Shown one piece after another: positions 1-64,000 of a stretch of DNA of 64,000 nt. The position numbers and the translations under genes were made by a program. The stretch is from positions 127,674 to 191,673 of the forward strand of contig QHXX01000021.1 in assembly GCA_003223135.1 (NCBI GenBank), in the 5' to 3' direction. This DNA is from Acidobacteriota bacterium (GTDB lineage: Bacteria; Acidobacteriota; Polarisedimenticolia; Gp22-AA2). Below the pieces are notes generated by a model, which saw nothing but the letters and a program-made list of their open reading frames with translations, made no database searches and was not told the origin of the DNA. Every line of letters starts with the position of its first letter. Within the stretch, counting starts at the first letter, position 1.

Positions 1-408
1 CGACGGGCCCCTGAGGTTCGGCACCACGGCGCACAGGGCGGGCCGCTCCACACCTTCCAGGACGCCGCAGATCATCTTGACCGTCGTCATGACGGCCCCG
101 GTGTTCCCGGCGCTCACCACCCCCGCCGCCCGGCCGTCGCGCACCAGGGTGGCCGCGACGCGGATCGACGAGTCTTTCTTGCGCCGGAAGGCCGTGACGG
201 GCGAGTCCTGCATCTCCACCACCTCGCTCGCATGGACGACCTCGATCAACAGCCCGGCTGCGCGGTGTTTGGCGAGCTCGGCCTCGATCGCGTCCTGGCG
301 CCCGACCAGAATGAGACGCGCTCCGTATTCTCGAGCGGCCAGAACCGCTCCGGCCACGGGATGGGAGGGAGCGAAATCGCCCCCCATCGCGTCGATGGCG
401 ATGGTCAT
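1..408 (-). CDS. plsX: Phosphate acyltransferase PlsX (N-terminal part, cut by window edge)
   Basis: PlsX makes acyl-phosphate from acyl-ACP, the first step of the PlsX/PlsY route to phosphatidic acid. The visible 136 codons begin with the family's AIDAMGGDFAPS motif and continue with the conserved stretch around VSAGNTGAVM. The start is taken at the ATG at 408; an in-frame GTG lies two codons upstream at 414. The gene runs off the left end of the window, so the C-terminal part is not seen. It follows yceD and rpmF, the order found in very many bacteria, and is probably co-transcribed with them. Confidence 0.95.
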   Translation of the reverse strand, partial: MTIAIDAMGGDFAPSHPVAGAVLAAREYGARLILVGRQDAIEAELAKHRAAGLLIEVVHASEVVEMQDSPVTAFRRKKDSSIRVAATLVRDGRAAGVVSAGNTGAVMTTVKMICGVLEGVERPALCAVVPNLRGPS

Positions 409-521
409 CTCCACGTTCGGACCCTTCCCGGACGCGCGCGCCGGACCTGACGAGGGCGGAGAAAGGCATCCGGCGCGGGACGTATCGATGCATGCGGGCC
501 GGCGGGGTACCGGTCAGGTTC

Positions 522-704
522 CTAAATCTCGCCGACCTCGATGACTTCTCTTCCCTTGTAGTATCCGCAGTGAGGACAGACCCGGTGGGGCAGCTTGTCC
601 TCCTGGCAGTTCGGGCATTTCGAAAGGTTCGGGCGCGTGAGAGCGTCGTGGGCGCGCCTCTTGTCGCGGCGCGCGCGCGAGTGACGTCGTTTGGGATTCG
701 GCAT
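522..704 (-). CDS. rpmF: 50S ribosomal protein L32
   Basis: A 60-residue basic protein beginning MPNPKRRHSRARRDKRR, the typical L32 N-terminus. It has two CxxC pairs (CPNC and CPHC), so it is the zinc-binding form. Longer in-frame extension upstream to 851 is open only because it overlaps yceD on the same strand; the ATG at 704 gives the normal family start and length. It lies 23 bp downstream of yceD and upstream of plsX. Confidence 0.97.
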   Translation of the reverse strand: MPNPKRRHSRARRDKRRAHDALTRPNLSKCPNCQEDKLPHRVCPHCGYYKGREVIEVGEI

Positions 705-727
705 CGGGGCGTTCCTTCCCTGCGATT

Positions 728-1243
728 CTAGAGGAGGTTCTTCAGGACCCGGAGGCGAGGATCCTCGGTCCTCTTCTCCGCGCAGGCGCAATCGCCCTCG
801 TTGAGGTTGGTCCCGCACCGGGGGCAGAGACCCAGGCAATCCGGCCGGCACAGCGGTTTGAGCGGCAGGCCGAGATACACCTGCTCGGACAACAGCGCCT
901 GGAGGTCGATCCGTACACCGTCGTAATGGACCCGAGTGATCAGATCGTCGTCGATCCGGTTGTCCGCCGCCGCGGCGCTCTCTGGCTCGGTCGTATAGAA
1001 CAGGTCGAACGGAAGTTCGAGGGAGAGAGAGTATTCCTCCAGACAGCGGCTGCAGGAGAGCTTCGCCGCCGTCTCGATCCGGCCGGCGAAGGAGATCCCG
1101 TCCGCGTCCTTATTCAGTTCGCCGCTCAGATGCACCGTGTCCACTTGGATGCTGTCGCGCCCGCTCAGGGGAAGGCGGAACGCCCCGATCGATCGGCTGA
1201 TGGCCAGCCCTTCGGGCCCTATCTCCTTTATTTCTATGTACAT
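728..1243 (-). CDS. yceD: YceD/DUF177 family protein (23S rRNA accumulation)
   Basis: A 171-residue DUF177 protein. Members are needed for normal 23S rRNA accumulation in bacteria and plastids, and the gene is almost always next to rpmF, as here. A Cys pair (CSRC) in the middle and a C-terminal cluster (CRPDC..CPRCG..CAC) are visible, as in zinc-binding members of the family. The start is the ATG at 1243, about 18 bp downstream of the predicted transcription start. Molecular activity of the family is not firmly known. Confidence 0.9.
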   Translation of the reverse strand: MYIEIKEIGPEGLAISRSIGAFRLPLSGRDSIQVDTVHLSGELNKDADGISFAGRIETAAKLSCSRCLEEYSLSLELPFDLFYTTEPESAAAADNRIDDDLITRVHYDGVRIDLQALLSEQVYLGLPLKPLCRPDCLGLCPRCGTNLNEGDCACAEKRTEDPRLRVLKNLL

Positions 1244-1267
1244 GACCTTCAGTCCGGAGGACGGCGC

Positions 1268-1295
1268 ATTATAGCATGGGGAAGATCTTTGTCAA
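1268..1295 (-). promoter_or_regulatory. Sigma-70 promoter of yceD-rpmF-plsX
   Basis: On the minus strand a perfect TTGACA (1295-1290) is followed after 16 bp by a perfect TATAAT (1273-1268). The predicted transcription start is near 1261, leaving a leader of about 18 nt before the yceD ATG at 1243. Confidence 0.8.
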
Positions 1296-1350
1296 TTGTA
1301 CGGGGCACAAGGATTTCGGCGGGGGGCGGAGCAGGCGAAGGGTCGGCGAT

Positions 1351-2898
1351 CTACTTCATCTTCTCCAGTTCTCTGAGCGACGAAAGAGCCTCGGCATGGC
1401 CCGGCATGAGCTCGAGGGTCTTCTCGTATTCCTTCCTCGCCTTCGCGAACAGGCCGTGCGATTTGTAGAAGTGTCCCAGGGCGACCAAGTGTCCCGGGTT
1501 GAAGGGTTCCAGCTCGGCCGCGCGCAGGAAGGCGTTCTCGGCTTTCTTCTGCCAGCGATAGTCCGGGTTGCGCATCAGGGCCTGACCCAGAAGACCGAAG
1601 ACCGCGGCGTTCTTATCACTGTAAGAAGTGGCGAACTCGCAGTAGCGGATGCAGTTGAAGTAGTCGGCCATTTTAAAGTAGTCCCTCGCCTTGGCGAAGA
1701 ACTGGTCGGCCATGCGGCTCTTCTCCTCTTCCATCGATTGCCTTTCGGTCTTGGTCAGTTCCTTGCGCAGGGACAGACTCTCCAGGTCCAGGCTGACCAC
1801 CTTCTCGGTGCTCGTGCCGGCGGCGCGGGCCGCCCCCAGCTTTTCGGAACGCACCTTGAGGAAGGACTCCAGGAGGCGCGCCTCGATGATCTGCAGCTCT
1901 TCCTTGAGGTCTTGCTGGACTTTTTTCATGAAACGAGCCGGCTGGTAACGCTCCTTGCGTTCCAGGTAGGCGGTCTTCACCTGGTCCTGGGAGGTTCCCT
2001 CGAGGATCCCGAGGATTGCCTGCGGCGTCCCGTCGCGGACGGTCCGGTAGAATTCGAGGACCTCGGCCCGCTCCCGATCCTCGCGCTTTCTCTTCTCCTC
2101 GTCGCCGCGCACGAGGTCCCCACAGCTCAGGGGACCCGCCGAGATGGCCGGCACGAAATTCACCAGTCCGAGGATCAAGAGTCCGAACAGGAACCGGGTC
2201 GCCGCCTCCTCGTCCGCCGTGGGCATCTGCGCAAGGACATCACGCACCTTCGTCTGGCCATCGACCCGGGACAGGAGAAATCCCTCGATGGGGGCGAGGG
2301 TCAGGCGGTCGACGGGGAGATAGATCTGGTCCGACAGTCGCAGGGTTCGATCCTGCCGGAGGAGCGCCTCGCGGATCGGCTCGAAGCCGGACATCGTGCG
2401 CAGCGCCCGGATGATCATCTCGAAGCTGACGACGACGTCCGTCTCGAGGAGTCCGGCGGTGACAGGCCCTTCCTCGAACCGAAATTCGATCTCATCCCAC
2501 CGGAACAGGGCGGTCAGGATGCGTTGCGCCAGGTCGCGGTTGGCCTGCTGCAGCGTCATCGGAGTCAAAAGACCCCGGCGCGCGGCGGTCTCTCCCACCT
2601 GGCGATCGTCCAGCCCCTTCAGGGCCTCGGACTCCTCCGGCCGCATCCAACCATGCGCCACGAGAACATGCGCGAGGTTCTCATCGGGAAGGGAGGAGGA
2701 GGACGCCAGGATCATTCCGCGGTCGAGAAGGATCCGTTTCTCCACGCCGCTTCTCGAAAGCACCAGCGTCCCGGTCTTCTCGTCCAGGTAGAGATCGCGG
2801 ATGACCTCGGCCAGCCCCGGAGGCGAGCAAAACCCCCGTACGGCCTGCGAGGCTTCCGGCGGCGTTCCGCCCGCCGTCGCCGCCGCCTCGCCGCTCAT
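1351..2898 (-). CDS. DUF4388 (PATAN-like) and TPR protein with a J-domain-like middle
   Basis: A 515-residue protein. Roughly residues 25-160 look like a DUF4388/PATAN module, a signalling domain often found with response regulators. Around residues 280-350 a segment (LGILEGTSQDQVKTAYLERK, then RYQPARF) resembles a DnaJ domain, but the HPD tripeptide is replaced by QPA, so Hsp70 stimulation is unlikely. The last ~130 residues hold two to three TPR repeats. The ATG at 2898 overlaps the stop of the upstream receiver-kinase gene in an ATGA junction, which decides the start; the longer open frame beyond it is a shadow of the kinase. It is the last gene of the sigma-54 operon starting at 7565, and is probably an output or scaffold protein. 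The exact role is unknown. Confidence 0.8.
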   Translation of the reverse strand: MSGEAAATAGGTPPEASQAVRGFCSPPGLAEVIRDLYLDEKTGTLVLSRSGVEKRILLDRGMILASSSSLPDENLAHVLVAHGWMRPEESEALKGLDDRQVGETAARRGLLTPMTLQQANRDLAQRILTALFRWDEIEFRFEEGPVTAGLLETDVVVSFEMIIRALRTMSGFEPIREALLRQDRTLRLSDQIYLPVDRLTLAPIEGFLLSRVDGQTKVRDVLAQMPTADEEAATRFLFGLLILGLVNFVPAISAGPLSCGDLVRGDEEKRKREDRERAEVLEFYRTVRDGTPQAILGILEGTSQDQVKTAYLERKERYQPARFMKKVQQDLKEELQIIEARLLESFLKVRSEKLGAARAAGTSTEKVVSLDLESLSLRKELTKTERQSMEEEKSRMADQFFAKARDYFKMADYFNCIRYCEFATSYSDKNAAVFGLLGQALMRNPDYRWQKKAENAFLRAAELEPFNPGHLVALGHFYKSHGLFAKARKEYEKTLELMPGHAEALSSLRELEKMK

Positions 2899-4136
2899 GC
2901 CGCGGACGCTCCCGCAGGGGCCGCCCCGGCCTGCCCCTCGGCCGGTCCGGAGAGGGGCAGGGAGATGAACACGGTGGTCCCCTCTCCCGACCTGCTCTTG
3001 AGCCAGATCTTCCCTCCGTGACACTCCACCGCCAGCCGGCAGAAGGTCAGACCCAGCCCCGAGTCGTAGAGCATTCGCTTCGAGGTGTCCGACTCGCCCG
3101 CCACGAACTTCTCGAAGATGTGCGGCTGCAGGTCCTCGGGGATTCCCTCGCCGGTGTCGCTGACCGTGATGGTCACGGCGTCGCCTTCCTGCTGCCCGTC
3201 GACTGTGACCCGGCCGCCTCCGGCGGTGTGCTTGAAGGCGTTGTTGAGAAGGTTCGCGATGACGCGGCCGAGGAGCTCTCGATCCGCCCGCGGCGACGGC
3301 AGGTCGGGCGGGACCCGGTTCTCCAGGCGGATGTTGTCCCGCGCGCTGAGACCCATCATTTCGTCCACGTTCTCCTGGACCATGCCGTGCACGACCACCG
3401 GCTCGAGCTTGAGCGTCATCTTGCGCTCCTCGAGCTTCCCGATCTGCAGGATGTTCAGGATCATTCGCATCAGCTGGCGGGCGCTCTCCTGAGTGCGCTG
3501 CAGAAGCTCCTTGAGGCGCGTCGGCGTCATCATCTCGAGGCTCTGCATCTGGATGAGCTGGACGTTTCCCATGATGCTGGCGAGAGGGTTCTTCAGATCG
3601 TGCACGACCATCTGCATCATGGACTCCTTGAACCCCTGCATCCGGATCAGCTCCTGGTTGGCCGCCTCGATCTCCACGCGCTTCAGCTCCAATTGATCCT
3701 GAAGCCCCTTGACGCGCAGAACGGAGCGCACCTTCGCCAGGAGCTCCACCTTGTTGATCGGCTTGCTCAGGAAATCGTCGGCGCCGTACTCCAGGGCCTG
3801 CACCTTGTCCTCGAGCGCGTTGAGGGCCGTGACCAGGATGATGGGCAAAAGACGCGTCTCGTAGCGACCCTTGAGCCTCTGGCACAGCTCGAAGCCGCTC
3901 ATCTTGGGCATCATGACGTCGAGGAGGAGGAGATCGGGCGGCCCTTTCTCGACCAGGCGCAGCGCCTCTTCCCCGTCGTAGGCTTTCGCCACGCGGTAGC
4001 CGCTCCCGCGCAAGATCGATTCCATCAGCCGCACGTTGCGCTGGTCGTCGTCGACCACGAGGATGCTGCCCGATCCGGTCCCCTCCGCCGGGGTCAGTGG
4101 GCCTTCGGTCGGGGCGGGCGCGCTCATCGAATCCAT
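2895..4136 (-). CDS. Receiver domain-histidine kinase (REC-HisKA-HATPase)
   Basis: A 413-residue cytoplasmic protein. An N-terminal receiver (residues 24-140) has the acidic pocket VVDDD, phospho-acceptor D73 (LLLLD), and the conserved Lys in SKP. A short coiled coil (about 145-175) leads to a HisKA domain with H179 in VVHDLKNPLASI and a HATPase domain with the N-box (NLLNNAFKH) and the G-boxes DTGEGIP and GLGLTF. There is no membrane segment, so its input is probably phosphotransfer or a partner. It starts 4 bp after the stop of the hybrid kinase gene and overlaps the DUF4388 gene by 4 bp, so the three are likely co-translated. Confidence 0.92.
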   Translation of the reverse strand: MDSMSAPAPTEGPLTPAEGTGSGSILVVDDDQRNVRLMESILRGSGYRVAKAYDGEEALRLVEKGPPDLLLLDVMMPKMSGFELCQRLKGRYETRLLPIILVTALNALEDKVQALEYGADDFLSKPINKVELLAKVRSVLRVKGLQDQLELKRVEIEAANQELIRMQGFKESMMQMVVHDLKNPLASIMGNVQLIQMQSLEMMTPTRLKELLQRTQESARQLMRMILNILQIGKLEERKMTLKLEPVVVHGMVQENVDEMMGLSARDNIRLENRVPPDLPSPRADRELLGRVIANLLNNAFKHTAGGGRVTVDGQQEGDAVTITVSDTGEGIPEDLQPHIFEKFVAGESDTSKRMLYDSGLGLTFCRLAVECHGGKIWLKSRSGEGTTVFISLPLSGPAEGQAGAAPAGASAA

Positions 4137-4140
4137 GGGG

Positions 4141-6108
4141 TCAGTTCGAAGCCGGGCCGGCGCCGCGCTGCAGGAAGGCGGCGATCTGGCGCGCGAACCG
4201 GCTCGGTTCGATCGGCTTGGGGATGTAGCCCGCGCATCCGGCCTCCTTCGCCCTGACCTCGTCCCCCTTCATGACATGCGCCGTCAGGGCGACGACGGGG
4301 ATGTCGCGCGTCTCCGGGTTGTCCCTCAAGAGACGCGCCGCCCGGAGCCCGTCCATCCCCGGGAGCTGGATGTCCATCAATATGAGGTCCGGTCGGATGA
4401 ACTTCAAGGCATCCAGCGCCTCCTCCCCGGTCGCCGATTCGGCCACGCGATAGCCATTCGCCTTCAGAATGTCGCGCACCAGCTTCATGTTGATCGGGTT
4501 GTCTTCCACGACCAGGATGAGGTCCCCTTCCCGGCGCGCGTCCTGCGTCAACCGGCTGACACCCTCTGGGAGGTCGTTGGGAAACGGCTCGAGGGGCTGC
4601 GCCCGCGGCGTCATGATGCCGGGGATGGTCACCGTGAAGTCGCTTCCCTCCCCGAACCGGCTCCTCAGGGCCACGCGGCCGCCGTGCATCTCCACGAATT
4701 TCTTCACCAGAGTCAGGCCGAGGCCGGTGCCCTGATAGCGGCGGGCGTACGAGCCGTCGACCTGGGTGAAGGCCTGGAAGATCCGATCCTGGTCCTCCGC
4801 CTTGATCCCGATGCCGGTGTCAATGACCGACACCGCGAGCGCGTCCCCCTCGCGCCGCGCCCGCAGCGTGACCCGGCCTCCGGGATGCGTGAACTTCACG
4901 GCGTTGCTGAGGAGGTTGTTCATGATCTGTTTGACCTTGCTGCGATCGGCGCGGACTTCGAGCGCCGGATCCTCGACCTCCACGACGAGCTCGATGTGCT
5001 TGCGGCCCGCCTCCACCCGCAAGAGCACCATCGCCTCCTCGCAGACCGGGCCGATCTCGAACTCCTCGACGCTCAGTTTCATCTTGCCGGCCTCGATCTT
5101 CGACAGGTCGAGGATTTCGTTGATCAGCTCCAGAAGATGCCGGCCACTCGAGAGAATGTCGGCCACATAGTCTTTGTGGTCCTCGGTGAGCGATCCCGCG
5201 CCGGTGTCGAGGAGAAGCTCCGAGAACCCGATGACCGCGTTCAGGGGCGTGCGCAGCTCGTGCGACATGTTCGCCAGGAACTCGCTTTTCAGAGAATTGG
5301 CGCGCTGCAGCTCGAGGTTCGACTCCTGGAGCTTCTGGTTGACCACCTCCAGCTCCTGCGTCCGCTCCTTGACCTTGCGCTCGAGATCGGCGTTCATCCG
5401 CTCGATGTCCTCGAGGTGCTGCTTCTTCTCCTCCAGCTTGTCCAGATACAGCTTGTAGGAGTAGTAGATGAGCACGCAGAAGGGCAGGGACAGGACGAAC
5501 GAGTAGATCCCAAAACGCTGCAGGAAGTACGACATCCCGAGCGCCAGCGAGCCGCCGGCGAAGAACGAGGGCGCCGACCAGAGAAAATTCTCGTGCCATA
5601 CCTTGAAGATGTTCAGGCGCCCGCTGAGCGCCACGACCCCCGAGATGCTGTACGTATTGACCAGATAGAACACGAGCGTCGCGCTCATCAGCGCCATCAG
5701 CGGCACGCTGCCACCGCCCTGGCCGCTCCCACCGAACCCGACGTATGTGTGGCAGGTGGCGAAGGTCGTGACGACGAACGACGAAATGTTGAACAGCGAG
5801 CGGTAGAACTCCATGCGCGGCGCGCGGATGAAACACAGGCTGCTGATGCAGATGATGGAGATGAGCACCGCGTCTGCGGTGCCCAGCAGAATCATGGTGG
5901 CCAGGATGAAGGGATGCGAGATCGACATCTCGACGCGCATCCCCAGGTGCACGGTGTGCGGCGCCATGACGGCGCCGATGAGGGCGAGCATCAGAAACTC
6001 GGTGTCGAAGCTGAGGGCGCCGCCGTGCAGGACGTCGAGCACGATGACCAGGGCAGCAGCGTACGTGGCCAGGATGTAGATTCGGGTGCCCCGGTTGAGG
6101 TCCTTCAT
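4141..6108 (-). CDS. Membrane-bound hybrid histidine kinase with C-terminal receiver
   Basis: A 655-residue protein. Residues 1-220 are strongly hydrophobic and form about six to seven membrane segments of an unrecognised sensor type, with no large periplasmic loop visible. A coiled coil (about 222-272) follows, then HisKA with H283 in [14 protein letters not shown], a HATPase domain ([21 protein letters not shown]) and a receiver near 520-645 with acidic pocket VEDN and acceptor Asp in [13 protein letters not shown]. The ATG at 6108 has a GGAG about 8 nt upstream; longer open frame upstream is a shadow of the regulator gene. It lies 56 bp after the NtrC-type gene, its probable phosphorelay partner. 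Confidence 0.93.
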
Positions 6109-6164
6109 GCGCGTAACTCCGGCGCCGGCGCGGCCGGGCGCGCGCCCCGCCGGCGGCGGTCCAT

Positions 6165-7565
6165 TTAGTTCACCGGGCTCCGTCCGATGTCGTACCTCTT
6201 GAGCTTGCTGTAGAGACTCGAGCGATTGATGCCGAGCACCGAGGCGGCGAGCTTTTTGTTCCAGTTGCACTCCGCGAGCGTCTTCAGGATGTACAGCCGC
6301 TCGTTCTCGTGCAGCGAGAGCTTCACCTCGGCGCCGTCGGTGGCGCCATCCTTCAGGTTGGGGGGCAGGTCGCTGACCTCGATGAGATCCGCCTTGGCCA
6401 GGATGACGGTGCGCTCGATCACGTTTTCCAGCTCCCGCACGTTGCCGGGCCAGGAATAACGGGTCATCACATCCATGGCGTCGCTCGAGAAACCGCGCAT
6501 GATCTTGCCGATCTTCTTGGACACCTGCTCCAGCACCTCCATGCCCAGGATCGGGATGTCCTCGACTCTCTCCCGGAGCGGGGGGATGTGGATCGGGATC
6601 ACGTTCAGGCGGTAGAACAGGTCGTTCCGGAAGCTGCCCCGCTCCATTCCCTCCTGCAGGTTCTTGTTGGTGGCCGCGATCACGCGGACGTCGACCTCGA
6701 GGGTCTCCTCGCCACCGACCCTCTCGAAGCGTCGTTCCTGCAGAAAGCGCAGGAGCATGAGCTGCGTGGCGGGCGAAATGTCGCCGATCTCGTCCAGGAA
6801 GATCGTCCCGGAGTGCGCCAGCTCGAAGCGTCCCTTCTTCTGTTTGACTGCGCCGGTGAACGCGCCCTTCTCGTGCCCGAACAGCTCCGAGTGCAGGATG
6901 CCCTCGGAGTACACCGCGCAATTGGCCTCCACGAACGGCCTGTCGGCCCGCGGCGAGTTGTAGTGCAGGATGCGGGCCAGTAGACCCTTTCCGGTGCCGC
7001 TCTCGCCCATCACCAGAACGGTCGAATCGGTGGCGGTGACTTCCTGCAGAACGTCGTGAATCTGCTTCATCTTCGGGCTCTTGCCGAGGATGGCGCTGAA
7101 GGCGAACTGGCTCTGGAGGTTGCGCCGGAGCTCGAAGTTCTTCACCTTCTCCGACTGCAGCTCCTCCGCGGCGCGGCGGCGCTCGTACCCCATCTGTTTG
7201 ATCTGGGCGGCCTTCTCCGCCAGGCTCAGGAGGTCCTCGTCGGCGACCGGCTTGCGCAGGAAGTCGTACGCGCCCTTGCGCAGCGCCACGATCGTGGCGT
7301 CGACATCGGGCGTCGCGGCGGACATCGCCACGGGCGTCTCGGGTGAGGCCTCCTTGATCTGCGCCAGGACGTCGAGGCCGCGCATGTCCGGGAGTTCGTG
7401 GTCGACGATTGCCAGGTCGAAGCTCTGCGCCTTCAGCCGCTCCAGAGCCAGGGCGCCGCGGTCGACCACGACGACGCGGTGGCCGTTGCGGGTCAGGACG
7501 CCCGATTCGGCGCGCGCCGCTTCCGCGTCGGCATCGATGAGAAGTATGTTGGCCTTGGGAGTCAC
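6165..7565 (-). CDS. NtrC-family sigma-54-dependent response regulator
   Basis: A 466-residue enhancer-binding protein. Receiver domain (residues 4-118) with acceptor D55 (LAIVD) and Lys in RKP; AAA+ domain with Walker A GESGTGKG, the sigma-54 contact loop GAFTGA and Walker B FLDEIGD; C-terminal Fis-type helix-turn-helix ([19 protein letters not shown]). The usual threonine of the receiver switch is Ser here. I place the start at the GTG at 7565 because it has GGAGG six bases upstream and because the earlier in-frame start at 7613 lies inside the sigma-54 promoter at 7597-7612. It is the first gene of a signalling operon and is probably self-activating. Confidence 0.93.
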
Positions 7566-7578
7566 GTTGCCCTCCAGA

Positions 7579-7640
7579 TTGCGTGTCCAGAAGAGCAGCA
7601 AGAACTGTTCCACGGGCGGTCATGAGCCCCGGACACGCAA
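7579..7640. repeat. Perfect 10-bp inverted repeat flanking the sigma-54 promoter
   Basis: TTGCGTGTCC (7579-7588) and GGACACGCAA (7631-7640) are exact reverse complements separated by 42 bp. The left arm overlaps the predicted transcription start of the NtrC-type operon and the right arm lies about 19 bp upstream of its -24 element. This geometry suggests a regulator binding pair; DNA looping or autorepression is possible. That reading is inference. Confidence 0.6.
7597..7612 (-). promoter_or_regulatory. Sigma-54 (-24/-12) promoter of the NtrC-type operon
   Basis: On the minus strand 7612-7597 reads TGGAACAGTTCTTGCT, close to the consensus TGGCACnnnnnTTGCW with the required GG-N10-GC spacing. 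The transcription start would be near 7586, about 20 nt upstream of the GTG start at 7565. Confidence 0.75.
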
Positions 7641-7973
7641 CACGTGAGGCCTGAGGGCCTTGCGGCAATGACGATCATGAAACCGCCGGGTGGCGCACCC
7701 GGGACGCCGATTTTCGTAGCGCGGGTGACGCGAATTGTAACGTGGTGTTGTCCAGTCGCCGCTCCCGCGAGGCAAGTCTGACCAGGGTCAGGACACGCGT
7801 CAGGTCGTCGACGCAGGCATCGAACGCGCGGCGTCCGCCCTGGCGTCAGAGACTCGCCCGCGGGGGACGCATGACGCGTACCTCGCCGGATCCCTGTCTC
7901 CTTCCCTCGCCCCGAGCGGGCGGGTGAGGCGTGTCCGGGAGGGGCCGGGGAGCGTGCTATAGTACGGAAAGGC

Positions 7974-9488
7974 GTGGAGTCGCGACACGTGCAGCACGCT
8001 CACGGACGGAGGATCTTCCTGATCACGGTCGCCGTCGTTCTTGCGGCGGCGTTTACCTGCTCGAGCGCGGCTCCCGGCCCCTTCCCCTTGTCCTCCCTCC
8101 CGGCCGCAGCCGATCGCCTGATCCGATCGGGTCTCAAGGACCTTCACGACGGCCTTTATGGCAAGGCCGAAGAGACTTTCCGGGCCGCGGCGGAGGCCGC
8201 GCCCGGCGACCCCGCCCCGACGCTGTTCATCGCCTTCGCCTACTGGTGGCGCACCATTCAGGATCGATCCGATCGCACACTGGACGAGCCCTTCCTCGCG
8301 GCGGTCAACGAGGTCGTCGCGACGGGAGAGCGCAGGCTCGAGGCTGCGCCGGACGACCTGCGGGTCCTGACGTGCGTCGGGACGGCGCACATCCTGCGCT
8401 CGCAGGTGGAAGGGATGCGCCGGAATTTCTTCAAGGCGAGTCAGGAGGCGAGACGCGGCAAGAAGACGCTCGCGGCGGCCCTGGAGCTCAATACCGAGTA
8501 CACCGACGCCCTCTTCGGGCTGGGCGCCTACAATTACTTCACGGAGAGGATTCCCGGGCTCGCGCGTGGCCTCCTGTTCATGCCACGGGGCGATGCCGAA
8601 CTCGGGCTCCGGCAGCTGAAGGCGGTGGCCGAGTCGGACGCCTATTTCAGCACGGATGGGCGCCTGCTCCTGGCACTCATCTGCGGCAGCCGCGACGAGC
8701 AGTGCTACGACGATGCCCTCGCTCACCTCAAGGTCGCGCTCGAGAAGAACCCGAAGTCGCCTCTCGTGCTCGGCTCGATCGGCGGCCTCAAGATGCGTCT
8801 GGGATATTACCGAGAGGCTGTCCGTGCCCTGGAGGAGGCGCTCGCCGCGGCGGTCGGCGACGATGTCGAGCGCGCGGACCAGCGCCGCATACTGAAGCTG
8901 TACCTCGCCGAGGCTCTTGCCGCCGATTGGCGGCTGGACCAGGCTCTAGGGGCCTTGCAGGCCGTCGGCGACGGCTCGTTGCTGCCGGCCCGCGAACGGA
9001 AGGTGTTCGAGCACGTCGCTGCGGAGGTCTCCCAGAAAGAGGGCGTGACGGGAGTCGACGCGGCCGCGGTCGTCCCTGCGAAGAACCCGGGGGGGACGCG
9101 CCTGGCGGACCGGGTGCAGGCGGCTCTCGCGGCGCACGACAAGGGACACGACCCCGAGGCCTTCGCCCTGCTGGGAGCGGCGGCCGAGGCCTATCCCACG
9201 CATCCCTTGCCGCCCTTCCTCCTGGGACGGTGGCATTTCGAGCAGGGCCACTTTGCCGAGGCAGAGCGGGAGCTCACCGAGGCCCAAAAGCGAGCCGAGA
9301 ATCCCCCGGCCTGGATGGCGGGATGGATCGAGCTATACCGCGGTCTGGCCCAGAAGGCCCTGGGACACCGCAAGGCGGCGGAGGCGCACTTCCGGGCCGC
9401 GAGCGAGATCAGGAGGTTCCGTTCGGCGGAGAGGGGGCTCCTGGAATTGCAAGCTGGTCATGCCCCGCACGGGCGCTGTCGTCCTTGA
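7974..9488 (+). CDS. Exported TPR-repeat protein of unknown function
   Basis: A 504-residue protein with a short basic N-terminus and a hydrophobic stretch (about residues 13-32, ending near TCSSAAP) that looks like a signal peptide; a Cys at the end of the hydrophobic segment makes a lipoprotein possible. The rest is Ala/Leu-rich helical repeat of TPR type, with clear units near residues 50-80, 235-290 and 405-490. The GTG at 7974 is the best start; a purine-rich GGAAAGG lies directly upstream. It is divergent from the NtrC-type operon, shares its regulatory region, and is convergent with the transglycosylase gene. I cannot assign a specific partner. Confidence 0.75.
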   Translation: MESRHVQHAHGRRIFLITVAVVLAAAFTCSSAAPGPFPLSSLPAAADRLIRSGLKDLHDGLYGKAEETFRAAAEAAPGDPAPTLFIAFAYWWRTIQDRSDRTLDEPFLAAVNEVVATGERRLEAAPDDLRVLTCVGTAHILRSQVEGMRRNFFKASQEARRGKKTLAAALELNTEYTDALFGLGAYNYFTERIPGLARGLLFMPRGDAELGLRQLKAVAESDAYFSTDGRLLLALICGSRDEQCYDDALAHLKVALEKNPKSPLVLGSIGGLKMRLGYYREAVRALEEALAAAVGDDVERADQRRILKLYLAEALAADWRLDQALGALQAVGDGSLLPARERKVFEHVAAEVSQKEGVTGVDAAAVVPAKNPGGTRLADRVQAALAAHDKGHDPEAFALLGAAAEAYPTHPLPPFLLGRWHFEQGHFAEAERELTEAQKRAENPPAWMAGWIELYRGLAQKALGHRKAAEAHFRAASEIRRFRSAERGLLELQAGHAPHGRCRP

Positions 9489-9497
9489 ATCGGAGGG

Positions 9498-10268
9498 TTA
9501 TCTCGGCAGCGCCCTGAGGACCCGCCCGACATACTGCTGCGTCTCTCGGAAGGGCGGGATTCCCTTGAACTGGTCGACGGCCTCCTCCCCCGCGTTGTAG
9601 GCGGCGAGGGCCAGCCGCACCTGACCGCTGTAGCGTTCGAGGAGTTCCTTCAGATAGCGCACGCCCCCATCCACGTTCTCTACCGGGTTGAAGGTGTTGC
9701 GCACCGCGAAGCGGGCGGCCGTCTGCGGCATGAGCTGCATCAGCCCCATGGCACCGCGCGGCGACACCGCGAAGGCATCGTACCGCGACTCCACCTCGAT
9801 CACCGCCAGGACGAGGGCCTCGTCGACCGCATGTTTGCGGGCGATGCGGGACGCCAGGACACGCAGGGCCCCCCGATCGAAGACGGCCCCCGGATCGATG
9901 GCAATGGGACCGTCGGCCTCCCGGCGGCTTTCAGGGACGCTCAGAGTGGGGGGCCCGGGCGGATCCAGGGTGACTCGATCCGGCGCCGCAATCTGTGCTG
10001 CAGCCGCGGCGTCCGCGGTGACGGGTGGCGGCGCCGCCGGCTCGCGCCTGATGGCCAGCACCTGCGCGTTCGGGAGTGCTATCTGCCCGCCCCCCTCCAT
10101 GACCAGGAGGATTTGGTTCCCCACAACGCGGTAGTCGGACACCGGAAGGGAGCGACCGTTCTTGAGGAGGGCCACGTCGGCGCGCGCCGGGGCAGCCGAA
10201 AGGCAGAGGACAGGAAGGGTCGCGAGGACCGGAAAACCCGCTAGCCTTAAAAATATGCTCCGACGCAT
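9498..10268 (-). CDS. Lytic murein transglycosylase (SLT family)
   Basis: A 256-residue exported protein with a signal peptide (residues 1-30, cleavage near APARA). A small beta-rich N-terminal part (about 31-75) is followed by a Pro/Ala linker and an SLT domain from about 130 to the end. The catalytic Glu is E160 in VIEVESRYD, followed by the typical SPRGAMGLMQLMPQTA and AYNAGEEAV motifs. It would cleave peptidoglycan glycan strands with 1,6-anhydro product formation in the periplasm. It has its own promoter (10280-10308) and ends 9 bp from the convergent TPR gene. Confidence 0.92.
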   Translation of the reverse strand: MRRSIFLRLAGFPVLATLPVLCLSAAPARADVALLKNGRSLPVSDYRVVGNQILLVMEGGGQIALPNAQVLAIRREPAAPPPVTADAAAAAQIAAPDRVTLDPPGPPTLSVPESRREADGPIAIDPGAVFDRGALRVLASRIARKHAVDEALVLAVIEVESRYDAFAVSPRGAMGLMQLMPQTAARFAVRNTFNPVENVDGGVRYLKELLERYSGQVRLALAAYNAGEEAVDQFKGIPPFRETQQYVGRVLRALPR

Positions 10269-10279
10269 GAGGTAATTGA

Positions 10280-10308
10280 ATTATACGGCGAGCCGCCGGG
10301 GCCTGCAA
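10280..10308 (-). promoter_or_regulatory. Sigma-70 promoter of the transglycosylase gene
   Basis: On the minus strand TTGCAG (10308-10303) and a perfect TATAAT (10285-10280) are 17 bp apart. The predicted transcript starts near 10273, only a few bases before the ATG at 10268, so the message would be leaderless or nearly so if this start codon is right. Confidence 0.65.
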
Positions 10309-10331
10309 TCTCCAAGTGATTCGCGTCGGGG

Positions 10332-12110
10332 CTACTTCCGATGAAACTCCTTTTCGATCTGGTCCACGGTCAGGCGCAGGAGAACCGGCCGGCCGTGGGG
10401 ACAGGTCATCGGCATGACCGTGCCCAGGAGGTCGCCGACAATGGCCCGCATCCGCGGGGCGTCAAGGGGATGGTTGGCGGTGACCGCGGCGTGACAGGCG
10501 GCCGTCGCCGCCAGGCGATGTCTGAGCCGCTCCAACCCCTCCGCCTTCCGCCATTCGAGGATCTCGCCGAGAAGCTCGCGCACCAGGCGCGCCACGGCTC
10601 CGGCCGGAAGGAGCGCCGGGATCTCGTCCACGATGAGCGTGTTGTCCCCGAACGGAGCGATCGAGAAGCCGAGGGTCGCAAGGTCCTCCCGCGAGCCTTC
10701 GAACGCCAGGAGCTCGGCAGGGCTGACGTCGACGGTCGCTGGAAAGAGGAGCTTCTGGATGGAGACGCCGCCGGCCCGACTCTGGGCCATCAGCCTCTCG
10801 TACAGCACTCGCTCGTGCGCCGCGTGCTGATCGACGATCACCAGCCCATCGGGTGCCGCGGCCAGGATGTACGAATCGCGGAACTGGGCCAGGGGAAAAA
10901 GAGCGACCGCATCGAAGAGCACCGAGCCACCCATCCGATCCGCATCCGTCGCAGTCCTTCCCTCCTGGATCAAGGTAGGACCGCCCGACACCTGGCCCGT
11001 CGTGGCAGTTTCCTGCCCGCGCGCCGGGAGCGGGCCGCCCGGAGAACCCCCGGTCCCTCCGGACGCCCGAGGGGCGCTCGGCTCGGCGACGCCAGGGGAC
11101 ACCGAAGCGACACGGTAGAAGGGTCGCGCGATTCCCAACGCCTCCAGGAGCGCCTCCCGCACGAGGTCGTGCACCGCGGCGGGGCGCAGAAAGCGCACCT
11201 CGGCCTTGGTGGGGTGGACGTTCACATCCACTTCCTCCGGCGGCATCTCCAGAAACAGGTAGACCATGGGGTACCGGCCACGCGGCAGGAGCGTGGCGTA
11301 CGCCGCCTGGACGGCGTGCAGGATCCGGCGGTCCCGGATGGGACGACCGTTCACGAACAGATTCTCGTCACCCGAGGTCGAGCGGTGGAGCGCCGGGGCC
11401 GAGGCGAGCCCCACGATGCGCAGCGCCCCGGCACGACGCTCGACCGCGACGAGGGTCGCGGCCTCGCGACTCCCCACGATCTGCGCCACCCGGTCGCGAT
11501 AGTCGCCCGCCGCCGCCAGGCGCACCAGCCCGCGATCGCCGCTCTTGAGCGAGAAGGCGATCCCCGGGTGGGCGGCGGCGACGCGCGTCAAGACGGAGGC
11601 GATGTGGGCGGTCTCCGTGGCCGGGGAACGCAGGAACTTGCGCCGCGCCGGCGCGTTATGGAACAGCCCCTCGATCTCGACCGTGGTGCCGCGCGGGTGC
11701 GGCGCCGGCTCGACGCCCAGGACCTTGCCGGCGCGCAGGCGCACCCGGGTCCCCTGCGTCTTCCCCGTGGACGTGGTCAGAGTGACGCGCGACACCGAGG
11801 CGATGGACGGCAGCGCCTCGCCCCTGAAGCCGTACGTATGGATGGCCCTGAGGTCGGTGGCGACGTGGATCTTGCTCGTGGCATGGCGCTCGAACGCCAG
11901 GAGCGCGTCGTCGCGCTCCATGCCGGACCCGTCGTCCGCCACCCGGATGCGATCCGCCCCGCCTCCGTTCACGGTGATCTCCACCCGCGCGGCTCCGGCG
12001 TCGAGGGCGTTCTCCAGGAGTTCCTTGACCGCGGATGCCGGGCGCTCCACGACCTCGCCCGCCGCGATCTGGTTGGCGACATTCGGTTCCAGAACCCGGA
12101 TGGTGCCCAT
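10332..12110 (-). CDS. mutL: DNA mismatch repair protein MutL (endonuclease type)
   Basis: A 592-residue MutL. The N-terminal GHKL ATPase shows NQIAAGEVVERP, ELLENALDAGA and GFRGEALPSI. The C-terminal domain carries DQHAAHERVLYE, which fits the DQHA(x)2E(x)4E metal-binding endonuclease motif, plus CPHGRP near the end; this is the nicking type used by bacteria without MutH. The ATG at 12110 gives the normal N-terminus; the open frame upstream is a shadow of the preceding gene. It follows the rimK fusion gene by 17 bp and is the last gene of the long phoH operon. Confidence 0.97.
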   Translation of the reverse strand: MGTIRVLEPNVANQIAAGEVVERPASAVKELLENALDAGAARVEITVNGGGADRIRVADDGSGMERDDALLAFERHATSKIHVATDLRAIHTYGFRGEALPSIASVSRVTLTTSTGKTQGTRVRLRAGKVLGVEPAPHPRGTTVEIEGLFHNAPARRKFLRSPATETAHIASVLTRVAAAHPGIAFSLKSGDRGLVRLAAAGDYRDRVAQIVGSREAATLVAVERRAGALRIVGLASAPALHRSTSGDENLFVNGRPIRDRRILHAVQAAYATLLPRGRYPMVYLFLEMPPEEVDVNVHPTKAEVRFLRPAAVHDLVREALLEALGIARPFYRVASVSPGVAEPSAPRASGGTGGSPGGPLPARGQETATTGQVSGGPTLIQEGRTATDADRMGGSVLFDAVALFPLAQFRDSYILAAAPDGLVIVDQHAAHERVLYERLMAQSRAGGVSIQKLLFPATVDVSPAELLAFEGSREDLATLGFSIAPFGDNTLIVDEIPALLPAGAVARLVRELLGEILEWRKAEGLERLRHRLAATAACHAAVTANHPLDAPRMRAIVGDLLGTVMPMTCPHGRPVLLRLTVDQIEKEFHRK

Positions 12111-12127
12111 CGCCCGATCCCCTTCGC

Positions 12128-13876
12128 CTACGCCAGGAGCATCTTCTTGCCACGCGAGTCGGTCACGCAGAAGGTCTCCACGGTCGCCAGGGTCTTCTCC
12201 AGCTTGGCGATGTGGCAGATGGCGTCGCCGGGATTCACCATCGGCATGGTGGTGATGCCGATGATGAGACCGGTCAGGGGCGAGCGCACCATCGACACCT
12301 CCCGGCCGAAAGGGTTGGTGATCGAGGCGATCTCCTCGCCCGCGTAGATGATTTCGCCGGGGCGCACCAGGATGTCTGCGATGCCCCCCTTGACCGAGCG
12401 CACCCATTCCGACACCTTGACGATGACCCGGAATCGCGGCTCCTTGCGATGATCCGTGGTCATCCCGAGCACCGCGAGGACGCTCCGCACCCCTGCCACG
12501 CCCCGCGCCACCATGTTCCTCTGAAAGCGGAACGTCTCCCCCGACTCGAAGATGATGGTCGGAACGCCAGCGGCGGTGGCGGCGTGGCGCAGGGTGCGGG
12601 GCGGACCCGGCGAGTCGATGATGATCTCGGTGCCGAAGGCCCGGGCCAGCTTGCGCACGTCCCTGCTGGCCATGTCGGCGCGGACGTGCGGCAGGTTCGT
12701 GCGCCCCAGGCTCGCGGTGTGCAGATCCACTCCGTAGCGCGAACGCGTCACGATTTCCGTGAACAGGGCGTGCGCATAACGGGCCGCTGCGTTTCCCAGC
12801 GGGTCGCCCGGAAAGTAGCGGTTCAGATCACGCCGGCCGGGAAGGTAGCGCGTGTGCGTCAGGAAGCCGACGCGGTTCACCACCGGGACGCAAATCAGCG
12901 TCCCCCTGATCTGCTGCGCGTTGTAGCCGGTCATCACCCGGCGAACGATCTCCACGCCGTTCAGCTCGTCCCCGTGGATGGCGGCCGTCAGGAAGAGCGT
13001 CGGCCCGCGCTCGGCACCGCGGATCACGATCACCGGCACGTTCACCGGGGTCGCGGTGTAGTACTCGCTGGCTTTCAGGTGGATCTGTTCGACCGTGCCC
13101 CGGCGAATCTCGCGTCCTCCGATCTTCAGCGACATGTCAGCCCTCGCCCGGGGCCTTGCGCTTGCCTCCAGGGCCGCCCGGCGGTAGCTCTCCTCCAGTT
13201 CGACGACCATGCCCGTACCGCCCCGGTGGACGTTGGAACGAAACTCGCCGATCGACGCCTGGCGCCGCATGGCCGTCACCACGCGGTCGCCGACGACGAA
13301 GGCGCGTACGTCGCGCCCCTCCGACTCTTCGATGAACTCCTGCACCAGGATGTTCATCCCCAGGTTCCAGAACGTCTCCAGGACCGTGAGCGCCGCCTGT
13401 TCGGTCTCCGCCAGGATGACGCCGATCCCCTGGGTCCCCTTCACCACTTTCAGGACGGCGGGCGGCCCTCCGACGATCTCAAGGGCGCGGTGGATCTGGG
13501 TGGGGTCGCTCGCCATCACGGTCTTCGGAATGTCGATGCCGGCTCGCGCCAGGAGCTGCAGCGAGCGCAGCTTGTCGCGCGACCGGGCGATCGGCTGCGA
13601 GTTGTTCACCAGCGGCACCCCCATCATGTCGAACTGGTTCACCACCGCGAGCCCGTGCTCGGTGATTGAGGCACCGATGCGCGGCAGCACCACGTCCAGG
13701 TCGGACACCCGCGACTCGAGCCCGCGGTAGTAGACCTCCGGGGCGCGCCGGCTCAGGACCAGGACGCAGTGAAGGGGGTTGAGCACCCGCGCCTCGTGGC
13801 CGAGCCGCAGGGCGCTCTCGGCCAGGCGACGCGTGGTGTAGAGGCTACGTCTGCGCGACAGGATGCCGACGACCAC
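12128..13876 (-). CDS. RimK-type ATP-grasp ligase (truncated) fused to aspartoacylase/AstE-family hydrolase
   Basis: A 582-residue fusion. Residues 1-235 match RimK alpha-L-glutamate ligase (LPRIGAS, ARSRDKLRSLQLLA, VLKVVKGTQGIGVILAE, EFRSNVHRGG). The last ~65 residues of RimK, which hold the Mg ligands (the VDIL and MEVNASPG motifs), are absent. From M248 a complete AstE/aspartoacylase-like metallohydrolase follows (HGDELNG zinc motif, DLHT, late Glu in FESG) to the end. M248 (ATG 13135) has GAGGG six bases upstream and an out-of-frame TGA just before it, as if it were once a separate gene start. The GTG at 13876 overlaps ppdK by 32 bp. The hydrolase half looks functional; the ligase half probably is not. 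See findings. Confidence 0.85.
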   Translation of the reverse strand: MVVGILSRRRSLYTTRRLAESALRLGHEARVLNPLHCVLVLSRRAPEVYYRGLESRVSDLDVVLPRIGASITEHGLAVVNQFDMMGVPLVNNSQPIARSRDKLRSLQLLARAGIDIPKTVMASDPTQIHRALEIVGGPPAVLKVVKGTQGIGVILAETEQAALTVLETFWNLGMNILVQEFIEESEGRDVRAFVVGDRVVTAMRRQASIGEFRSNVHRGGTGMVVELEESYRRAALEASARPRARADMSLKIGGREIRRGTVEQIHLKASEYYTATPVNVPVIVIRGAERGPTLFLTAAIHGDELNGVEIVRRVMTGYNAQQIRGTLICVPVVNRVGFLTHTRYLPGRRDLNRYFPGDPLGNAAARYAHALFTEIVTRSRYGVDLHTASLGRTNLPHVRADMASRDVRKLARAFGTEIIIDSPGPPRTLRHAATAAGVPTIIFESGETFRFQRNMVARGVAGVRSVLAVLGMTTDHRKEPRFRVIVKVSEWVRSVKGGIADILVRPGEIIYAGEEIASITNPFGREVSMVRSPLTGLIIGITTMPMVNPGDAICHIAKLEKTLATVETFCVTDSRGKKMLLA

Positions 13877-16628
13877 GCTGCCTCCTGCCCGCGCGCGCCC
13901 CCGCCCGACCGTTCCCCGAAGAGGCCCTCGCCCGGCGCCGCGCGTGCGAGGTGGCCGCCGGCCGTCTCTTCCGTCCTTCCTCGAGGGCGGCCTGGGCCGC
14001 CGCCAGCCGCGCGATTGGGATGCGGTACGGGGAGCAGCTCACGTAATCCATACCGGCCCGGTGGCAGAACCGGACGGAAACCGCGTCACCGCCGTGCTCA
14101 CCGCAGATGCCGATCTTGAGGCCCGGGCGGGCGGCGCGTCCCCGTTCGATGGCCCAGAGCACCAGCTGCCCGACCCCCTCCTGGTCGAGCGTCTGGAACG
14201 GATCGTCCGTGAAGATTCCGAGGCGCTTTTCGTCGATGTAGTCCGGCAGGAAGTGCCCGGCATCATCGCGCGAAAGGGCCATGGTCATCTGAGTGAGATC
14301 GTTGGTCCCGAAGGAGAAGAATTCGGCCCGGCGGCCGATCGACTCCGCGAGAAGCGCCGCACGCGGGACCTCGATCATCGTTCCGACCAGGTAAGGAATC
14401 CTCATGCCCTGCTCCCGCAGGACCCGATCGGCCGTCTCACGGGTGCGCACCTCGACCCGTTCGAACTCCTTCGGGTCCATGACGAGAGGGTGCATGATTT
14501 CCGGAACGACCGCGACGCCACCCCGGCGGACCGCCGCGGCCGCCTCGATGATGGCCCGCACCTGCATGTCGAGGATTTCCGGGTAGACGAGGCAGAGCCG
14601 GCACCCGCGATGTCCGAGCATCGGGTTGGCTTCGTGCAGCTGCGCCACGCGCCGCGCGACCGCTTCCACCGGAAGCCGCAGCTGAGCCGCCAGGGCCCGC
14701 TGCTCTCCCTCTTCGTGCGGCAGGAACTCGTGCAGTGGCGGATCGATCAACCGGATCGTGACCGGACGTCCGTCCATCGCCTCGAAGATTCCCTCGAAGT
14801 CCTGCCGCTGGAACGGCAAGAGCCTGGCGAGCGCGCGCCGGCGGGCCTCCGTGTCCTGCGCCAGGATCATCTCGCGTATGGCGAGGCGACGCTCCTCGCT
14901 GTCGAAGAACATGTGCTCCGTGCGGCACAGACCGATCCCCTCCGCACCCATCTCGACGGCCTTGCGGGCGTCGTAGGGTGTGTCCACGTTGGCCCGCACC
15001 CCCAGCCGGCGCACGGCGTCCGTCCAGGACATGACCTCGCGGTAGGCCTCAGGGAGCTCGGGCCGCACCAGGGGAACCGCCCCGCGGTACACTTTGCCCT
15101 CCGTGCCATCGAGAGTGATGCGCTCGCCGGCGCGCAGCGACCGCTCGCCGAACTGGACCGTTCCCGAGACCGGATCGATCGACAGCGCCTCGCACCCCAC
15201 GATGCAGGTCTTGCCCCAGCCGCGCGCCACCACCGCGGCATGCGACGTCTTGCCGCCCGTGGCCGTCAGGATCCCCTGCGCCGCGTGCATTCCGGCGACG
15301 TCTTCGGGGGAGGTCTCTCGCCGCACGAGGATCACCTGCCGCCCCGCCGCGGCCGCCTCCTCCGCCTGCTTCGCCGTCAGCACCACGTCCCCCGCGGCCG
15401 CGCCGGGCACCGCGCCAATCCCCGCCGCCAGGAGCCGCCCCTCCAGCTCGTCTCGCGGCACTTTCGGATCAAGCACCGGATAGAACAGGCGCTCGATGTC
15501 GGCGGGCGTGACCCGGAAGACCGCCTCCTCCCGCGTGATCAGGCCTTCTCGCGCCATGTCCCGCGCGATCCGGAAGGCGGCGCCCGGCGAGCGCTTGCCG
15601 GTACGGCACTGCAACATGTACAGACGCCCTTCTTCTATGGTGAATTCCAGGTCCTGCATGTCGCGGAAGTGACGCTCCAGGAGGGCCCGCACCCGCTCCA
15701 TCTCCCTGTAAACCGCCGGCAGGCGCTTCTTCATCTCCCCGATCGTCATCGGTGTGCGGATGCCTGCGACCACGTCCTCCCCCTGCGCATTCATCAGCAC
15801 GTCGCCGTACAGGGTCTTCTCTCCCGTGTTGGGATCGCGCGAAAAGCACACCCCCGTGCCCGACGTCGCCCCGAGGTTGCCGAACACCATCTGCACGACG
15901 CTGACCGCCGTGCCCGGAAGCCCGGTGATGCGCTCGACGCGACGGTAGGTGACCGCCTTCTCCGCCATCCATGATCGGAAGACGGCCTCGATCGCCCCCC
16001 AGAGCTGCTCTTCGGGGTCCCGCGGGACCGGCCGCCCCGCCGCCTCCCGGATGTATCTCTGAAGATGCCCGCAGATCTCCTCCAGGACATCGGCCGGCAC
16101 CTCCGTGTCCTGCGCCGTGGCGAGGCGTTTCTTGGCCTCGTCCAGGTACGCCTCCAGCGAATCGCGCGGCAGGCCGAGCACGACGCTGCCATACGCGCAC
16201 AGGAACCGCCGGTAGGAGTCGAAGGCGAAACGCCGGTTCCGGCTGCGCTCCGAAAGAGCCAGGACGGTCCGGTCGTTCAGTCCCAGGTTGAGAATGGTCT
16301 CCATCATCCCGGGCATGGAGCGCGCCGCCCCCGATCGCACCGACACCAGCAGCGGATCGCGCTCATCCCCGAATCGGCGCCCGACCACGTGCTCGAGGCG
16401 CGCGACGCTGCGCTTAAGCTCCCCGGCGAGGGCGCGTCGGAGAGCCTTGCGACCGCGCTTCAGGTACAGCTCGCACATGTCGGTGCTGATGACGAACCCC
16501 GCGGGCACTGGCAGGCCGATGCGCGTCATCTCCACGAGTCCCGCCCCCTTGCCGCCCAGACGCTCGCGCAGGCCGCCGTGGCCTTCCGCCCGGCCCCCGC
16601 CGAAGAAATAGATCGATTTGGACGCCAT
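13845..16628 (-). CDS. ppdK: Pyruvate, phosphate dikinase
   Basis: A 927-residue enzyme interconverting pyruvate, ATP and phosphate with PEP, AMP and PPi. The N-terminal nucleotide-binding domain starts with GGKGAGLVEM and contains SVRSGAARSMPGMMETILNLG; the swivelling domain has the phospho-His motif TGGKTSHAAVVAR; the C-terminal barrel has GIGLCRTEHMFF, GHRGCRL and SFGTNDLTQM followed by CGEHGG. It is about 50 residues longer than usual because of an Arg/Ala-rich C-terminal tail that overlaps the next gene. The start overlaps the glyS stop by one base (TGATG). Confidence 0.97.
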   Translation of the reverse strand: MASKSIYFFGGGRAEGHGGLRERLGGKGAGLVEMTRIGLPVPAGFVISTDMCELYLKRGRKALRRALAGELKRSVARLEHVVGRRFGDERDPLLVSVRSGAARSMPGMMETILNLGLNDRTVLALSERSRNRRFAFDSYRRFLCAYGSVVLGLPRDSLEAYLDEAKKRLATAQDTEVPADVLEEICGHLQRYIREAAGRPVPRDPEEQLWGAIEAVFRSWMAEKAVTYRRVERITGLPGTAVSVVQMVFGNLGATSGTGVCFSRDPNTGEKTLYGDVLMNAQGEDVVAGIRTPMTIGEMKKRLPAVYREMERVRALLERHFRDMQDLEFTIEEGRLYMLQCRTGKRSPGAAFRIARDMAREGLITREEAVFRVTPADIERLFYPVLDPKVPRDELEGRLLAAGIGAVPGAAAGDVVLTAKQAEEAAAAGRQVILVRRETSPEDVAGMHAAQGILTATGGKTSHAAVVARGWGKTCIVGCEALSIDPVSGTVQFGERSLRAGERITLDGTEGKVYRGAVPLVRPELPEAYREVMSWTDAVRRLGVRANVDTPYDARKAVEMGAEGIGLCRTEHMFFDSEERRLAIREMILAQDTEARRRALARLLPFQRQDFEGIFEAMDGRPVTIRLIDPPLHEFLPHEEGEQRALAAQLRLPVEAVARRVAQLHEANPMLGHRGCRLCLVYPEILDMQVRAIIEAAAAVRRGGVAVVPEIMHPLVMDPKEFERVEVRTRETADRVLREQGMRIPYLVGTMIEVPRAALLAESIGRRAEFFSFGTNDLTQMTMALSRDDAGHFLPDYIDEKRLGIFTDDPFQTLDQEGVGQLVLWAIERGRAARPGLKIGICGEHGGDAVSVRFCHRAGMDYVSCSPYRIPIARLAAAQAALEEGRKRRPAATSHARRRARASSGNGRAGARAGRRQRGRRHPVAQT

Positions 16629-18847
16629 CAGCCTCCCGACTCCCCCGGCTTCGACCCGGACGTCGCGCGGCGGGAGGGTGTCGCCGCGGGCTCGCCCGCC
16701 ACGACGATCTCCGAGAAATCTCCCACCCGCAGGAACAGGCGGGCGAGGGCCTGTAGGAGACCCAGACGGTTCTCGCGCAGGCGCGCGTCCTCGGCCATCA
16801 CCAGGACCCTGTCAAAGAAGAGGTCGAGGGCAGGGCTGAGCCGGGCGATTTCCCGCAGCACCTGCAGGTGGTCGGCGCGCGCCTGCGACGCCTCGATGGC
16901 CGGGATGGCCGCCCGCAGCCCCCGATCGAGGGCGCGCTCGGCCTCCTCCTTCAGATGAGTGGTGTCATATCCGCCGGCGGGCCGGTCCTTGAGAATGTTC
17001 TTGATCCGCTTGTGCACCAGCGCCAGAGCGATGAAGCCGTCGTCTTCCCGGATCGCATCGAGCGCCGCCATCCGCATCCGGGCGTCATGTGGATCGTCCA
17101 TCGAGGCGGCCAGGGCGGCGCGCACTGAATCCTGGCGGAGACCGGCCGCCTCCCCGATGAACTGCAGGCGCCCGCGGTAGAACTCCATCAGGCTCGCCTT
17201 CGCCTGGGACACGGGCACGCTCCCCTCGATCGCATGATTCTCGTAGGCGGCCAGGGCCCGCTCGACCAGGTCGGCGAGCGATACACGCACCTTGTTCTCG
17301 ATCAAGAGGCGGCAGGTCCCCAGGACGGATCGTCTCAGGCCGTAAGGGTCGCGCGAACCCGTCGGCACGATCCCGAGCAGGAAGATCCCCGCCTGCGTGT
17401 CCAGGCGATCGACGAGCCCCACGATCGCCCCCTCGGGTGTCGGCGGCAGCGGGTCGTCCGCTCCGCGAGGCAGGTCGTGTGCGTAGATCGCCGCAGCGAC
17501 GCTTTCGGGGCACCCGTCCGCCCGCGCGTAGAGCCCCCCCACGATCCCCTCGAGCTCCGGGAACTCCTTGACCATCTGGGTCGTCAGGTCCGCTTTGCAA
17601 AGCCTTACGGCCTCCTCGACGGCCTCGCCGGAGACCTTCGTTCCCGAGCGCTCGAAGGCCTCACACACGGCGCCGGCCAAGCCGATCATCCGCTCGCATT
17701 TGCGGGCATACGACCCGAGCTTCTCGTGGAACGTCACCCGCGACAACGCAACGGCGTGCTCCCGGAGGGGGATCTTGCGGTCCTCCTCCCAGAAGAACCG
17801 CGCGTCGGCCAGCCGCGCGCGCAAGACCCACTCGTTCCCCTTGCGGATGGCGCCTTTCGGGTCTCCTTCCATGTCGGCGATCGCCAGGAAGCGATTCAGC
17901 AGGCGTCCGGAGGATCGCCGCAGCGAGAAGGACTTCTGGTGATGACGCAGGGCCGTGACCAGGATCTCTTGAGGGAGGTCCAGAAAGGTCGCGTCGAATT
18001 CGCCCTCGATGACCTGCGGCCACTCCACAGTGTGGGTGACTTCCCGCAGAAGCTCGGGATCGCCCTCGGCGCCTGTGGACGAGCCCGGGGGCGCGGCGAG
18101 AACGGCCTCGTTCCTGCGCGCCGCGAGGCCGAGCCGCTGCGCGATCAGGCGACGCCTGGCTTCGACGTCGGCCTCGACCCGGTGCTTCCGGAGCACTTCG
18201 AGGTATTTCATCGAGTCGCGGATCGCAACCCATGTCCTGCCCAGCGTGCGGTGCGACTGCGTGCGATCCCCCGAACGCACGCCCGCGATCATCATGTCCA
18301 CGATGTCGCCATCGAAAAGCGAGACGACCCAGTGGATCGGCCTGACGAATCGGAACTCGCCGTCCCCCCAGCGCATCGTTTTAGGGAAGGAGATCGACAG
18401 CACGGCCGCCGGAACTCGTTGGCCCAGAACGTCGGCGGCCGGCGCCCCCGGCACGGCTCTCCGCACGCCGACACACTCACCCTTCGGAGTGGAAAAGCGC
18501 TTCAGCTCGCCCACCATGACGCCCTGCGCGCGGGCGAACCCCTCGGCGGCCTTCGTCGGACGGCCCGATGCGTCGAACGCCGCCTTGACGGGAGGACCGG
18601 TGATCTCCTGCACGGTGTCGGGCTGCCTGTCACGCAGGCCTCGCGCCCGGATCGCGAGACGCCTCGGCGTGCCGAAGGTCTCGATGTTCGTGTCGATGCT
18701 GAAGTCGAAGTCGGGCAGAAGACGGCCGGCCTCGAGCTCGTTGAACAGAGCGAGGCGGACATCGTTCAGGGCGCCGTCGATCATCCGGGCCGGGATCTCC
18801 TCTGTCCCGATCTCGAGAAGGAACACGCCGGCCGAGCGCGACCTCAT
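16628..18847 (-). CDS. glyS: Glycyl-tRNA synthetase beta subunit
   Basis: A 739-residue beta chain of the alpha2beta2 glycyl-tRNA synthetase. The N-terminus [16 protein letters not shown] is diagnostic, and a central [19 protein letters not shown] and [12 protein letters not shown]-like stretch ([15 protein letters not shown]) are conserved family motifs. The start at 18847 is set by the ATGA overlap with glyQ; open frame upstream is a shadow. A Ser/Pro/Gly-rich tail of ~25 residues is at the C-terminus. Confidence 0.97.
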
Positions 18848-19749
18848 CGGCGCCCGGTCTCCGCCCCGGCCGCCCCCTTCTTCAAGAGCGGGAAGCCCAG
18901 CGCCTCGCGGGTTTTCAGGCACTCTTTGGCGCAGCCGACGGAAAGGCGGCGCACCCTCTGGATGAATCCCGTTCTCTCGGTGACACTGATGGCGCCACGC
19001 GCCTCCAGGACGTTGAACGTGTGCGAGCACCGAAGGGCGTAGTCGTACGCCGGCAGGACCAGGCCGAGATTCAGGAGTCTGTGCCCCTCCGACTCGTACT
19101 GCTCGAACAGGCGATTCAGGAGAGCGACGTCGGCCGACTCGAAGTTGTGCTTCGAGAACTCGACTTCTTCCTGCAGCCGGACGTCGCCGTAACGGACGCC
19201 CGGAGCCCATTCCAGATCGAACACGTTGTCGACGCCGTTCAGGAACATGCCGATGCGCTCGCTCCCGTAAGTGATCTCCGCCGCGATCGGCGTGAGCTCC
19301 AGCCCTCCCGCCTGCTGGAAGTAAGTGAACTGGCTGATCTCCATCCCGTCCATCAGAACCTGCCAGCCGACGCCGGCCGCCCCCAGCGTGGGGGATTCCC
19401 AGTTGTCCTCGTCGAACCGGATGTCGTGCTCCCTCGGATCGATCCCGAAGGCGGACAGCGACTTCAGATAGAGGTCCTGCACGTCCAGAGGCGACGGCTT
19501 GAGGATGACCTGGAACTGGTAGTGGCGGTAGACGCGGAACGGGTTCTGGCCGTAGCGCCCGTCCGCCGGCCGGCGCGACGGCGCGCAGTAGGCCACGCGC
19601 CACGGCTCCGGCCCCAGGACACGGAAGAAGGTGTCCGGGTGCATCGTTCCGGCCCCCGCCTCCACGTCGTACGGCTGCTGCAGGACGGCCCCCTCCGAGG
19701 CCCAGAACTGTTGCAGCGCCAGTATCAGCTGCTGGAAATTGAGCGGCAC
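18844..19749 (-). CDS. glyQ: Glycyl-tRNA synthetase alpha subunit
   Basis: A 301-residue alpha chain of the heterotetrameric GlyRS. It opens with [16 protein letters not shown] and shows [28 protein letters not shown] and [19 protein letters not shown], all family hallmarks of the class II catalytic core. Its stop overlaps the glyS start (ATGA), consistent with balanced subunit synthesis. It lies 27 bp after recO. Confidence 0.98.
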
Positions 19750-19776
19750 GTCCCCTCCATGAGCTCGCGCGTGTCC

Positions 19777-20538
19777 TCAGCCAGATCCGCGCAGGGCCCG
19801 CAGGACTTCATAGCTCTTGAAGCGCCTGTCAGTGAGGTCGAAGAAGACAACCTCCGCCAGATCGGCCAGGGGCGCGAGTCCGTGTGCCGCGACCTCACGG
19901 CCGATCAGGGCCTCCGGGGCACGCCTCAGGATGTCCCCTGCCGCTTCGACCGCCTGGCCCGGCAGGACCACACCACCGGGTGGCCGGCCAGGGGCGCAGC
20001 GCCGGCACAGAACACCACCCTCGCGGCGATCGTAGACTCCGCCCCTGGCTCCGAGCTCGTTGCCGCACCGCGCGCACGACGAAAGGGACGGCAGGACCCC
20101 GTGCAGACGCAGCGTCCAGATCTCGAAGTACCGCGCCGCGAGGTCCAGGTCCATCCCGTCCCGGACCGCCCGCACCACGGCGTGCAGCAGCCGGAAGTAC
20201 GACTCGTCCTCCTGCTGCTCCCGCGCGAAGGCATCGGCCACCTCCGCCATGCAGGCGAGGATGGCGCCCCGCTCCGGATCCTCCTGCAGCCGGTAGAACG
20301 ACTCCAGAAGATCCGCCGCCTCGATGCGAGCCAGGTCGGACCCCTCGCGCTCGAAGTAGTGGAGCCGCACCCGGCTGAGTGGCTCCAGATTGCTTCCGAA
20401 ACGCCTCTTGCTGCGTCGCGCTCCCTTGGCGACGGCGCGCACCTTTCCGGCCGAGCGCGTCAGAAAGGTCACGATCCGGTCCGATTCCCCCAGGGGCTGC
20501 GACCGGAGGACCATCGCCTCGGTCTCCCTCACGGGCAC
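19777..20538 (-). CDS. recO: DNA repair protein RecO
   Basis: A 253-residue RecO, which loads RecA with RecR and anneals SSB-coated DNA. The N-terminal OB fold starts ETEAMVLRSQPLGESDRIVTFLT; the C-terminal part has the four-Cys zinc site (CARCG then CRRC). It sits between mgtE and glyQ; the recO-glyQ-glyS order is widespread in Gram-positive and some diderm genomes. Confidence 0.95.
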   Translation of the reverse strand: MPVRETEAMVLRSQPLGESDRIVTFLTRSAGKVRAVAKGARRSKRRFGSNLEPLSRVRLHYFEREGSDLARIEAADLLESFYRLQEDPERGAILACMAEVADAFAREQQEDESYFRLLHAVVRAVRDGMDLDLAARYFEIWTLRLHGVLPSLSSCARCGNELGARGGVYDRREGGVLCRRCAPGRPPGGVVLPGQAVEAAGDILRRAPEALIGREVAAHGLAPLADLAEVVFFDLTDRRFKSYEVLRALRGSG

Positions 20539-20562
20539 GCTCGTCCCCCGCTCCGTCCGCCG

Positions 20563-21906
20563 TCAGCGGTCGGCGAGGTGGGGCCCGGCCACGACGAAGA
20601 AGGAGAGCAACCCCAGAAGGTCCACCGATGTCGTCACGAACGGGTTCGTCGCCACCGCCGGATCGATGTGCACCGTCTTCAGCAGCATCGGCAGCACGGC
20701 GCCCAGGACCGAAGCCAGGCCCATCGACATCCAGAGCGACCCGCCGACGGCCAGCCCCTCGACCGGGCCGAGCCTCATCAGGACGATGGCCGCGATCCCC
20801 AGGAGCGCGCCGAAAATGAAGCCCAGGAGGAGCGCAATCCGGATTTCCTTGAAGATCACCCCCCCGGCGACGCGCAACGAGATCCGTCCCGTGGACAGTC
20901 CGCGCGCCATGATCGTGGCCGCCTGCGTGCCGATGTTTCCGCCCATGCCCAGCACGACCGGGATGAAGCAGGCCAAAGGCGGCAGGGGCGTGTAGGCCCT
21001 GATGACGAGGGCGCCGAGGACGCCGCCACCGAACGCGGCGAACTGCCATGGCAGCCGGTGGCCGGCCGCCTTGAGGGTGGATCGGGTCAGGCGCTCTTCG
21101 TCGGAGGTGCCGGCGAGCTTGTAGATGTCTTCGGTCGCCTCCTCGCGCATCACGTCGATGACGTCGTCGATCGTGACGATCCCCGCCAGGACATTATCGG
21201 CGTCCACGACCGGCACGGCCAGGAGGTCATATTGCGAGGCGATCTTGGCCACTTCCTCCTGGTCGGTCTCCGGGTGGACCGAGATCACATCCATGGACAT
21301 GATCTCCTTGAGTTCGGTCGAGGGCGGCACCGACAGGAGCTTGCGCAGCGACAGGACGCCCTTCAGGCCCCCGTGCGCGTCCACCACGTACAAGTAGAAG
21401 ACCATCTCCGCTTCCTGGGCCTTCTGCACCGCCGCAATCGCCTGCTGCACCGAGGTGCTTTCCGGCAGGGCCAGGAAGCGCGTCGTCATGATCCGGCCGG
21501 CGGTGTCCTCCTCGTACTCCAGCAGGTCCTGGACTTCCTCGGAGGCCTCTTTCTGCATGAGGGACAGGATCCGTTCCCGGCCCTCCTCGGGGACTCCCGC
21601 GAGGATCTCCACCACCTCGTCGGACGGCAGTCGCTGCAGCACGGGCGCCAGATCCTCCGGGCTCATGCTTCGCAGGAGATCGGGGCGGTGCGCCGGGTGG
21701 ATCAGGCCGAGGAGGGCGGCCGCCTGCGCCGTGGCCCGCTCGGCGAGGAGACGGAAGGTGCCCGATTTCTCCTCCTCGTCAAGGGATTTGAAGGCCTCCG
21801 CCAGATCGGCGGGCCGGACTTTCACGATCATGTTGAGGAGATGGACGGCGGCGCCCCGGCGGAGGAGCTTCTTGATCGACTCCACCAGGATCGTGCTGTC
21901 TTTCAT
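20563..21906 (-). CDS. mgtE: MgtE family magnesium transporter
   Basis: A 447-residue MgtE. An N-terminal helical domain (residues ~1-130: LHPADLA-like VRPADLAEAFKSL, EIL) is followed by two CBS domains (~130-255) and five hydrophobic segments (~280-447) with the pore-region motif MGGNIGTQAATIMARGLSTG. The cytosolic domains of the family gate the channel in response to Mg2+. I chose the ATG at 21906, with GGGAG nine bases upstream; in-frame starts at 21933 and 21960 are possible. Its place between era and recO is not the usual neighbour set. Confidence 0.93.
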   Translation of the reverse strand: MKDSTILVESIKKLLRRGAAVHLLNMIVKVRPADLAEAFKSLDEEEKSGTFRLLAERATAQAAALLGLIHPAHRPDLLRSMSPEDLAPVLQRLPSDEVVEILAGVPEEGRERILSLMQKEASEEVQDLLEYEEDTAGRIMTTRFLALPESTSVQQAIAAVQKAQEAEMVFYLYVVDAHGGLKGVLSLRKLLSVPPSTELKEIMSMDVISVHPETDQEEVAKIASQYDLLAVPVVDADNVLAGIVTIDDVIDVMREEATEDIYKLAGTSDEERLTRSTLKAAGHRLPWQFAAFGGGVLGALVIRAYTPLPPLACFIPVVLGMGGNIGTQAATIMARGLSTGRISLRVAGGVIFKEIRIALLLGFIFGALLGIAAIVLMRLGPVEGLAVGGSLWMSMGLASVLGAVLPMLLKTVHIDPAVATNPFVTTSVDLLGLLSFFVVAGPHLADR

Positions 21907-21960
21907 GGCTCGGGGCTCCCGGAAACGGGCGGTCATTCTATCGCAACGGGAGGGAATCAC

Positions 21961-22911
21961 CTAAGACACGGGCAGACCGATCAGGCGCAGGAGTTCGCGA
22001 TCGTCGCGCCAGGCTCTCTTCACCTTCACCCACAGCGACAGGTGCACGCGCGACCCCAGGTATTCCTCGAGCTGGTGACGCGCCGAGGTGCCGATCCCCT
22101 TCATCATCCGGCCGCCCTCGCCGATCAGGATCCCCTTCTGCGACTCCTTGTCGGCGATGATGGTGGCGTGGATGCGGATCAGACCGCCCTCGGCCGGCTC
22201 CACGAGGTCGATGATGACCGCGGTGGAGTGCGGCACCTCCTGGCGCGTTTGCTGGAACACCTGCTCGCGGATCAACTCGGCGATCGCCTGACGCTGCGGC
22301 AGATCGGTCAGCATGTCCTCGGGGAAATGGGGCGGACCCGCCGGCATGGTCGCCGCGATTACGGCCTGGAGCCGGTCGCTGTTCTCGCCCGTGAGTGCCG
22401 ACACCGGGACGATCTCCTCGAACAGCCCGGTGCGGCTCGCCTCGTCGATCAGAGGCAGCAGGTTCTCCTTCGCCGTCAGGTCGACCTTGTTCAGCACCAG
22501 GAGGTTCCGCGAGCGCGCCTGCCGGAGCAGATCGAACACGAATCGGTCGCCGGGGCCGAAGCCCTCGGAGGCATCCACCAGGGCGGCCACGAGATCCACT
22601 TCGCGCAGGACGCGCGTTGCCAGACGGACCATCTCCTCGTTCATGCGATAGCGGGGCTTGTGAATCCCGGGGGTGTCGATGAACACGACCTGGAGCCCCG
22701 GCCGATGCAGGACACCGCGCACCGGGAAACGCGTGGTCTGCGGCACCTCCGATACGATCGACACCTTCGCGCCGACGAGGCGGTTCATCAGGGTCGACTT
22801 GCCCACGTTGGCGCGGCCGGCCAGCGCCACGAAGCCGCAGCGGGATCCTTCCGGCATCACGCCGGTGTCCGGTGGCGCCGCGATCGCGGGACCTTCATCG
22901 ATTTCGCCCAC
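21961..22911 (-). CDS. era: GTPase Era
   Basis: A 316-residue Era, a GTPase that binds the 16S rRNA 3' end and helps mature the 30S subunit. G1 is GRANVGKS, G3 DTPGIH, G4 NKVD, and the C-terminal KH domain has GILIGEGGRMMKGIGTSAR. A short extra N-terminus of about 25 residues precedes the G domain. The start overlaps the end of ybeY by 17 bp, and the ybeY-era pair is strongly conserved. Confidence 0.97.
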   Translation of the reverse strand: MGEIDEGPAIAAPPDTGVMPEGSRCGFVALAGRANVGKSTLMNRLVGAKVSIVSEVPQTTRFPVRGVLHRPGLQVVFIDTPGIHKPRYRMNEEMVRLATRVLREVDLVAALVDASEGFGPGDRFVFDLLRQARSRNLLVLNKVDLTAKENLLPLIDEASRTGLFEEIVPVSALTGENSDRLQAVIAATMPAGPPHFPEDMLTDLPQRQAIAELIREQVFQQTRQEVPHSTAVIIDLVEPAEGGLIRIHATIIADKESQKGILIGEGGRMMKGIGTSARHQLEEYLGSRVHLSLWVKVKRAWRDDRELLRLIGLPVS

Positions 22912-23401
22912 GCGGCACGTCCTCCGCGGGCGCCGCCTGCGCCTCGCCCCAGGGCAGGCGGCGCCTCTTGAGTGAGACGTGAGCGGTGCGCGCCAGGAGG
23001 TCTTCCTCCAGGCGCCTCATCTCGCCGCTGTCTCGTTCATGATCGTAACCGAGCAGGTGCAGAAATCCATGCGTCACGAGCAGAGACAGCTCGTCCTCAA
23101 GACTCCACCCTGCCCGTCGCGCCTGCCGCCTGGCCTGCGGGACCGAAACGACAAGATCGCCCAGGTGCGGAGGTCCGGGCACAAGTCCCCCACCCGCCGG
23201 AAACGACAGGACGTCGGTCGTGCGGTCCTTTTTCAGGAAGGTCCGGTTGAGCCGCCGCACCCCGGCGTCGGGCGCCAGAAGGAGGGTGACCCCCGAGCCC
23301 GTCTGCCCGGTCGCGCGCAACAACCGTCCCAGGAGGCGCGAGCAGCGCGGCGCCAGGCGGCGCCAGGTGCGGCGGGCGACGACCACCTCTACCGGCCCCA
23401 T
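22895..23401 (-). CDS. ybeY: Endoribonuclease YbeY
   Basis: A 168-residue YbeY metalloprotein involved in 16S rRNA 3' processing and ribosome quality control. The zinc motif HGFLHLLGYDH (H-x3-H-x5-H) is complete, preceded by LNRTFLKKDRTTDVLSFP, another family signature. The start ATG at 23401 overlaps the pgpH 3' end by 13 bp. A C-terminal extension of ~25 residues overlaps era. Confidence 0.96.
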   Translation of the reverse strand: MGPVEVVVARRTWRRLAPRCSRLLGRLLRATGQTGSGVTLLLAPDAGVRRLNRTFLKKDRTTDVLSFPAGGGLVPGPPHLGDLVVSVPQARRQARRAGWSLEDELSLLVTHGFLHLLGYDHERDSGEMRRLEEDLLARTAHVSLKRRRLPWGEAQAAPAEDVPRGRNR

Positions 23402-25737
23402 CGTTTGAAGGTGGGCGGGGGTTCCTCGTGCGTGCGGCTCCCGCGGAACGGGCGCTCGGCAGTCTTCTCGAAATCGAATCCGGGGTAATCGATGCGGTGA
23501 TGATAAATGCTGCTGAGCGTTCTCAGGAATGCGCTCTCGGCCCTTTCCAGGTCCGAGAAGGTCAGGTCCGACTGGTCGAGCTGGTCGTCGAGGACGACAT
23601 CCGAGACGATCTTGCGGATGAGGCCCTTGAATCGCGCCGGGGAGGGATCTTCGAGAGTACGAGCCGCCGCCTCGATCGAGTCGGACAGCATGAAGATCGC
23701 CGCCTCCTTGCTCTGCGGCTTCGGCCCCGGGTAGCGGAAGTCGGACTCCTGCACGTCCTCGGACGTTCCGCTCTCCGATTTCAGGGCCTTCTGATAGAAA
23801 TAATTGATCGTCCGCGTGCCGTGGTGCTGGGGGATGATATCGAGCACCTCCTGCGGCAGGCCGTAGCTCTTCGCCAGCTCGTAGCCCTCCTTCACGTGAC
23901 TGGCGATGACCAGAGCGCTCATGTGCGGGCTCAGACGGTCGTGGCGGTTGTCCCCCGCCCTCTGGTTCTCGATGAAATAGCTCGGCTTCAGGAGTTTCCC
24001 GACGTCGTGGTAGTAGGCGGCCACGCGGCAGAAGAGCGCGTTGGCGCCGACCGCCTCCGCCGCAGCCTCTGCGAGAGTGCCGACGATGACGCTGTGGTTG
24101 TAGGAGCCGGGCGCCTCCACGGCCAGACGTCGCAGCAGGGTATTATCGAGGTTCGACAGCTCCAGGAGACGCACGTCGGTCAGGATGTTGAACGTCGATT
24201 CCAGAAGCGGCAGCAGGAAGGACACCAGGACGGCGACCAGGACGCCTCCGGCGAAGCCGCAGGTCATCTGGAAGACGAGATGGGAGACGGGCGGCAGCGT
24301 TCCCGGCAGGGCGAGAAGCGCCAGGACGGCCGCGGTGTTGACCGCTCCGAGCACCAGTCCGGCCTTGATCGGCGCGGTGCGCTTGCGATAACCGGTCACC
24401 CCGTACACGGCCGCCAGATTGCCAATCAGGCCGTAGACAAGCAGCGGCAGGTCGAAGCCGATCATCATTCCCAGGAGCGGAAGGTAGAACAGGGTGAAGG
24501 CGACGCCCACGCGGGGGCCCACGAGCAGCGTGATCAGCATCGCCCCGGTGGCCAGTGGCACCATGAAGCGGTACAGGGCCGGATTCGCATAAGGATCCAC
24601 CCGGAATGAATCGACCAGGTGATCGAAGAGCCACAGGAAGCCGCGATCGACCGTCAGGGCGATCACGGTGACCAGCACCATGAGCGCGAACAGGTGCCGC
24701 TCGTGGCGCTGCGTCTTCCGGTAGAAGGCGACGTAACGCAGCATGAAGAGGACCAGGAGCCCGAGCAGGAGGACCGTTCCAACCATCCGTCCGGGACTGC
24801 GGCGCGCTGAACCTTCCCGGACGTAAGCCTGAAGGATCCGGGCGGCGCCCTCGCTCGCGACCTCGCCGCGGCGCAGCAGGATCTTCCTCTCGGGAATGCG
24901 GACGATGAGCGGCTCGACGCGCGTCTCCGCGTCCTGCCGGCGTGCCTCCGTCAGGGCGCCGTCGAATACCATGTTGGGAGTGACCAGGTCCTGCAGGAGG
25001 GGCCCGAGTGCGTCGATCTCGCGAGGTGTTGCGCCCGCGTCGCGCAGCGCCAGGAGCGCCATCCGTCGCGCCTCGTCGAGCGGCAGCGCCTGGCCCGGTG
25101 TCTCCTCGTCCCATTCGCGCCCGGCGCGGGCGTCTCGCAACGTCAGGCGGCCCGCGGCCGGGACAAGCGACAGGCTGCCGACAATGCGCCGCTCGTACAC
25201 GGTCCGCAGGGCCCGCAGGAAACGATTTTCCGCGCCCGAGTCGAAGCCCATCGAAGCCAGGTAATCGCGGGCGCGTCGGGCCGCGGGCGACGCCAGAGTC
25301 ATCTCCGTCGCCACGCGGTCGCCTGCGCCCCGCCCCGGGCGCGCACCGCGCCAGACATCGAAGGTCGTCTGCGCCGATGTCGTGGCGTCGGCGAGGGCGC
25401 GGCCGTCCAAGTCGAAAAGGGGGCGCACCGCTGAGCGCGCGGCTTCGCGCACCTCCCGCGTCGCGACGTCGTCCACGAACTCGCGCGTTTCGGGCGCCAC
25501 GATGTCGGCGATCGCGATCGATCCGGACGCGAGGACGGGGGGATCCGGCCGGAGCCGACGGGCCGCGACGATGGGTGTCGTGACCAGGAGGAACAGCGCG
25601 ACCCAGGCGGCGCGGGAATCGTACAGCCTCGCGCGGACCGTATGCAGGCGGGCGCGCCAATGGACAAGGCGCAGGCCCCGCCCGGAGGTGCTATCGGACC
25701 TTCGATCCGGTGAAGGGATCGGCACGTGGGATTTCAC
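23389..25737 (-). CDS. PgpH-like 7TM-HD cyclic-di-AMP phosphodiesterase
   Basis: A 782-residue membrane protein of the 7TMR-HD family; characterised members hydrolyse c-di-AMP. An N-terminal membrane segment (~residues 35-55) is followed by an extracytoplasmic domain (~60-350), about seven membrane helices (~360-570) and a cytoplasmic HD domain with GSYNHSVIVGTLAEAAAEA and YYHDVGKL, then HHGTRTINYFY. The start is the GTG at 25737, which overlaps the phoH stop as GTGA; the frame open further upstream is phoH's shadow. The phoH-pgpH-ybeY-era order is conserved. I infer the substrate from family only; a c-di-AMP cyclase is not seen in this window. Confidence 0.9.
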   Translation of the reverse strand: MKSHVPIPSPDRRSDSTSGRGLRLVHWRARLHTVRARLYDSRAAWVALFLLVTTPIVAARRLRPDPPVLASGSIAIADIVAPETREFVDDVATREVREAARSAVRPLFDLDGRALADATTSAQTTFDVWRGARPGRGAGDRVATEMTLASPAARRARDYLASMGFDSGAENRFLRALRTVYERRIVGSLSLVPAAGRLTLRDARAGREWDEETPGQALPLDEARRMALLALRDAGATPREIDALGPLLQDLVTPNMVFDGALTEARRQDAETRVEPLIVRIPERKILLRRGEVASEGAARILQAYVREGSARRSPGRMVGTVLLLGLLVLFMLRYVAFYRKTQRHERHLFALMVLVTVIALTVDRGFLWLFDHLVDSFRVDPYANPALYRFMVPLATGAMLITLLVGPRVGVAFTLFYLPLLGMMIGFDLPLLVYGLIGNLAAVYGVTGYRKRTAPIKAGLVLGAVNTAAVLALLALPGTLPPVSHLVFQMTCGFAGGVLVAVLVSFLLPLLESTFNILTDVRLLELSNLDNTLLRRLAVEAPGSYNHSVIVGTLAEAAAEAVGANALFCRVAAYYHDVGKLLKPSYFIENQRAGDNRHDRLSPHMSALVIASHVKEGYELAKSYGLPQEVLDIIPQHHGTRTINYFYQKALKSESGTSEDVQESDFRYPGPKPQSKEAAIFMLSDSIEAAARTLEDPSPARFKGLIRKIVSDVVLDDQLDQSDLTFSDLERAESAFLRTLSSIYHHRIDYPGFDFEKTAERPFRGSRTHEEPPPTFKRWGR

Positions 25738-26765
25738 CCCCGCTCGCGGGGTTCGGCACCGGAGCGGGATGAGTCGCGGGCCGTCCGGCCCGGCTTCCCG
25801 GGCTCGGCCTTGCGAGGCCGATGTCCGTTGCGGTAGGCCTCGTAGGCCTTGATGATGCTCTGGACCAACGGGTGCCGGACGACATCGGATTCGTCGAAAA
25901 AGAGGAACCGGATGCCCGACACGGCCGCGACGACCGTCTGCGCCTCGATGAGCCCTGACGTCCGCCCTGGCGGCAGGTCGACCTGCGTCACATCCCCGGT
26001 GATGACCGCCTTCGAGTTGTTCCCCAGACGGGTGAGGAACATCTTCATCTGCTCGGAGGTCGTATTCTGCGCCTCGTCCAGGATCACGAAGGAGTTGTTG
26101 AGCGTGCGGCCACGCATGAAGGCCAGAGGGGCGACCTCGATCGCCCCGCGCTCCATTTGCGCGTTCGCCCGATCGCGGTCGAGGAGATGGTACAGCGCGT
26201 CGTACAGCGGCCGGAAGTACGGATCGACCTTCTCCGCCATGTCTCCGGGCAGGAACCCCAGCTTCTCTCCCGCCTCCACCGCCGGCCGGCACAGGATGAT
26301 GCGCTCCACCTTCTTCTCGGAGAGGTGCCCGACGGCAGCCGCCACCGCCAGGTACGTCTTGCCCGTCCCCGCCGGCCCGATGGCGAACACCAGGTCGTTG
26401 TCTCGGATGGCGTCCAGGTACTGCCTCTGGTTGAGGCTCTTCGGAGTGACGTAGCGGCCGTTCGTGGCGCGCAGCCTTCCCGAAGCGAAGAATTCCTGCA
26501 GGACTGCGGCGCGGTTGTCGCGCAACAGGCGCGCGGCGATTTCCACGTCCCCCTTCTTCAGGGCATAGCCGCCGCGCACGACCGTGACCAATTGATCGAT
26601 GAGATGGGCGGCCAGCGCCTCTTTGTCGGGGTCGCCCTGCACGGTGACCTCGGTACCGCGCGCCGAGACCCGGACTCCCAGGTCCTTCTCGATCGCCTTG
26701 AGGTTTTCGTCGTAATGTCCGAAGACGTCGATGAGAATTTCTTCGGGGAGTGCAACTTTTCGCAT
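25734..26765 (-). CDS. PhoH family ATPase (PhoL)
   Basis: A 343-residue PhoH/YbeZ protein, an ATPase functionally linked to YbeY in RNA metabolism. A KH-like N-terminal part (~1-110) precedes the ATPase core with Walker A GPAGTGKT, CRPAVEAGEKLGFLPGD, Walker B FVILDEAQN and GDVTQVDLP. The C-terminal ~35 residues are basic and low complexity. It is the first gene of an operon of about eleven genes and has its own promoter at 26815-26843. Confidence 0.96.
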   Translation of the reverse strand: MRKVALPEEILIDVFGHYDENLKAIEKDLGVRVSARGTEVTVQGDPDKEALAAHLIDQLVTVVRGGYALKKGDVEIAARLLRDNRAAVLQEFFASGRLRATNGRYVTPKSLNQRQYLDAIRDNDLVFAIGPAGTGKTYLAVAAAVGHLSEKKVERIILCRPAVEAGEKLGFLPGDMAEKVDPYFRPLYDALYHLLDRDRANAQMERGAIEVAPLAFMRGRTLNNSFVILDEAQNTTSEQMKMFLTRLGNNSKAVITGDVTQVDLPPGRTSGLIEAQTVVAAVSGIRFLFFDESDVVRHPLVQSIIKAYEAYRNGHRPRKAEPGKPGRTARDSSRSGAEPRERG

Positions 26766-26814
26766 TCGGCTGGGTGTGCCCCCTGGCTGCGATGCGGCCG
26801 AAAGTCAGGGGCCT

Positions 26815-26843
26815 AACTTAACACCCGATCACGCGGTTGTCAA
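26815..26843 (-). promoter_or_regulatory. Probable sigma-70 promoter of the phoH operon
   Basis: On the minus strand a perfect TTGACA (26843-26838) is followed after 17 bp by TAAGTT (26820-26815), a weak -10. It lies in the 126-bp gap between aspS and phoH, which has no other candidate. The leader to the ATG at 26765 would be about 42 nt. Confidence 0.5.
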
Positions 26844-26891
26844 TTGCGAGCCATGCCCGGGCGCGCGATTAAAATCTCTGTTTCCAATAGG

Positions 26892-28694
26892 TTACTCGGA
26901 AGGTGGCCGCGACTCCGGCGGCAGAGCGATACGGATCGACAGAGCCTCGAGCTGGGCCGGGGTCACGGGTGAGGGTGCGCCAGTCATCAGATCGACCCCG
27001 CTCGCCGTCTTCGGGAAGGCGATGACGTCCCGGATGGACGAGCAGCCCGTCAGAAGGGCGACGATTCGATCGACCCCCAGGGCGATGCCGCCGTGCGGCG
27101 GCGCCCCCATCTGCAGGGCGTTCAGCAAAAACCCGAACTTCGACGCCGCCTCTTCACGACCGATTCCGAGCACCTGGAAGACCCTGGCCTGCAGATCGCT
27201 CCGGTGGATACGGATGCTCCCGCCGCCGATCTCCATGCCGTCGAGCACCAGATCATAGGCGAGGGCGCGGGCGCGCGCCGGGTCGGTCTCGAGGAGCGGC
27301 ACATCCTCCGGGCGGGGTGCGGTGAAGGGGTGATGGGACGAAACAAGCCGGCGTTCCTCCTGGCTGTATTCGAACAGGGGAAACTCATGCACCCACAGGA
27401 GGGCGTGACGGCTCTCATCGATCATCTTTTCGGCCCTGCCGATCGAGAGGCGCAGGGCGCCCAGGATCGAGCAGGCGTTCTTCCAGGAATCGGCCACCAG
27501 CAGCACGAGGTCGTCATCGCCCGCTCCGGCGGCCTCGAGCACGGCCCGGCAGCCCTCCTCGGTCAGGTGCTTGAGGACGGAGGACTGGAGGGTCCCGCCG
27601 CTGGTCTTGATCCAGATCAGGCCCTTTGACCCCAGGGCCTTCGCCGCGTCCACGGTGTTGTCGATCCTTTGCCGCGACCAGGCCCCACCGCCTCGGATGG
27701 GAAGCGCCTTCACCACTCCGCCCCGCTGCACGGTGTCAGAGAGGACCCGGAACGGGCTTTTCGCCACGCTTGAGGTCACGTCCTTGATCTCGAGGGCGAA
27801 GCGTACGTCGGGCTTGTCGCTGCCGAAGCGCTCCATCGCCTCGCGGTACGTCAGGCGGGAACAGGGGACTTCGATCGTGCCGCCGGCGGCGCGGAAGATC
27901 TCCGCCATCAGCCCCTCGAGGAGGGCGTACACCTGTTCCGGATCGGGGAATGACATCTCCACGTCGATCTGCGTGAACTCCGGCTGCCGGTCGGCCCGCA
28001 GATCCTCGTCGCGAAAACACTTGGCGATCTGGAAGTAGCGGTCGTAGCCGGCGACCATGAGCAGCTGCTTGTAGATCTGGGGCGACTGCGGCAGCGAGTA
28101 GAAGCGTCCCGGATTGACACGCGAGGGCACCAGGTACTCGCGCGATCCTTCCGGCGTGCTGCGCGTGAGGATCGGCGTCTCGATCTCGAGGAAACCGTGC
28201 GCGTCGAAATAGGTCCTGGTCGCCAGAACGACGCGGTGCCTGGTCTCCAGGATGCGCTGCTGTCGCGGACGGCGCAGGTCCAGGTAACGGTAGCGCAGGC
28301 GCACTTCCTCCGCGACGTTCACCTCATCCGTCAAAGGGAACGGCAGGGTCTCCGAGGTGTTCAGGACCTCGACGACCTCGGCTCTCACTTCGATCTCGCC
28401 CGTCGGCAGCGCAGCGTTGCGGTTCTCCGGTCCGCGGGCCACCACGCGGCCCCGCACCGCGACGACATATTCGGGACGAAGCGTCTTGGCGACCGCGAAC
28501 GCCTGGGGCGCCGTCTCCGGGTTGAACACCGCCTGGGTGACGCCGAATCGGTCACGCAGGTCCGCGAACAGGAGCCCTCCGTGATCGCGCACGCTGTCGA
28601 CCCAGCCCAGGAGGAGCGCCTCGCGCCCCACGTCGCCCGCCCGGAGCGAACCGCACGTCGCGGTTCTCTTCGGGAATCCCGGGGTCTCAGGCAC
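26892..28694 (-). CDS. aspS: Aspartyl-tRNA synthetase
   Basis: A 600-residue bacterial-type AspRS. The N-terminal anticodon-binding OB fold ([20 protein letters not shown]) is followed by class II motif 2-type sequence ([19 protein letters not shown]), the bacterial GAD insertion (~285-420) and motif 3 ([13 protein letters not shown]). Whether it is strictly Asp-specific or also charges tRNA-Asn cannot be told here. Its start overlaps the hisS 3' end by 8 bp. Confidence 0.97.
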
Positions 28695-29946
28695 CGGCCA
28701 TCTCCGCGAGCCGCGCGCCCACCCGGTCCTCCGCGATCGTCTCCTGCGAGCCGTCCGACATCCTCTTGATGGTCACCGCCCGTTCCCGAACCTCCGTCTC
28801 GCCGAGGATCAGGACGAAGCGGACCTGAAGGTCGTTGGCGCGCCGGAGTTGCGCCCTGAGGCTCTTATCGGGGAGAGGATCGAACACCACACGTCTCCCG
28901 ACCCGGCGCAGGGCACGCGCCACAAGGAGCGCCCGCTCCACCCCGCGCTCATCCACGGTCGCGATGAAGATCTCGGGCGTTCCGCGGGAGACGGCGGCGG
29001 CCGCCGGCAGCGACATCACCAGGCGCTCCTCTCCCACCGCGAACCCGAAGCCCGGGACCTCCGGTCCCCCCAGCTCCTTGATCAAGCCGTCGTAGCGACC
29101 CCCGCCGAGCAGGGCGTTCTGCGCGCCCAGTCCTTGCAGCGTCACTTCGAAGGAGGTCCGCCGGTAGTAGTCCAGGCCGCGGACCAGCCGCGGGTCGAGT
29201 CGGTGGCGGATGCCGTAAGCGCGCAGGTATTCCGTCACACGCCCGAAGTGCTCCCGGCACGCCGCGCAGAGGTAGTCGGTGATCGCCGGTGCCCTGGCCA
29301 TCACGGCGCGATCCGCCTCGACCTTGCAGTCGAAACAGCGCAGCGGGTTATCCGCCATGCGCCGTCGGCAGTCCTCGCACAGGGTGTCCCTGCGGGGCTC
29401 GAGATAAGCCAGGAGCGCTTTCCGGTAGACCGGACGGCACACAGGGTCGCCGACGGAATTGAGCGCCAGCTCCGCGTCGTCAAGACCGAGACGGCCCAGG
29501 AACGCCATCAGCATCTCGAGCGTCTCGGCATCGACAGCCGGATGATCGCTTCCGAAGACCTCGACGCCGATCTGGTGAAACTGCCGCATGCGCCCCTTTT
29601 GCGGCCGCTCGTAGCGAAACATCGGACCGATGTAGTACATCCGCTGTAGTCCCGGGGCGCGGTGCATCTGGTGCTCGATGAACGCCCGGGCGACAGGCGC
29701 CGTGTTCTCGGGACGCAGCGTCACCGACCGCCCCTTGCGATCATGGAAGGTGTACATCTCCTTGGCCACGATGTCACTGCCCTCCCCGATGCCGCGCGCG
29801 AACAACTCGGTGCTCTCGAAGATCGGTGTCCGGATCTCCCGGAATGCGTAGCGCTCGAAGGTCTCGCGGGCGCATTCCTCCACGAACTGCCAGCGGCCGA
29901 TTTCGTCCGGCAGAACATCGCGCGTTCCCTTCGGAGCCTCGATCAT
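28687..29946 (-). CDS. hisS: Histidyl-tRNA synthetase
   Basis: A 419-residue class II HisRS. It begins with [19 protein letters not shown], has the motif 2 region [20 protein letters not shown] and the histidine-specific [14 protein letters not shown], and ends with an anticodon-binding domain. hisS-aspS is a frequent bacterial pair. The ATG at 29946 gives the family-typical N-terminus. Confidence 0.97.
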
Positions 29947-30081
29947 GGTCCACGCGTGCCCTGCGCCCGGCGTCTCCCCCGATTCGGAAAGCGTCCTGAA
30001 ATGCGCGCCGCGCGCGGTCCTTCGCGAAAGGGCGTGCAGAATAGCACACCCCTCCGTCCGGGCGGAAGGAGGCGAGAGGTC

Positions 30082-30087
30082 TATAAT
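30082..30087 (+). promoter_or_regulatory. -10 element upstream of the beta-propeller gene
   Basis: A perfect TATAAT (30082-30087) lies 27 bp upstream of the ATG at 30115. No recognisable -35 hexamer is found at the right distance, so recognition may need an activator or another sigma factor. Confidence 0.45.
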
Positions 30088-30114
30088 GACCGCGTTCCTT
30101 AACGTCGAGGTGCG

Positions 30115-31392
30115 ATGAGCGCGACCGGCGCGTCACGATTCAATCGATGGCTGACATCCCGCGCGGCCCGCGCGGCGTGTCTCGTTCTCGTCGGGATTGC
30201 CGCGACCATCCCCGTCTGGGCCGTGCGTCGTCAGAAGACGGTCTTCATGAGCCAGCCCGCCGACTGGGCGCCCGAGATGGACGAGGATCACAAGCCGCCG
30301 TCCCTGGTCTTCCAGTCGGCCTGGACCTGGAGCGGCTTCAAGGCGCCCCTCGCCGGCGACCCGGTCGTGTGCGCCGGGTCGATCGTGGCGACCAGTCGGG
30401 ATGGAGAGGTCGCCGCCCTGGATCCGATCAAGGGCGAGGTCTCGTGGAGGATCAGTCTGGAGGAGCCGTTGGGATCCGGGGCGGCGACCGACGGGACGCT
30501 GCTGTTCCTGGCCAGCGCACGAGGACGATTGCGGGCGCTGCGGGGACGCGACGGGGTACCAGTCTGGACCGCCGACCTCCCGGACGCACCGGTGGTGGCG
30601 CCGCGGGTCATCGGCGCCCGCGTCCTGGTGGGAACGGCGGACGGGACCCTGCTCTCGATCGAGGCCGAAACTGGACGGATCGCCGCGACGCGCCTTCTGC
30701 CGGGCCGTCCCTCGACTCCCGCCGAGCCGGCCCCCGGTTCTGTGCTGGTCGGCACGGACCACGGCGCCCTCTTGGGGCTCGAGGAATCGAGCCTCGCGAT
30801 CCACCTCCGGCACGATACGGGCGCGGCGATCACCTCTCCACCCGTGTTCGACGGCGCGCGCGTCTGGTTCGCGGCGGCCGACCGCACGATTCACTGCGTT
30901 CGTTTCAAGAGCGGCCGGGAGCGCTGGGTCGCGCGCACGGGGGCCATCTGCACGGCGCGACCCATCGTGCGCGGCCCCTACCTCTACGTGCTGTCCTACG
31001 ACAATGACATCTACGTCTTCAACAAGCGCAACGGTCATCAGCTGACGCGGGTGCGCATGGGTCACCGCCTGGACGCGGACGCCGTGGTCGCGCGAGATCA
31101 CCTCCTGGTCGTGCCCTCCACCGAGGCCAGCATCGTCGGACTCGCCCTGCCCGGTCTGCAGAAGGTCGGCCGCTTCGATCTCCAGGCCCCGGGCGAGTGG
31201 TTCACGACATCGCCGCTGTGGGTCGCCGACCGCGTCGCGCTCGGTTACGGCCGCAACGAGGGACGGGTTCTCGCGCTCATGGTTTCCGAGCAGGCGGCCC
31301 CGGCCGGGCGCGCGGGTGAGACGAAGCCGGAGAGGACATCACCGCCCGGGAGCGCCGAACCGGGAGCGGAAGGGTCGACGCCCAGCCCCTGA
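30115..31392 (+). CDS. PQQ-like/BamB-like beta-propeller repeat protein
   Basis: A 425-residue protein. A hydrophobic N-terminal segment (about residues 17-37) is a signal peptide or anchor. The body is built of ~40-residue blades typical of PQQ-like propellers, each with a pattern like VVATSRDGEVAALDPIKGEV or LLVGTADGTLLSIEAETGRI. The C-terminal ~35 residues are Pro/Glu/Ser-rich. It could be an envelope scaffold like BamB, but the family is broad and PQQ binding is not implied. It stands alone between divergent hisS and the convergent dehydrogenase gene. Confidence 0.82.
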   Translation: MSATGASRFNRWLTSRAARAACLVLVGIAATIPVWAVRRQKTVFMSQPADWAPEMDEDHKPPSLVFQSAWTWSGFKAPLAGDPVVCAGSIVATSRDGEVAALDPIKGEVSWRISLEEPLGSGAATDGTLLFLASARGRLRALRGRDGVPVWTADLPDAPVVAPRVIGARVLVGTADGTLLSIEAETGRIAATRLLPGRPSTPAEPAPGSVLVGTDHGALLGLEESSLAIHLRHDTGAAITSPPVFDGARVWFAAADRTIHCVRFKSGRERWVARTGAICTARPIVRGPYLYVLSYDNDIYVFNKRNGHQLTRVRMGHRLDADAVVARDHLLVVPSTEASIVGLALPGLQKVGRFDLQAPGEWFTTSPLWVADRVALGYGRNEGRVLALMVSEQAAPAGRAGETKPERTSPPGSAEPGAEGSTPSP

Positions 31393-31419
31393 GGTCCTGT
31401 CGCGTGGCCGCGGCCGGAT

Positions 31420-32481
31420 TCAGGAAGGACGCGCCGCCATGATACGCCGGCGGATGTCCTCTCCGACCTCGCGCGTTCCCAGGCCGCCCCCCAGGTCGCG
31501 CGTCGTGCGCCCGGCCAGAACCGAGCCGACGACCGCGCCCTCCAGAAGACGGGCCTCCTCGTCGTGCCCGATCTCGTCGAGCATCATGGCGGCCGACAGG
31601 ACGGCGCCCATCGGGTTGGCGACGTTCTGACCGGCGTACTTCGGAGCCGAGCCGTGCACCGGCTCGAACAGCGAGGTCCGGCCCGGATGGATGTTGCCGC
31701 TGGCGGCAAGTCCCAGCCCGCCCTGGAGCTGCGCCCCGAGATCGCTCAGGATGTCGCCGAACATGTTGCAGGTGACAATCACTTCGAACTGCGACGGGTC
31801 CTTCACCATCTGCATCGCCAGGGCGTCCACGTACATGTGAGATGATTCGATGGCCTTATAGTCGTGGGCGACTTCCCGGAAGGTCCGCTGCCAGAGATCA
31901 TGACCGTGGATGAGCGCGTTGCTCTTGTCGGACATCAGGACGCGCCGGCCGCCGCGTGCCTGTGCGTACTCGAAGGCGTGCCGTAGGATCCGCTCGACGC
32001 CCTTGCGCGTGTTGACGTCCTCTTGCAGCGCGATCTCGTCCGGCGTACCCTTCTTGAAGAGCCCTCCCATGCCGACGTACAGCCCCTCCGTGTTCTCGCG
32101 GAAGATCACGAAGTCGATGTCGCGAGCGGTCCTCCCCTTGAGCGGCGTGAGGTGGTCTGCCAGGAGCCGGACCGGCCGCTTGTTGACGTACAGATCGAGC
32201 TTGAAGCGAATGCCGAGGAGGATGTCGGCCGCGTGCCTGTTGTCCGGCACGCGAGGATCCCCCAGGGCCCCCAGCAGGATGGCGTCGTAGCCGCGCAAGG
32301 CGTCGAGGGCCGCGTCCGGCAGTGTCTCACCCGTCCTCAGAAAGTGATCGGCGCCGTAGGGCAGGAGGTCCAGCGGCACATCGCGGCCCGTGACGCGCCA
32401 CGCGGCCCGCAGACACTCCACGGCCTCGCGCGTCACTTCGACGCCGATGCCGTCGCCCGGGATGATGGCGATGCGCGTCAC
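31420..32481 (-). CDS. NAD-dependent isocitrate/isopropylmalate dehydrogenase family protein
   Basis: A 353-residue beta-decarboxylating dehydrogenase. Motifs include IAIIPGDGIGVEVT, LLGALGDPR, FRENTEGLYVG, the catalytic Lys/Asp region (LMSDKSNAL, CNMFGDILSDLGAQLQGGLGLA) and EPVHGSAPKYAGQNVANP. The FRENTEGLY form is unlike classical LeuB (RELTGGIYFG), so isocitrate, homoisocitrate or a related substrate is as likely as isopropylmalate. The GTG start at 32481 has GGAGG just upstream and overlaps the preceding stop (GTGA). No leucine or TCA genes lie nearby. Confidence 0.88.
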   Translation of the reverse strand: MTRIAIIPGDGIGVEVTREAVECLRAAWRVTGRDVPLDLLPYGADHFLRTGETLPDAALDALRGYDAILLGALGDPRVPDNRHAADILLGIRFKLDLYVNKRPVRLLADHLTPLKGRTARDIDFVIFRENTEGLYVGMGGLFKKGTPDEIALQEDVNTRKGVERILRHAFEYAQARGGRRVLMSDKSNALIHGHDLWQRTFREVAHDYKAIESSHMYVDALAMQMVKDPSQFEVIVTCNMFGDILSDLGAQLQGGLGLAASGNIHPGRTSLFEPVHGSAPKYAGQNVANPMGAVLSAAMMLDEIGHDEEARLLEGAVVGSVLAGRTTRDLGGGLGTREVGEDIRRRIMAARPS

Positions 32482-32852
32482 GGCCTCCGGCCTCCCGTCC
32501 GGCCCTCGCCCATTCCGAGCTCCCGCCGGAGCCATGTGATCAAGCGCCGCGCCGCGGAGCGGCCGGCCGCGGGAGCGACCGCCTCGAGGTCGCTCAGGAA
32601 GGAGGCGGCCCGCCCGAACGACTCGTCCACCTCCCGCGCCCCCGCCCGGCCCCCGATCGAGCGGCCTCCCGGGAGCACCAGGACGGGGACCTTGTCGCCG
32701 TAGCGCGCCGCGAGAGCAGGATCGGCGTCGACGTCCACCTCGACCAGGCCCACGCGGTGCCTCCGCGACGAACGCGCGGCGAGCCGCCCCAGAGCGAAGC
32801 AGAGAGGACAGCCCGCGCGGGTGTACAACACCGCGCCCGCCTGCCCGGTCAC
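32478..32852 (-). CDS. Glutaredoxin-like (DUF836-type) thiol protein
   Basis: A 124-residue protein with a thioredoxin fold start VLYTRAGCPLC carrying a CxxC redox pair, then VEVDVDADPALAARYGDKVPVLVL with the cis-Pro typical of glutaredoxins. The C-terminal ~45 residues are Arg/Ala-rich. The GTG start at 32852 overlaps the vanZ stop (GTGA) and its own stop overlaps the dehydrogenase start (GTGA), so translation is coupled on both sides. The in-frame open region upstream is a shadow of vanZ. Confidence 0.8.
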   Translation of the reverse strand: MTGQAGAVLYTRAGCPLCFALGRLAARSSRRHRVGLVEVDVDADPALAARYGDKVPVLVLPGGRSIGGRAGAREVDESFGRAASFLSDLEAVAPAAGRSAARRLITWLRRELGMGEGRTGGRRP

Positions 32853-33244
32853 AGGAGCCCTCCCCGGGCCAGGAACCGGCGTCCGATGTGCAGCGCACCG
32901 AGCCCCATGCCTGCGCCCACGGCATCGCTCAGAACGTCGGTGACGTCGGAGAACCGGTTGGGCACGAACTTCTGGTGGATCTCGTCGCTGATCGCGTAGA
33001 CGACACACACGACGAACGCGACCAGAAGCGTGCGCGGAGACACGGGACGGCGAAGGCCGTTGTTCAAGGCGCGAGCCATCAGGATCGCCAGCCCGAGGTA
33101 TTCCGTCGAGTGCTCCAGGTAGTCGGGGTATTGGGCGGCCCATGGGATCCGGGACAGGCTTGAGAGGTAGAAGATGAGGACAAGGTAGGCGAAGAGCGGA
33201 CCCCAGATCCAGAGGGCGTGAAGCGTTCCCCTAAAGGACATCAC
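32849..33244 (-). CDS. VanZ-like membrane protein
   Basis: A 131-residue protein with about four membrane segments. It shows the VanZ-like pattern IFYLSSLSRIP, then DYLEHSTEYLGLAILMARAL, YAISDEIHQKFVPNRFSDVTDVLSDAVGAGMG. The D-E-H-Q and DVLSDAVG motifs are the conserved core of the family, whose function outside teicoplanin resistance is unknown. Start is GTG 33244 or the adjacent ATG 33241, both overlapping the stop of the small upstream gene. Confidence 0.85.
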   Translation of the reverse strand: MMSFRGTLHALWIWGPLFAYLVLIFYLSSLSRIPWAAQYPDYLEHSTEYLGLAILMARALNNGLRRPVSPRTLLVAFVVCVVYAISDEIHQKFVPNRFSDVTDVLSDAVGAGMGLGALHIGRRFLARGGLL

Positions 33245-33420
33245 CGTAACGGGAACGGGTACATCACGTAGGCGAGGACGAGCGACAAGACCACCATGGA
33301 ACCGCCCAGGATCAGGATGACGCGCAGGCGGTCCCTCGTTCCCCGCTGGGTCAAGAACGCGAAGAACACGGCGACCAGGGCCGAGAACACCACCATATTG
33401 AGGAGGTGGCTGCGGATCAT
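33241..33420 (-). CDS. Small two-helix membrane protein (59 aa), unknown
   Basis: A short open frame with ATG at 33420 and stop at 33241. The 59-residue product starts MIRSHLLNMVVFSALVAVFF, then a charged turn (TQRGTRDR), then a second hydrophobic segment (VILILGGSMVVLSLVLAYVM) and ends FPLR. Both ends overlap neighbours: its ATG overlaps the DUF6677-like stop (TGATG) and its stop overlaps the vanZ start. This tight coupling, plus a clean two-helix hydropathy, argues it is real although it is very short. I do not recognise the family. Confidence 0.75.
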   Translation of the reverse strand: MIRSHLLNMVVFSALVAVFFAFLTQRGTRDRLRVILILGGSMVVLSLVLAYVMYPFPLR

Positions 33421-33896
33421 CAGTCCTTCCGTCCGGTCGCGATGTCGAAGGCATCGAGGATCAGCAGGATGTTCATCAGTCCGGCGGTCAGAAGGAACGT
33501 GTTGCCGTATTCAAAGGTCACGCTGCGCACGCGGGCCCGCAGGCGGTCGAGGAGTTCGGCGCGTCTCGGGTCCGCCTCGTTTCCGGGCAGGGCGTAGACG
33601 ATCGTGCCGTACGTCAGGTACCGCCCGATGAGGTCGAAAGTCCCCAGGGCCACGTTGTCGAAGGTGGCGAGGAAGGTGAGAGGCTGGCGCTCTTCGATGA
33701 GGGACGCCGCCCCGTCGGAAGCGATCCCGAGGGCGAACGTCGCCCCCACGACGACGAAGAACACCGCGGCGCGGACCTTCTTGCCCAGGTAGAAGTGGCC
33801 GAGACCGGGCACGAGCCACGCCAGAAAGCAGGCCGCAAATGGCGCGGCCGCCGAGCGCGCCTTGGGGATGGTCTGTTCCGCCAGTGTCTCGCTCAC
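33420..33896 (-). CDS. DUF6677-like small membrane protein
   Basis: A 158-residue protein with hydrophobic segments at about 18-45 (AACFLAWLVPGLGHFYLGKK, then FFVVVGATFALGI) and near the C-terminus. The PGLGHFYLGKK motif resembles TM2-type and DUF6677 proteins. It begins 4 bp after rplI and overlaps the next small gene by one codon phase. Function is unknown; the context is only a ribosomal-protein operon extended by membrane proteins. Confidence 0.7.
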   Translation of the reverse strand: MSETLAEQTIPKARSAAAPFAACFLAWLVPGLGHFYLGKKVRAAVFFVVVGATFALGIASDGAASLIEERQPLTFLATFDNVALGTFDLIGRYLTYGTIVYALPGNEADPRRAELLDRLRARVRSVTFEYGNTFLLTAGLMNILLILDAFDIATGRKD

Positions 33897-33900
33897 CCGC

Positions 33901-34344
33901 CTACTCCTTGACGACCCAGACCTTCACCTCCGCGGTCACCTCGGGGTGCAGTCGGATCGGGACGGTGTAGATACCCAGACTCTTGATCGGCTCGCCGAGC
34001 TGGATGCGCCGTTTGTCGACGACGATCCCCTCTTTCGAGAGCGCCTCGGCAATGTCGCCCGAGGTGACCGAACCGTACAGCACGTCGCCCTCGCCCACCT
34101 TGCGCACGAGCGTCAACGACAGCGCCTGGATTCTGCTGGACAGAGTCTCGTTCTCCTCCTTCTCCTTGGTGAGGCGCACGACGTATCGGCGCTTCTCCCT
34201 CTCGATAACCTTGAGGTTCCCCTGCGTCGCCGGCAGGGCCTTGCCCAGGGGCAGGAGATAGTTGCGGGCGTATCCGTCGGCCACCTTCACGACCTCGCCG
34301 CGGCGTCCCAGCTTGTCGATATCCTCTTTCAGCACGATCTGCAT
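33901..34344 (-). CDS. rplI: 50S ribosomal protein L9
   Basis: A 147-residue L9. The N-terminal domain MQIVLKEDIDKLGRRGEVVKV and ADGYARNYLLPLGKA are diagnostic; a long connecting helix (~45-80) leads to the C-terminal RNA-binding domain with LYGSVTSGDIAEAL. It follows rpsR as in most bacteria. Confidence 0.98.
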   Translation of the reverse strand: MQIVLKEDIDKLGRRGEVVKVADGYARNYLLPLGKALPATQGNLKVIEREKRRYVVRLTKEKEENETLSSRIQALSLTLVRKVGEGDVLYGSVTSGDIAEALSKEGIVVDKRRIQLGEPIKSLGIYTVPIRLHPEVTAEVKVWVVKE

Positions 34345-34378
34345 GCGTTCCTCCCGCAGGCGTTGGTACCCGCTCGTC

Positions 34379-34663
34379 TCAGTCCGCGGTGAAGGGAATC
34401 AGGGCCAGGATGCGCGCCCTCTTGATCGCCTGCATCAGCTTTCGCTGGTGCTTGGAGCAGGTACCCGAAATCCGCCGCGGGAAAATCTTGGACCGCTCCG
34501 GCGTGAATGCCTGGAGCAGGCGAACGTCCTTGTAGTCGATGAACTTGATCTTCTCATCGCAAAACTTGCAGAACTTCTTCTTGCGGAACAGGAACTTTTT
34601 CTTGTATTGCTTCTTGCGGCCGCGATCCTGTCCGCGCCCGCCCGACTCCCTCGCTTCCCTCAT
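34379..34663 (-). CDS. rpsR: 30S ribosomal protein S18
   Basis: A 94-residue S18. A very basic N-terminus (Arg/Lys/Gln-rich, ~25 residues) precedes the core with [19 protein letters not shown] and [25 protein letters not shown]. Three Cys and a His suggest a zinc-binding (C+) form. It lies 19 bp after rpsF with no ssb gene between them. Confidence 0.98.
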
Positions 34664-34682
34664 CGTCTCTCCTGTGACCCGC

Positions 34683-35051
34683 TCAGGGCGCCATGGGCGG
34701 TTCGATCAGCGTGTCGTCGCGCTCCGGCCGGGGCTTCATCATCGGGGAAGGGCCGAGCTGGAGCTCGCTTTCCACCCGCACCGCCATGTGGCGAACGATT
34801 CGCTCGTTCATGCGTAGCCGCCGATCCAGTTCCTTGATCAACGAGGCGGGGCACTCGAGGGTCATCAAGACGTAAATACCTTCCTCGTGGTGGTGGATCG
34901 TATAGGCGAGCCGGCGCTTGCCCCACTTCTCGACTTTCAGCACCTTGCCTTTGGCCGAGGTCACGACCTGCTCGTACCCCTTCACGAGCTCGTCGATCTC
35001 CTCGTCCGTGTGGACCGGGTCGGCAATGAACACCGTTTCGTATTGTAGCAT
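34683..35051 (-). CDS. rpsF: 30S ribosomal protein S6
   Basis: A 122-residue S6. It begins [20 protein letters not shown] and contains [21 protein letters not shown], the usual S6 signature, with a ~25-residue Pro/Asp-rich tail. S6 pairs with S18 on the 30S platform, and the genes are adjacent here. Confidence 0.98.
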
Positions 35052-35070
35052 TCCGTGAATCCCTCACTTT

Positions 35071-35664
35071 CTAAAGGGGGCCTTCAGCCGCGCCTGGGCG
35101 CGGCGTCCTGTTGAATCGATTCATCGCGGCCGCAACACCCAGGACGATCGCAGCTTCGGCGCAATCGGCGGCGCGCCGCACCACGTCCGGCAGGAGCGAT
35201 TGCTCCCGGCGCGTGAACGGCGCCAGGACAAAATCCGCGTGCGGCACTTCCGGGTCGGCGGGACCCACGCCGACACGAAGCCGCGCAAAGGCCTGCGTTT
35301 CCAGCGTCTCGATGATGGACAGGAGACCGTTGTGGCCGCCGTGGCTGCCCCGCGTCCGCAGTCTCATCCTGCCCAGGTCCAGGTACAGATCGTCGCACAC
35401 CACCAGGAGATCCTCCGGGCCGGTCTCGGCCAACTTCAGGAGATCCGCGACCGCCCGACCGCTCCGATTCATGAAGGTCTGGGGCCGGGCCACGATGACG
35501 GCGTGATCCCCGATGCGCACGCGGCCGACGATCGATCGCGCTTTCCTCTCCTCGTAGGGCTGCCCCCGCCGTTGCAGGATCTCCTCGGCGACCCTGGTGC
35601 CGATGTTGTGGCGGGTCGTCATGTAATCCTCCCCCGGGTTGCCGAGGCCGACGAGGATCTTCAC
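35071..35664 (-). CDS. pth: Peptidyl-tRNA hydrolase
   Basis: A 197-residue Pth, which frees tRNA from peptidyl-tRNA. The N-terminal ILVGLGNPGEDYMTTRHNIG contains the catalytic His, and RPQTFMNRSGRAV, VCDDLYLDLGRMRLRTRGSHGGHNGL complete the active site. The GTG at 35664 fits the family N-terminus; AAGGA lies about nine bases upstream. It follows rplY by 22 bp, the common rplY-pth arrangement. Confidence 0.96.
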   Translation of the reverse strand: MKILVGLGNPGEDYMTTRHNIGTRVAEEILQRRGQPYEERKARSIVGRVRIGDHAVIVARPQTFMNRSGRAVADLLKLAETGPEDLLVVCDDLYLDLGRMRLRTRGSHGGHNGLLSIIETLETQAFARLRVGVGPADPEVPHADFVLAPFTRREQSLLPDVVRRAADCAEAAIVLGVAAAMNRFNRTPRPGAAEGPL

Positions 35665-35686
35665 CTCCCGCCGTCCTTCCCCGGCC

Positions 35687-36421
35687 TTATTTCTTGCCTT
35701 CCTTCCCTTCCGGCTTCTTGGTCTCCTTCTTCTTCGCATCGTCGGTCTCCGCGGTCTCGCCCGGCTCCTCCCCGGCGGCTTTGCCCTTCTTCATGACCTC
35801 GGGCTCGGCGGGGGCGGCCGGCGCAGCCTCGGCGGCGGCCGGTGCTATCACTTCCTCCTTGGCCGGCGGACTCACGACCACGAGCGTCAGATCGGGGTCG
35901 CTGAGGATGCGATACTTGTCGCTCTTCGGCAGGTCGGACACGCGCAGCGCGTCGCCGATCTTGAGGGGCGTCACGTCGATGGTGACGTGCTCCGGAATGT
36001 CAGTGGGCAGACAGGAGACACGCACCTGGCGTGTCACGTGGTCGAGGATGCCGCCGTCGAGCTTGACGCCGGCCGCCTCACCCGTGACCTGCACCGGGAC
36101 GTCGACCTCGATCACCTCGTCCATCTGGATGCGGACGAAATCGGCGTGAATCAGGTTTCCCTTGACGGGATCGACCTGGTATTCCTTGATCATCACGTGC
36201 CGCCTCGCCTCCTGCTGCGCCAGCCCCAGCTGGAAAATCGTGTTGACGCCTGATTCCGAGTGGATGATCTCCAGGATCTTCTTCGGGTCCACGACCACCG
36301 CAATCGGTTCCTTCTTCGACCCGTAGACGATGGCCGGGATGAGTCCCTGGTGGCGCAACCGTCGGGAGGCGTTCTTTCCCAGGCTCTCCCGGCCCTTCAC
36401 ATCGACGACGATTTCCTTCAT
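35687..36421 (-). CDS. rplY: 50S ribosomal protein L25/general stress protein Ctc
   Basis: A 244-residue L25 of the long CTC type. The N-terminal 5S-rRNA-binding domain runs MKEIVVDVKGRESLGKNASRRLR to about residue 95, the beta C-terminal domain follows (~95-185), and the last ~60 residues are a low-complexity Ala/Glu/Lys tail. The ATG at 36421 is preceded by AAGGAAACG. A strong terminator lies just upstream, so this gene probably starts a new transcript, though I found no clear promoter in the 50-bp gap. Confidence 0.95.
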   Translation of the reverse strand: MKEIVVDVKGRESLGKNASRRLRHQGLIPAIVYGSKKEPIAVVVDPKKILEIIHSESGVNTIFQLGLAQQEARRHVMIKEYQVDPVKGNLIHADFVRIQMDEVIEVDVPVQVTGEAAGVKLDGGILDHVTRQVRVSCLPTDIPEHVTIDVTPLKIGDALRVSDLPKSDKYRILSDPDLTLVVVSPPAKEEVIAPAAAEAAPAAPAEPEVMKKGKAAGEEPGETAETDDAKKKETKKPEGKEGKK

Positions 36422-36470
36422 CGATCGTTTCCTTGTGCCCGGGTCCCGGCGTGCGCCGTCCCTTCGGCTC

Positions 36471-36507
36471 AAAAAACGGGACCTCCCGGCAAACCGGGAG
36501 ATCCCGT
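36471..36507 (-). terminator. Rho-independent terminator downstream of prs
   Basis: Read on the minus strand, a 13-bp GC-rich stem with one mismatch (arms 36506-36494 and 36489-36477) closes on a 4-base loop and is followed by six T residues (36476-36471). It sits 21 bp after the prs stop and separates the prs transcript from rplY. Confidence 0.85.
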
Positions 36508-36527
36508 GACCTGTGCGCCGGCTTTCT

Positions 36528-37481
36528 CTACACGAACAGCGAGCTCACCGACGAGTTCGTATAAATCCTCTTGATCGCCTCTCCCAGGAGCCCGGCGACC
36601 GAGAGCACCGTGATGCGCCCGGCGCGCCTCTTTTCGTCCTCGATCGGAATGGTGTTGGTGACGACGGTTTGCGCCATCTCCGAGGAGCGGATGCGATCCA
36701 CCGCCGATCCCGAAAGCACCGCGTGTGTGAAGCACCCGTAGACCGCCGGCGCCCCTTTCCGTGTCAGCGCTTGCACGGTGCCGGCCAGCGTCCCCGCCGT
36801 ATCGACGATGTCGTCGACGATCAGACAGGTGCGGCCTTCCACCTCGCCGATGACGTGCATGACCTTGGGCTCATTCCCCTCGCCGCGCCGCTTGTCGATG
36901 ATCGCGAGCGAGGCGTCCAGCCGCTTGGCATAGGCGCGAGCGCGCTCCACGCCGCCGGCATCGGGCGACACGATGACCACGTTCTTGAGCTTCAGGGACT
37001 CCACATGGTCGATCATGACCGGCGCCGCGAACAGATGGTCCACCGGGATGTTGAAGAACCCCTGGATGGCGGGGGCGTGCAGGTCCATGGCGAGGACGCG
37101 ATCCGCGCCGGCCGCCGTCAGGAGGTCCGCGACGAGCTTCGCCGAGATCGGCACACGCGGCTTGTCCTTGCGGTCCTGCCGGGCGTAGCCGTAATATGGC
37201 AGGACGGCCGTGATGCGCGCCGCGGACGACCGCTTGAAGGCGTCCAGCATGATCAGGAGCTCCATCAGGTTCGAATCGGCCGGCGGGCACGTCGGCTGGA
37301 TCACGAACACGTCCATGCCGCGCACGTTCTCCAGGATCTGGCAATAGGCTTCCCCGTCGGCGAAACGGCGGCACTCGGTGCGGCCGAGGGGGATGCCCAG
37401 GACCGCACAGATTTCCCGCGCCAGCGTCGGATGAGCGTTGCCGGTGAACACCTTCAGGCTGTTCATATCGCCCGCGCTCAT
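36528..37481 (-). CDS. prs: Ribose-phosphate pyrophosphokinase
   Basis: A 317-residue PRPP synthase making PRPP from ribose 5-phosphate and ATP. It shows LKVFTGNAHPTLAREICAVLG, FADGE, YARQDRK, the metal-binding VLAMDLHAPAIQGFF and the PRPP loop CLIVDDIVDTAGT. An ATG five codons downstream (37466) is an alternative start. The gene lies between tRNA-Gln and the terminator at 36471; the tRNA-Gln/prs/rplY/pth order recurs in several phyla. Confidence 0.97.
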   Translation of the reverse strand: MSAGDMNSLKVFTGNAHPTLAREICAVLGIPLGRTECRRFADGEAYCQILENVRGMDVFVIQPTCPPADSNLMELLIMLDAFKRSSAARITAVLPYYGYARQDRKDKPRVPISAKLVADLLTAAGADRVLAMDLHAPAIQGFFNIPVDHLFAAPVMIDHVESLKLKNVVIVSPDAGGVERARAYAKRLDASLAIIDKRRGEGNEPKVMHVIGEVEGRTCLIVDDIVDTAGTLAGTVQALTRKGAPAVYGCFTHAVLSGSAVDRIRSSEMAQTVVTNTIPIEDEKRRAGRITVLSVAGLLGEAIKRIYTNSSVSSLFV

Positions 37482-37519
37482 GCGCTTCTGCCCCGCCCTG
37501 CGGCTCCGCTTGCGCCCGG

Positions 37520-37593
37520 TGGTTGGGGCGGGAGGATTCGAACCTCCGGTCCTGGATCCAAAGTCCAGTGTCTTACCACTTGACGACGCCCCA
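37520..37593 (-). tRNA. tRNA-Gln (UUG)
   Basis: On the minus strand a cloverleaf is clear: 7-bp acceptor stem TGGGGCG/CGCCCCA, a D arm, anticodon stem CTGGA/TCCAG with loop CTTTGGA (anticodon TTG), and a T arm with GGTTCGAAT. The 3' CCA is encoded (37522-37520). It lies between prs and spoVG. Confidence 0.95.
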
Positions 37594-37620
37594 ACGGTCC
37601 GCTCCCGATGGCTGTCGGTG

Positions 37621-37986
37621 CTACGCAGGTGTGGAATCGTCCGGGTGGAGAGTGGTGGGCCGCTCGCGGTCGGCCGCGCCTTCGGAACTGTCGTCGGCCT
37701 CCCCGACCGAGACGGATGCTCCGGCGCCGCCCTGTGCGAGGACTTCCCTGTACCTGGCCAGCACCTTGTCCTCGATCTTTCTGCGCGTCTCGTTGTTCAG
37801 GGGGTGGGCAATGTCCCGGAACGTGCCGTTCTTCCGCTTCTTGCTGGGCATCGAGATGAAGAGCCCGTTGTTCCCGTTGATGATTTTGATGTCGCTGACC
37901 ACGAAGCAGTCGTCGATGATGATGGAAACGAACGCCTTCAACTTGTCTTCGTCGACAGGAAAGACCCGGACCTCGGTGATCTCCAT
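37621..37986 (-). CDS. spoVG: SpoVG family RNA/DNA-binding regulator
   Basis: A 121-residue SpoVG homologue. The first ~85 residues match the family closely (MEITEVRVFPVDEDKLKAFV, GLFISMPSKKRKNGTFRDI, HPLNNETR); the rest is an acidic, Ser/Ala-rich tail. SpoVG proteins are small nucleic-acid-binding regulators in sporulators and non-sporulators alike, so it does not imply sporulation. It is downstream of ispE by 36 bp and probably in the same operon. Confidence 0.93.
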   Translation of the reverse strand: MEITEVRVFPVDEDKLKAFVSIIIDDCFVVSDIKIINGNNGLFISMPSKKRKNGTFRDIAHPLNNETRRKIEDKVLARYREVLAQGGAGASVSVGEADDSSEGAADRERPTTLHPDDSTPA

Positions 37987-38022
37987 GGCCGGCGCCTCCC
38001 TTCGATCCTGAAGATCGTTATC

Positions 38023-38916
38023 CTAACCCACGCGTCTGCGGTACTCCTCCCGTCTGAGCGGAACGCATCGCATCGCCCGGAATCCGGTGGCGCGCGCCTC
38101 GGCGTGCGCCCGTTCGATCGCGGCCGGCGCCCTGAAGACGCCGAAGACCGCCGAGCCGCTGCCTGTCATCGCGGCCGCCGCCGCGCCGGCCGCCACCAGG
38201 CGATCCTTGATCGCCCCGATGCGAGGACAGAGGGAGCGCGCGTACGGTTCCAGATCATTCCCCGCGCGCACCCAAGTCTCAACCTCCTCGACGAGGTTGC
38301 CCTTCAGGGTGGGCTTGAAGTCGGCCATCTTACTGATTTTCAAGGCAGGTGTCAACGACGCGGAGGCCGCGGCATAGACCTCGCGCGTGGAGAGAGGCAC
38401 CCCGGGAACGACCAGCAGGATCTCGTAACCTCCCAGATCCTCCAGGGGTTCGACGACCGTTCCGGTCCCGGTCAGGAGGGCCGTGCCGCCGCAAAGGAAG
38501 AATGGCACGTCGGCCCCGATCGTGGCGGCCACGGCCTCGAGGTCCCGGTCGGAAAGGTCGAGGCGCCACATCCGGCGAAGCCCCACGAGGGTCGCCGCGG
38601 CGTCGCTGCTCCCGCCGCCCAGGCCGGCGCCCGCCGGTATCATTTTACGGATCCGGATGTGGACGCCGCGCGGCGATGAGCGCGGCAACGGCAGGGCGGC
38701 GGCCGCCCGCCATGCCAGATTGCCCGGGCCCTCAGGGATGGCCGGGTCGTCCACCTCGAGGGTGATGCCCTCCGACCGGGCCTCGAGGGACAGAGTGTCG
38801 TGCAGGCTGACGGTCTGAACCGCGGTCTCGATGTCGTGAAAGCCATCGGTCCTCGTGCCGATGATCTTCAGGCAGAGGTTGATCTTCGCGTAGGCGGGGA
38901 GGTCCAGCCGGCTCAG
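38023..38916 (-). CDS. ispE: 4-diphosphocytidyl-2-C-methyl-D-erythritol kinase IspE (apparent CTG start)
   Basis: A GHMP kinase of the MEP isoprenoid pathway, about 297 residues. Motifs: PAYAKINLCLKI near the N-terminus, PAGAGLGGGSSDAAATLVGL (ATP loop) and AMTGSGSAVFGVF. The frame is open far upstream but contains no ATG, GTG or TTG near the conserved N-terminus. The best start is CTG at 38916-38914, which overlaps the upstream lolB-like stop as CTGA, the same geometry as the ATGA/GTGA junctions elsewhere here; a second CTG lies three codons on. The enzyme itself is certain; the exact start is not. Confidence 0.92.
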   Translation of the reverse strand: MSRLDLPAYAKINLCLKIIGTRTDGFHDIETAVQTVSLHDTLSLEARSEGITLEVDDPAIPEGPGNLAWRAAAALPLPRSSPRGVHIRIRKMIPAGAGLGGGSSDAAATLVGLRRMWRLDLSDRDLEAVAATIGADVPFFLCGGTALLTGTGTVVEPLEDLGGYEILLVVPGVPLSTREVYAAASASLTPALKISKMADFKPTLKGNLVEEVETWVRAGNDLEPYARSLCPRIGAIKDRLVAAGAAAAAMTGSGSAVFGVFRAPAAIERAHAEARATGFRAMRCVPLRREEYRRRVG

Positions 38917-39764
38917 TTCGCGGGGTGGGACTCCGCCCCCGGAAGACCCGGGCCGGCCGGAAAGAGGGAGAGCGTCGTGCTTTCGAACCCCTCCGGGATC
39001 TCCGGCGTGAAAATCGCTTCGGGGACGTCGCTGCCCCACGGTCCCTCCACGGCGGAGAGCTGAATGAGGGTCGCCTTGCCCGACAGACGCAGCCGCACCT
39101 GCCTGGGCCAGCGAGGGCCGAGGCCCTTGTCGTAACCGCCGTAGTCGGCCTCGAGAATGATAGCACCGCTGATCCCCTCGCTCACCGTCGCCGACAGGAG
39201 CGTGCCACCGCGATCCTCGCAGCGGGCCTGGTACCGGACGTCTGCCGGGGGGCAGCTGACCTCGTACCAGGAGAGCGTGCGCCCGAACGTGGCCGCCGGG
39301 CGGGTCATGACCTCGACGCGCATCGATTCCTCTGTGCACATCGGGCGCCCCGTCAGGAGCGCAATCAGGCCGGGTGCCTCGAGAGGCACGCCCAGGAACC
39401 TTTCGATCGCCTTCGCCGAGGGCCCGGCCTGCTCGTAGACCCGCTGGGCGGGCAGGAGCGCCAGGGTCGTATCGGGCGTGGCCGTCACGACGAGCCATGG
39501 TCCGCCCGAAGGACCGAAGAACTCGAGACGCGCGCGATCGGGCGGCAGAATCGCGACCGCCAGGCGGAAGCGGCCCTTGCCTTTGGGTCCTTCCGATTCG
39601 CCCCGAAACAAGGCCCGATATCCCCGGGCGGCCGGCGAGGGGTACGGGTTCCGGGTGCCGGCCGGATGGACGCCGGCGCAGGCACAGACGAGCAGGACCT
39701 GCGCCGCCAGGCCGAACGCGAAGAGGCGCCTCCGCTGTTGTTGTGACCGGGGCACGCCGATCAC
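38913..39764 (-). CDS. LolB-like/DUF4292 outer-membrane lipoprotein
   Basis: A 283-residue protein with a signal sequence and a lipobox-like VCAC (Cys near residue 30). The middle has the DUF4292/LolB-like sequence (FFGPSGGPWLVVTATPDT, LLPAQRVYEQAGPS) and an overall beta-rich fold suited to an unclosed barrel. LolB genes often sit next to ispE, as here, so a role in lipoprotein insertion at the outer membrane is likely but inferred. The GTG start at 39764 overlaps the TPR gene stop (GTGA). Confidence 0.75.
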   Translation of the reverse strand: MIGVPRSQQQRRRLFAFGLAAQVLLVCACAGVHPAGTRNPYPSPAARGYRALFRGESEGPKGKGRFRLAVAILPPDRARLEFFGPSGGPWLVVTATPDTTLALLPAQRVYEQAGPSAKAIERFLGVPLEAPGLIALLTGRPMCTEESMRVEVMTRPAATFGRTLSWYEVSCPPADVRYQARCEDRGGTLLSATVSEGISGAIILEADYGGYDKGLGPRWPRQVRLRLSGKATLIQLSAVEGPWGSDVPEAIFTPEIPEGFESTTLSLFPAGPGLPGAESHPAN

Positions 39765-41520
39765 GGCGTGACCTTCTGGCCTGTCTGGACCTTCAGGATT
39801 TTTTTGCGCACCCGGTCTGACTCTTCGTGTCCGCGTTGCAGCGCAGCCTCCCACTCGCGGAGCGCCTCCTCCGCGCGACCGATCCGGATCAGGAGGTCTC
39901 CCAGATGCTCGCGGATCGTCGGGTCGGCCTCGTCGGCGGCGAGCGCCGCGCGCAGGCTCTTCTCGGAATCGTCGTACAGGGCCAGCTTGAACTGCACCCA
40001 CCCAAGACTGTCGAGGTAGGCCGCGTTCTGCGGGTCGAGCGCCAGGGCGCGCTGCACGTAGCCCATCGCTTCTCGAAGCCTCACACCGCGATCGGCCAGC
40101 ATGTAGCCAAGGTAGTTGAGAGCCATCGCGTTCTTAGGGTTGATCTGAATCGAGCGGTACAGGAGGCGCTCGGCCTCGACCGCGCGGCCCTGTCGCTCCA
40201 GGGACGCGCCCCGCGCGAACAGGAGGGCGTCGTCCTCCGGATGCCGGCGCGTGCCTTCCTTCAAGAAGGATTCGGCCAGAGGGTAATGCTTCTGGCGCAG
40301 GAGCGCCTCCGACACGCGCGCATACGCCTCGGAAGTGCCGCCCGCGTCCCGCAACAGCCCCTTCGTGAACGATCCGATGGCCGCGGCGTACTGGCGTCCG
40401 TCCATCTGCAGGAGGCCGATCTGCGAATAGGCCAGCGCCAGGATGGAGGACTCACGCTCGGTCACCGCTCCTCGGCCGCTGGCAAGATCGATGATCTCCT
40501 GGTAACCCTTGAGGGCCTGCGCCGCGGACCCCTCTTTCTGCTGCACGCGGGCGCGGTGGAAACGCGCCTCCAGATTTCCCGGTTCCTTCTCGAGCAGACG
40601 ATCGTAGGTCTCGAGCGCTCCCTTGACGTCGCCCGCGCCCTCGTAGGCCTGGGCGAGGGGCAGAAGACCGCGTGTGTCCGCCGGGTCGATCGCCTGCGCC
40701 TGCAGGAGCGCACGCATCGCCTCTTTGTAGCGGCCCGCAAGGAGGTGCAGCGTGCCGATGCGAGTGCGCACGTACGGCGATTCGGTATTTGCGTCGAGGA
40801 CCATCCCGTAGACCGCAATCGCTTCGTCGTACTTCTTCTCGAACTCCAGGAGGGAGGCCAGCGCGTCGGCGGCCTCGAGGTTTCCCGGAGCCCGGACGAC
40901 GACCTGGCGCAACACGGTCTCCGCTTCGGGGTAGCGCCCGGTGCGGGCGAACACTTTGCCGAGGAGGAGCGACAGCGGCCCGTCGAGCGCGCGCTTGCGG
41001 GCGAACTCCACGAGAAGCTCCCCCGCCTCTTTGAGGCGTCCTGTGTGGTAGTAAAGCTCCGCAAGAGCCCGGCAGGCATCCTGGTCCGCGGGGTCGGCCC
41101 GCAAGGCGGCGCGGTATTGCTCGATGGCCAGCGCAATCTGGGCATCGGAATCGGTCCCTTCACGCGCCCTGCTCAGATGGATGTCGCCCAGGAGGCGATG
41201 AGCGTCCCCCATGTCCGGATTGGAGGCAGCCACCCTCTCGGCCAGAACGGCGGCCCCTGCAAAATCATTCAAGGAAAACCGCAACTGGGCCAGCTCCATG
41301 AGGAGCGACGGCGAGGAGTCCCTCGCCACTGCGTGCTCCATCTGCTCGAGCGCGTGCAGGTAGTCCCGCTCCATGATGAGCTGTTGCGCCAGCGAGTAGT
41401 GGTAGTAGGCCTCCGGCCGCACCGGGTCCCTGCCTGGCAAATCGGCGGCCGCAAAGACAGCACCGCCGAAAGGCGCGACAAGCGCCAGCGCGACGGCCGC
41501 CCGGAGCGACCGGGCGTCGG

Positions 41521-41524
<4 letters not shown>
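39761..41524 (-). CDS. Exported TPR-repeat protein
   Basis: A 587-residue protein with an N-terminal signal sequence (residues ~6-27, ending VFAAAD) and at least ten tandem TPR units filling most of residues 35-575, for example ALAIEQYRAALRADPADQDA, AIDPADTRGLLPLAQAYEGA and LALDPQNAAYLDSLGWVQF. It is probably periplasmic or outer-membrane associated. The ATG at 41524 overlaps the kinase stop (ATGA). Its place between a Ser/Thr kinase and a LolB-like lipoprotein suggests an envelope scaffold role, which is inference. Confidence 0.85.
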
Positions 41525-43083
<1,559 letters not shown>

Positions 43084-43127
43084 ACCCCGCGCGCCCTTCG
43101 GAGCAGGCCGCGGGCCTGCGCCTCATT

Positions 43128-43156
43128 AATATAGGACCCCCTTCCGGGATCGTCCA
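43128..43156 (-). promoter_or_regulatory. Probable sigma-70 promoter of the kinase-lolB-ispE operon
   Basis: On the minus strand TGGACG (43156-43151) and TATATT (43133-43128) are 17 bp apart, giving a transcript start about 38 nt before the GTG at 43083. Both hexamers are imperfect. Confidence 0.5.
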
Positions 43157-43215
43157 GAAAGGAAAGGGTGTGCGGGGGAAGCGGCCGGGGGGCACCCGGA
43201 GGTCCAAAAAATGCT

Positions 43216-44388
43216 TCAGGCGGCCTTGCGCTCGGCCGAAAGCGCCTGACCGCGCAGGTAGTCGATGGCCTTTTTCTGCTGCGGGTCCCCGTCATCCGTC
43301 AGGCGACCGTCGATCGGCACGTCCGGCTGGATCCCCTGGCCATGCCATTCCTTCCCCGCCGGGGACAGGTACTTGCCGGTGGCCAGATAGAGGCCGTCGC
43401 CGTGTTGGAGCGGCAGGAGCCTGCGAACCGCCCCATCACCCCAGGTGCGCTGCCCGAGAATCGACGCGCCGAGATCGTCACGCAGGGCGGCCGCCAGGAC
43501 CTCGCAGACCCCGGCGGTCCCCGTATCGGTCAGTATCGCCACCGGACCGCTCCACGCGAGGCGGCGCCCGTCGGCCTTGAAGGACCTGTCCCCCTCGTAT
43601 CGGTCGGTCATGGTGACGATGCGGCCTTCGGACACGAACAGGCTGGCGGCGCCGATCCCCTCCGCCAGGGCGTCCGAGGCGCACCCCCGGAGGTCGAGGA
43701 GCAGGCGCGTGGCTCCCCGCTTCTTCAGGGACGCGATCGCCTGGTCCATCCGCCGGGCGTCGCCCTCGCGAAGACCGGCGATCTGCACCACGCCGACGTC
43801 ACCCGGCTGGAGGACGGGGGCAGGTGAGGGCGGCGAGAGGACCCTCCGGATCAATGAGACCGTCCTGCGCCCCGCCGAATCAATCGGACTGAGATTGATG
43901 GTCGTCTTGCTTCCCGGCTTGCCGGACAATGCTTGCGTCGCTTCCCAGATTCCGAGCTGTCGCGTCGAGCGGCCGTCGATCGTCACCAGGACGTCCCCGG
44001 TCTGGAGGCCTGCCTCCCCCGCGGGAGAGCCCGCCGCCACCGAAACGACGATGATGTAGCCGCGCCTCTTCGAAAGGGTCAGTCCCACACCCGCCGGTCC
44101 ATTGTTCTCTCCCCTGTAGGCCCGCTCGTAGCGCGCCGGGGCGAGGTACTCATTCGCCGGATCGAGGGACTCCAGCATTCCGCGGTAGGCCCCTTCCATG
44201 AGCACATCGAGCTGCACCGGCTGCACGTAGTTGTGGACGATCAGGTACAGCGCCTCGTTGAACAGCTTGAGATAGCTGTAAGTACCCTCGACCGCGACGA
44301 CGCGTCCGATCATCGCCCCGGACACGGTGAACAGGACCAGTGCCGTGGAGAGGACCAGCATCAGCTTTCTGTCCGACGTCACCTTCAT
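43216..44388 (-). CDS. CtpA-type S41 peptidase homologue lacking catalytic Ser and Lys
   Basis: A 390-residue exported or anchored protein: membrane segment at ~9-32, N-terminal helical domain (YSYLKLFNEALYLIVHNYV, LDPANEYL), PDZ domain ~95-185, then an S41 peptidase fold. In active C-terminal processing proteases the catalytic Ser lies in G-T/S-A-S-A-S-E and the Lys in TFGKG. Here these read GTAGVCE (residues 290-296) and TWGDG (315-319): the Ser is Gly293 and the Lys is Asp318. It is therefore predicted to be a pseudoprotease. The ATG at 44388 has GGAGG upstream; it follows the envC-like gene by 14 bp. Confidence 0.9.
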   Translation of the reverse strand: MKVTSDRKLMLVLSTALVLFTVSGAMIGRVVAVEGTYSYLKLFNEALYLIVHNYVQPVQLDVLMEGAYRGMLESLDPANEYLAPARYERAYRGENNGPAGVGLTLSKRRGYIIVVSVAAGSPAGEAGLQTGDVLVTIDGRSTRQLGIWEATQALSGKPGSKTTINLSPIDSAGRRTVSLIRRVLSPPSPAPVLQPGDVGVVQIAGLREGDARRMDQAIASLKKRGATRLLLDLRGCASDALAEGIGAASLFVSEGRIVTMTDRYEGDRSFKADGRRLAWSGPVAILTDTGTAGVCEVLAAALRDDLGASILGQRTWGDGAVRRLLPLQHGDGLYLATGKYLSPAGKEWHGQGIQPDVPIDGRLTDDGDPQQKKAIDYLRGQALSAERKAA

Positions 44389-44402
44389 GTCGCCTCCAAC
44401 CC

Positions 44403-45686
44403 TCACGGGATCTTGCGCGTTTGCCTCTGATCGCGGAGCGTCGCGCGCCTGCGCTCGGCCAGGGCGCCGGGCGCCCCGCGCAGCCACCGCGCCGGATCCT
44501 CCGCCTTTCCGTCGTGCCGTATCTCGAAGTAGAGCCCCGGCTCGTCGAACGACCCGCCCTGCCCGGACCGCGCGATGACGTCGCCCCTCGTGACGTCCTG
44601 ACCGTTCAGGACCAGCCGCTCGTCCACGTGCCCGTAAATTGAAAGGTAGGAATCCCCGTGGTCGATCACGACCATCTGGCCGTACCCCTTGAACCAGTCG
44701 CTGAAGATCACCCGCCCGTCGAACACGGCGCGCACGTTCTGGCCTGGCGAGGCGGCGATGTCGATACCCGGGTGCGGCACCTCCGTGCTGAACCGCGGGT
44801 GTTTCACGTTTCCGAACGGGACCGCGAGCCGTCCCCTGGCCGGCCAGTCGAGATGCCCGCGGTAGCGGGCGAAGCCGAGCGACGGGACCGCCTCTGCCGG
44901 GCCCGAGCGCGCGAGACGATCCAAGAGGGCGCGGATCTCCCCCTCGACCTGGACCAGCTCGCCAAGGAGGGCTCGCTGGGACGCCTGCTCCCTTTGCAGG
45001 CTCGCGAGGACGGCGCCCTTGCGCTCGTGCACACCGCGCAGCTCGCGCGCCTTGCCCTCGAGCGACGCCTGCAGCTCGCGCAGCCGCTCGCCACGCGACC
45101 GCAGCTCGGCGAGGACCGCGACCAGCCTGTCGCGATCGGCCCGGTACATGTCGATGCGCCCGGCCTCGCCGAGGCTCACGGCCTCGATGGCCCGGTACCC
45201 TGAGGCCACCTGCGCCGGCGACGAGGCTGCCGTCACGACGCGCAGATACCGCGCCGGCCCGATCTTATATGTCTCCCGCAGGTAGTCGCGCAGACCGCTT
45301 TCGGTCTGCGCCAGCCGCGCCTCGAGCGCTTCCGCCTCCCGGCGCGCGGAGCGCTCTCCCTCCGCGGCGGCGCGGACCTCGCCGCGCAACGACTCCGACT
45401 CGCGCCGGAGCAGCGCCATCCGAAGGTCCAGCTCTTCCATGGCGTCGAGGACGGAACCCGCCGACGTCTCACCTTGCTCCAGACGGCGGCGCAGGTCCTC
45501 GATCTCGTAATGGACCCTTTGCAGGCGCGCTTCCTCCTCCTGCCGGCGCGTCTGCCGTTGGCCGGAGTCGTCCGCCGCCCCGGCGCGCGTCTCGCGCGGC
45601 GCGGCCGAGCAGACGGCCAGGAGCGCCAGCCCGGCCGCGGCGCCGCGCGCCCGTCTTCGGATCTCAGCGCAGGAGCGACCGTCCAT
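44403..45686 (-). CDS. EnvC-like LytM/M23 murein hydrolase activator
   Basis: A 427-residue exported protein: signal sequence (~14-35), long coiled coil (~45-265) and a C-terminal LytM/M23 domain (~290-405). The domain keeps PHPGIDIA and YGHVDE, but the last zinc-ligand motif, usually HFEIR, is LYFEIRH, as in the non-catalytic activator EnvC. I therefore favour an amidase activator used in septal cell-wall splitting rather than an endopeptidase. It overlaps the preceding phosphodiesterase-like gene by 23 bp and precedes the ctpA homologue, a common pairing. Confidence 0.85.
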   Translation of the reverse strand: MDGRSCAEIRRRARGAAAGLALLAVCSAAPRETRAGAADDSGQRQTRRQEEEARLQRVHYEIEDLRRRLEQGETSAGSVLDAMEELDLRMALLRRESESLRGEVRAAAEGERSARREAEALEARLAQTESGLRDYLRETYKIGPARYLRVVTAASSPAQVASGYRAIEAVSLGEAGRIDMYRADRDRLVAVLAELRSRGERLRELQASLEGKARELRGVHERKGAVLASLQREQASQRALLGELVQVEGEIRALLDRLARSGPAEAVPSLGFARYRGHLDWPARGRLAVPFGNVKHPRFSTEVPHPGIDIAASPGQNVRAVFDGRVIFSDWFKGYGQMVVIDHGDSYLSIYGHVDERLVLNGQDVTRGDVIARSGQGGSFDEPGLYFEIRHDGKAEDPARWLRGAPGALAERRRATLRDQRQTRKIP

Positions 45687-47958
45687 CGATCCCCTCGACC
45701 GGCGGTACGCCCAGAAGGGCCAGGACCGTCGGGTAGATGTCGGCGATGCCGGGATCGGCCCGGGCCAGCCGCACGTTGCTGAACAGGACTCCGGGCACCA
45801 ACGACGGGTCGTTGGAGCAGTGATCGCCGCTCCAGGCCTTCAGATTGTCTTCGAAGATCTTCGGAGGCACCTCGCCCAGCGCCGTCTGCCAGCCGATGCG
45901 GTAGTGCCTGCTGTTGGCCGCGCGCAGGTCCGGGACGATGCGCGGGTCGTACCCCGAATAGATCTCCTCGCGCCGGTAGACGCGCTGCACCGGCTTCTCC
46001 CCCGTCTCCGGATCCACCAACGCCTCGAGCTTTTGGACGAGTGCTGTGCGCACGTCATCGTAGTCCCGCCCCGGGACCACGCTCCCCTGCGGCTCGCGGC
46101 CCATCAGGTTGATGTAGATGTTGCCGAGCCCCATGGCATACGCCCTGGTGCGGGACCAGTCGACGTAGCGGAAGAACTCCCCCAGCTCGCCCTTGTCGAA
46201 CAGGTCCTCGAGCGTCTTGCCGCCGGTCGAGCTCCCCTGCCGGAGCGTCATGAAGCCGTTCTTGACCAGCCAGGTGTTGTAGTTGACGCCGCGGCGAAAG
46301 GACGCGAAGCCGTGATCCGAACAGATGATGAGTGCCGTCCGGGGGCCGATCGTCTGCCGCGCCTCCCCGACGATCCGGTCCATCCGCTCGTAGGACTTCG
46401 GGATCTCGTTGGCGTACTGCGCGGCGAGGCGCGCATCGTACAGCGGGTGACCGGGATCGAACAGCCGCCAGAGCATGTGGCCGACGCGGTCGGTGAAATC
46501 GAACACCTGGACGTACAGCCGATCGTCACCCTTCTGCAGGAAGCGCCTCATCATCTGGAGCTGCTTTTCGGCCGTGAACTCCATGTCCTCCACGAAGTGA
46601 CGCTCGTCCGTCAGTCCGGAGGGCAGAGACCAGGTGTCGATCGGCCAGCCGAGCGTCTTGAACAGTCCGAATTCCTGGACCAGGTCGCGCGCGAACGAGG
46701 TCGGGCCGGTGAACGGGACCGGCTGGCACTCCGGATGGAAATTGAGCGGAGAGGCGTAGAGCTTCAGTTCGGGCGACAAAGACAGAAGCTTGAAGCGGAT
46801 GATTCCCCGGAGTCCTGCCAGCCGGTCGACGATCGGGTTGACGCGAATCGGCACCACGAACCACTGGCTCCACTCGCCCACCCGGAGGGTCTGCATGACG
46901 CCGGCGACATCGATTGTCGCCTGATCGTCGGTGGCCTCGATCCGGAACGGGACGTCGAGGCGGCGGGGCACGCCGCGCGCCTGGAGCTTCTTTTCCATCT
47001 CGGCGCGCGCGGCCGTGCGGGCCTGGCCCTCGAGGCCGCGGACCGCGTCGTCGACCAGGAAGTCGTAGAACGGCTGGTTCAGGGGACCAAGGATGGCGGT
47101 GTCGAGAGTACCGCGTTTGCTCTTCAAGTGGACGATCTCGACGCTGAATTGATTGTCGGACAACGCGAGCGACGGATCGGACGTGTAGAACGACGGCGAG
47201 CCGATGCGGCCACGCATGTCGGGGACTCCCAGGCCGGAGAGCATCGACTCGTTGTGATGGTCCTCCGCCGGGAAGGTGGCGGGGACGTTGATCACTCGCG
47301 TCGTGAGTCCCGCGTCGGCCGCGGCCGACCAGAACGGCTGGCCCTTGCGCGGGTTCGAGGCGGTCGGCACTTCCTTCGGGAGGTACCGCGCCGCCAGGAA
47401 AGCGGACCCTCCTCCACCGGACGCGGCCGCGACCATCGCCAGAAGAAGAGCGACACCCGGGCGCCGCAGCAGCACAAAGACCGCCACGAGAACGAAAAGA
47501 CCCAATCCGATGGCGGCGATCGATCCGAGCACCGCCACGTTGTTCGCTCCGAACAGGAGAGTCTTCCGCCCGGTCTTGATCATGGCGAACTCAGGAAGAT
47601 ACGTACCGTCGGTGCGCCTCAGGAAATCGAAGATCTCCGTGCGTCCTGGATTCAGGCCGGTCGTAAACGAGGCCCACGAGACCGGAGTCTGGGGCGGGTT
47701 CGTGGGGCGCAGAGGCGCGTAGAACCCCTCGTCGCGCAAGGCCTTGAGCTGAGGCAACCGTCCCTCCGCCATGTATCGCTCCACCAGACCCGCATCCGCG
47801 CCGTCGAACCCGAGGATGACGACCCTGTCGTAGGAAGCGGCTCCGAGCAAGATGGGCAGAAAAGCCGCCCCGATCCACAGCACTCTTCCGGGCCGCCCTG
47901 ACGCCAAGCCCCTTCCCGGTCTCGAGGTCAAGAGGGAGATCCTCCGATGGGTCAACAA
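45664..47958 (-). CDS. Type I phosphodiesterase/nucleotide pyrophosphatase (alkaline phosphatase superfamily)
   Basis: A 764-residue protein. After an N-terminal hydrophobic segment the metal site begins (VVILGFDGADAGLVERYM), with the nucleophile region TPVSWASFTTGLNPG; two membrane helices (~150-190) are inserted early, and CSDHGFASFRRGVN supplies later metal ligands. The C-terminus (PTVLALLGVPPVEGIDGRSLL) is typical of this group. Substrate is unknown; family members act on phosphodiesters or phosphoglycerol groups of the envelope. The first start is TTG 47958, some 20 nt after the predicted transcript start; a GTG about 27 codons on is an alternative. Confidence 0.83.
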   Translation of the reverse strand: MLTHRRISLLTSRPGRGLASGRPGRVLWIGAAFLPILLGAASYDRVVILGFDGADAGLVERYMAEGRLPQLKALRDEGFYAPLRPTNPPQTPVSWASFTTGLNPGRTEIFDFLRRTDGTYLPEFAMIKTGRKTLLFGANNVAVLGSIAAIGLGLFVLVAVFVLLRRPGVALLLAMVAAASGGGGSAFLAARYLPKEVPTASNPRKGQPFWSAAADAGLTTRVINVPATFPAEDHHNESMLSGLGVPDMRGRIGSPSFYTSDPSLALSDNQFSVEIVHLKSKRGTLDTAILGPLNQPFYDFLVDDAVRGLEGQARTAARAEMEKKLQARGVPRRLDVPFRIEATDDQATIDVAGVMQTLRVGEWSQWFVVPIRVNPIVDRLAGLRGIIRFKLLSLSPELKLYASPLNFHPECQPVPFTGPTSFARDLVQEFGLFKTLGWPIDTWSLPSGLTDERHFVEDMEFTAEKQLQMMRRFLQKGDDRLYVQVFDFTDRVGHMLWRLFDPGHPLYDARLAAQYANEIPKSYERMDRIVGEARQTIGPRTALIICSDHGFASFRRGVNYNTWLVKNGFMTLRQGSSTGGKTLEDLFDKGELGEFFRYVDWSRTRAYAMGLGNIYINLMGREPQGSVVPGRDYDDVRTALVQKLEALVDPETGEKPVQRVYRREEIYSGYDPRIVPDLRAANSRHYRIGWQTALGEVPPKIFEDNLKAWSGDHCSNDPSLVPGVLFSNVRLARADPGIADIYPTVLALLGVPPVEGIDGRSLLR

Positions 47959-47984
47959 GATACCGCGTGGCCGCGCACGGGCAA

Positions 47985-48013
47985 ATTATAGGTCAAAAAG
48001 TGCGGCCCTTCAA
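47985..48013 (-). promoter_or_regulatory. Sigma-70 promoter of the phosphodiesterase-envC-ctpA operon
   Basis: On the minus strand TTGAAG (48013-48008) and a perfect TATAAT (47990-47985) are 17 bp apart. It is back to back with the plus-strand promoter at 48016-48044. Confidence 0.65.
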
Positions 48014-48015
48014 CG

Positions 48016-48044
48016 TTGATCGCCCGCCGTTCTTCCGCTAATAT
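48016..48044 (+). promoter_or_regulatory. Sigma-70 promoter upstream of the anmK remnant
   Basis: TTGATC (48016-48021) and TAATAT (48039-48044) are 17 bp apart. The transcript would have a leader of about 60 nt before the GTG at 48112. The two -35 boxes of this divergent pair are only 2 bp apart. Confidence 0.55.
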
Positions 48045-48111
48045 CTGCCGGCACATTTCGAAGGTTGGCCTCTAACATCCACGCTCTCTAGAATTTCCAG
48101 GGGAAGCGACG

Positions 48112-49135
48112 GTGATCGCCGGGCTCACCACGAAGCCTGAAAGACTTGTCGTCGGGATCATGTCCGGCACCTCGGCCGATGGCGTCGATGCCGCCCTTCT
48201 GCAGATACGCGGCACCGGCGAGGCCTTGTCCTGGCGCCTGTTGCGTCACGAAACCTTGCATTACTCGGTGAAGGTGCGAGACCTGATAAGGCGCTGCTCC
48301 GAGCCCGGCAGCGGCGACGCGGCCTCGATCTGTCGACTCAATGTGCTCCTGGGAGAGCTGTTCGCGCGCGCCGTCACGCACGTCGCCGAGCGCGCCGGCG
48401 TCGAGCCGAAGTCGATCGATCTCATCGGCTCGCACGGCCAGACTCTGCAGAACCTGCCCGGCCCCGTGACGATTACGGGGATTACCGTGCGATCACGGGG
48501 GCGTCGCCAGCCTCACCGCGATCCCGGCCAACGCCGCCGCAGATCGCGTGCTCGGCTTCGACAGCGGGCCGGGGAACATGGTCATCGATGGACTCGTCGC
48601 CCATATGACGGGCGGTCGAGAGGCCTTCGATCACGGCGGACGCTACGGACGGAAGGGCAAGTCCGCGGACGAGCTCCTGGCGCGCCTCCTCGATCACCCT
48701 TACCTGCTCACGCCACCGCCCAAGTCCTGTGGCCGGGAGGAGTTCGGGCGCCCCTTCCTCGAGAGCATCCTCAAGGAGAACGCCGCCCTCCCGCCCAACG
48801 ACCTGATCGCCACCGCCACCCGGTTCACCGCCGAGTCGATCGCCTTCGCCTGCCGGCGCTACGTCATGCCGCACAACGTGTACGAAGAGGCGATCGTGTC
48901 GGGAGGCGGAGCGCGCAACGACTACCTGATGGAGCAGCTGAGGGCCGCCATCCCGGAGTTGTCGATCAAGGAAAGCGACGAGTACGGCCTGCCGGCGGCC
49001 GCGAAGGAGGCCGCGTCCTTCGCCCTTCTCGCCAACGAGGCGATCCACGGAACTCCGAACAACCTGCCCACGGTCACCGGCGCCGCGCGCGCCGTGGTGC
49101 TTGGCACGATCGTCTTCGGCCGGACGAGTCAATGA
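48112..49135 (+). pseudogene. anmK: Anhydro-N-acetylmuramic acid kinase, internally deleted and frameshifted
   Basis: AnmK phosphorylates and opens anhydro-MurNAc during cell-wall recycling. The 5' part (48112 to about 48490) encodes VVGIMSGTSADGVDAALLQI through DLIGSHGQTLQNLPGP; the 3' part (about 48497-49135) continues in the +2 frame relative to it with GGVASLTAIPANA, GFDSGPGNMVIDG and VSGGGARNDYLMEQL. About 45 codons that normally join these segments, including the LQIGEP and GGQGAPLVP motifs, are missing, and the frame changes. The gene cannot give an intact kinase as written. It could be a true pseudogene or an assembly collapse. Confidence 0.85.
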
Positions 49136-49173
49136 TGCGGGAGCGCTTCCCGGGGCCGGATTCGGACAGTCCT

Positions 49174-49851
49174 TCAGCCGAGCCGGCGGCCGAGGATCTG
49201 CTCGATGGCGGACAGGGGGACGGCGCCGGAGCGGACCACTCGCGCCGGATCGCAGGTGAGGTCCAGCACGGTCGAGGCCTGGCCGCCGCGCGACTGGCCG
49301 CCATCGAGGATGAGCGCCACGTCCTTCCCCAACGCCTCCTGAACCTCCAGGGCGCTCATCGGGGCCGGTTGTCCCGAACGGTTGGCGCTGGTCGCGACGA
49401 TGGGACCTCCGAAGGCCCGCGCCAGCGCTGCGGCCACCGGGTTTGGCGAGATCCGGATCCCCACGGTCTGGCCGCCGCCAAGGAGTCGCGGCGGGAGCGA
49501 CGGCGAGGCCGGCAGGACCAGGGTCAGTGCCCCGGGCCAGAAGGCCGCGGCGAGGCGCTCGGCGATGTCGGAGAACTCCCGCACGCAGGCACAGACGGCG
49601 GCGCGGTCCGCGGCGATCAGCGGCAGCGCCATGCGCTCCGGCCGGCCTTTGGCCGCGAAAATCGCCTCGATCGCCTGCGGACTCCGTGGATCGGCGGCGA
49701 GCCCGTAGAACGTTTCCGTCGGATAGCCGACCAGCCGGCCGGCGCGCAGCAAATCCGCGGCGCGCCCGATCAAGCCCTGGTTCGGTTGCAGCGGATCGAC
49801 CGACTGGATCTGTTGCACGGCAAAGACCCCCGTCATTCCTGTAGAGTGCAT
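49174..49851 (-). CDS. tsaC: L-threonylcarbamoyladenylate synthase (TsaC/Sua5/YrdC family)
   Basis: A 225-residue enzyme making threonylcarbamoyl-AMP for the t6A37 modification of tRNAs reading ANN codons. Motifs: GRLVGYPTETFYGLAADP, IFAAKGRPERMALPLI, WPGALTLVLPA and PIVATSANRSGQPAP. It is the short form without the Sua5 C-terminal domain. The ATG at 49851 lies almost on a -10 box (49860-49855), so the ATG at 49836 (MTGVFAVQQ) may be the real start. Confidence 0.95.
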   Translation of the reverse strand: MHSTGMTGVFAVQQIQSVDPLQPNQGLIGRAADLLRAGRLVGYPTETFYGLAADPRSPQAIEAIFAAKGRPERMALPLIAADRAAVCACVREFSDIAERLAAAFWPGALTLVLPASPSLPPRLLGGGQTVGIRISPNPVAAALARAFGGPIVATSANRSGQPAPMSALEVQEALGKDVALILDGGQSRGGQASTVLDLTCDPARVVRSGAVPLSAIEQILGRRLG

Positions 49852-49854
49852 ATG

Positions 49855-49862
49855 ACTATAGT
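49855..49862. promoter_or_regulatory. Symmetric -10 element between tsaC and rlmB-type gene
   Basis: ACTATAGT is a perfect palindrome, so it reads TATAGT in both directions (49857-49862 plus; 49860-49855 minus). It lies in the only non-coding gap between two divergent genes and could serve both. No clear -35 boxes were seen, which weakens the call. Confidence 0.4.
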
Positions 49863-49910
49863 CGATCCGAGGGGTCTCGAGGCGCGCCGCCGCGCCGCGG
49901 GGACGTCGAG

Positions 49911-50744
49911 GTGAGGCGCGCCGGGGACGAACGGACCGTCGACAGCCCGCAGAACCGCGCCGTCAAGCGGGCGCGCGCCCTCGAGCGCAACAAGTCCCTC
50001 CGGGAGCGCGACGCCGTTTATGTCGCCTGGGGCCTGCACCTCGCGCAGGAGGCCCTCAGGACCCGGGCCCCGCTCCACCAGGCCTTCGTCGGACCGCACC
50101 TCCAGGAGTCGCGGGAGGGACGGGATGTTTTGCGCGGCCTGAGCCGTGCGGGTGTTCCAGTCCTGCGGGCCACGACGCGCATCCTGGAGACCATCGTGGA
50201 GGGAAGTGGCGACCAGGGAATCCTGATCCTTTGCGCCCGCCCGGAGCATCCCCCGTCCCGCCTGCTGCATTCCGCCGTGTCGCTCGTTCTGGCCGTGCAC
50301 GGCGTGCAGGATCCGGGCAATCTCGGCTCGATTCTGAGGAGCGCCGGCGCGCTCGGCGCCTCCGGTGTCATCACGCTTCCCGGCTGTGCCGACCCGTTCG
50401 GGAGCAGGGCGGTGCGCGCCGCCATGGGCGCCCAGTTCGTTCTGCCCATCGCCGCGACGGACATGGGGGAGCTCCTGGCGCTGGCGCGGGCGGCGCGCCT
50501 GCAGCTCGTCGCCGCCGACCCGCACGGCCCGGACGCTCCGCACCATGTCGACCTGACCCTTCCGACGATCCTCCTTCTGGGGAGCGAGGGCGGGGGGCTA
50601 CCCGCCGGATTGCTCGAGGCCGCGCAGCGCCGCGTGCGCATCCCGATGACGCGCGGCGTCGAGTCGATGAACGTCCATGCCGCAGCGGTCGGGTTTCTGT
50701 ACGAAGCGGCGCGCCAGCGCGGCTTCCGCTACGGCGCGGACTAG
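49911..50744 (+). CDS. SpoU-type (TrmH/RlmB family) RNA 2'-O-methyltransferase
   Basis: A 277-residue SPOUT methyltransferase. An N-terminal substrate-binding part (~1-105) is followed by the SpoU domain with the three family motifs: AVHGVQDPGNLGSILRSAGA, LLLGSEGGGLP and IPMTRGVESMNVHAAA. It methylates a ribose in rRNA or tRNA; the exact site cannot be told from sequence. The GTG at 49911 is the first good start. It is convergent with the kinase gene ending at 50779. Confidence 0.93.
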   Translation: MRRAGDERTVDSPQNRAVKRARALERNKSLRERDAVYVAWGLHLAQEALRTRAPLHQAFVGPHLQESREGRDVLRGLSRAGVPVLRATTRILETIVEGSGDQGILILCARPEHPPSRLLHSAVSLVLAVHGVQDPGNLGSILRSAGALGASGVITLPGCADPFGSRAVRAAMGAQFVLPIAATDMGELLALARAARLQLVAADPHGPDAPHHVDLTLPTILLLGSEGGGLPAGLLEAAQRRVRIPMTRGVESMNVHAAAVGFLYEAARQRGFRYGAD

Positions 50745-50778
50745 GGGTGTGTCCGAAGACCCGGCGGGGCCTCTCAGG

Positions 50779-53064
50779 CTAGGTGTCTCGGGGGTTCTTT
50801 TCGCGCGCCCGGCCCGGTGCGTGGCGCGAGGCTGAAACCTGCTGGTCGCGCGCCAGCGGCAGGGTGAAGGTAAACACCGAGCCCAGTCCGGCCTGGCTCC
50901 TGACGCGGATCGTGCAGCCGTGCAGGCGCAGGATGTCGCGCACGATCGAAAGCCCAATGCCCGTTCCCTCATACTTGCGGCGCGGGCTCGAGTCGGCCTG
51001 ATAAAAGCGCTCGAAGATCTTGTCGCGGGCCTCTTCGGGAATACCGACGCCCGTGTCGGCCACGTCCACTTCGAGGAACCCCTTCGCTCCCTTCCGCACG
51101 GTCAGCGTGATGCGGCCCTCCTCCTTGTTGAACTTGATCGCGTTGGTCAGGAGGTTGACCAGCACCTGCCCGATCTTCACCCGGTCGCCGCGCACCGCCA
51201 GCTCGTCGGTCTCGTACTGCGTCGTGACCGAGAGACTCTTCTTCCGGATGCGCTCGCCCACCAGCTCGATGGCCTCGTCGACGATTTGCCAGAGGGGGAC
51301 ATCTTCCAGGTGGAGCTGGGTCTCGCCCTTCTCGATGCGCGAGAACGACAGCAGATTGTCAATCATCTCGATCAGGCGGTCGATGTTTTTCAGCGCCACG
51401 CCCAGCCCGCGCTCCTGCTCCGGCGTGAGCGGGCCGAGGCGCCGCTTCAGGATCATCTCGGTGTACCCCTTGATCGACACCAGGGGCGTGTGCAGCTCGT
51501 GCGATACGTTCGCCAGGAGGTTGGACTTCATCTCGTCGAGGGAGCGGAGCTCTGTATTGAGCTTCACGAGCTGCTCGTTGCGCTCCGCCAGTTCCTTCTG
51601 TGCCGCCGCCAGCTCCCGGTTGGCCGCCTCGAGATCGGTCTTCGCCCGCGACAGGTCCTCGAGGCTCTTGCGCAGGTCGCGCTCGCCGTCGACTCGGCGC
51701 GTGACGTCACGCGCCGTCACGATGACCCCCGGCCGTTCGGCGACTGCGGAGGCCATCGGACCGGCGACCAGATCGACGAGGACGCGCGGATCCCGGATCT
51801 CGATGCCGTCGGCGCGCGCCGCGCGTCCCGCCGCCTCCCCGAGAAACGCTTCGAGCGCCGCGGGATCCACGCAGCGTTCTTTCAGCCGATCCACGATCTC
51901 GCCGTGCGCGCGTCCGACCAGGAGATCCGCCGGGATCCCCCACAGATCGCAGAAGGCGCGGTTCGCGACGGTCGCTTCCAACCCCCGGCCCGTCTCCTCC
52001 AGTACCAGGATGCCATCGCTGGTCGACTGGAGCGTGGCCACCAGCCGCGCCTGGCTCTCGGCCAGGGCCCTCTCGAACCGTGCGTGGCCGCTCACGTCGG
52101 TCACCGTGCCCACCAGGGCGGCGCGTCCCTTGAACTCGGTCCGGGCCCATGCAAGCCGCACCTCGATGGGGACCGGACCGTGGGAGGAGAGCAGGCAGCG
52201 GATCTCGCCGGACGGCTCCGTCCCCGAGCGGGCGCGGCGCAGGACCTCCAGGACGCGGAGAAGATCGTGGGAGTGCACGATCTGCGCCAGGGGCGAGCCG
52301 AGGAGCGCGTCGCGATCCGCCCCGACCATCCGGGACAATGCGGCGTTGGCGTAGACGATCCGATCGTCCTGGAGGATGAAGACGCCGTCTCCCATGCCCT
52401 CCACCAGTCCGCGGTAGCGCTCCTCCGAATCGCGCAGGGTGGAGTGCAGCGCCTGGTCGGCCGTGAGATCGCGCGCCGCCAGGAGCATCGACGCCCCGCC
52501 GCCGCCGGCGCCAGCGATCGACACCTGTGCCGCGAAGACGCCGCCGTCGCGGCGCTGGAGTCGAAGCGTTTCTGATAGGCCGGCCTCGCGAAGGGAGCGC
52601 CGCGCCAGTTTCGGGAGGACACGATTCCACTCGCCGGGGGCGAACAACGCCTCCACGTGCCGGCCGGCTATCTCTTCCGGCGCCCAGCCGAGGAGATTGA
52701 CGGCGCCGCGGCTAAAGAAGGTCACGCTCCAATCATCGTCCAGGCCCACCAGCGCCAGGTCCGGCGGGCCGGCCGCCAAAGCCTCGAGATCGTCCGATCG
52801 CTTCGCGGTCTCCAGAAGGCGGGCGCGCAGATCCGCGAGGAGGTGGTTGAACTCGAGGGTGAGGACGCGCAGCGCCGGGTCGGTCTCGGGCGGCAGGACG
52901 CCCACCAGGGGGTGCCGGCGGAGCTCTTCGATCTGATCGGTGACGCGACGCAACGACCGGCGCAGGAGGCCGATGCTCAGGACGGCCAAGGACAGCGCCA
53001 CCACCCCCGCCACGATGGCGACGGCGGCGAAGATGCCGAGCGCCGTATCGAACGACGTCCCCAT
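50779..53064 (-). CDS. Membrane-anchored PAS-domain histidine kinase
   Basis: A 761-residue kinase. One N-terminal membrane helix (~10-35), then a juxtamembrane helical region, three PAS-like domains (~100-215, 225-340, 350-460), a coiled coil (~465-520), HisKA with NVSHELHTPLVSIKGYTEM and HATPase with NLLTNAIKF, DTGVGIP and GTGIGLSI. No receiver or large periplasmic domain is present. The ATG at 53064 is preceded by AGAAGG; open frame upstream is a shadow of the EAL gene. It is the last gene of the second sigma-54 operon and may feed phosphate to its receiver proteins. Confidence 0.93.
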   Translation of the reverse strand: MGTSFDTALGIFAAVAIVAGVVALSLAVLSIGLLRRSLRRVTDQIEELRRHPLVGVLPPETDPALRVLTLEFNHLLADLRARLLETAKRSDDLEALAAGPPDLALVGLDDDWSVTFFSRGAVNLLGWAPEEIAGRHVEALFAPGEWNRVLPKLARRSLREAGLSETLRLQRRDGGVFAAQVSIAGAGGGGASMLLAARDLTADQALHSTLRDSEERYRGLVEGMGDGVFILQDDRIVYANAALSRMVGADRDALLGSPLAQIVHSHDLLRVLEVLRRARSGTEPSGEIRCLLSSHGPVPIEVRLAWARTEFKGRAALVGTVTDVSGHARFERALAESQARLVATLQSTSDGILVLEETGRGLEATVANRAFCDLWGIPADLLVGRAHGEIVDRLKERCVDPAALEAFLGEAAGRAARADGIEIRDPRVLVDLVAGPMASAVAERPGVIVTARDVTRRVDGERDLRKSLEDLSRAKTDLEAANRELAAAQKELAERNEQLVKLNTELRSLDEMKSNLLANVSHELHTPLVSIKGYTEMILKRRLGPLTPEQERGLGVALKNIDRLIEMIDNLLSFSRIEKGETQLHLEDVPLWQIVDEAIELVGERIRKKSLSVTTQYETDELAVRGDRVKIGQVLVNLLTNAIKFNKEEGRITLTVRKGAKGFLEVDVADTGVGIPEEARDKIFERFYQADSSPRRKYEGTGIGLSIVRDILRLHGCTIRVRSQAGLGSVFTFTLPLARDQQVSASRHAPGRAREKNPRDT

Positions 53065-53129
53065 GGAGCCTTCTGCCTCCACCGCCGCGCGTGCCCGCCC
53101 GCGACGCGGTACCGCCCGCGGCACGAGCG

Positions 53130-54479
53130 CTAGGCGCTTCCTGTCCCGCCCCGCGCGAGCAAGGGGAACGCCGGCGCCGGACGGGCGAAATAGAAACCCT
53201 GCCCGTAGCGCACGCCGCATGCGCGCAAAGCCCGATACTCTTCCGCGGTCTCGATCCCTTCGGCGATGACCCGCGTGCGGGTCCGCGAGGCGACCTGGAG
53301 CAGGGAGTGCACCAGGTCCTGCTTGATCAGGCTCTGGTGGATGTTCTGGATGAGAGAAATATCGATCTTCAGGAAATCGGCCGGCACCTCGGAGATCGTC
53401 TGCAGCGAGGAGTAGCCCGTGCCGACATCGTCGATGGCCACCAGGAACCCCAGACGGCGCAGATGCTCCAGCTCGCGCCCGAACGCCTCGAAGTCCTCGA
53501 TGGCGCTCCGCTCCGTGATCTCCAGCACCAGGTTGTGCGGCTGCAGCGCCACCTCCTCGAGGACCGCTTTTAGGTTTTGCTCGATCAGACCGGGTGTCCC
53601 GAGAGTCTCGGGCAGGGAATTCAAGAACAGCTTTTTCTCGGGATCGAAGCCTCTCGCGTTCAGCAGGGCCTTCTGACGGCACAGGACATCGAGCTCGCCG
53701 GAGAGCCGGCTCTGCTCGGAGAAAGTGAACAACGCCTTGGGCACCTCGAACGCGGTGTTCTCCGGGCCGCGGGTCAAGGCCTCGTACCCCATGATCGATC
53801 CCCGATCCATGTCCACGATCGGCTGGTAGTGGGTGGTCAGCCGTCCCTCCTGCAGGATGGCGCGCAGCTCGACGGCCCGCTGGCGTTGCACCCGGTCGGA
53901 CTCCCGCAGCGTCATGCCGCGCGCCTCGTTGATCCCCTGGCGCACCATCCGCTCGAACCGGGCGGCCGGGTTCCGGCAGACCAGGGCAAAGCCGACCGAG
54001 ACATCGATGGCCGGAGGGGTCGGTGCCCACGGCGCCTCGGCCAGGCGGGCCTCCAGGTGCGCCGCAAGACCTCCGCAGGCATCGGACAGGTCCGCGACCG
54101 ACACCTCTCCGCCTCGCGGTCCCTCCTTGAGGAAGAGCGTGAACGCGTTGCCATAGATGCCTTCGAGGGACACCAGCGTGCTCTCCGGGTAGACGCGACC
54201 CCTGAGGGTCTTCAAATACTCAGCGACCCCCGCCAGGAAGCGGTCGCTGACCTCCCAGCCGTGGGTCTGCTCCAGCGCTGCGAAGGCCGGGAACTCCAGG
54301 GCGATGACGCCGAGGCGCCTCCCGGCGCACTGCATCTCCAGCTGGTCGAGGTGCAGATTGTAGGAATACAGCCCGGTGACCGGGTCGAAGACGGCGCTCT
54401 TGAGACGCAGAAAGCCGGTGCGGAGGCGCCGGGCCTCCTCTCCCGGCTGCCCGTCTCCCGGTTCGACGGCCGGTTTCAC
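53130..54479 (-). CDS. EAL-domain c-di-GMP phosphodiesterase with degenerate GGDEF
   Basis: A 449-residue cytoplasmic protein. Residues ~30-190 resemble a GGDEF domain, but the GGDEF signature is lost (LEGIYGNAFTLF at the equivalent place). The EAL domain (~205-440) keeps every catalytic feature I can check: YEALTRG, the Asn in LFLNS, LEITE, DDVGTGYSSL, FLKID, AEGIET and QGFYF. It should hydrolyse c-di-GMP to pGpG. It overlaps the single-receiver gene by 4 bp (ATGA), so phosphorylation-linked control is plausible. Confidence 0.92.
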   Translation of the reverse strand: MKPAVEPGDGQPGEEARRLRTGFLRLKSAVFDPVTGLYSYNLHLDQLEMQCAGRRLGVIALEFPAFAALEQTHGWEVSDRFLAGVAEYLKTLRGRVYPESTLVSLEGIYGNAFTLFLKEGPRGGEVSVADLSDACGGLAAHLEARLAEAPWAPTPPAIDVSVGFALVCRNPAARFERMVRQGINEARGMTLRESDRVQRQRAVELRAILQEGRLTTHYQPIVDMDRGSIMGYEALTRGPENTAFEVPKALFTFSEQSRLSGELDVLCRQKALLNARGFDPEKKLFLNSLPETLGTPGLIEQNLKAVLEEVALQPHNLVLEITERSAIEDFEAFGRELEHLRRLGFLVAIDDVGTGYSSLQTISEVPADFLKIDISLIQNIHQSLIKQDLVHSLLQVASRTRTRVIAEGIETAEEYRALRACGVRYGQGFYFARPAPAFPLLARGGTGSA

Positions 54480-54865
54480 GCCGGGACCCTTCTCTCGAGC
54501 GTCTCGAAGATGCGCCGCACGCGCTGGAGCAGATCCTCGGTGGAAAACGGCTTCGTGATGTAGTCGAATGCCCCCTCCTGGAGGCCATGCAACCGATCGC
54601 GCACTTCCATCTTGATCGAGAACATCGCGACGGGGATCGCGGTCGTACGCTCGTCCAGCTTGAGCACGCGCAGCACCTGCCAGCCGTCCATCTCCGGCAT
54701 GTTGATATCGAGCAGGATCAAATCCGCGCGGGACTGCTCGAGCGTGCGCAGAGCCTCCGCGCCCGACCGGGCCCGAAGGACGCGGTAGCCGCCGCCCTCC
54801 AGCACAATCCGCGTCATGTCGAGGATGTCGCTGTCATCGTCCACCACCATCACCGTGTGGGGCAT
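54476..54865 (-). CDS. Single-domain response regulator (CheY-like)
   Basis: A 129-residue receiver domain with acidic pocket VVDDDSD, acceptor Asp in LILLDINMPEMDG and Lys in TKPF; the switch position is Ser in AMFSIK. It has no output domain, so it must act by binding a partner, most likely the coupled EAL protein or a kinase of the same operon. Confidence 0.93.
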   Translation of the reverse strand: MPHTVMVVDDDSDILDMTRIVLEGGGYRVLRARSGAEALRTLEQSRADLILLDINMPEMDGWQVLRVLKLDERTTAIPVAMFSIKMEVRDRLHGLQEGAFDYITKPFSTEDLLQRVRRIFETLERRVPA

Positions 54866-54885
54866 CGGCTCTCCGGGTGCGCGCC

Positions 54886-55722
54886 TCAGGAGCGATCCGG
54901 GTCTCCCCGGCCCTCGTCGGGCACGCCGGCGGTCTCCGTAAAGGTCCTGTTCACGTAGCGCTCAATGTCACTCTCGTCGCTCGCATCGATCGCGAGGAAG
55001 CGCACGCCCACGCCGGGTATCAGGTGCGAATCAGGATCCGGTGCGACCTGACGCACCACGACCCCCTGCGCGCGCACCTGGCGCCCCGCCTGAGGACCCG
55101 GGAGCCGCAGCGACACGCCGATGATCTCTTGAAGACGCAGCGGCTCCGGCAGGGCCAGGAACAATCCGGTACGGCTGATGTCTTTCAAGCGGCCTCGTCT
55201 CGGGCCACCGGGTGCCGCGACCCGCACCCAGCCGCTGGCGCTTCGCCTCGGTCCCTGGCGGTGAGCCAAGCGGCCGAGAGAGGAAAGCGCCATCTCCAGA
55301 GCGGTGCTCTCGAACGGCCGCGCCAGAGTGGCGTCGGCGCCGGCCTCGCAACACCCCCTGACACCGTCACTCGTGGTCACGACCAGGATCGGGATTGCGC
55401 ACAGCGCCGGGTCGGACTTGAGCGCCCGCACGCACCCTGGACCGTCGAGATCGGGCTTCTGCGCGTCGAGCAAGATGAGGTTGGGCGCCTGGTGGGTCGC
55501 TTTGCGGATCAGGTCGGGGCCATTCTGGGCCCGCACGATCTCGCAACCGAGGCGCCTGAGAAAGGAGGTCTCGAGCATCCGGAACAGCCCGGCATCGTCG
55601 ACCATGAGCACCCGGGACATCGGTCGCTGCATCACGGGCCCGTCGAGAGGAGGCATGCTTCGGGAGAGGATTGATCCTTGGAACGGCGCCACGGGTCGCG
55701 GCTTACGGGTGGACGATATCAT
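54886..55722 (-). CDS. Receiver-PilZ protein (putative c-di-GMP effector)
   Basis: A protein of up to 278 residues. A receiver (LMVDDAG..., acceptor Asp in LILLDAQKPDLDG) is followed by a C-terminal PilZ-like domain (about 160-260) with an Arg-rich entry (GPRRGRLKDISRTGLFL) in which the DxSxxG element (DISRTG) is clear. The usual RxxxR is present only approximately. The start is uncertain: ATG 55722 lies on a TATGAT box, and ATG 55632 or 55620 (MSRVLMVDD) gives a normal receiver N-terminus. Context with the EAL gene supports a c-di-GMP role. Confidence 0.82.
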   Translation of the reverse strand: MISSTRKPRPVAPFQGSILSRSMPPLDGPVMQRPMSRVLMVDDAGLFRMLETSFLRRLGCEIVRAQNGPDLIRKATHQAPNLILLDAQKPDLDGPGCVRALKSDPALCAIPILVVTTSDGVRGCCEAGADATLARPFESTALEMALSSLGRLAHRQGPRRSASGWVRVAAPGGPRRGRLKDISRTGLFLALPEPLRLQEIIGVSLRLPGPQAGRQVRAQGVVVRQVAPDPDSHLIPGVGVRFLAIDASDESDIERYVNRTFTETAGVPDEGRGDPDRS

Positions 55723-55783
55723 AGTCGTATCGCCGCAGGCAAGAATTGGACGCCGCTGCCGCCGCGCCTTGAGCCGCGCAGGA

Positions 55784-57244
<1,461 letters not shown>

Positions 57245-57279
57245 GCTCTCCTCCTCTATTCGCTTTCGGGCATGAGAGC

Positions 57280-57295
57280 AGCAAGGGGTGTGCCA
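57280..57295 (-). promoter_or_regulatory. Sigma-54 (-24/-12) promoter of the c-di-GMP signalling operon
   Basis: On the minus strand 57295-57280 reads TGGCACACCCCTTGCT, a full match to TGGCACnnnnnTTGCW with GG-N10-GC spacing. The transcript would start near 57268, about 24 nt before the GTG at 57244. Confidence 0.88.
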
Positions 57296-57368
57296 GAGAG
57301 CCGACGCTTCGAGATCGCGCCAAACACCTTGCAGGGGAAGGGGAAAGACCGGGACCGCGAAGGGGCCC

Positions 57369-57443
57369 GTCAGAAAGGTGACACAAATCGTCAACTCGAT
57401 GGAAAAAAAGCGTCAACAGAACGACTGCGTGTCAATGACACGC
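57369..57443. promoter_or_regulatory. Candidate enhancer: 17-bp palindrome plus phased GTCA repeats
   Basis: GCGTGTCAATGACACGC (57427-57443) is a perfect palindrome of two 8-bp arms around one central base. GTCA starts at 57369, 57390, 57412 and 57431, spaced 21, 22 and 19 bp, close to two helical turns each. The block lies about 75-150 bp upstream of the sigma-54 promoter, the usual place for an enhancer-binding protein. Binding by the adjacent regulator is inferred. Confidence 0.65.
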
Positions 57444-57475
57444 GATCGCTGGTGCGGCCTGCAGGAGGGAACGAC

Positions 57476-57901
57476 TCAGTGGGATGATCGGCGGTCTTTG
57501 GTCGGGAGACCCGCGATCCTCGCCCGGCCGCGAACGATCGATCCGGGGGTGACTTCCAGGATGGGGGTGTCCATCTCGCCCTCGAAGACCCCGGTCCCGG
57601 TGAGACTGACGCGGGATCCGGCGTTCATCCGGCCGCGCGCCTCGCCGGCCAGATCGACGCTGTAGGCCTGCACGTCGGCGTCCACCCGGGCGCCGCCCCG
57701 GACGCTCAGACCGCCGCGGATGGCGATCGTGCCTCTCACGTCGCCCCGCACGACGACCGGCCCGTCTCCGTAAAGCTTGCCCACGACTCGCGTGCTGCGG
57801 CCGATGACGGTGCGGCCTCCACCCGGAAGGGCCGGGATCTCGGGCGGCGTGGGCGCCGCTTCAGGTTCGACGTTCACGCGGGCGCGTTTGCGAAACAGCA
57901 C
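57476..57901 (-). CDS. Bactofilin family cytoskeletal protein
   Basis: A 141-residue bactofilin. A short charged, Pro-rich N-terminal tail is followed by a right-handed beta-helix core (about 30-130) with the typical pattern TVIGRSTRVVGKLYGDGPVV, VRGDVRGTIAIRGGLSV and VEAY/DVQAYSVDLAGEA-type turns. Bactofilins polymerise without nucleotides and anchor cell-wall or polar proteins. It lies between tRNA-Gly and the sigma-54 regulator region, on the same strand. Confidence 0.9.
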   Translation of the reverse strand: MLFRKRARVNVEPEAAPTPPEIPALPGGGRTVIGRSTRVVGKLYGDGPVVVRGDVRGTIAIRGGLSVRGGARVDADVQAYSVDLAGEARGRMNAGSRVSLTGTGVFEGEMDTPILEVTPGSIVRGRARIAGLPTKDRRSSH

Positions 57902-57948
57902 GTTTCGGCTCCTCGATGCGGGGGTCCCCGGACCCAGAGGGAGAAAAT

Positions 57949-58024
57949 TGGAGCGGGCAGCGGGAATCGAACCCGCGACACCGAGCTTGGGAAGCTCGTA
58001 CTCTACCAGCTGAGCTATGCCCGC
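57949..58024 (-). tRNA. tRNA-Gly (CCC)
   Basis: On the minus strand the cloverleaf has acceptor stem GCGGGCA/TGCCCGC, D arm TAGCTCAGCTGGTAGAG, anticodon stem GAGC/GCTC with loop TTCCCAA (anticodon CCC) and T arm GCGGGTTCGATTCCCGC. The 3' CCA is encoded (57951-57949). Confidence 0.95.
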
Positions 58025-58083
58025 TCCCGACGCTCGAATCTAACACCGGCTCTCGCGCCCTGTCAACGATTCGGAGCAGGAGC

Positions 58084-59202
58084 CTAGGCGGGTCTCCAGG
58101 CGGCCTCCTGGATCACGCGGCCGATGAACCCGCCGCCCAGGAGAACATCGTCGCGGTACAGGACGACCGCCTGGCCGGGCGTGATGGCGCGCTGCGATTC
58201 CCGGAAGATCACGCGCGCGCGTCGTCCCGGCAGGCTCTCGACGGTCGCGGGCGCTCCCTGATGCGTCGAGCGGATGCGCGCGACGGCCTCCAGGGGCCCA
58301 TGGGGCTCCTCGATCGACACCCAGTTCATCCGCTCCGCGATCAGGGCGTGCCGGTACTGCTCGTCATCCCCGCCCACGATGACACGGTTGGCCGCGCCGT
58401 CCAGGGCCAGGACATAGAGCGGCCGGTCGGAGGCGATTCCCAGCCCGCGGCGCTGTCCGACGGTGTAGGAGCCGAGGCCGGTGTGTCGCCCCAAAAGCCT
58501 GTTCCGGGTGTCGACGATGTCCCCGGGTGGGCCGGTGTCCCCTGCTTCCCGTCGCACGAACTCCCGGTAATCCCCGTCCGCCACGAAGCAGATGTCCTGG
58601 CTGTCGGGCTTGTCGGCGTTCGGCAAATGATGCCCGGACGCGATCGCCCGGACCTCGACCTTGCGCATCTCCCCCAGCGGGAAAACGGCCATTCCGAGCT
58701 GCTCCTGACTCAGGTCGAACAGGAAATAGGACTGATCCCTCGCCGGATCGAGCGCGCGCAACAGCCGTCGCCGGCCCGTGTACGGATCGCGGTCGGTGCG
58801 GGCGTAGTGGCCGGTCGCCACCGTCCCGGCTCCCAGCGCCAGGGCGCGCGCTGCGAGATGGCGAAACTTGGGGCCGCTGTTGCACTGCACGCAGGGCACC
58901 GGCGTCCGCCCGGAGCGATACTCCGACAGGAAGTTGCCGATGACCTCGCTCCTGAACTCCTCCTCCAGGTTGAGCACGTAAAACGGGATGCCGAGGCGAT
59001 CGGCGACCGTTCGGGCGTCGTGCAGATCGCGCGGCGAGCAGCAGCGGCCGTAGAGGGGGCGGCCGTCGCGGCTCCTGTCATACAGCTGCATTGACACACC
59101 CACGACGTCCTCGCCCGCCTCCTTGAGCAGGAGCGCCGCCACTGACGAATCGACGCCTCCGCTCATCGCGACGACCGTCCGCTCCGCGGTCCTCGCCCTC
59201 AT
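58084..59202 (-). CDS. mnmA: tRNA-specific 2-thiouridylase MnmA
   Basis: A 372-residue enzyme that thiolates U34 of tRNA-Lys, -Glu and -Gln. The PP-loop [17 protein letters not shown] is followed by a CC pair, catalytic Cys in PCVQCN, the second Cys in DSQDICFV, and [11 protein letters not shown]. Its ATG overlaps the FHA gene stop (ATGA). Together with iscS, two genes upstream, it forms a natural sulfur-transfer pair. Confidence 0.96.
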
Positions 59203-59735
59203 TCCAGCGTCTCCAGGTCGGCGGTCGTGTCGGTCATGATCAGCATCAACCGGGTCCCTCCCAGCCGGAATTCCGTACGGTTCTCAATCTCGCTCTGCGA
59301 CACCTTGACGTCGTTGACGAAGATGCCGTTGGTGCTGCCGAGATCCTTGAGGACCACCCGGGCGCCGTGCACCTCGATGGCGGCATGCTGCCGGGAGATT
59401 TCGGTGTCGTTCAGAACGATGTCGGCCTCGCCGCGACCGAGAATCACCCTCGGTTTGTCGACCAGGAAGATGCGGCCGCTGTCCTTGCCTTGCAGCACGG
59501 CGAGCGACAGGCGCCTTTCGGCCGGCAGCGACAGATCCCCCTGCGGCACCTTGGTGCTCTTCGACAGCAGATTGGCATCCTGGTCCAGGCGCGTGGTCTC
59601 GTCACCGGGGTCGGTGGCCGCGATGCTGATCATGGTGCTGCAGTGCGGGCAGCGCAGTCTCGCCGACGGACGCCCCGCGAGCTTCGCGGGGTCGAAATTG
59701 TACCGCCTCGCGCAGCCGCTGCAGGTGACGATCAC
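59199..59735 (-). CDS. Zinc-ribbon and FHA-domain protein
   Basis: A 178-residue protein. Residues 1-40 are an MJ0042-like zinc ribbon ([22 protein letters not shown]). The C-terminal FHA domain (~80-165) has the phosphothreonine-binding pattern [20 protein letters not shown], then HAAIEV and [12 protein letters not shown]. It would bind a phosphothreonine partner, so a Hanks-type kinase (for example the one at 41521-43083) could control it. It is coupled by ATGA overlaps to iscS upstream and mnmA downstream. Confidence 0.88.
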
Positions 59736-60901
59736 GCGCCCCCCCGTGCCGTCAACCTGGCCGCCACGGATCGCGCCCGATCCACGACCCGCTCCAGGGT
59801 CTCGACGAACGTCTCGACCTCCTCCCGGGTCGTCGACGGGCCCAGACTGACGCGTATCGACGTCCCCGATTCCCTCTCGAGCCCCATCGCCTCCAGCACG
59901 TGTGATTTTCTGATGGTGCCCGCCGAGCAGGCCGATCCGGCGGAGACCGCAATGCCCTCGAGGTCGAGGGCGATGACCAGCGACTCGCCGGAGACCTCCT
60001 CGATGGCCAGGCTCGATGTGTTCGGGACGCGCGGTGCCGTGCGTCCGTTGACCCTCGTGTCGGGCAGACGGCGCAACACTTCGTCCTCCAAACGATCGCG
60101 CAGGTCCGCCTGGCGTCGCGCCCCGTCCCCGATGTCCCGCGCGGCCGCCGCGGCCGCGGCGCCGAACCCGGCGATCGCGGCCACGTTCTCCGTTCCGGGC
60201 CTGCGATTCAGCTCCTGGCCGCCACCCCGCAAGTGAGGGCGCAGCGCCAGGCCCCGCCTCACGTACAGGGCGCCGACGCCCTGCGGCGCGCCGAACTTGT
60301 GACCGGCGATCGTCATCAGGTCACAACACAACTCCCGCACGTCGATCGGCACCTTCCCCGCCGCCTGCGACGCGTCGCAGTGGAACAGGATGCCACGCCG
60401 CCGCAGTTCTCGCCCCACCTGGGCGACCGGCTGCAGCGTTCCTACTTCGTTGTTGGCCAGCATCAACGACACGAACGCCGCGTGTCCTCCCGCGGACTCC
60501 AGGATGGCCTCCGCCTCGACGACGCCGTCGCGCGTCGGCCGCACACGCGCCACTTCGAGACCGCAGTGTTCCAGGTCTTCCATCGGTCCCAGCACCGAAG
60601 GGTGCTCGATAGCGGAGGTCACGACGCGCCCCGCCGCGGCGGCTGGACGTCCGGCCGCGCCGTAGACCGACAGGTTGTTCGATTCGGTGCCGCCCGAGGT
60701 CAGGACGATCTCTTCGGGCAGGGAGCCGACCAACCGCGCCACCTCCTGGCGTGACGATTCGACCAGGAGACGCGCAGCCCGCCCCCAGGCGTGCAGGCTC
60801 GACGGGTTGCCGGCCGTCGTCTCGAGCGCGCGCGACATCGCCTCGCGCGCCTCGGGTCGAAGGGGGCTCGTGGCATTGTGATCGAGGTAAATGCGCGACA
60901 T
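59732..60901 (-). CDS. iscS: Cysteine desulfurase (IscS/NifS family)
   Basis: A 389-residue PLP enzyme releasing sulfur from cysteine. It begins [16 protein letters not shown] and has [15 protein letters not shown], the PLP lysine in [22 protein letters not shown] and the persulfide Cys in [15 protein letters not shown]. The ATG at 60901 gives the usual N-terminus; a TTG at 60910 is possible. The operon with mnmA suggests its main client is tRNA thiolation; no iscU or iscA is in the window. Confidence 0.95.
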
Positions 60902-60931
60902 CCCGGGCAAACTAGCACAGGCCCGCCGTTC

Positions 60932-60959
60932 TTGACAATATTTCGAAGTGTGCTAGATT
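60932..60959 (+). promoter_or_regulatory. Sigma-70 promoter of ileS-lspA
   Basis: A perfect TTGACA (60932-60937) is followed after 16 bp by TAGATT (60954-60959). The leader to the ileS ATG at 61022 would be about 55 nt. No T-box-like structure was evident in so short a leader. Confidence 0.65.
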
Positions 60960-61021
60960 TCGTGCTTCCGCGCTCCGGCCAACCCGCTGGCGGCCAACGC
61001 AATCCATCGATCCCGGGAGCC

Positions 61022-63862
61022 ATGGAACCGCCCGACTTCAAGAACACTCTCAACTTGCCGCGCACCGACTTCCCGATGAAGGCGGACCTGCCGCGCCGCG
61101 AGCCGAAGATTCTCGAGCAGTGGGACCGCATGGACGTCTACGCCGCGCTGCGCCGCTCCCGGTCCGGCCGGCCGCGCTACGTCCTGCACGACGGGCCCCC
61201 TTACGCGAACGGCAACATCCACCTGGGCCAGACGCTCAACAAGATCCTCAAGGACATTGTCGTGAAGTCGCGCTCCATGATGGGGTTCGACGCCCCGTAT
61301 GTTCCGGGCTGGGACTGCCACGGGCTGCCGATTGAGCACCAGGTCGACAAGGACCTGGGGCCCAGGAAGTCTTCCATGACGCCGCCGCAGATCCGCGCCG
61401 CCTGCCGGGCCTACGCCGAGAGGTACGTCGGCATCCAGCGCGACGAGTTCCGCCGGCTGGGTGTGTTCGGCGAGTGGCGCGCGCCGTACCTGACGATGAC
61501 CCCGGTCTACGAAGGGACGATTGTCGAGCAGATCGGCCGCTTCGTGGAGCACGGCAATGTTTACCGCGACAAGCGCTCGGTGCACTGGTGCCCGCGCTGC
61601 GCCACCGCCCTGGCGGAAGCCGAGGTGGAGTACGAGGACCACGTCTCTCCCTCCATCTACGTGCGTTTCCCCCTCGATACGGCGCCCCTCCTGCGGCGCT
61701 TCCCGGAGCTCGCGAGGCGCAAGGTCTCGATCCTGATCTGGACGACGACACCCTGGACGCTGCCGGCCAATGTGGCGATCGCTCTGCACCCCGAGTTCAC
61801 GTACCAGTTCGTCGACGTCGGAGACGAGGTGCTGTTCCTGGCAAGCGACCTCGTGGCGGGGGTCCTGGCCCTGAAGGGGCTGCAGGCGCGCGCCGTTCTG
61901 GGCACGGTCAAGGGACGCGACATGGAGAACGCCGCCACGGCGCGCGCCCCGTATCCCTTCGCGGCGCAAGGGCTCTCGCGCCTCGTCCTGGGCGAGTACG
62001 TGACCCGGGACACCGGCACCGGCGCGGTGCACACCGCCCCGGGCCACGGGATGGATGATTTTCTCACGGGCCGCAAATACGGCCTGCCGATCTTCTCTCC
62101 CGTCGACGACCGGGGGCGCTTCACGAAGGAGGTCGGGCCGTGGATGGGCCAGAGCGTCTTCGACGCCAACTCGGCGATCATCAAAGATCTGGAGGCGCGC
62201 GGGCTCCTGTACCATGCCGCCACCATCACGCACAGTTACCCGCACTGCTGGCGTTGCAAGAGCCCGATCGTGTTCCGCGCCACCGAACAGTGGTGGATAG
62301 CGCTCGATCACGGCGAGCTCCGCCGCCACTGTCTCGAGGCGATCAAGAACGTCCGCTTCATCCCGGAAGGCGGAGCCCTGCGCATCGGCGGCATGATCGA
62401 GACGCGTCCCGATTGGTGCATCTCCCGCCAGCGTGTCTGGGGCGTGCCGCTGCCGTTCCCGTTCTGCGCCTCCTGCGGTCGCGAGGTCGTCGACCCTGCA
62501 TTCATCCGACGCACCGCCCAGATGTTCCGCGATCGCGGTAGCGACGCCTGGTTCGAGCAGGAGACCTTCAGGAAGCTGGCCGACGGTTCCGAGTGCCCCC
62601 ATTGTGGCGGGCATGAGCTCGTGACGCGCAACGAAATCGTCGACGTCTGGTTCGAGTCCGGGGTCTCCTATCTGGCCCTGCTCCAGGAACGGGGCGATTA
62701 TCCCTGGCCGAGCGACCTGTATCTCGAGGGCAGCGATCAGCACCGCGGCTGGTTCCAATCGTCCCTCCTGATCGCGGTCAACGATCGGGGCACAGCGCCG
62801 TACCGCAGCGTCCTGACGCACGGTTTCACTCTGGACGGCCAGGGGCGCAAGATGTCCAAGTCGCTGGGAAACGTCATCCCGCCGCAGGAGGTCATCAAGC
62901 AGCACGGCGGCGACGTCCTGCGATTGTGGGTGGCCACCGTCGACTTCCTGGAGGACATGCGCCTGTCCCAGGAGATCCTGGAGCGCAACGCCGATGCGTA
63001 CCGGAAGATCCGCAACACCTGCCGCTATCTGCTGGGGAACCTCTACGACTTCGATCCCCGCCGCCACGCGGTGGCACCGCTCGACATGGAGGAGATCGAC
63101 CGCTGGGCCCTGCGGCAGCTCAACGCGGTCGTCGCACGGGTGCGCTCGGCCTACGAGCGCTACGAGTTCCACCTCGCCACCCAGGCGATCCACCGCTTCA
63201 GCACCGTCACCCTCAGCGCCCTGTATCTCGATGTCCTGAAGGACCGCCTCTACACCAGTCCCCCGGACGCCCGCGCCAGACGATCTGCGCAGACGGCCAT
63301 GCGTCTGGTTCTCGACGCCTTGACGCGACTGATGGCGCCCGTCCTGTGCTTCACCGCGGAGGAGGTGTGGCAGGCCCTCAGAGGGAGTGACGCGCGAAAC
63401 GCCTTCGAGGAGTCGGTCCACACGCTGGAGTTCCCAGGGGCGCTGGATCTGCCCGCGGACGAAGGGATCGACGAGCGCTGGGACCGCCTGCTGGAGGTGC
63501 GCGAGGTGGTCCTGAAGGCGCTGGAGGTGGCGCGCGCCGAGGGACGGATCGGGAACTCTCTCGAGGCGCAGGTCGTGCTCGAGGTGGATGGTGAATGGTT
63601 CGCGCTGCTGCAGCGTTATGCCGGGTTCCTCGCGGACCTGTTCATCGTGTCGGAGGTCACCCTGCGCCCCGCGGCGACGGCCGTGGACCCGGGATGGAAG
63701 ACGCCGCCGTCCGTGCGAGTGGATCGCGCCCGGGGGGACAAATGCGAGCGCTGCTGGCACATCACCACGGACGTCGGCCGGGATTCCGGCTATCGGACGC
63801 TGTGCGCCCGGTGCGTGCGAGCCGTGCAGGAGATTCTCAAGACTCGGGGGGCCGGGGTGTGA
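61022..63862 (+). CDS. ileS: Isoleucyl-tRNA synthetase
   Basis: A 946-residue class I IleRS. The HIGH-type motif reads GNIHLGQ within [25 protein letters not shown] is present ([10 protein letters not shown]); the editing domain lies between (~195-410, [15 protein letters not shown]). A C-terminal zinc site (CERCW and CARC) marks the bacterial type 1 enzyme. The ATG at 61022 has GGGAG upstream; open frame before it is not conserved sequence. The stop overlaps the lspA start (GTGA). Confidence 0.97.
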
Positions 63863-64000
63863 GCCGCGTCGCCGCGCTTCGGGTGGCTTATGCGCTCCTG
63901 ACCCTGTCCGTGCTTGTTCTGGACCAGGCGACCAAGGCGATCGTCACAAAGCGTCTGCTGCTGTATTCCTCCACGCCGGTGATCCCCGGGCTGTTCCACA
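63859..64000 (+). CDS. lspA: Lipoprotein signal peptidase LspA (N-terminal part, cut by window edge)
   Basis: The first 47 codons of signal peptidase II, which removes signal peptides from lipid-modified prolipoproteins. The visible part has a first membrane helix ([19 protein letters not shown]) ending in the conserved DQATK motif, then VIPGLFH, the family's next conserved block. The GTG start at 63859 overlaps the ileS stop. ileS-lspA is a very common pair. Confidence 0.9.

Follow-up and report, generated by a model that had tools for sequence, protein, structure and literature searches.

The gene designated pseudo-ctpA, which lies in the 64,000-nucleotide stretch of Acidobacteriota DNA analyzed here (the window), is best explained as a member of an ancient, unnamed family of paralogs of S41A carboxyl-terminal proteases (CTPs) that has turned into a pseudoprotease in this phylum. 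Judged by its sequences, this second copy is an old, selected, noncutting protein, often encoded alongside cell-division genes, that occurs beside a working CtpA across nearly all sampled Acidobacteriota. A literature search, with most subscription papers outside its reach, found no published account of a pseudo-CtpA from this phylum. The new findings reported here are an -AA tail on the second copies, an EnvC-like neighbor with a dead M23 domain, and a homolog of LbcA encoded downstream (Table 1).

The predicted protein retains the layout of an S41A protease, in which an S41 core carries an inserted PDZ domain and is preceded by an N-terminal dimerization region. Pfam matches to S41 (1.2e-30), PDZ (6e-11), and a CtpB_N-like region all exceed their cut-offs, the NCBIfam model TIGR00225 (prc) scores 191 bits, just under its 218.6 cut-off, and the alignment to Pseudomonas aeruginosa CtpA (7rpq) is continuous over 7rpq residues 40-360. 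These matches bear out a preliminary description of this DNA, which had judged the PDZ and S41 fold to be well kept. Fold retention is argued here from sequence alignment; a structure prediction made from a four-row alignment gave a pLDDT of 37.6 and was set aside. Residues Y54, V55, G66, and D76 of the dimerization-type region are invariant across the class, and this region is among the best conserved parts of the protein.

Table 1. Features of the pseudo-ctpA locus, in window positions. Gene calls and start codons are based on open reading frames.
Feature	Position	Strand	Basis or remark
pseudo-ctpA	43216..44388	(-)	390 aa; inner-membrane anchor, N-terminal dimerization region, PDZ, S41 core lacking the catalytic residues (predicted)
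Hydrophobic N-terminal helix, residues 8-31	44296..44367	(-)	Likely signal anchor; sequence
N-terminal dimerization-type region, residues 37-90	44119..44280	(-)	Alignment
PDZ domain, residues 97-165	43894..44100	(-)	Pfam
S41 protease-fold domain, residues 197-358	43315..43800	(-)	Pfam
DLRGCASD in place of oxyanion-loop motif DLRxNPGG	43672..43695	(-)	Comparison with canonical CtpA
Gly293 at catalytic Ser site (P. aeruginosa Ser302)	43510..43512	(-)	Alignment
Asp318 at catalytic Lys site (Lys327)	43435..43437	(-)	Alignment
Arg322 at catalytic Gln site (Gln331)	43423..43425	(-)	Alignment
-KAA tail of pseudo-CtpA	43219..43227	(-)	-AA end shared by 72/117 second copies
EnvC-like protein	44403..45686	(-)	M23 keeps HxxxD, HxH zinc ligand lost (GLYFEIR); amidase-activator type
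Type I phosphodiesterase/nucleotide pyrophosphatase family gene	45664..47958	(-)	Overlaps envC; same place in most EnvC-bearing class loci
Ser/Thr protein kinase	41521..43083	(-)	Stop overlaps TPR start codon; in family f1, separates pseudo-ctpA from the TPR gene
LbcA-like TPR protein	39761..41524	(-)	587 aa; best nondesigned PDB match PA4667/LbcA
LolB-like putative lipoprotein	38913..39760 (approximate)	(-)	Position, lipobox-like Cys; no Pfam match
IspE-like kinase	38023..38930 (approximate)	(-)	Named from sequence; completes lbcA-lolB-ispE order

Catalytic positions were mapped on 7rpq and on the structure of its S302A mutant (7rqh). The triad of P. aeruginosa CtpA is formed by Ser302, Lys327, and Gln331 (PMC8764530), and the corresponding residues in the window protein are Gly293, Asp318, and Arg322. 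The oxyanion motif has likewise been replaced, such that NPGG is gone. The preliminary description had reported Ser changed to Gly within GTAGVCE (43501-43521) and Lys changed to Asp within TWGDG (43432-43446), and the alignment agrees with both motifs and their coordinates. Its account of the extent of loss was incomplete, since it saw two of the four changes and missed those of the Gln and the oxyanion loop. With the entire triad and the oxyanion motif gone, the protein should not cut peptide bonds, and its sequence makes a noncatalytic state near certain. Cys295 was considered as a substitute nucleophile and rejected, given that it occurs in family f1 only, whereas most other families have Ala or a different residue there.

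The genome from which the window derives carries four S41 genes, namely pseudo-ctpA, an intact ctpA on a separate contig (C118), and two further genes whose open frames are much longer and which, from that length, we guess to be tricorn-like. A match is present in every genome of the family (8), the order (12), and the class (41) to which this one belongs. Sequences from the class are of two kinds: a CtpA of 520-570 aa with SASASE and GKG intact, which is also encoded separately in class genomes, and a second copy of 380-410 aa that lacks the Lys and nearly always the Ser. All readable orthologs of pseudo-CtpA in the family, order, and class are without the Lys, and nearly all are without the Ser. 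Within the family, dN/dS is 0.13-0.27 for the second copy versus 0.07-0.19 for the intact CtpA. Constraint on pseudo-ctpA is therefore somewhat weaker than on intact ctpA, yet clear. The earlier proposal that the protein was selected for a nonproteolytic role is thus strongly supported by its membership in one clade (see below), broad conservation, purifying selection, and the intact CtpA paralog in the genome.

One alternative is that the gene is simply decaying or was misread. The assembly is a draft, and anmK nearby is frameshifted. However, independent genomes throughout the phylum have the same losses in intact reading frames, and these orthologs together with the dN/dS values rule out decay or sequencing error, to which we give practically no credence. 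In the broken anmK (48112-49135, (+)), the two halves are in separate frames and lack the intervening stretch that relatives (L054-L057) have; the gap is either a true deletion or an assembly fault.

A profile built from the class copies matched all 396 Acidobacteriota genomes searched, where a match may be either copy. For this reason, second copies were fetched and read at about one per family, yielding 117 sequences from ~70 families of Acidobacteriota, alongside 49 canonical CtpAs. The full Ser-Lys-Gln triad is present in 49/49 canonical CtpAs but in only 4/117 second copies, and is thus absent from 113. Among the latter set of 117, 9 copies keep Ser and 7 keep Lys, with 4 keeping the two together, and Gln is present in 62. 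Gly occupies the Ser site in 93 copies, and the Lys site can be any of 16 other residues. The loci examined from f13, f15, f82, and two genomes of f34 yielded canonical-type copies only. The second copies form one clade relative to canonical CtpAs (support 100/98), and P. aeruginosa and Helicobacter pylori CtpA fell on the canonical side in a first tree. The two groups also differ in the number of residues that follow the core (median 36 for second copies and 134 for canonical CtpA). Trp348 was rejected as a phylum-wide signature of the second copies, as it is invariant within the class only.

All four second copies with a full triad (L159, L177, L283, and L285) belong to family f33 and keep an oxyanion motif, DLRxNxGG. 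From these sequences, they are likely still active members of an otherwise dead clade. Two other f33 copies have lost the Ser in one case and both Ser and Lys in the other. If regain is excluded (Dollo), at least 18 losses of Ser and at least 10 of Lys are counted. Undirected parsimony gives 4 Ser and 3 Lys changes, but allows the triad to be regained in f33, and a tree in which the six Lys-bearing rows are forced into one clade is not rejected (p 0.144). Because Ser in f33 is encoded by TCC or TCA, neither of which is one step from the GGN codons for Gly, and because the oxyanion motif is kept, we favor retention over regain. An active ancestor followed by repeated loss is therefore our preferred, though not proven, history.

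The gene directly upstream also encodes a protein that has lost a catalytic feature. The EnvC-like gene ends 14 nt before pseudo-ctpA, and its M23 domain lacks the zinc-ligand His (LYFEIR in the window), as do all 27 EnvC sequences from the class and 35/39 outside it (3 keep a His, and 1 could not be read). Its sequence thus marks it as a dead M23 protein of the kind found in amidase activators. EnvC is directly upstream of pseudo-ctpA in 26/37 testable class loci and for 39/73 sampled copies outside the class, with the two genes often within 100 nt or overlapping. The class order is phosphodiesterase, EnvC, pseudo-CtpA, the kinase in family f1, and the TPR gene. Genes for FtsEX and Amidase_3 are present in the window's genome. 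In P. aeruginosa, ctpA also follows envC, in an envC-ctpA-PA5135 operon (PMC12569750).

Nevertheless, ~45 sampled loci (for example in f3, f18, f29, f35, and f38) have the pseudoprotease without an EnvC neighbor. In two genomes of f3 and one of f31, EnvC is encoded elsewhere, and a search of eight genomes from f18, f60, f80, f29, f35, and f20 returned short M23-domain matches only. Neighbors at loci without adjacent EnvC include RuvX/MltG-like, PBP1, and Polysacc_deac_2 genes, of which several, but not all, are wall genes. The f3 loci (L082-L092) have no EnvC or phosphodiesterase gene upstream, and several have in its stead a universal-stress-type gene, named from sequence. Kinase matches follow pseudo-ctpA in several f3 loci as well.

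Downstream, the TPR gene encodes a homolog of PA4667/LbcA and precedes LolB- and IspE-like genes, matching the lbcA-lolB-ipk operon of P. aeruginosa (PMC6050968). The LolB- and IspE-like names come from sequence and gene order rather than from a family scan. The match to PA4667/LbcA (E 1.4e-26) covers residues 401-582, and thus is direct only in the C-terminal 180 residues. No lipobox was seen in the N-terminus of the TPR protein, leaving it without this mark of LbcA as an outer-membrane lipoprotein. Read from sequence and gene order, the locus that unites EnvC, dead CtpA, and LbcA-like genes corresponds to two P. aeruginosa operons placed side by side, with the protease dead. An LbcA-like gene is near pseudo-ctpA in the class, and is located elsewhere in genomes outside it.

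The C-terminus of the second copies offers another clue. An -AA end is found in 72/117 second copies (48 of these are -KAA or -RAA) versus 2/626 neighboring genes, the background being other genes in the same loci rather than whole proteomes, and in 0/49 canonical CtpAs and 0/27 EnvC proteins. Fisher tests give p values of 5e-66 overall and 1e-30 outside the class, where the set contains about one copy per family; because the copies are related, these values overstate independence. The residues that precede the tail are hardly alignable. The full-triad f33 copies also carry -KKAA, and therefore the tail either predates or is independent of catalytic loss. The PDZ domains of tail-specific CTPs bind nonpolar C-termini (PMC7481392).

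Given the -AA tail and the LbcA-like TPR gene close by, we infer that the CtpA/LbcA system is at least as likely a partner of pseudo-CtpA as EnvC. Our leading proposal, to which we assign a probability of roughly 0.4, is that the protein is a periplasmic, noncutting pseudoprotease subunit of an LbcA/CtpA-type complex, its presumed partner, and helps control wall hydrolases, for example in the EnvC-amidase pathway. Through its dimerization region, pseudo-CtpA would pair with another CtpA-type subunit, either a further copy of itself or active CtpA, and would also contact the LbcA-like TPR protein. Protein tails would be held by its PDZ domain, while the exposed -KAA tail of pseudo-CtpA would dock in a PDZ domain, in the simplest case the one in active CtpA. 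Wall hydrolases and their activators would in this way be tethered or have their turnover tuned, and in genomes with EnvC these would include the FtsEX-EnvC-amidase pathway.

A permanently inactive partner is mechanically plausible because only one subunit is active per N-dimer in H. pylori CtpA (PMC12749690) and per CtpA dimer in LbcA-activated P. aeruginosa CtpA (PMC11021448). However, because the long C-terminal region of canonical CtpA is absent, pseudo-CtpA may not enter the same oligomer. Other observations also weigh against an LbcA/CtpA subunit, namely the lack of an adjacent LbcA-like gene outside the class, the many families without an EnvC neighbor, the 45/117 copies without the -AA tail, and the missing lipobox and purely C-terminal LbcA match of the TPR protein. 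A more specific version, which we regard as doubtful, is that a dedicated pseudo-CtpA associates with active CtpA and LbcA as the constantly resting member of an asymmetric dimer and controls wall hydrolases, with PDZ domains receiving its -KAA end, and that catalysis was lost repeatedly in parallel while f33 kept the ancestral active form.

One competing possibility, raised in the preliminary description, is that pseudo-CtpA is a PDZ scaffold dedicated to EnvC, holding this dead M23 protein and timing amidase activation without CtpA or LbcA. The genomes support this proposal in part, in that EnvC is frequently adjacent, is itself noncatalytic, and coexists with FtsEX and an amidase. Yet the same adjacency accompanies an active CtpA in P. 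aeruginosa, so it need not by itself mean binding, and the ~45 loci without an EnvC neighbor, along with the short M23-domain matches in six neighbor-less families, lead us to consider a dedicated EnvC scaffold unlikely. The tail itself suggests another explanation, wherein pseudo-CtpA is a regulated substrate or decoy of active CtpA. The -AA end would then be a degron through which pseudo-CtpA competes with, or reports on, other CtpA substrates, and the S41 core would only bind. Enrichment of more than 100-fold over neighboring genes and the recognition of nonpolar tails by tail-specific proteases are consistent with this proposal. We nonetheless find it rather improbable, since the 45 copies lacking the tail would be left out, the intact-triad f33 copies show that the tail is not tied to catalytic loss, and a pure degron does not explain a conserved fold.

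The S41 fold might instead have been recruited for ligand binding, with a wall fragment or lipid occupying the old substrate groove. The retinoid-binding protein IRBP (RBP3) has an S41 fold with no protease role and is a distant match to pseudo-CtpA, and the prevalence of Gly at the Ser site and the high variability of the Lys site would fit such a change. However, we saw no new pocket motif shared across the phylum, Trp348 being invariant within the class only, and we judge this reading quite improbable. IRBP also differs as a vertebrate protein with repeated modules that was recovered only as a distant PDB match (E 7e-8).

Among the closest known systems is that of P. aeruginosa CtpA with its adaptor LbcA, with which the window shares the NDR-PDZ-S41 layout over residues 40-360, the position after envC, and a nearby LbcA homolog in an lbcA-lolB-ispE-like order. 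In contrast to P. aeruginosa CtpA, the window protein has neither the triad nor the oxyanion motif, has a membrane-anchor-like N-terminus, and ends in a short -KAA C-terminus in place of the C-terminal dimerization region, while the active CtpA of its genome is encoded elsewhere. A precedent for a degenerate-site protease paralog kept beside an active one is MamO of magnetotactic bacteria, a dead HtrA paralog that activates MamE without catalysis (PMC4794232), although that pair has an HtrA/trypsin fold rather than S41, serves magnetosome function, and is narrowly distributed. The Escherichia coli EnvC-FtsEX-AmiA/B system resembles the window in having a dead M23 activator, here encoded upstream, and in the presence of FtsEX and Amidase_3 genes. 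The E. coli locus differs in that no ctpA lies between envC and sddA (PMC12569750).

Bacterial CTPs have been studied as regulators of wall hydrolases in a small number of proteobacterial systems. A dead CtpA maintained throughout a phylum beside the live enzyme, at a locus uniting envC, ctpA-type, and lbcA-type genes, would demonstrate that this fold does nonproteolytic work valuable enough to persist for the age of the phylum, and the series from an intact triad in f33 to none would be a natural experiment on that job. The family also matters for genome annotation, where matches to S41 peptidase models would place pseudo-CtpAs among the peptidases.
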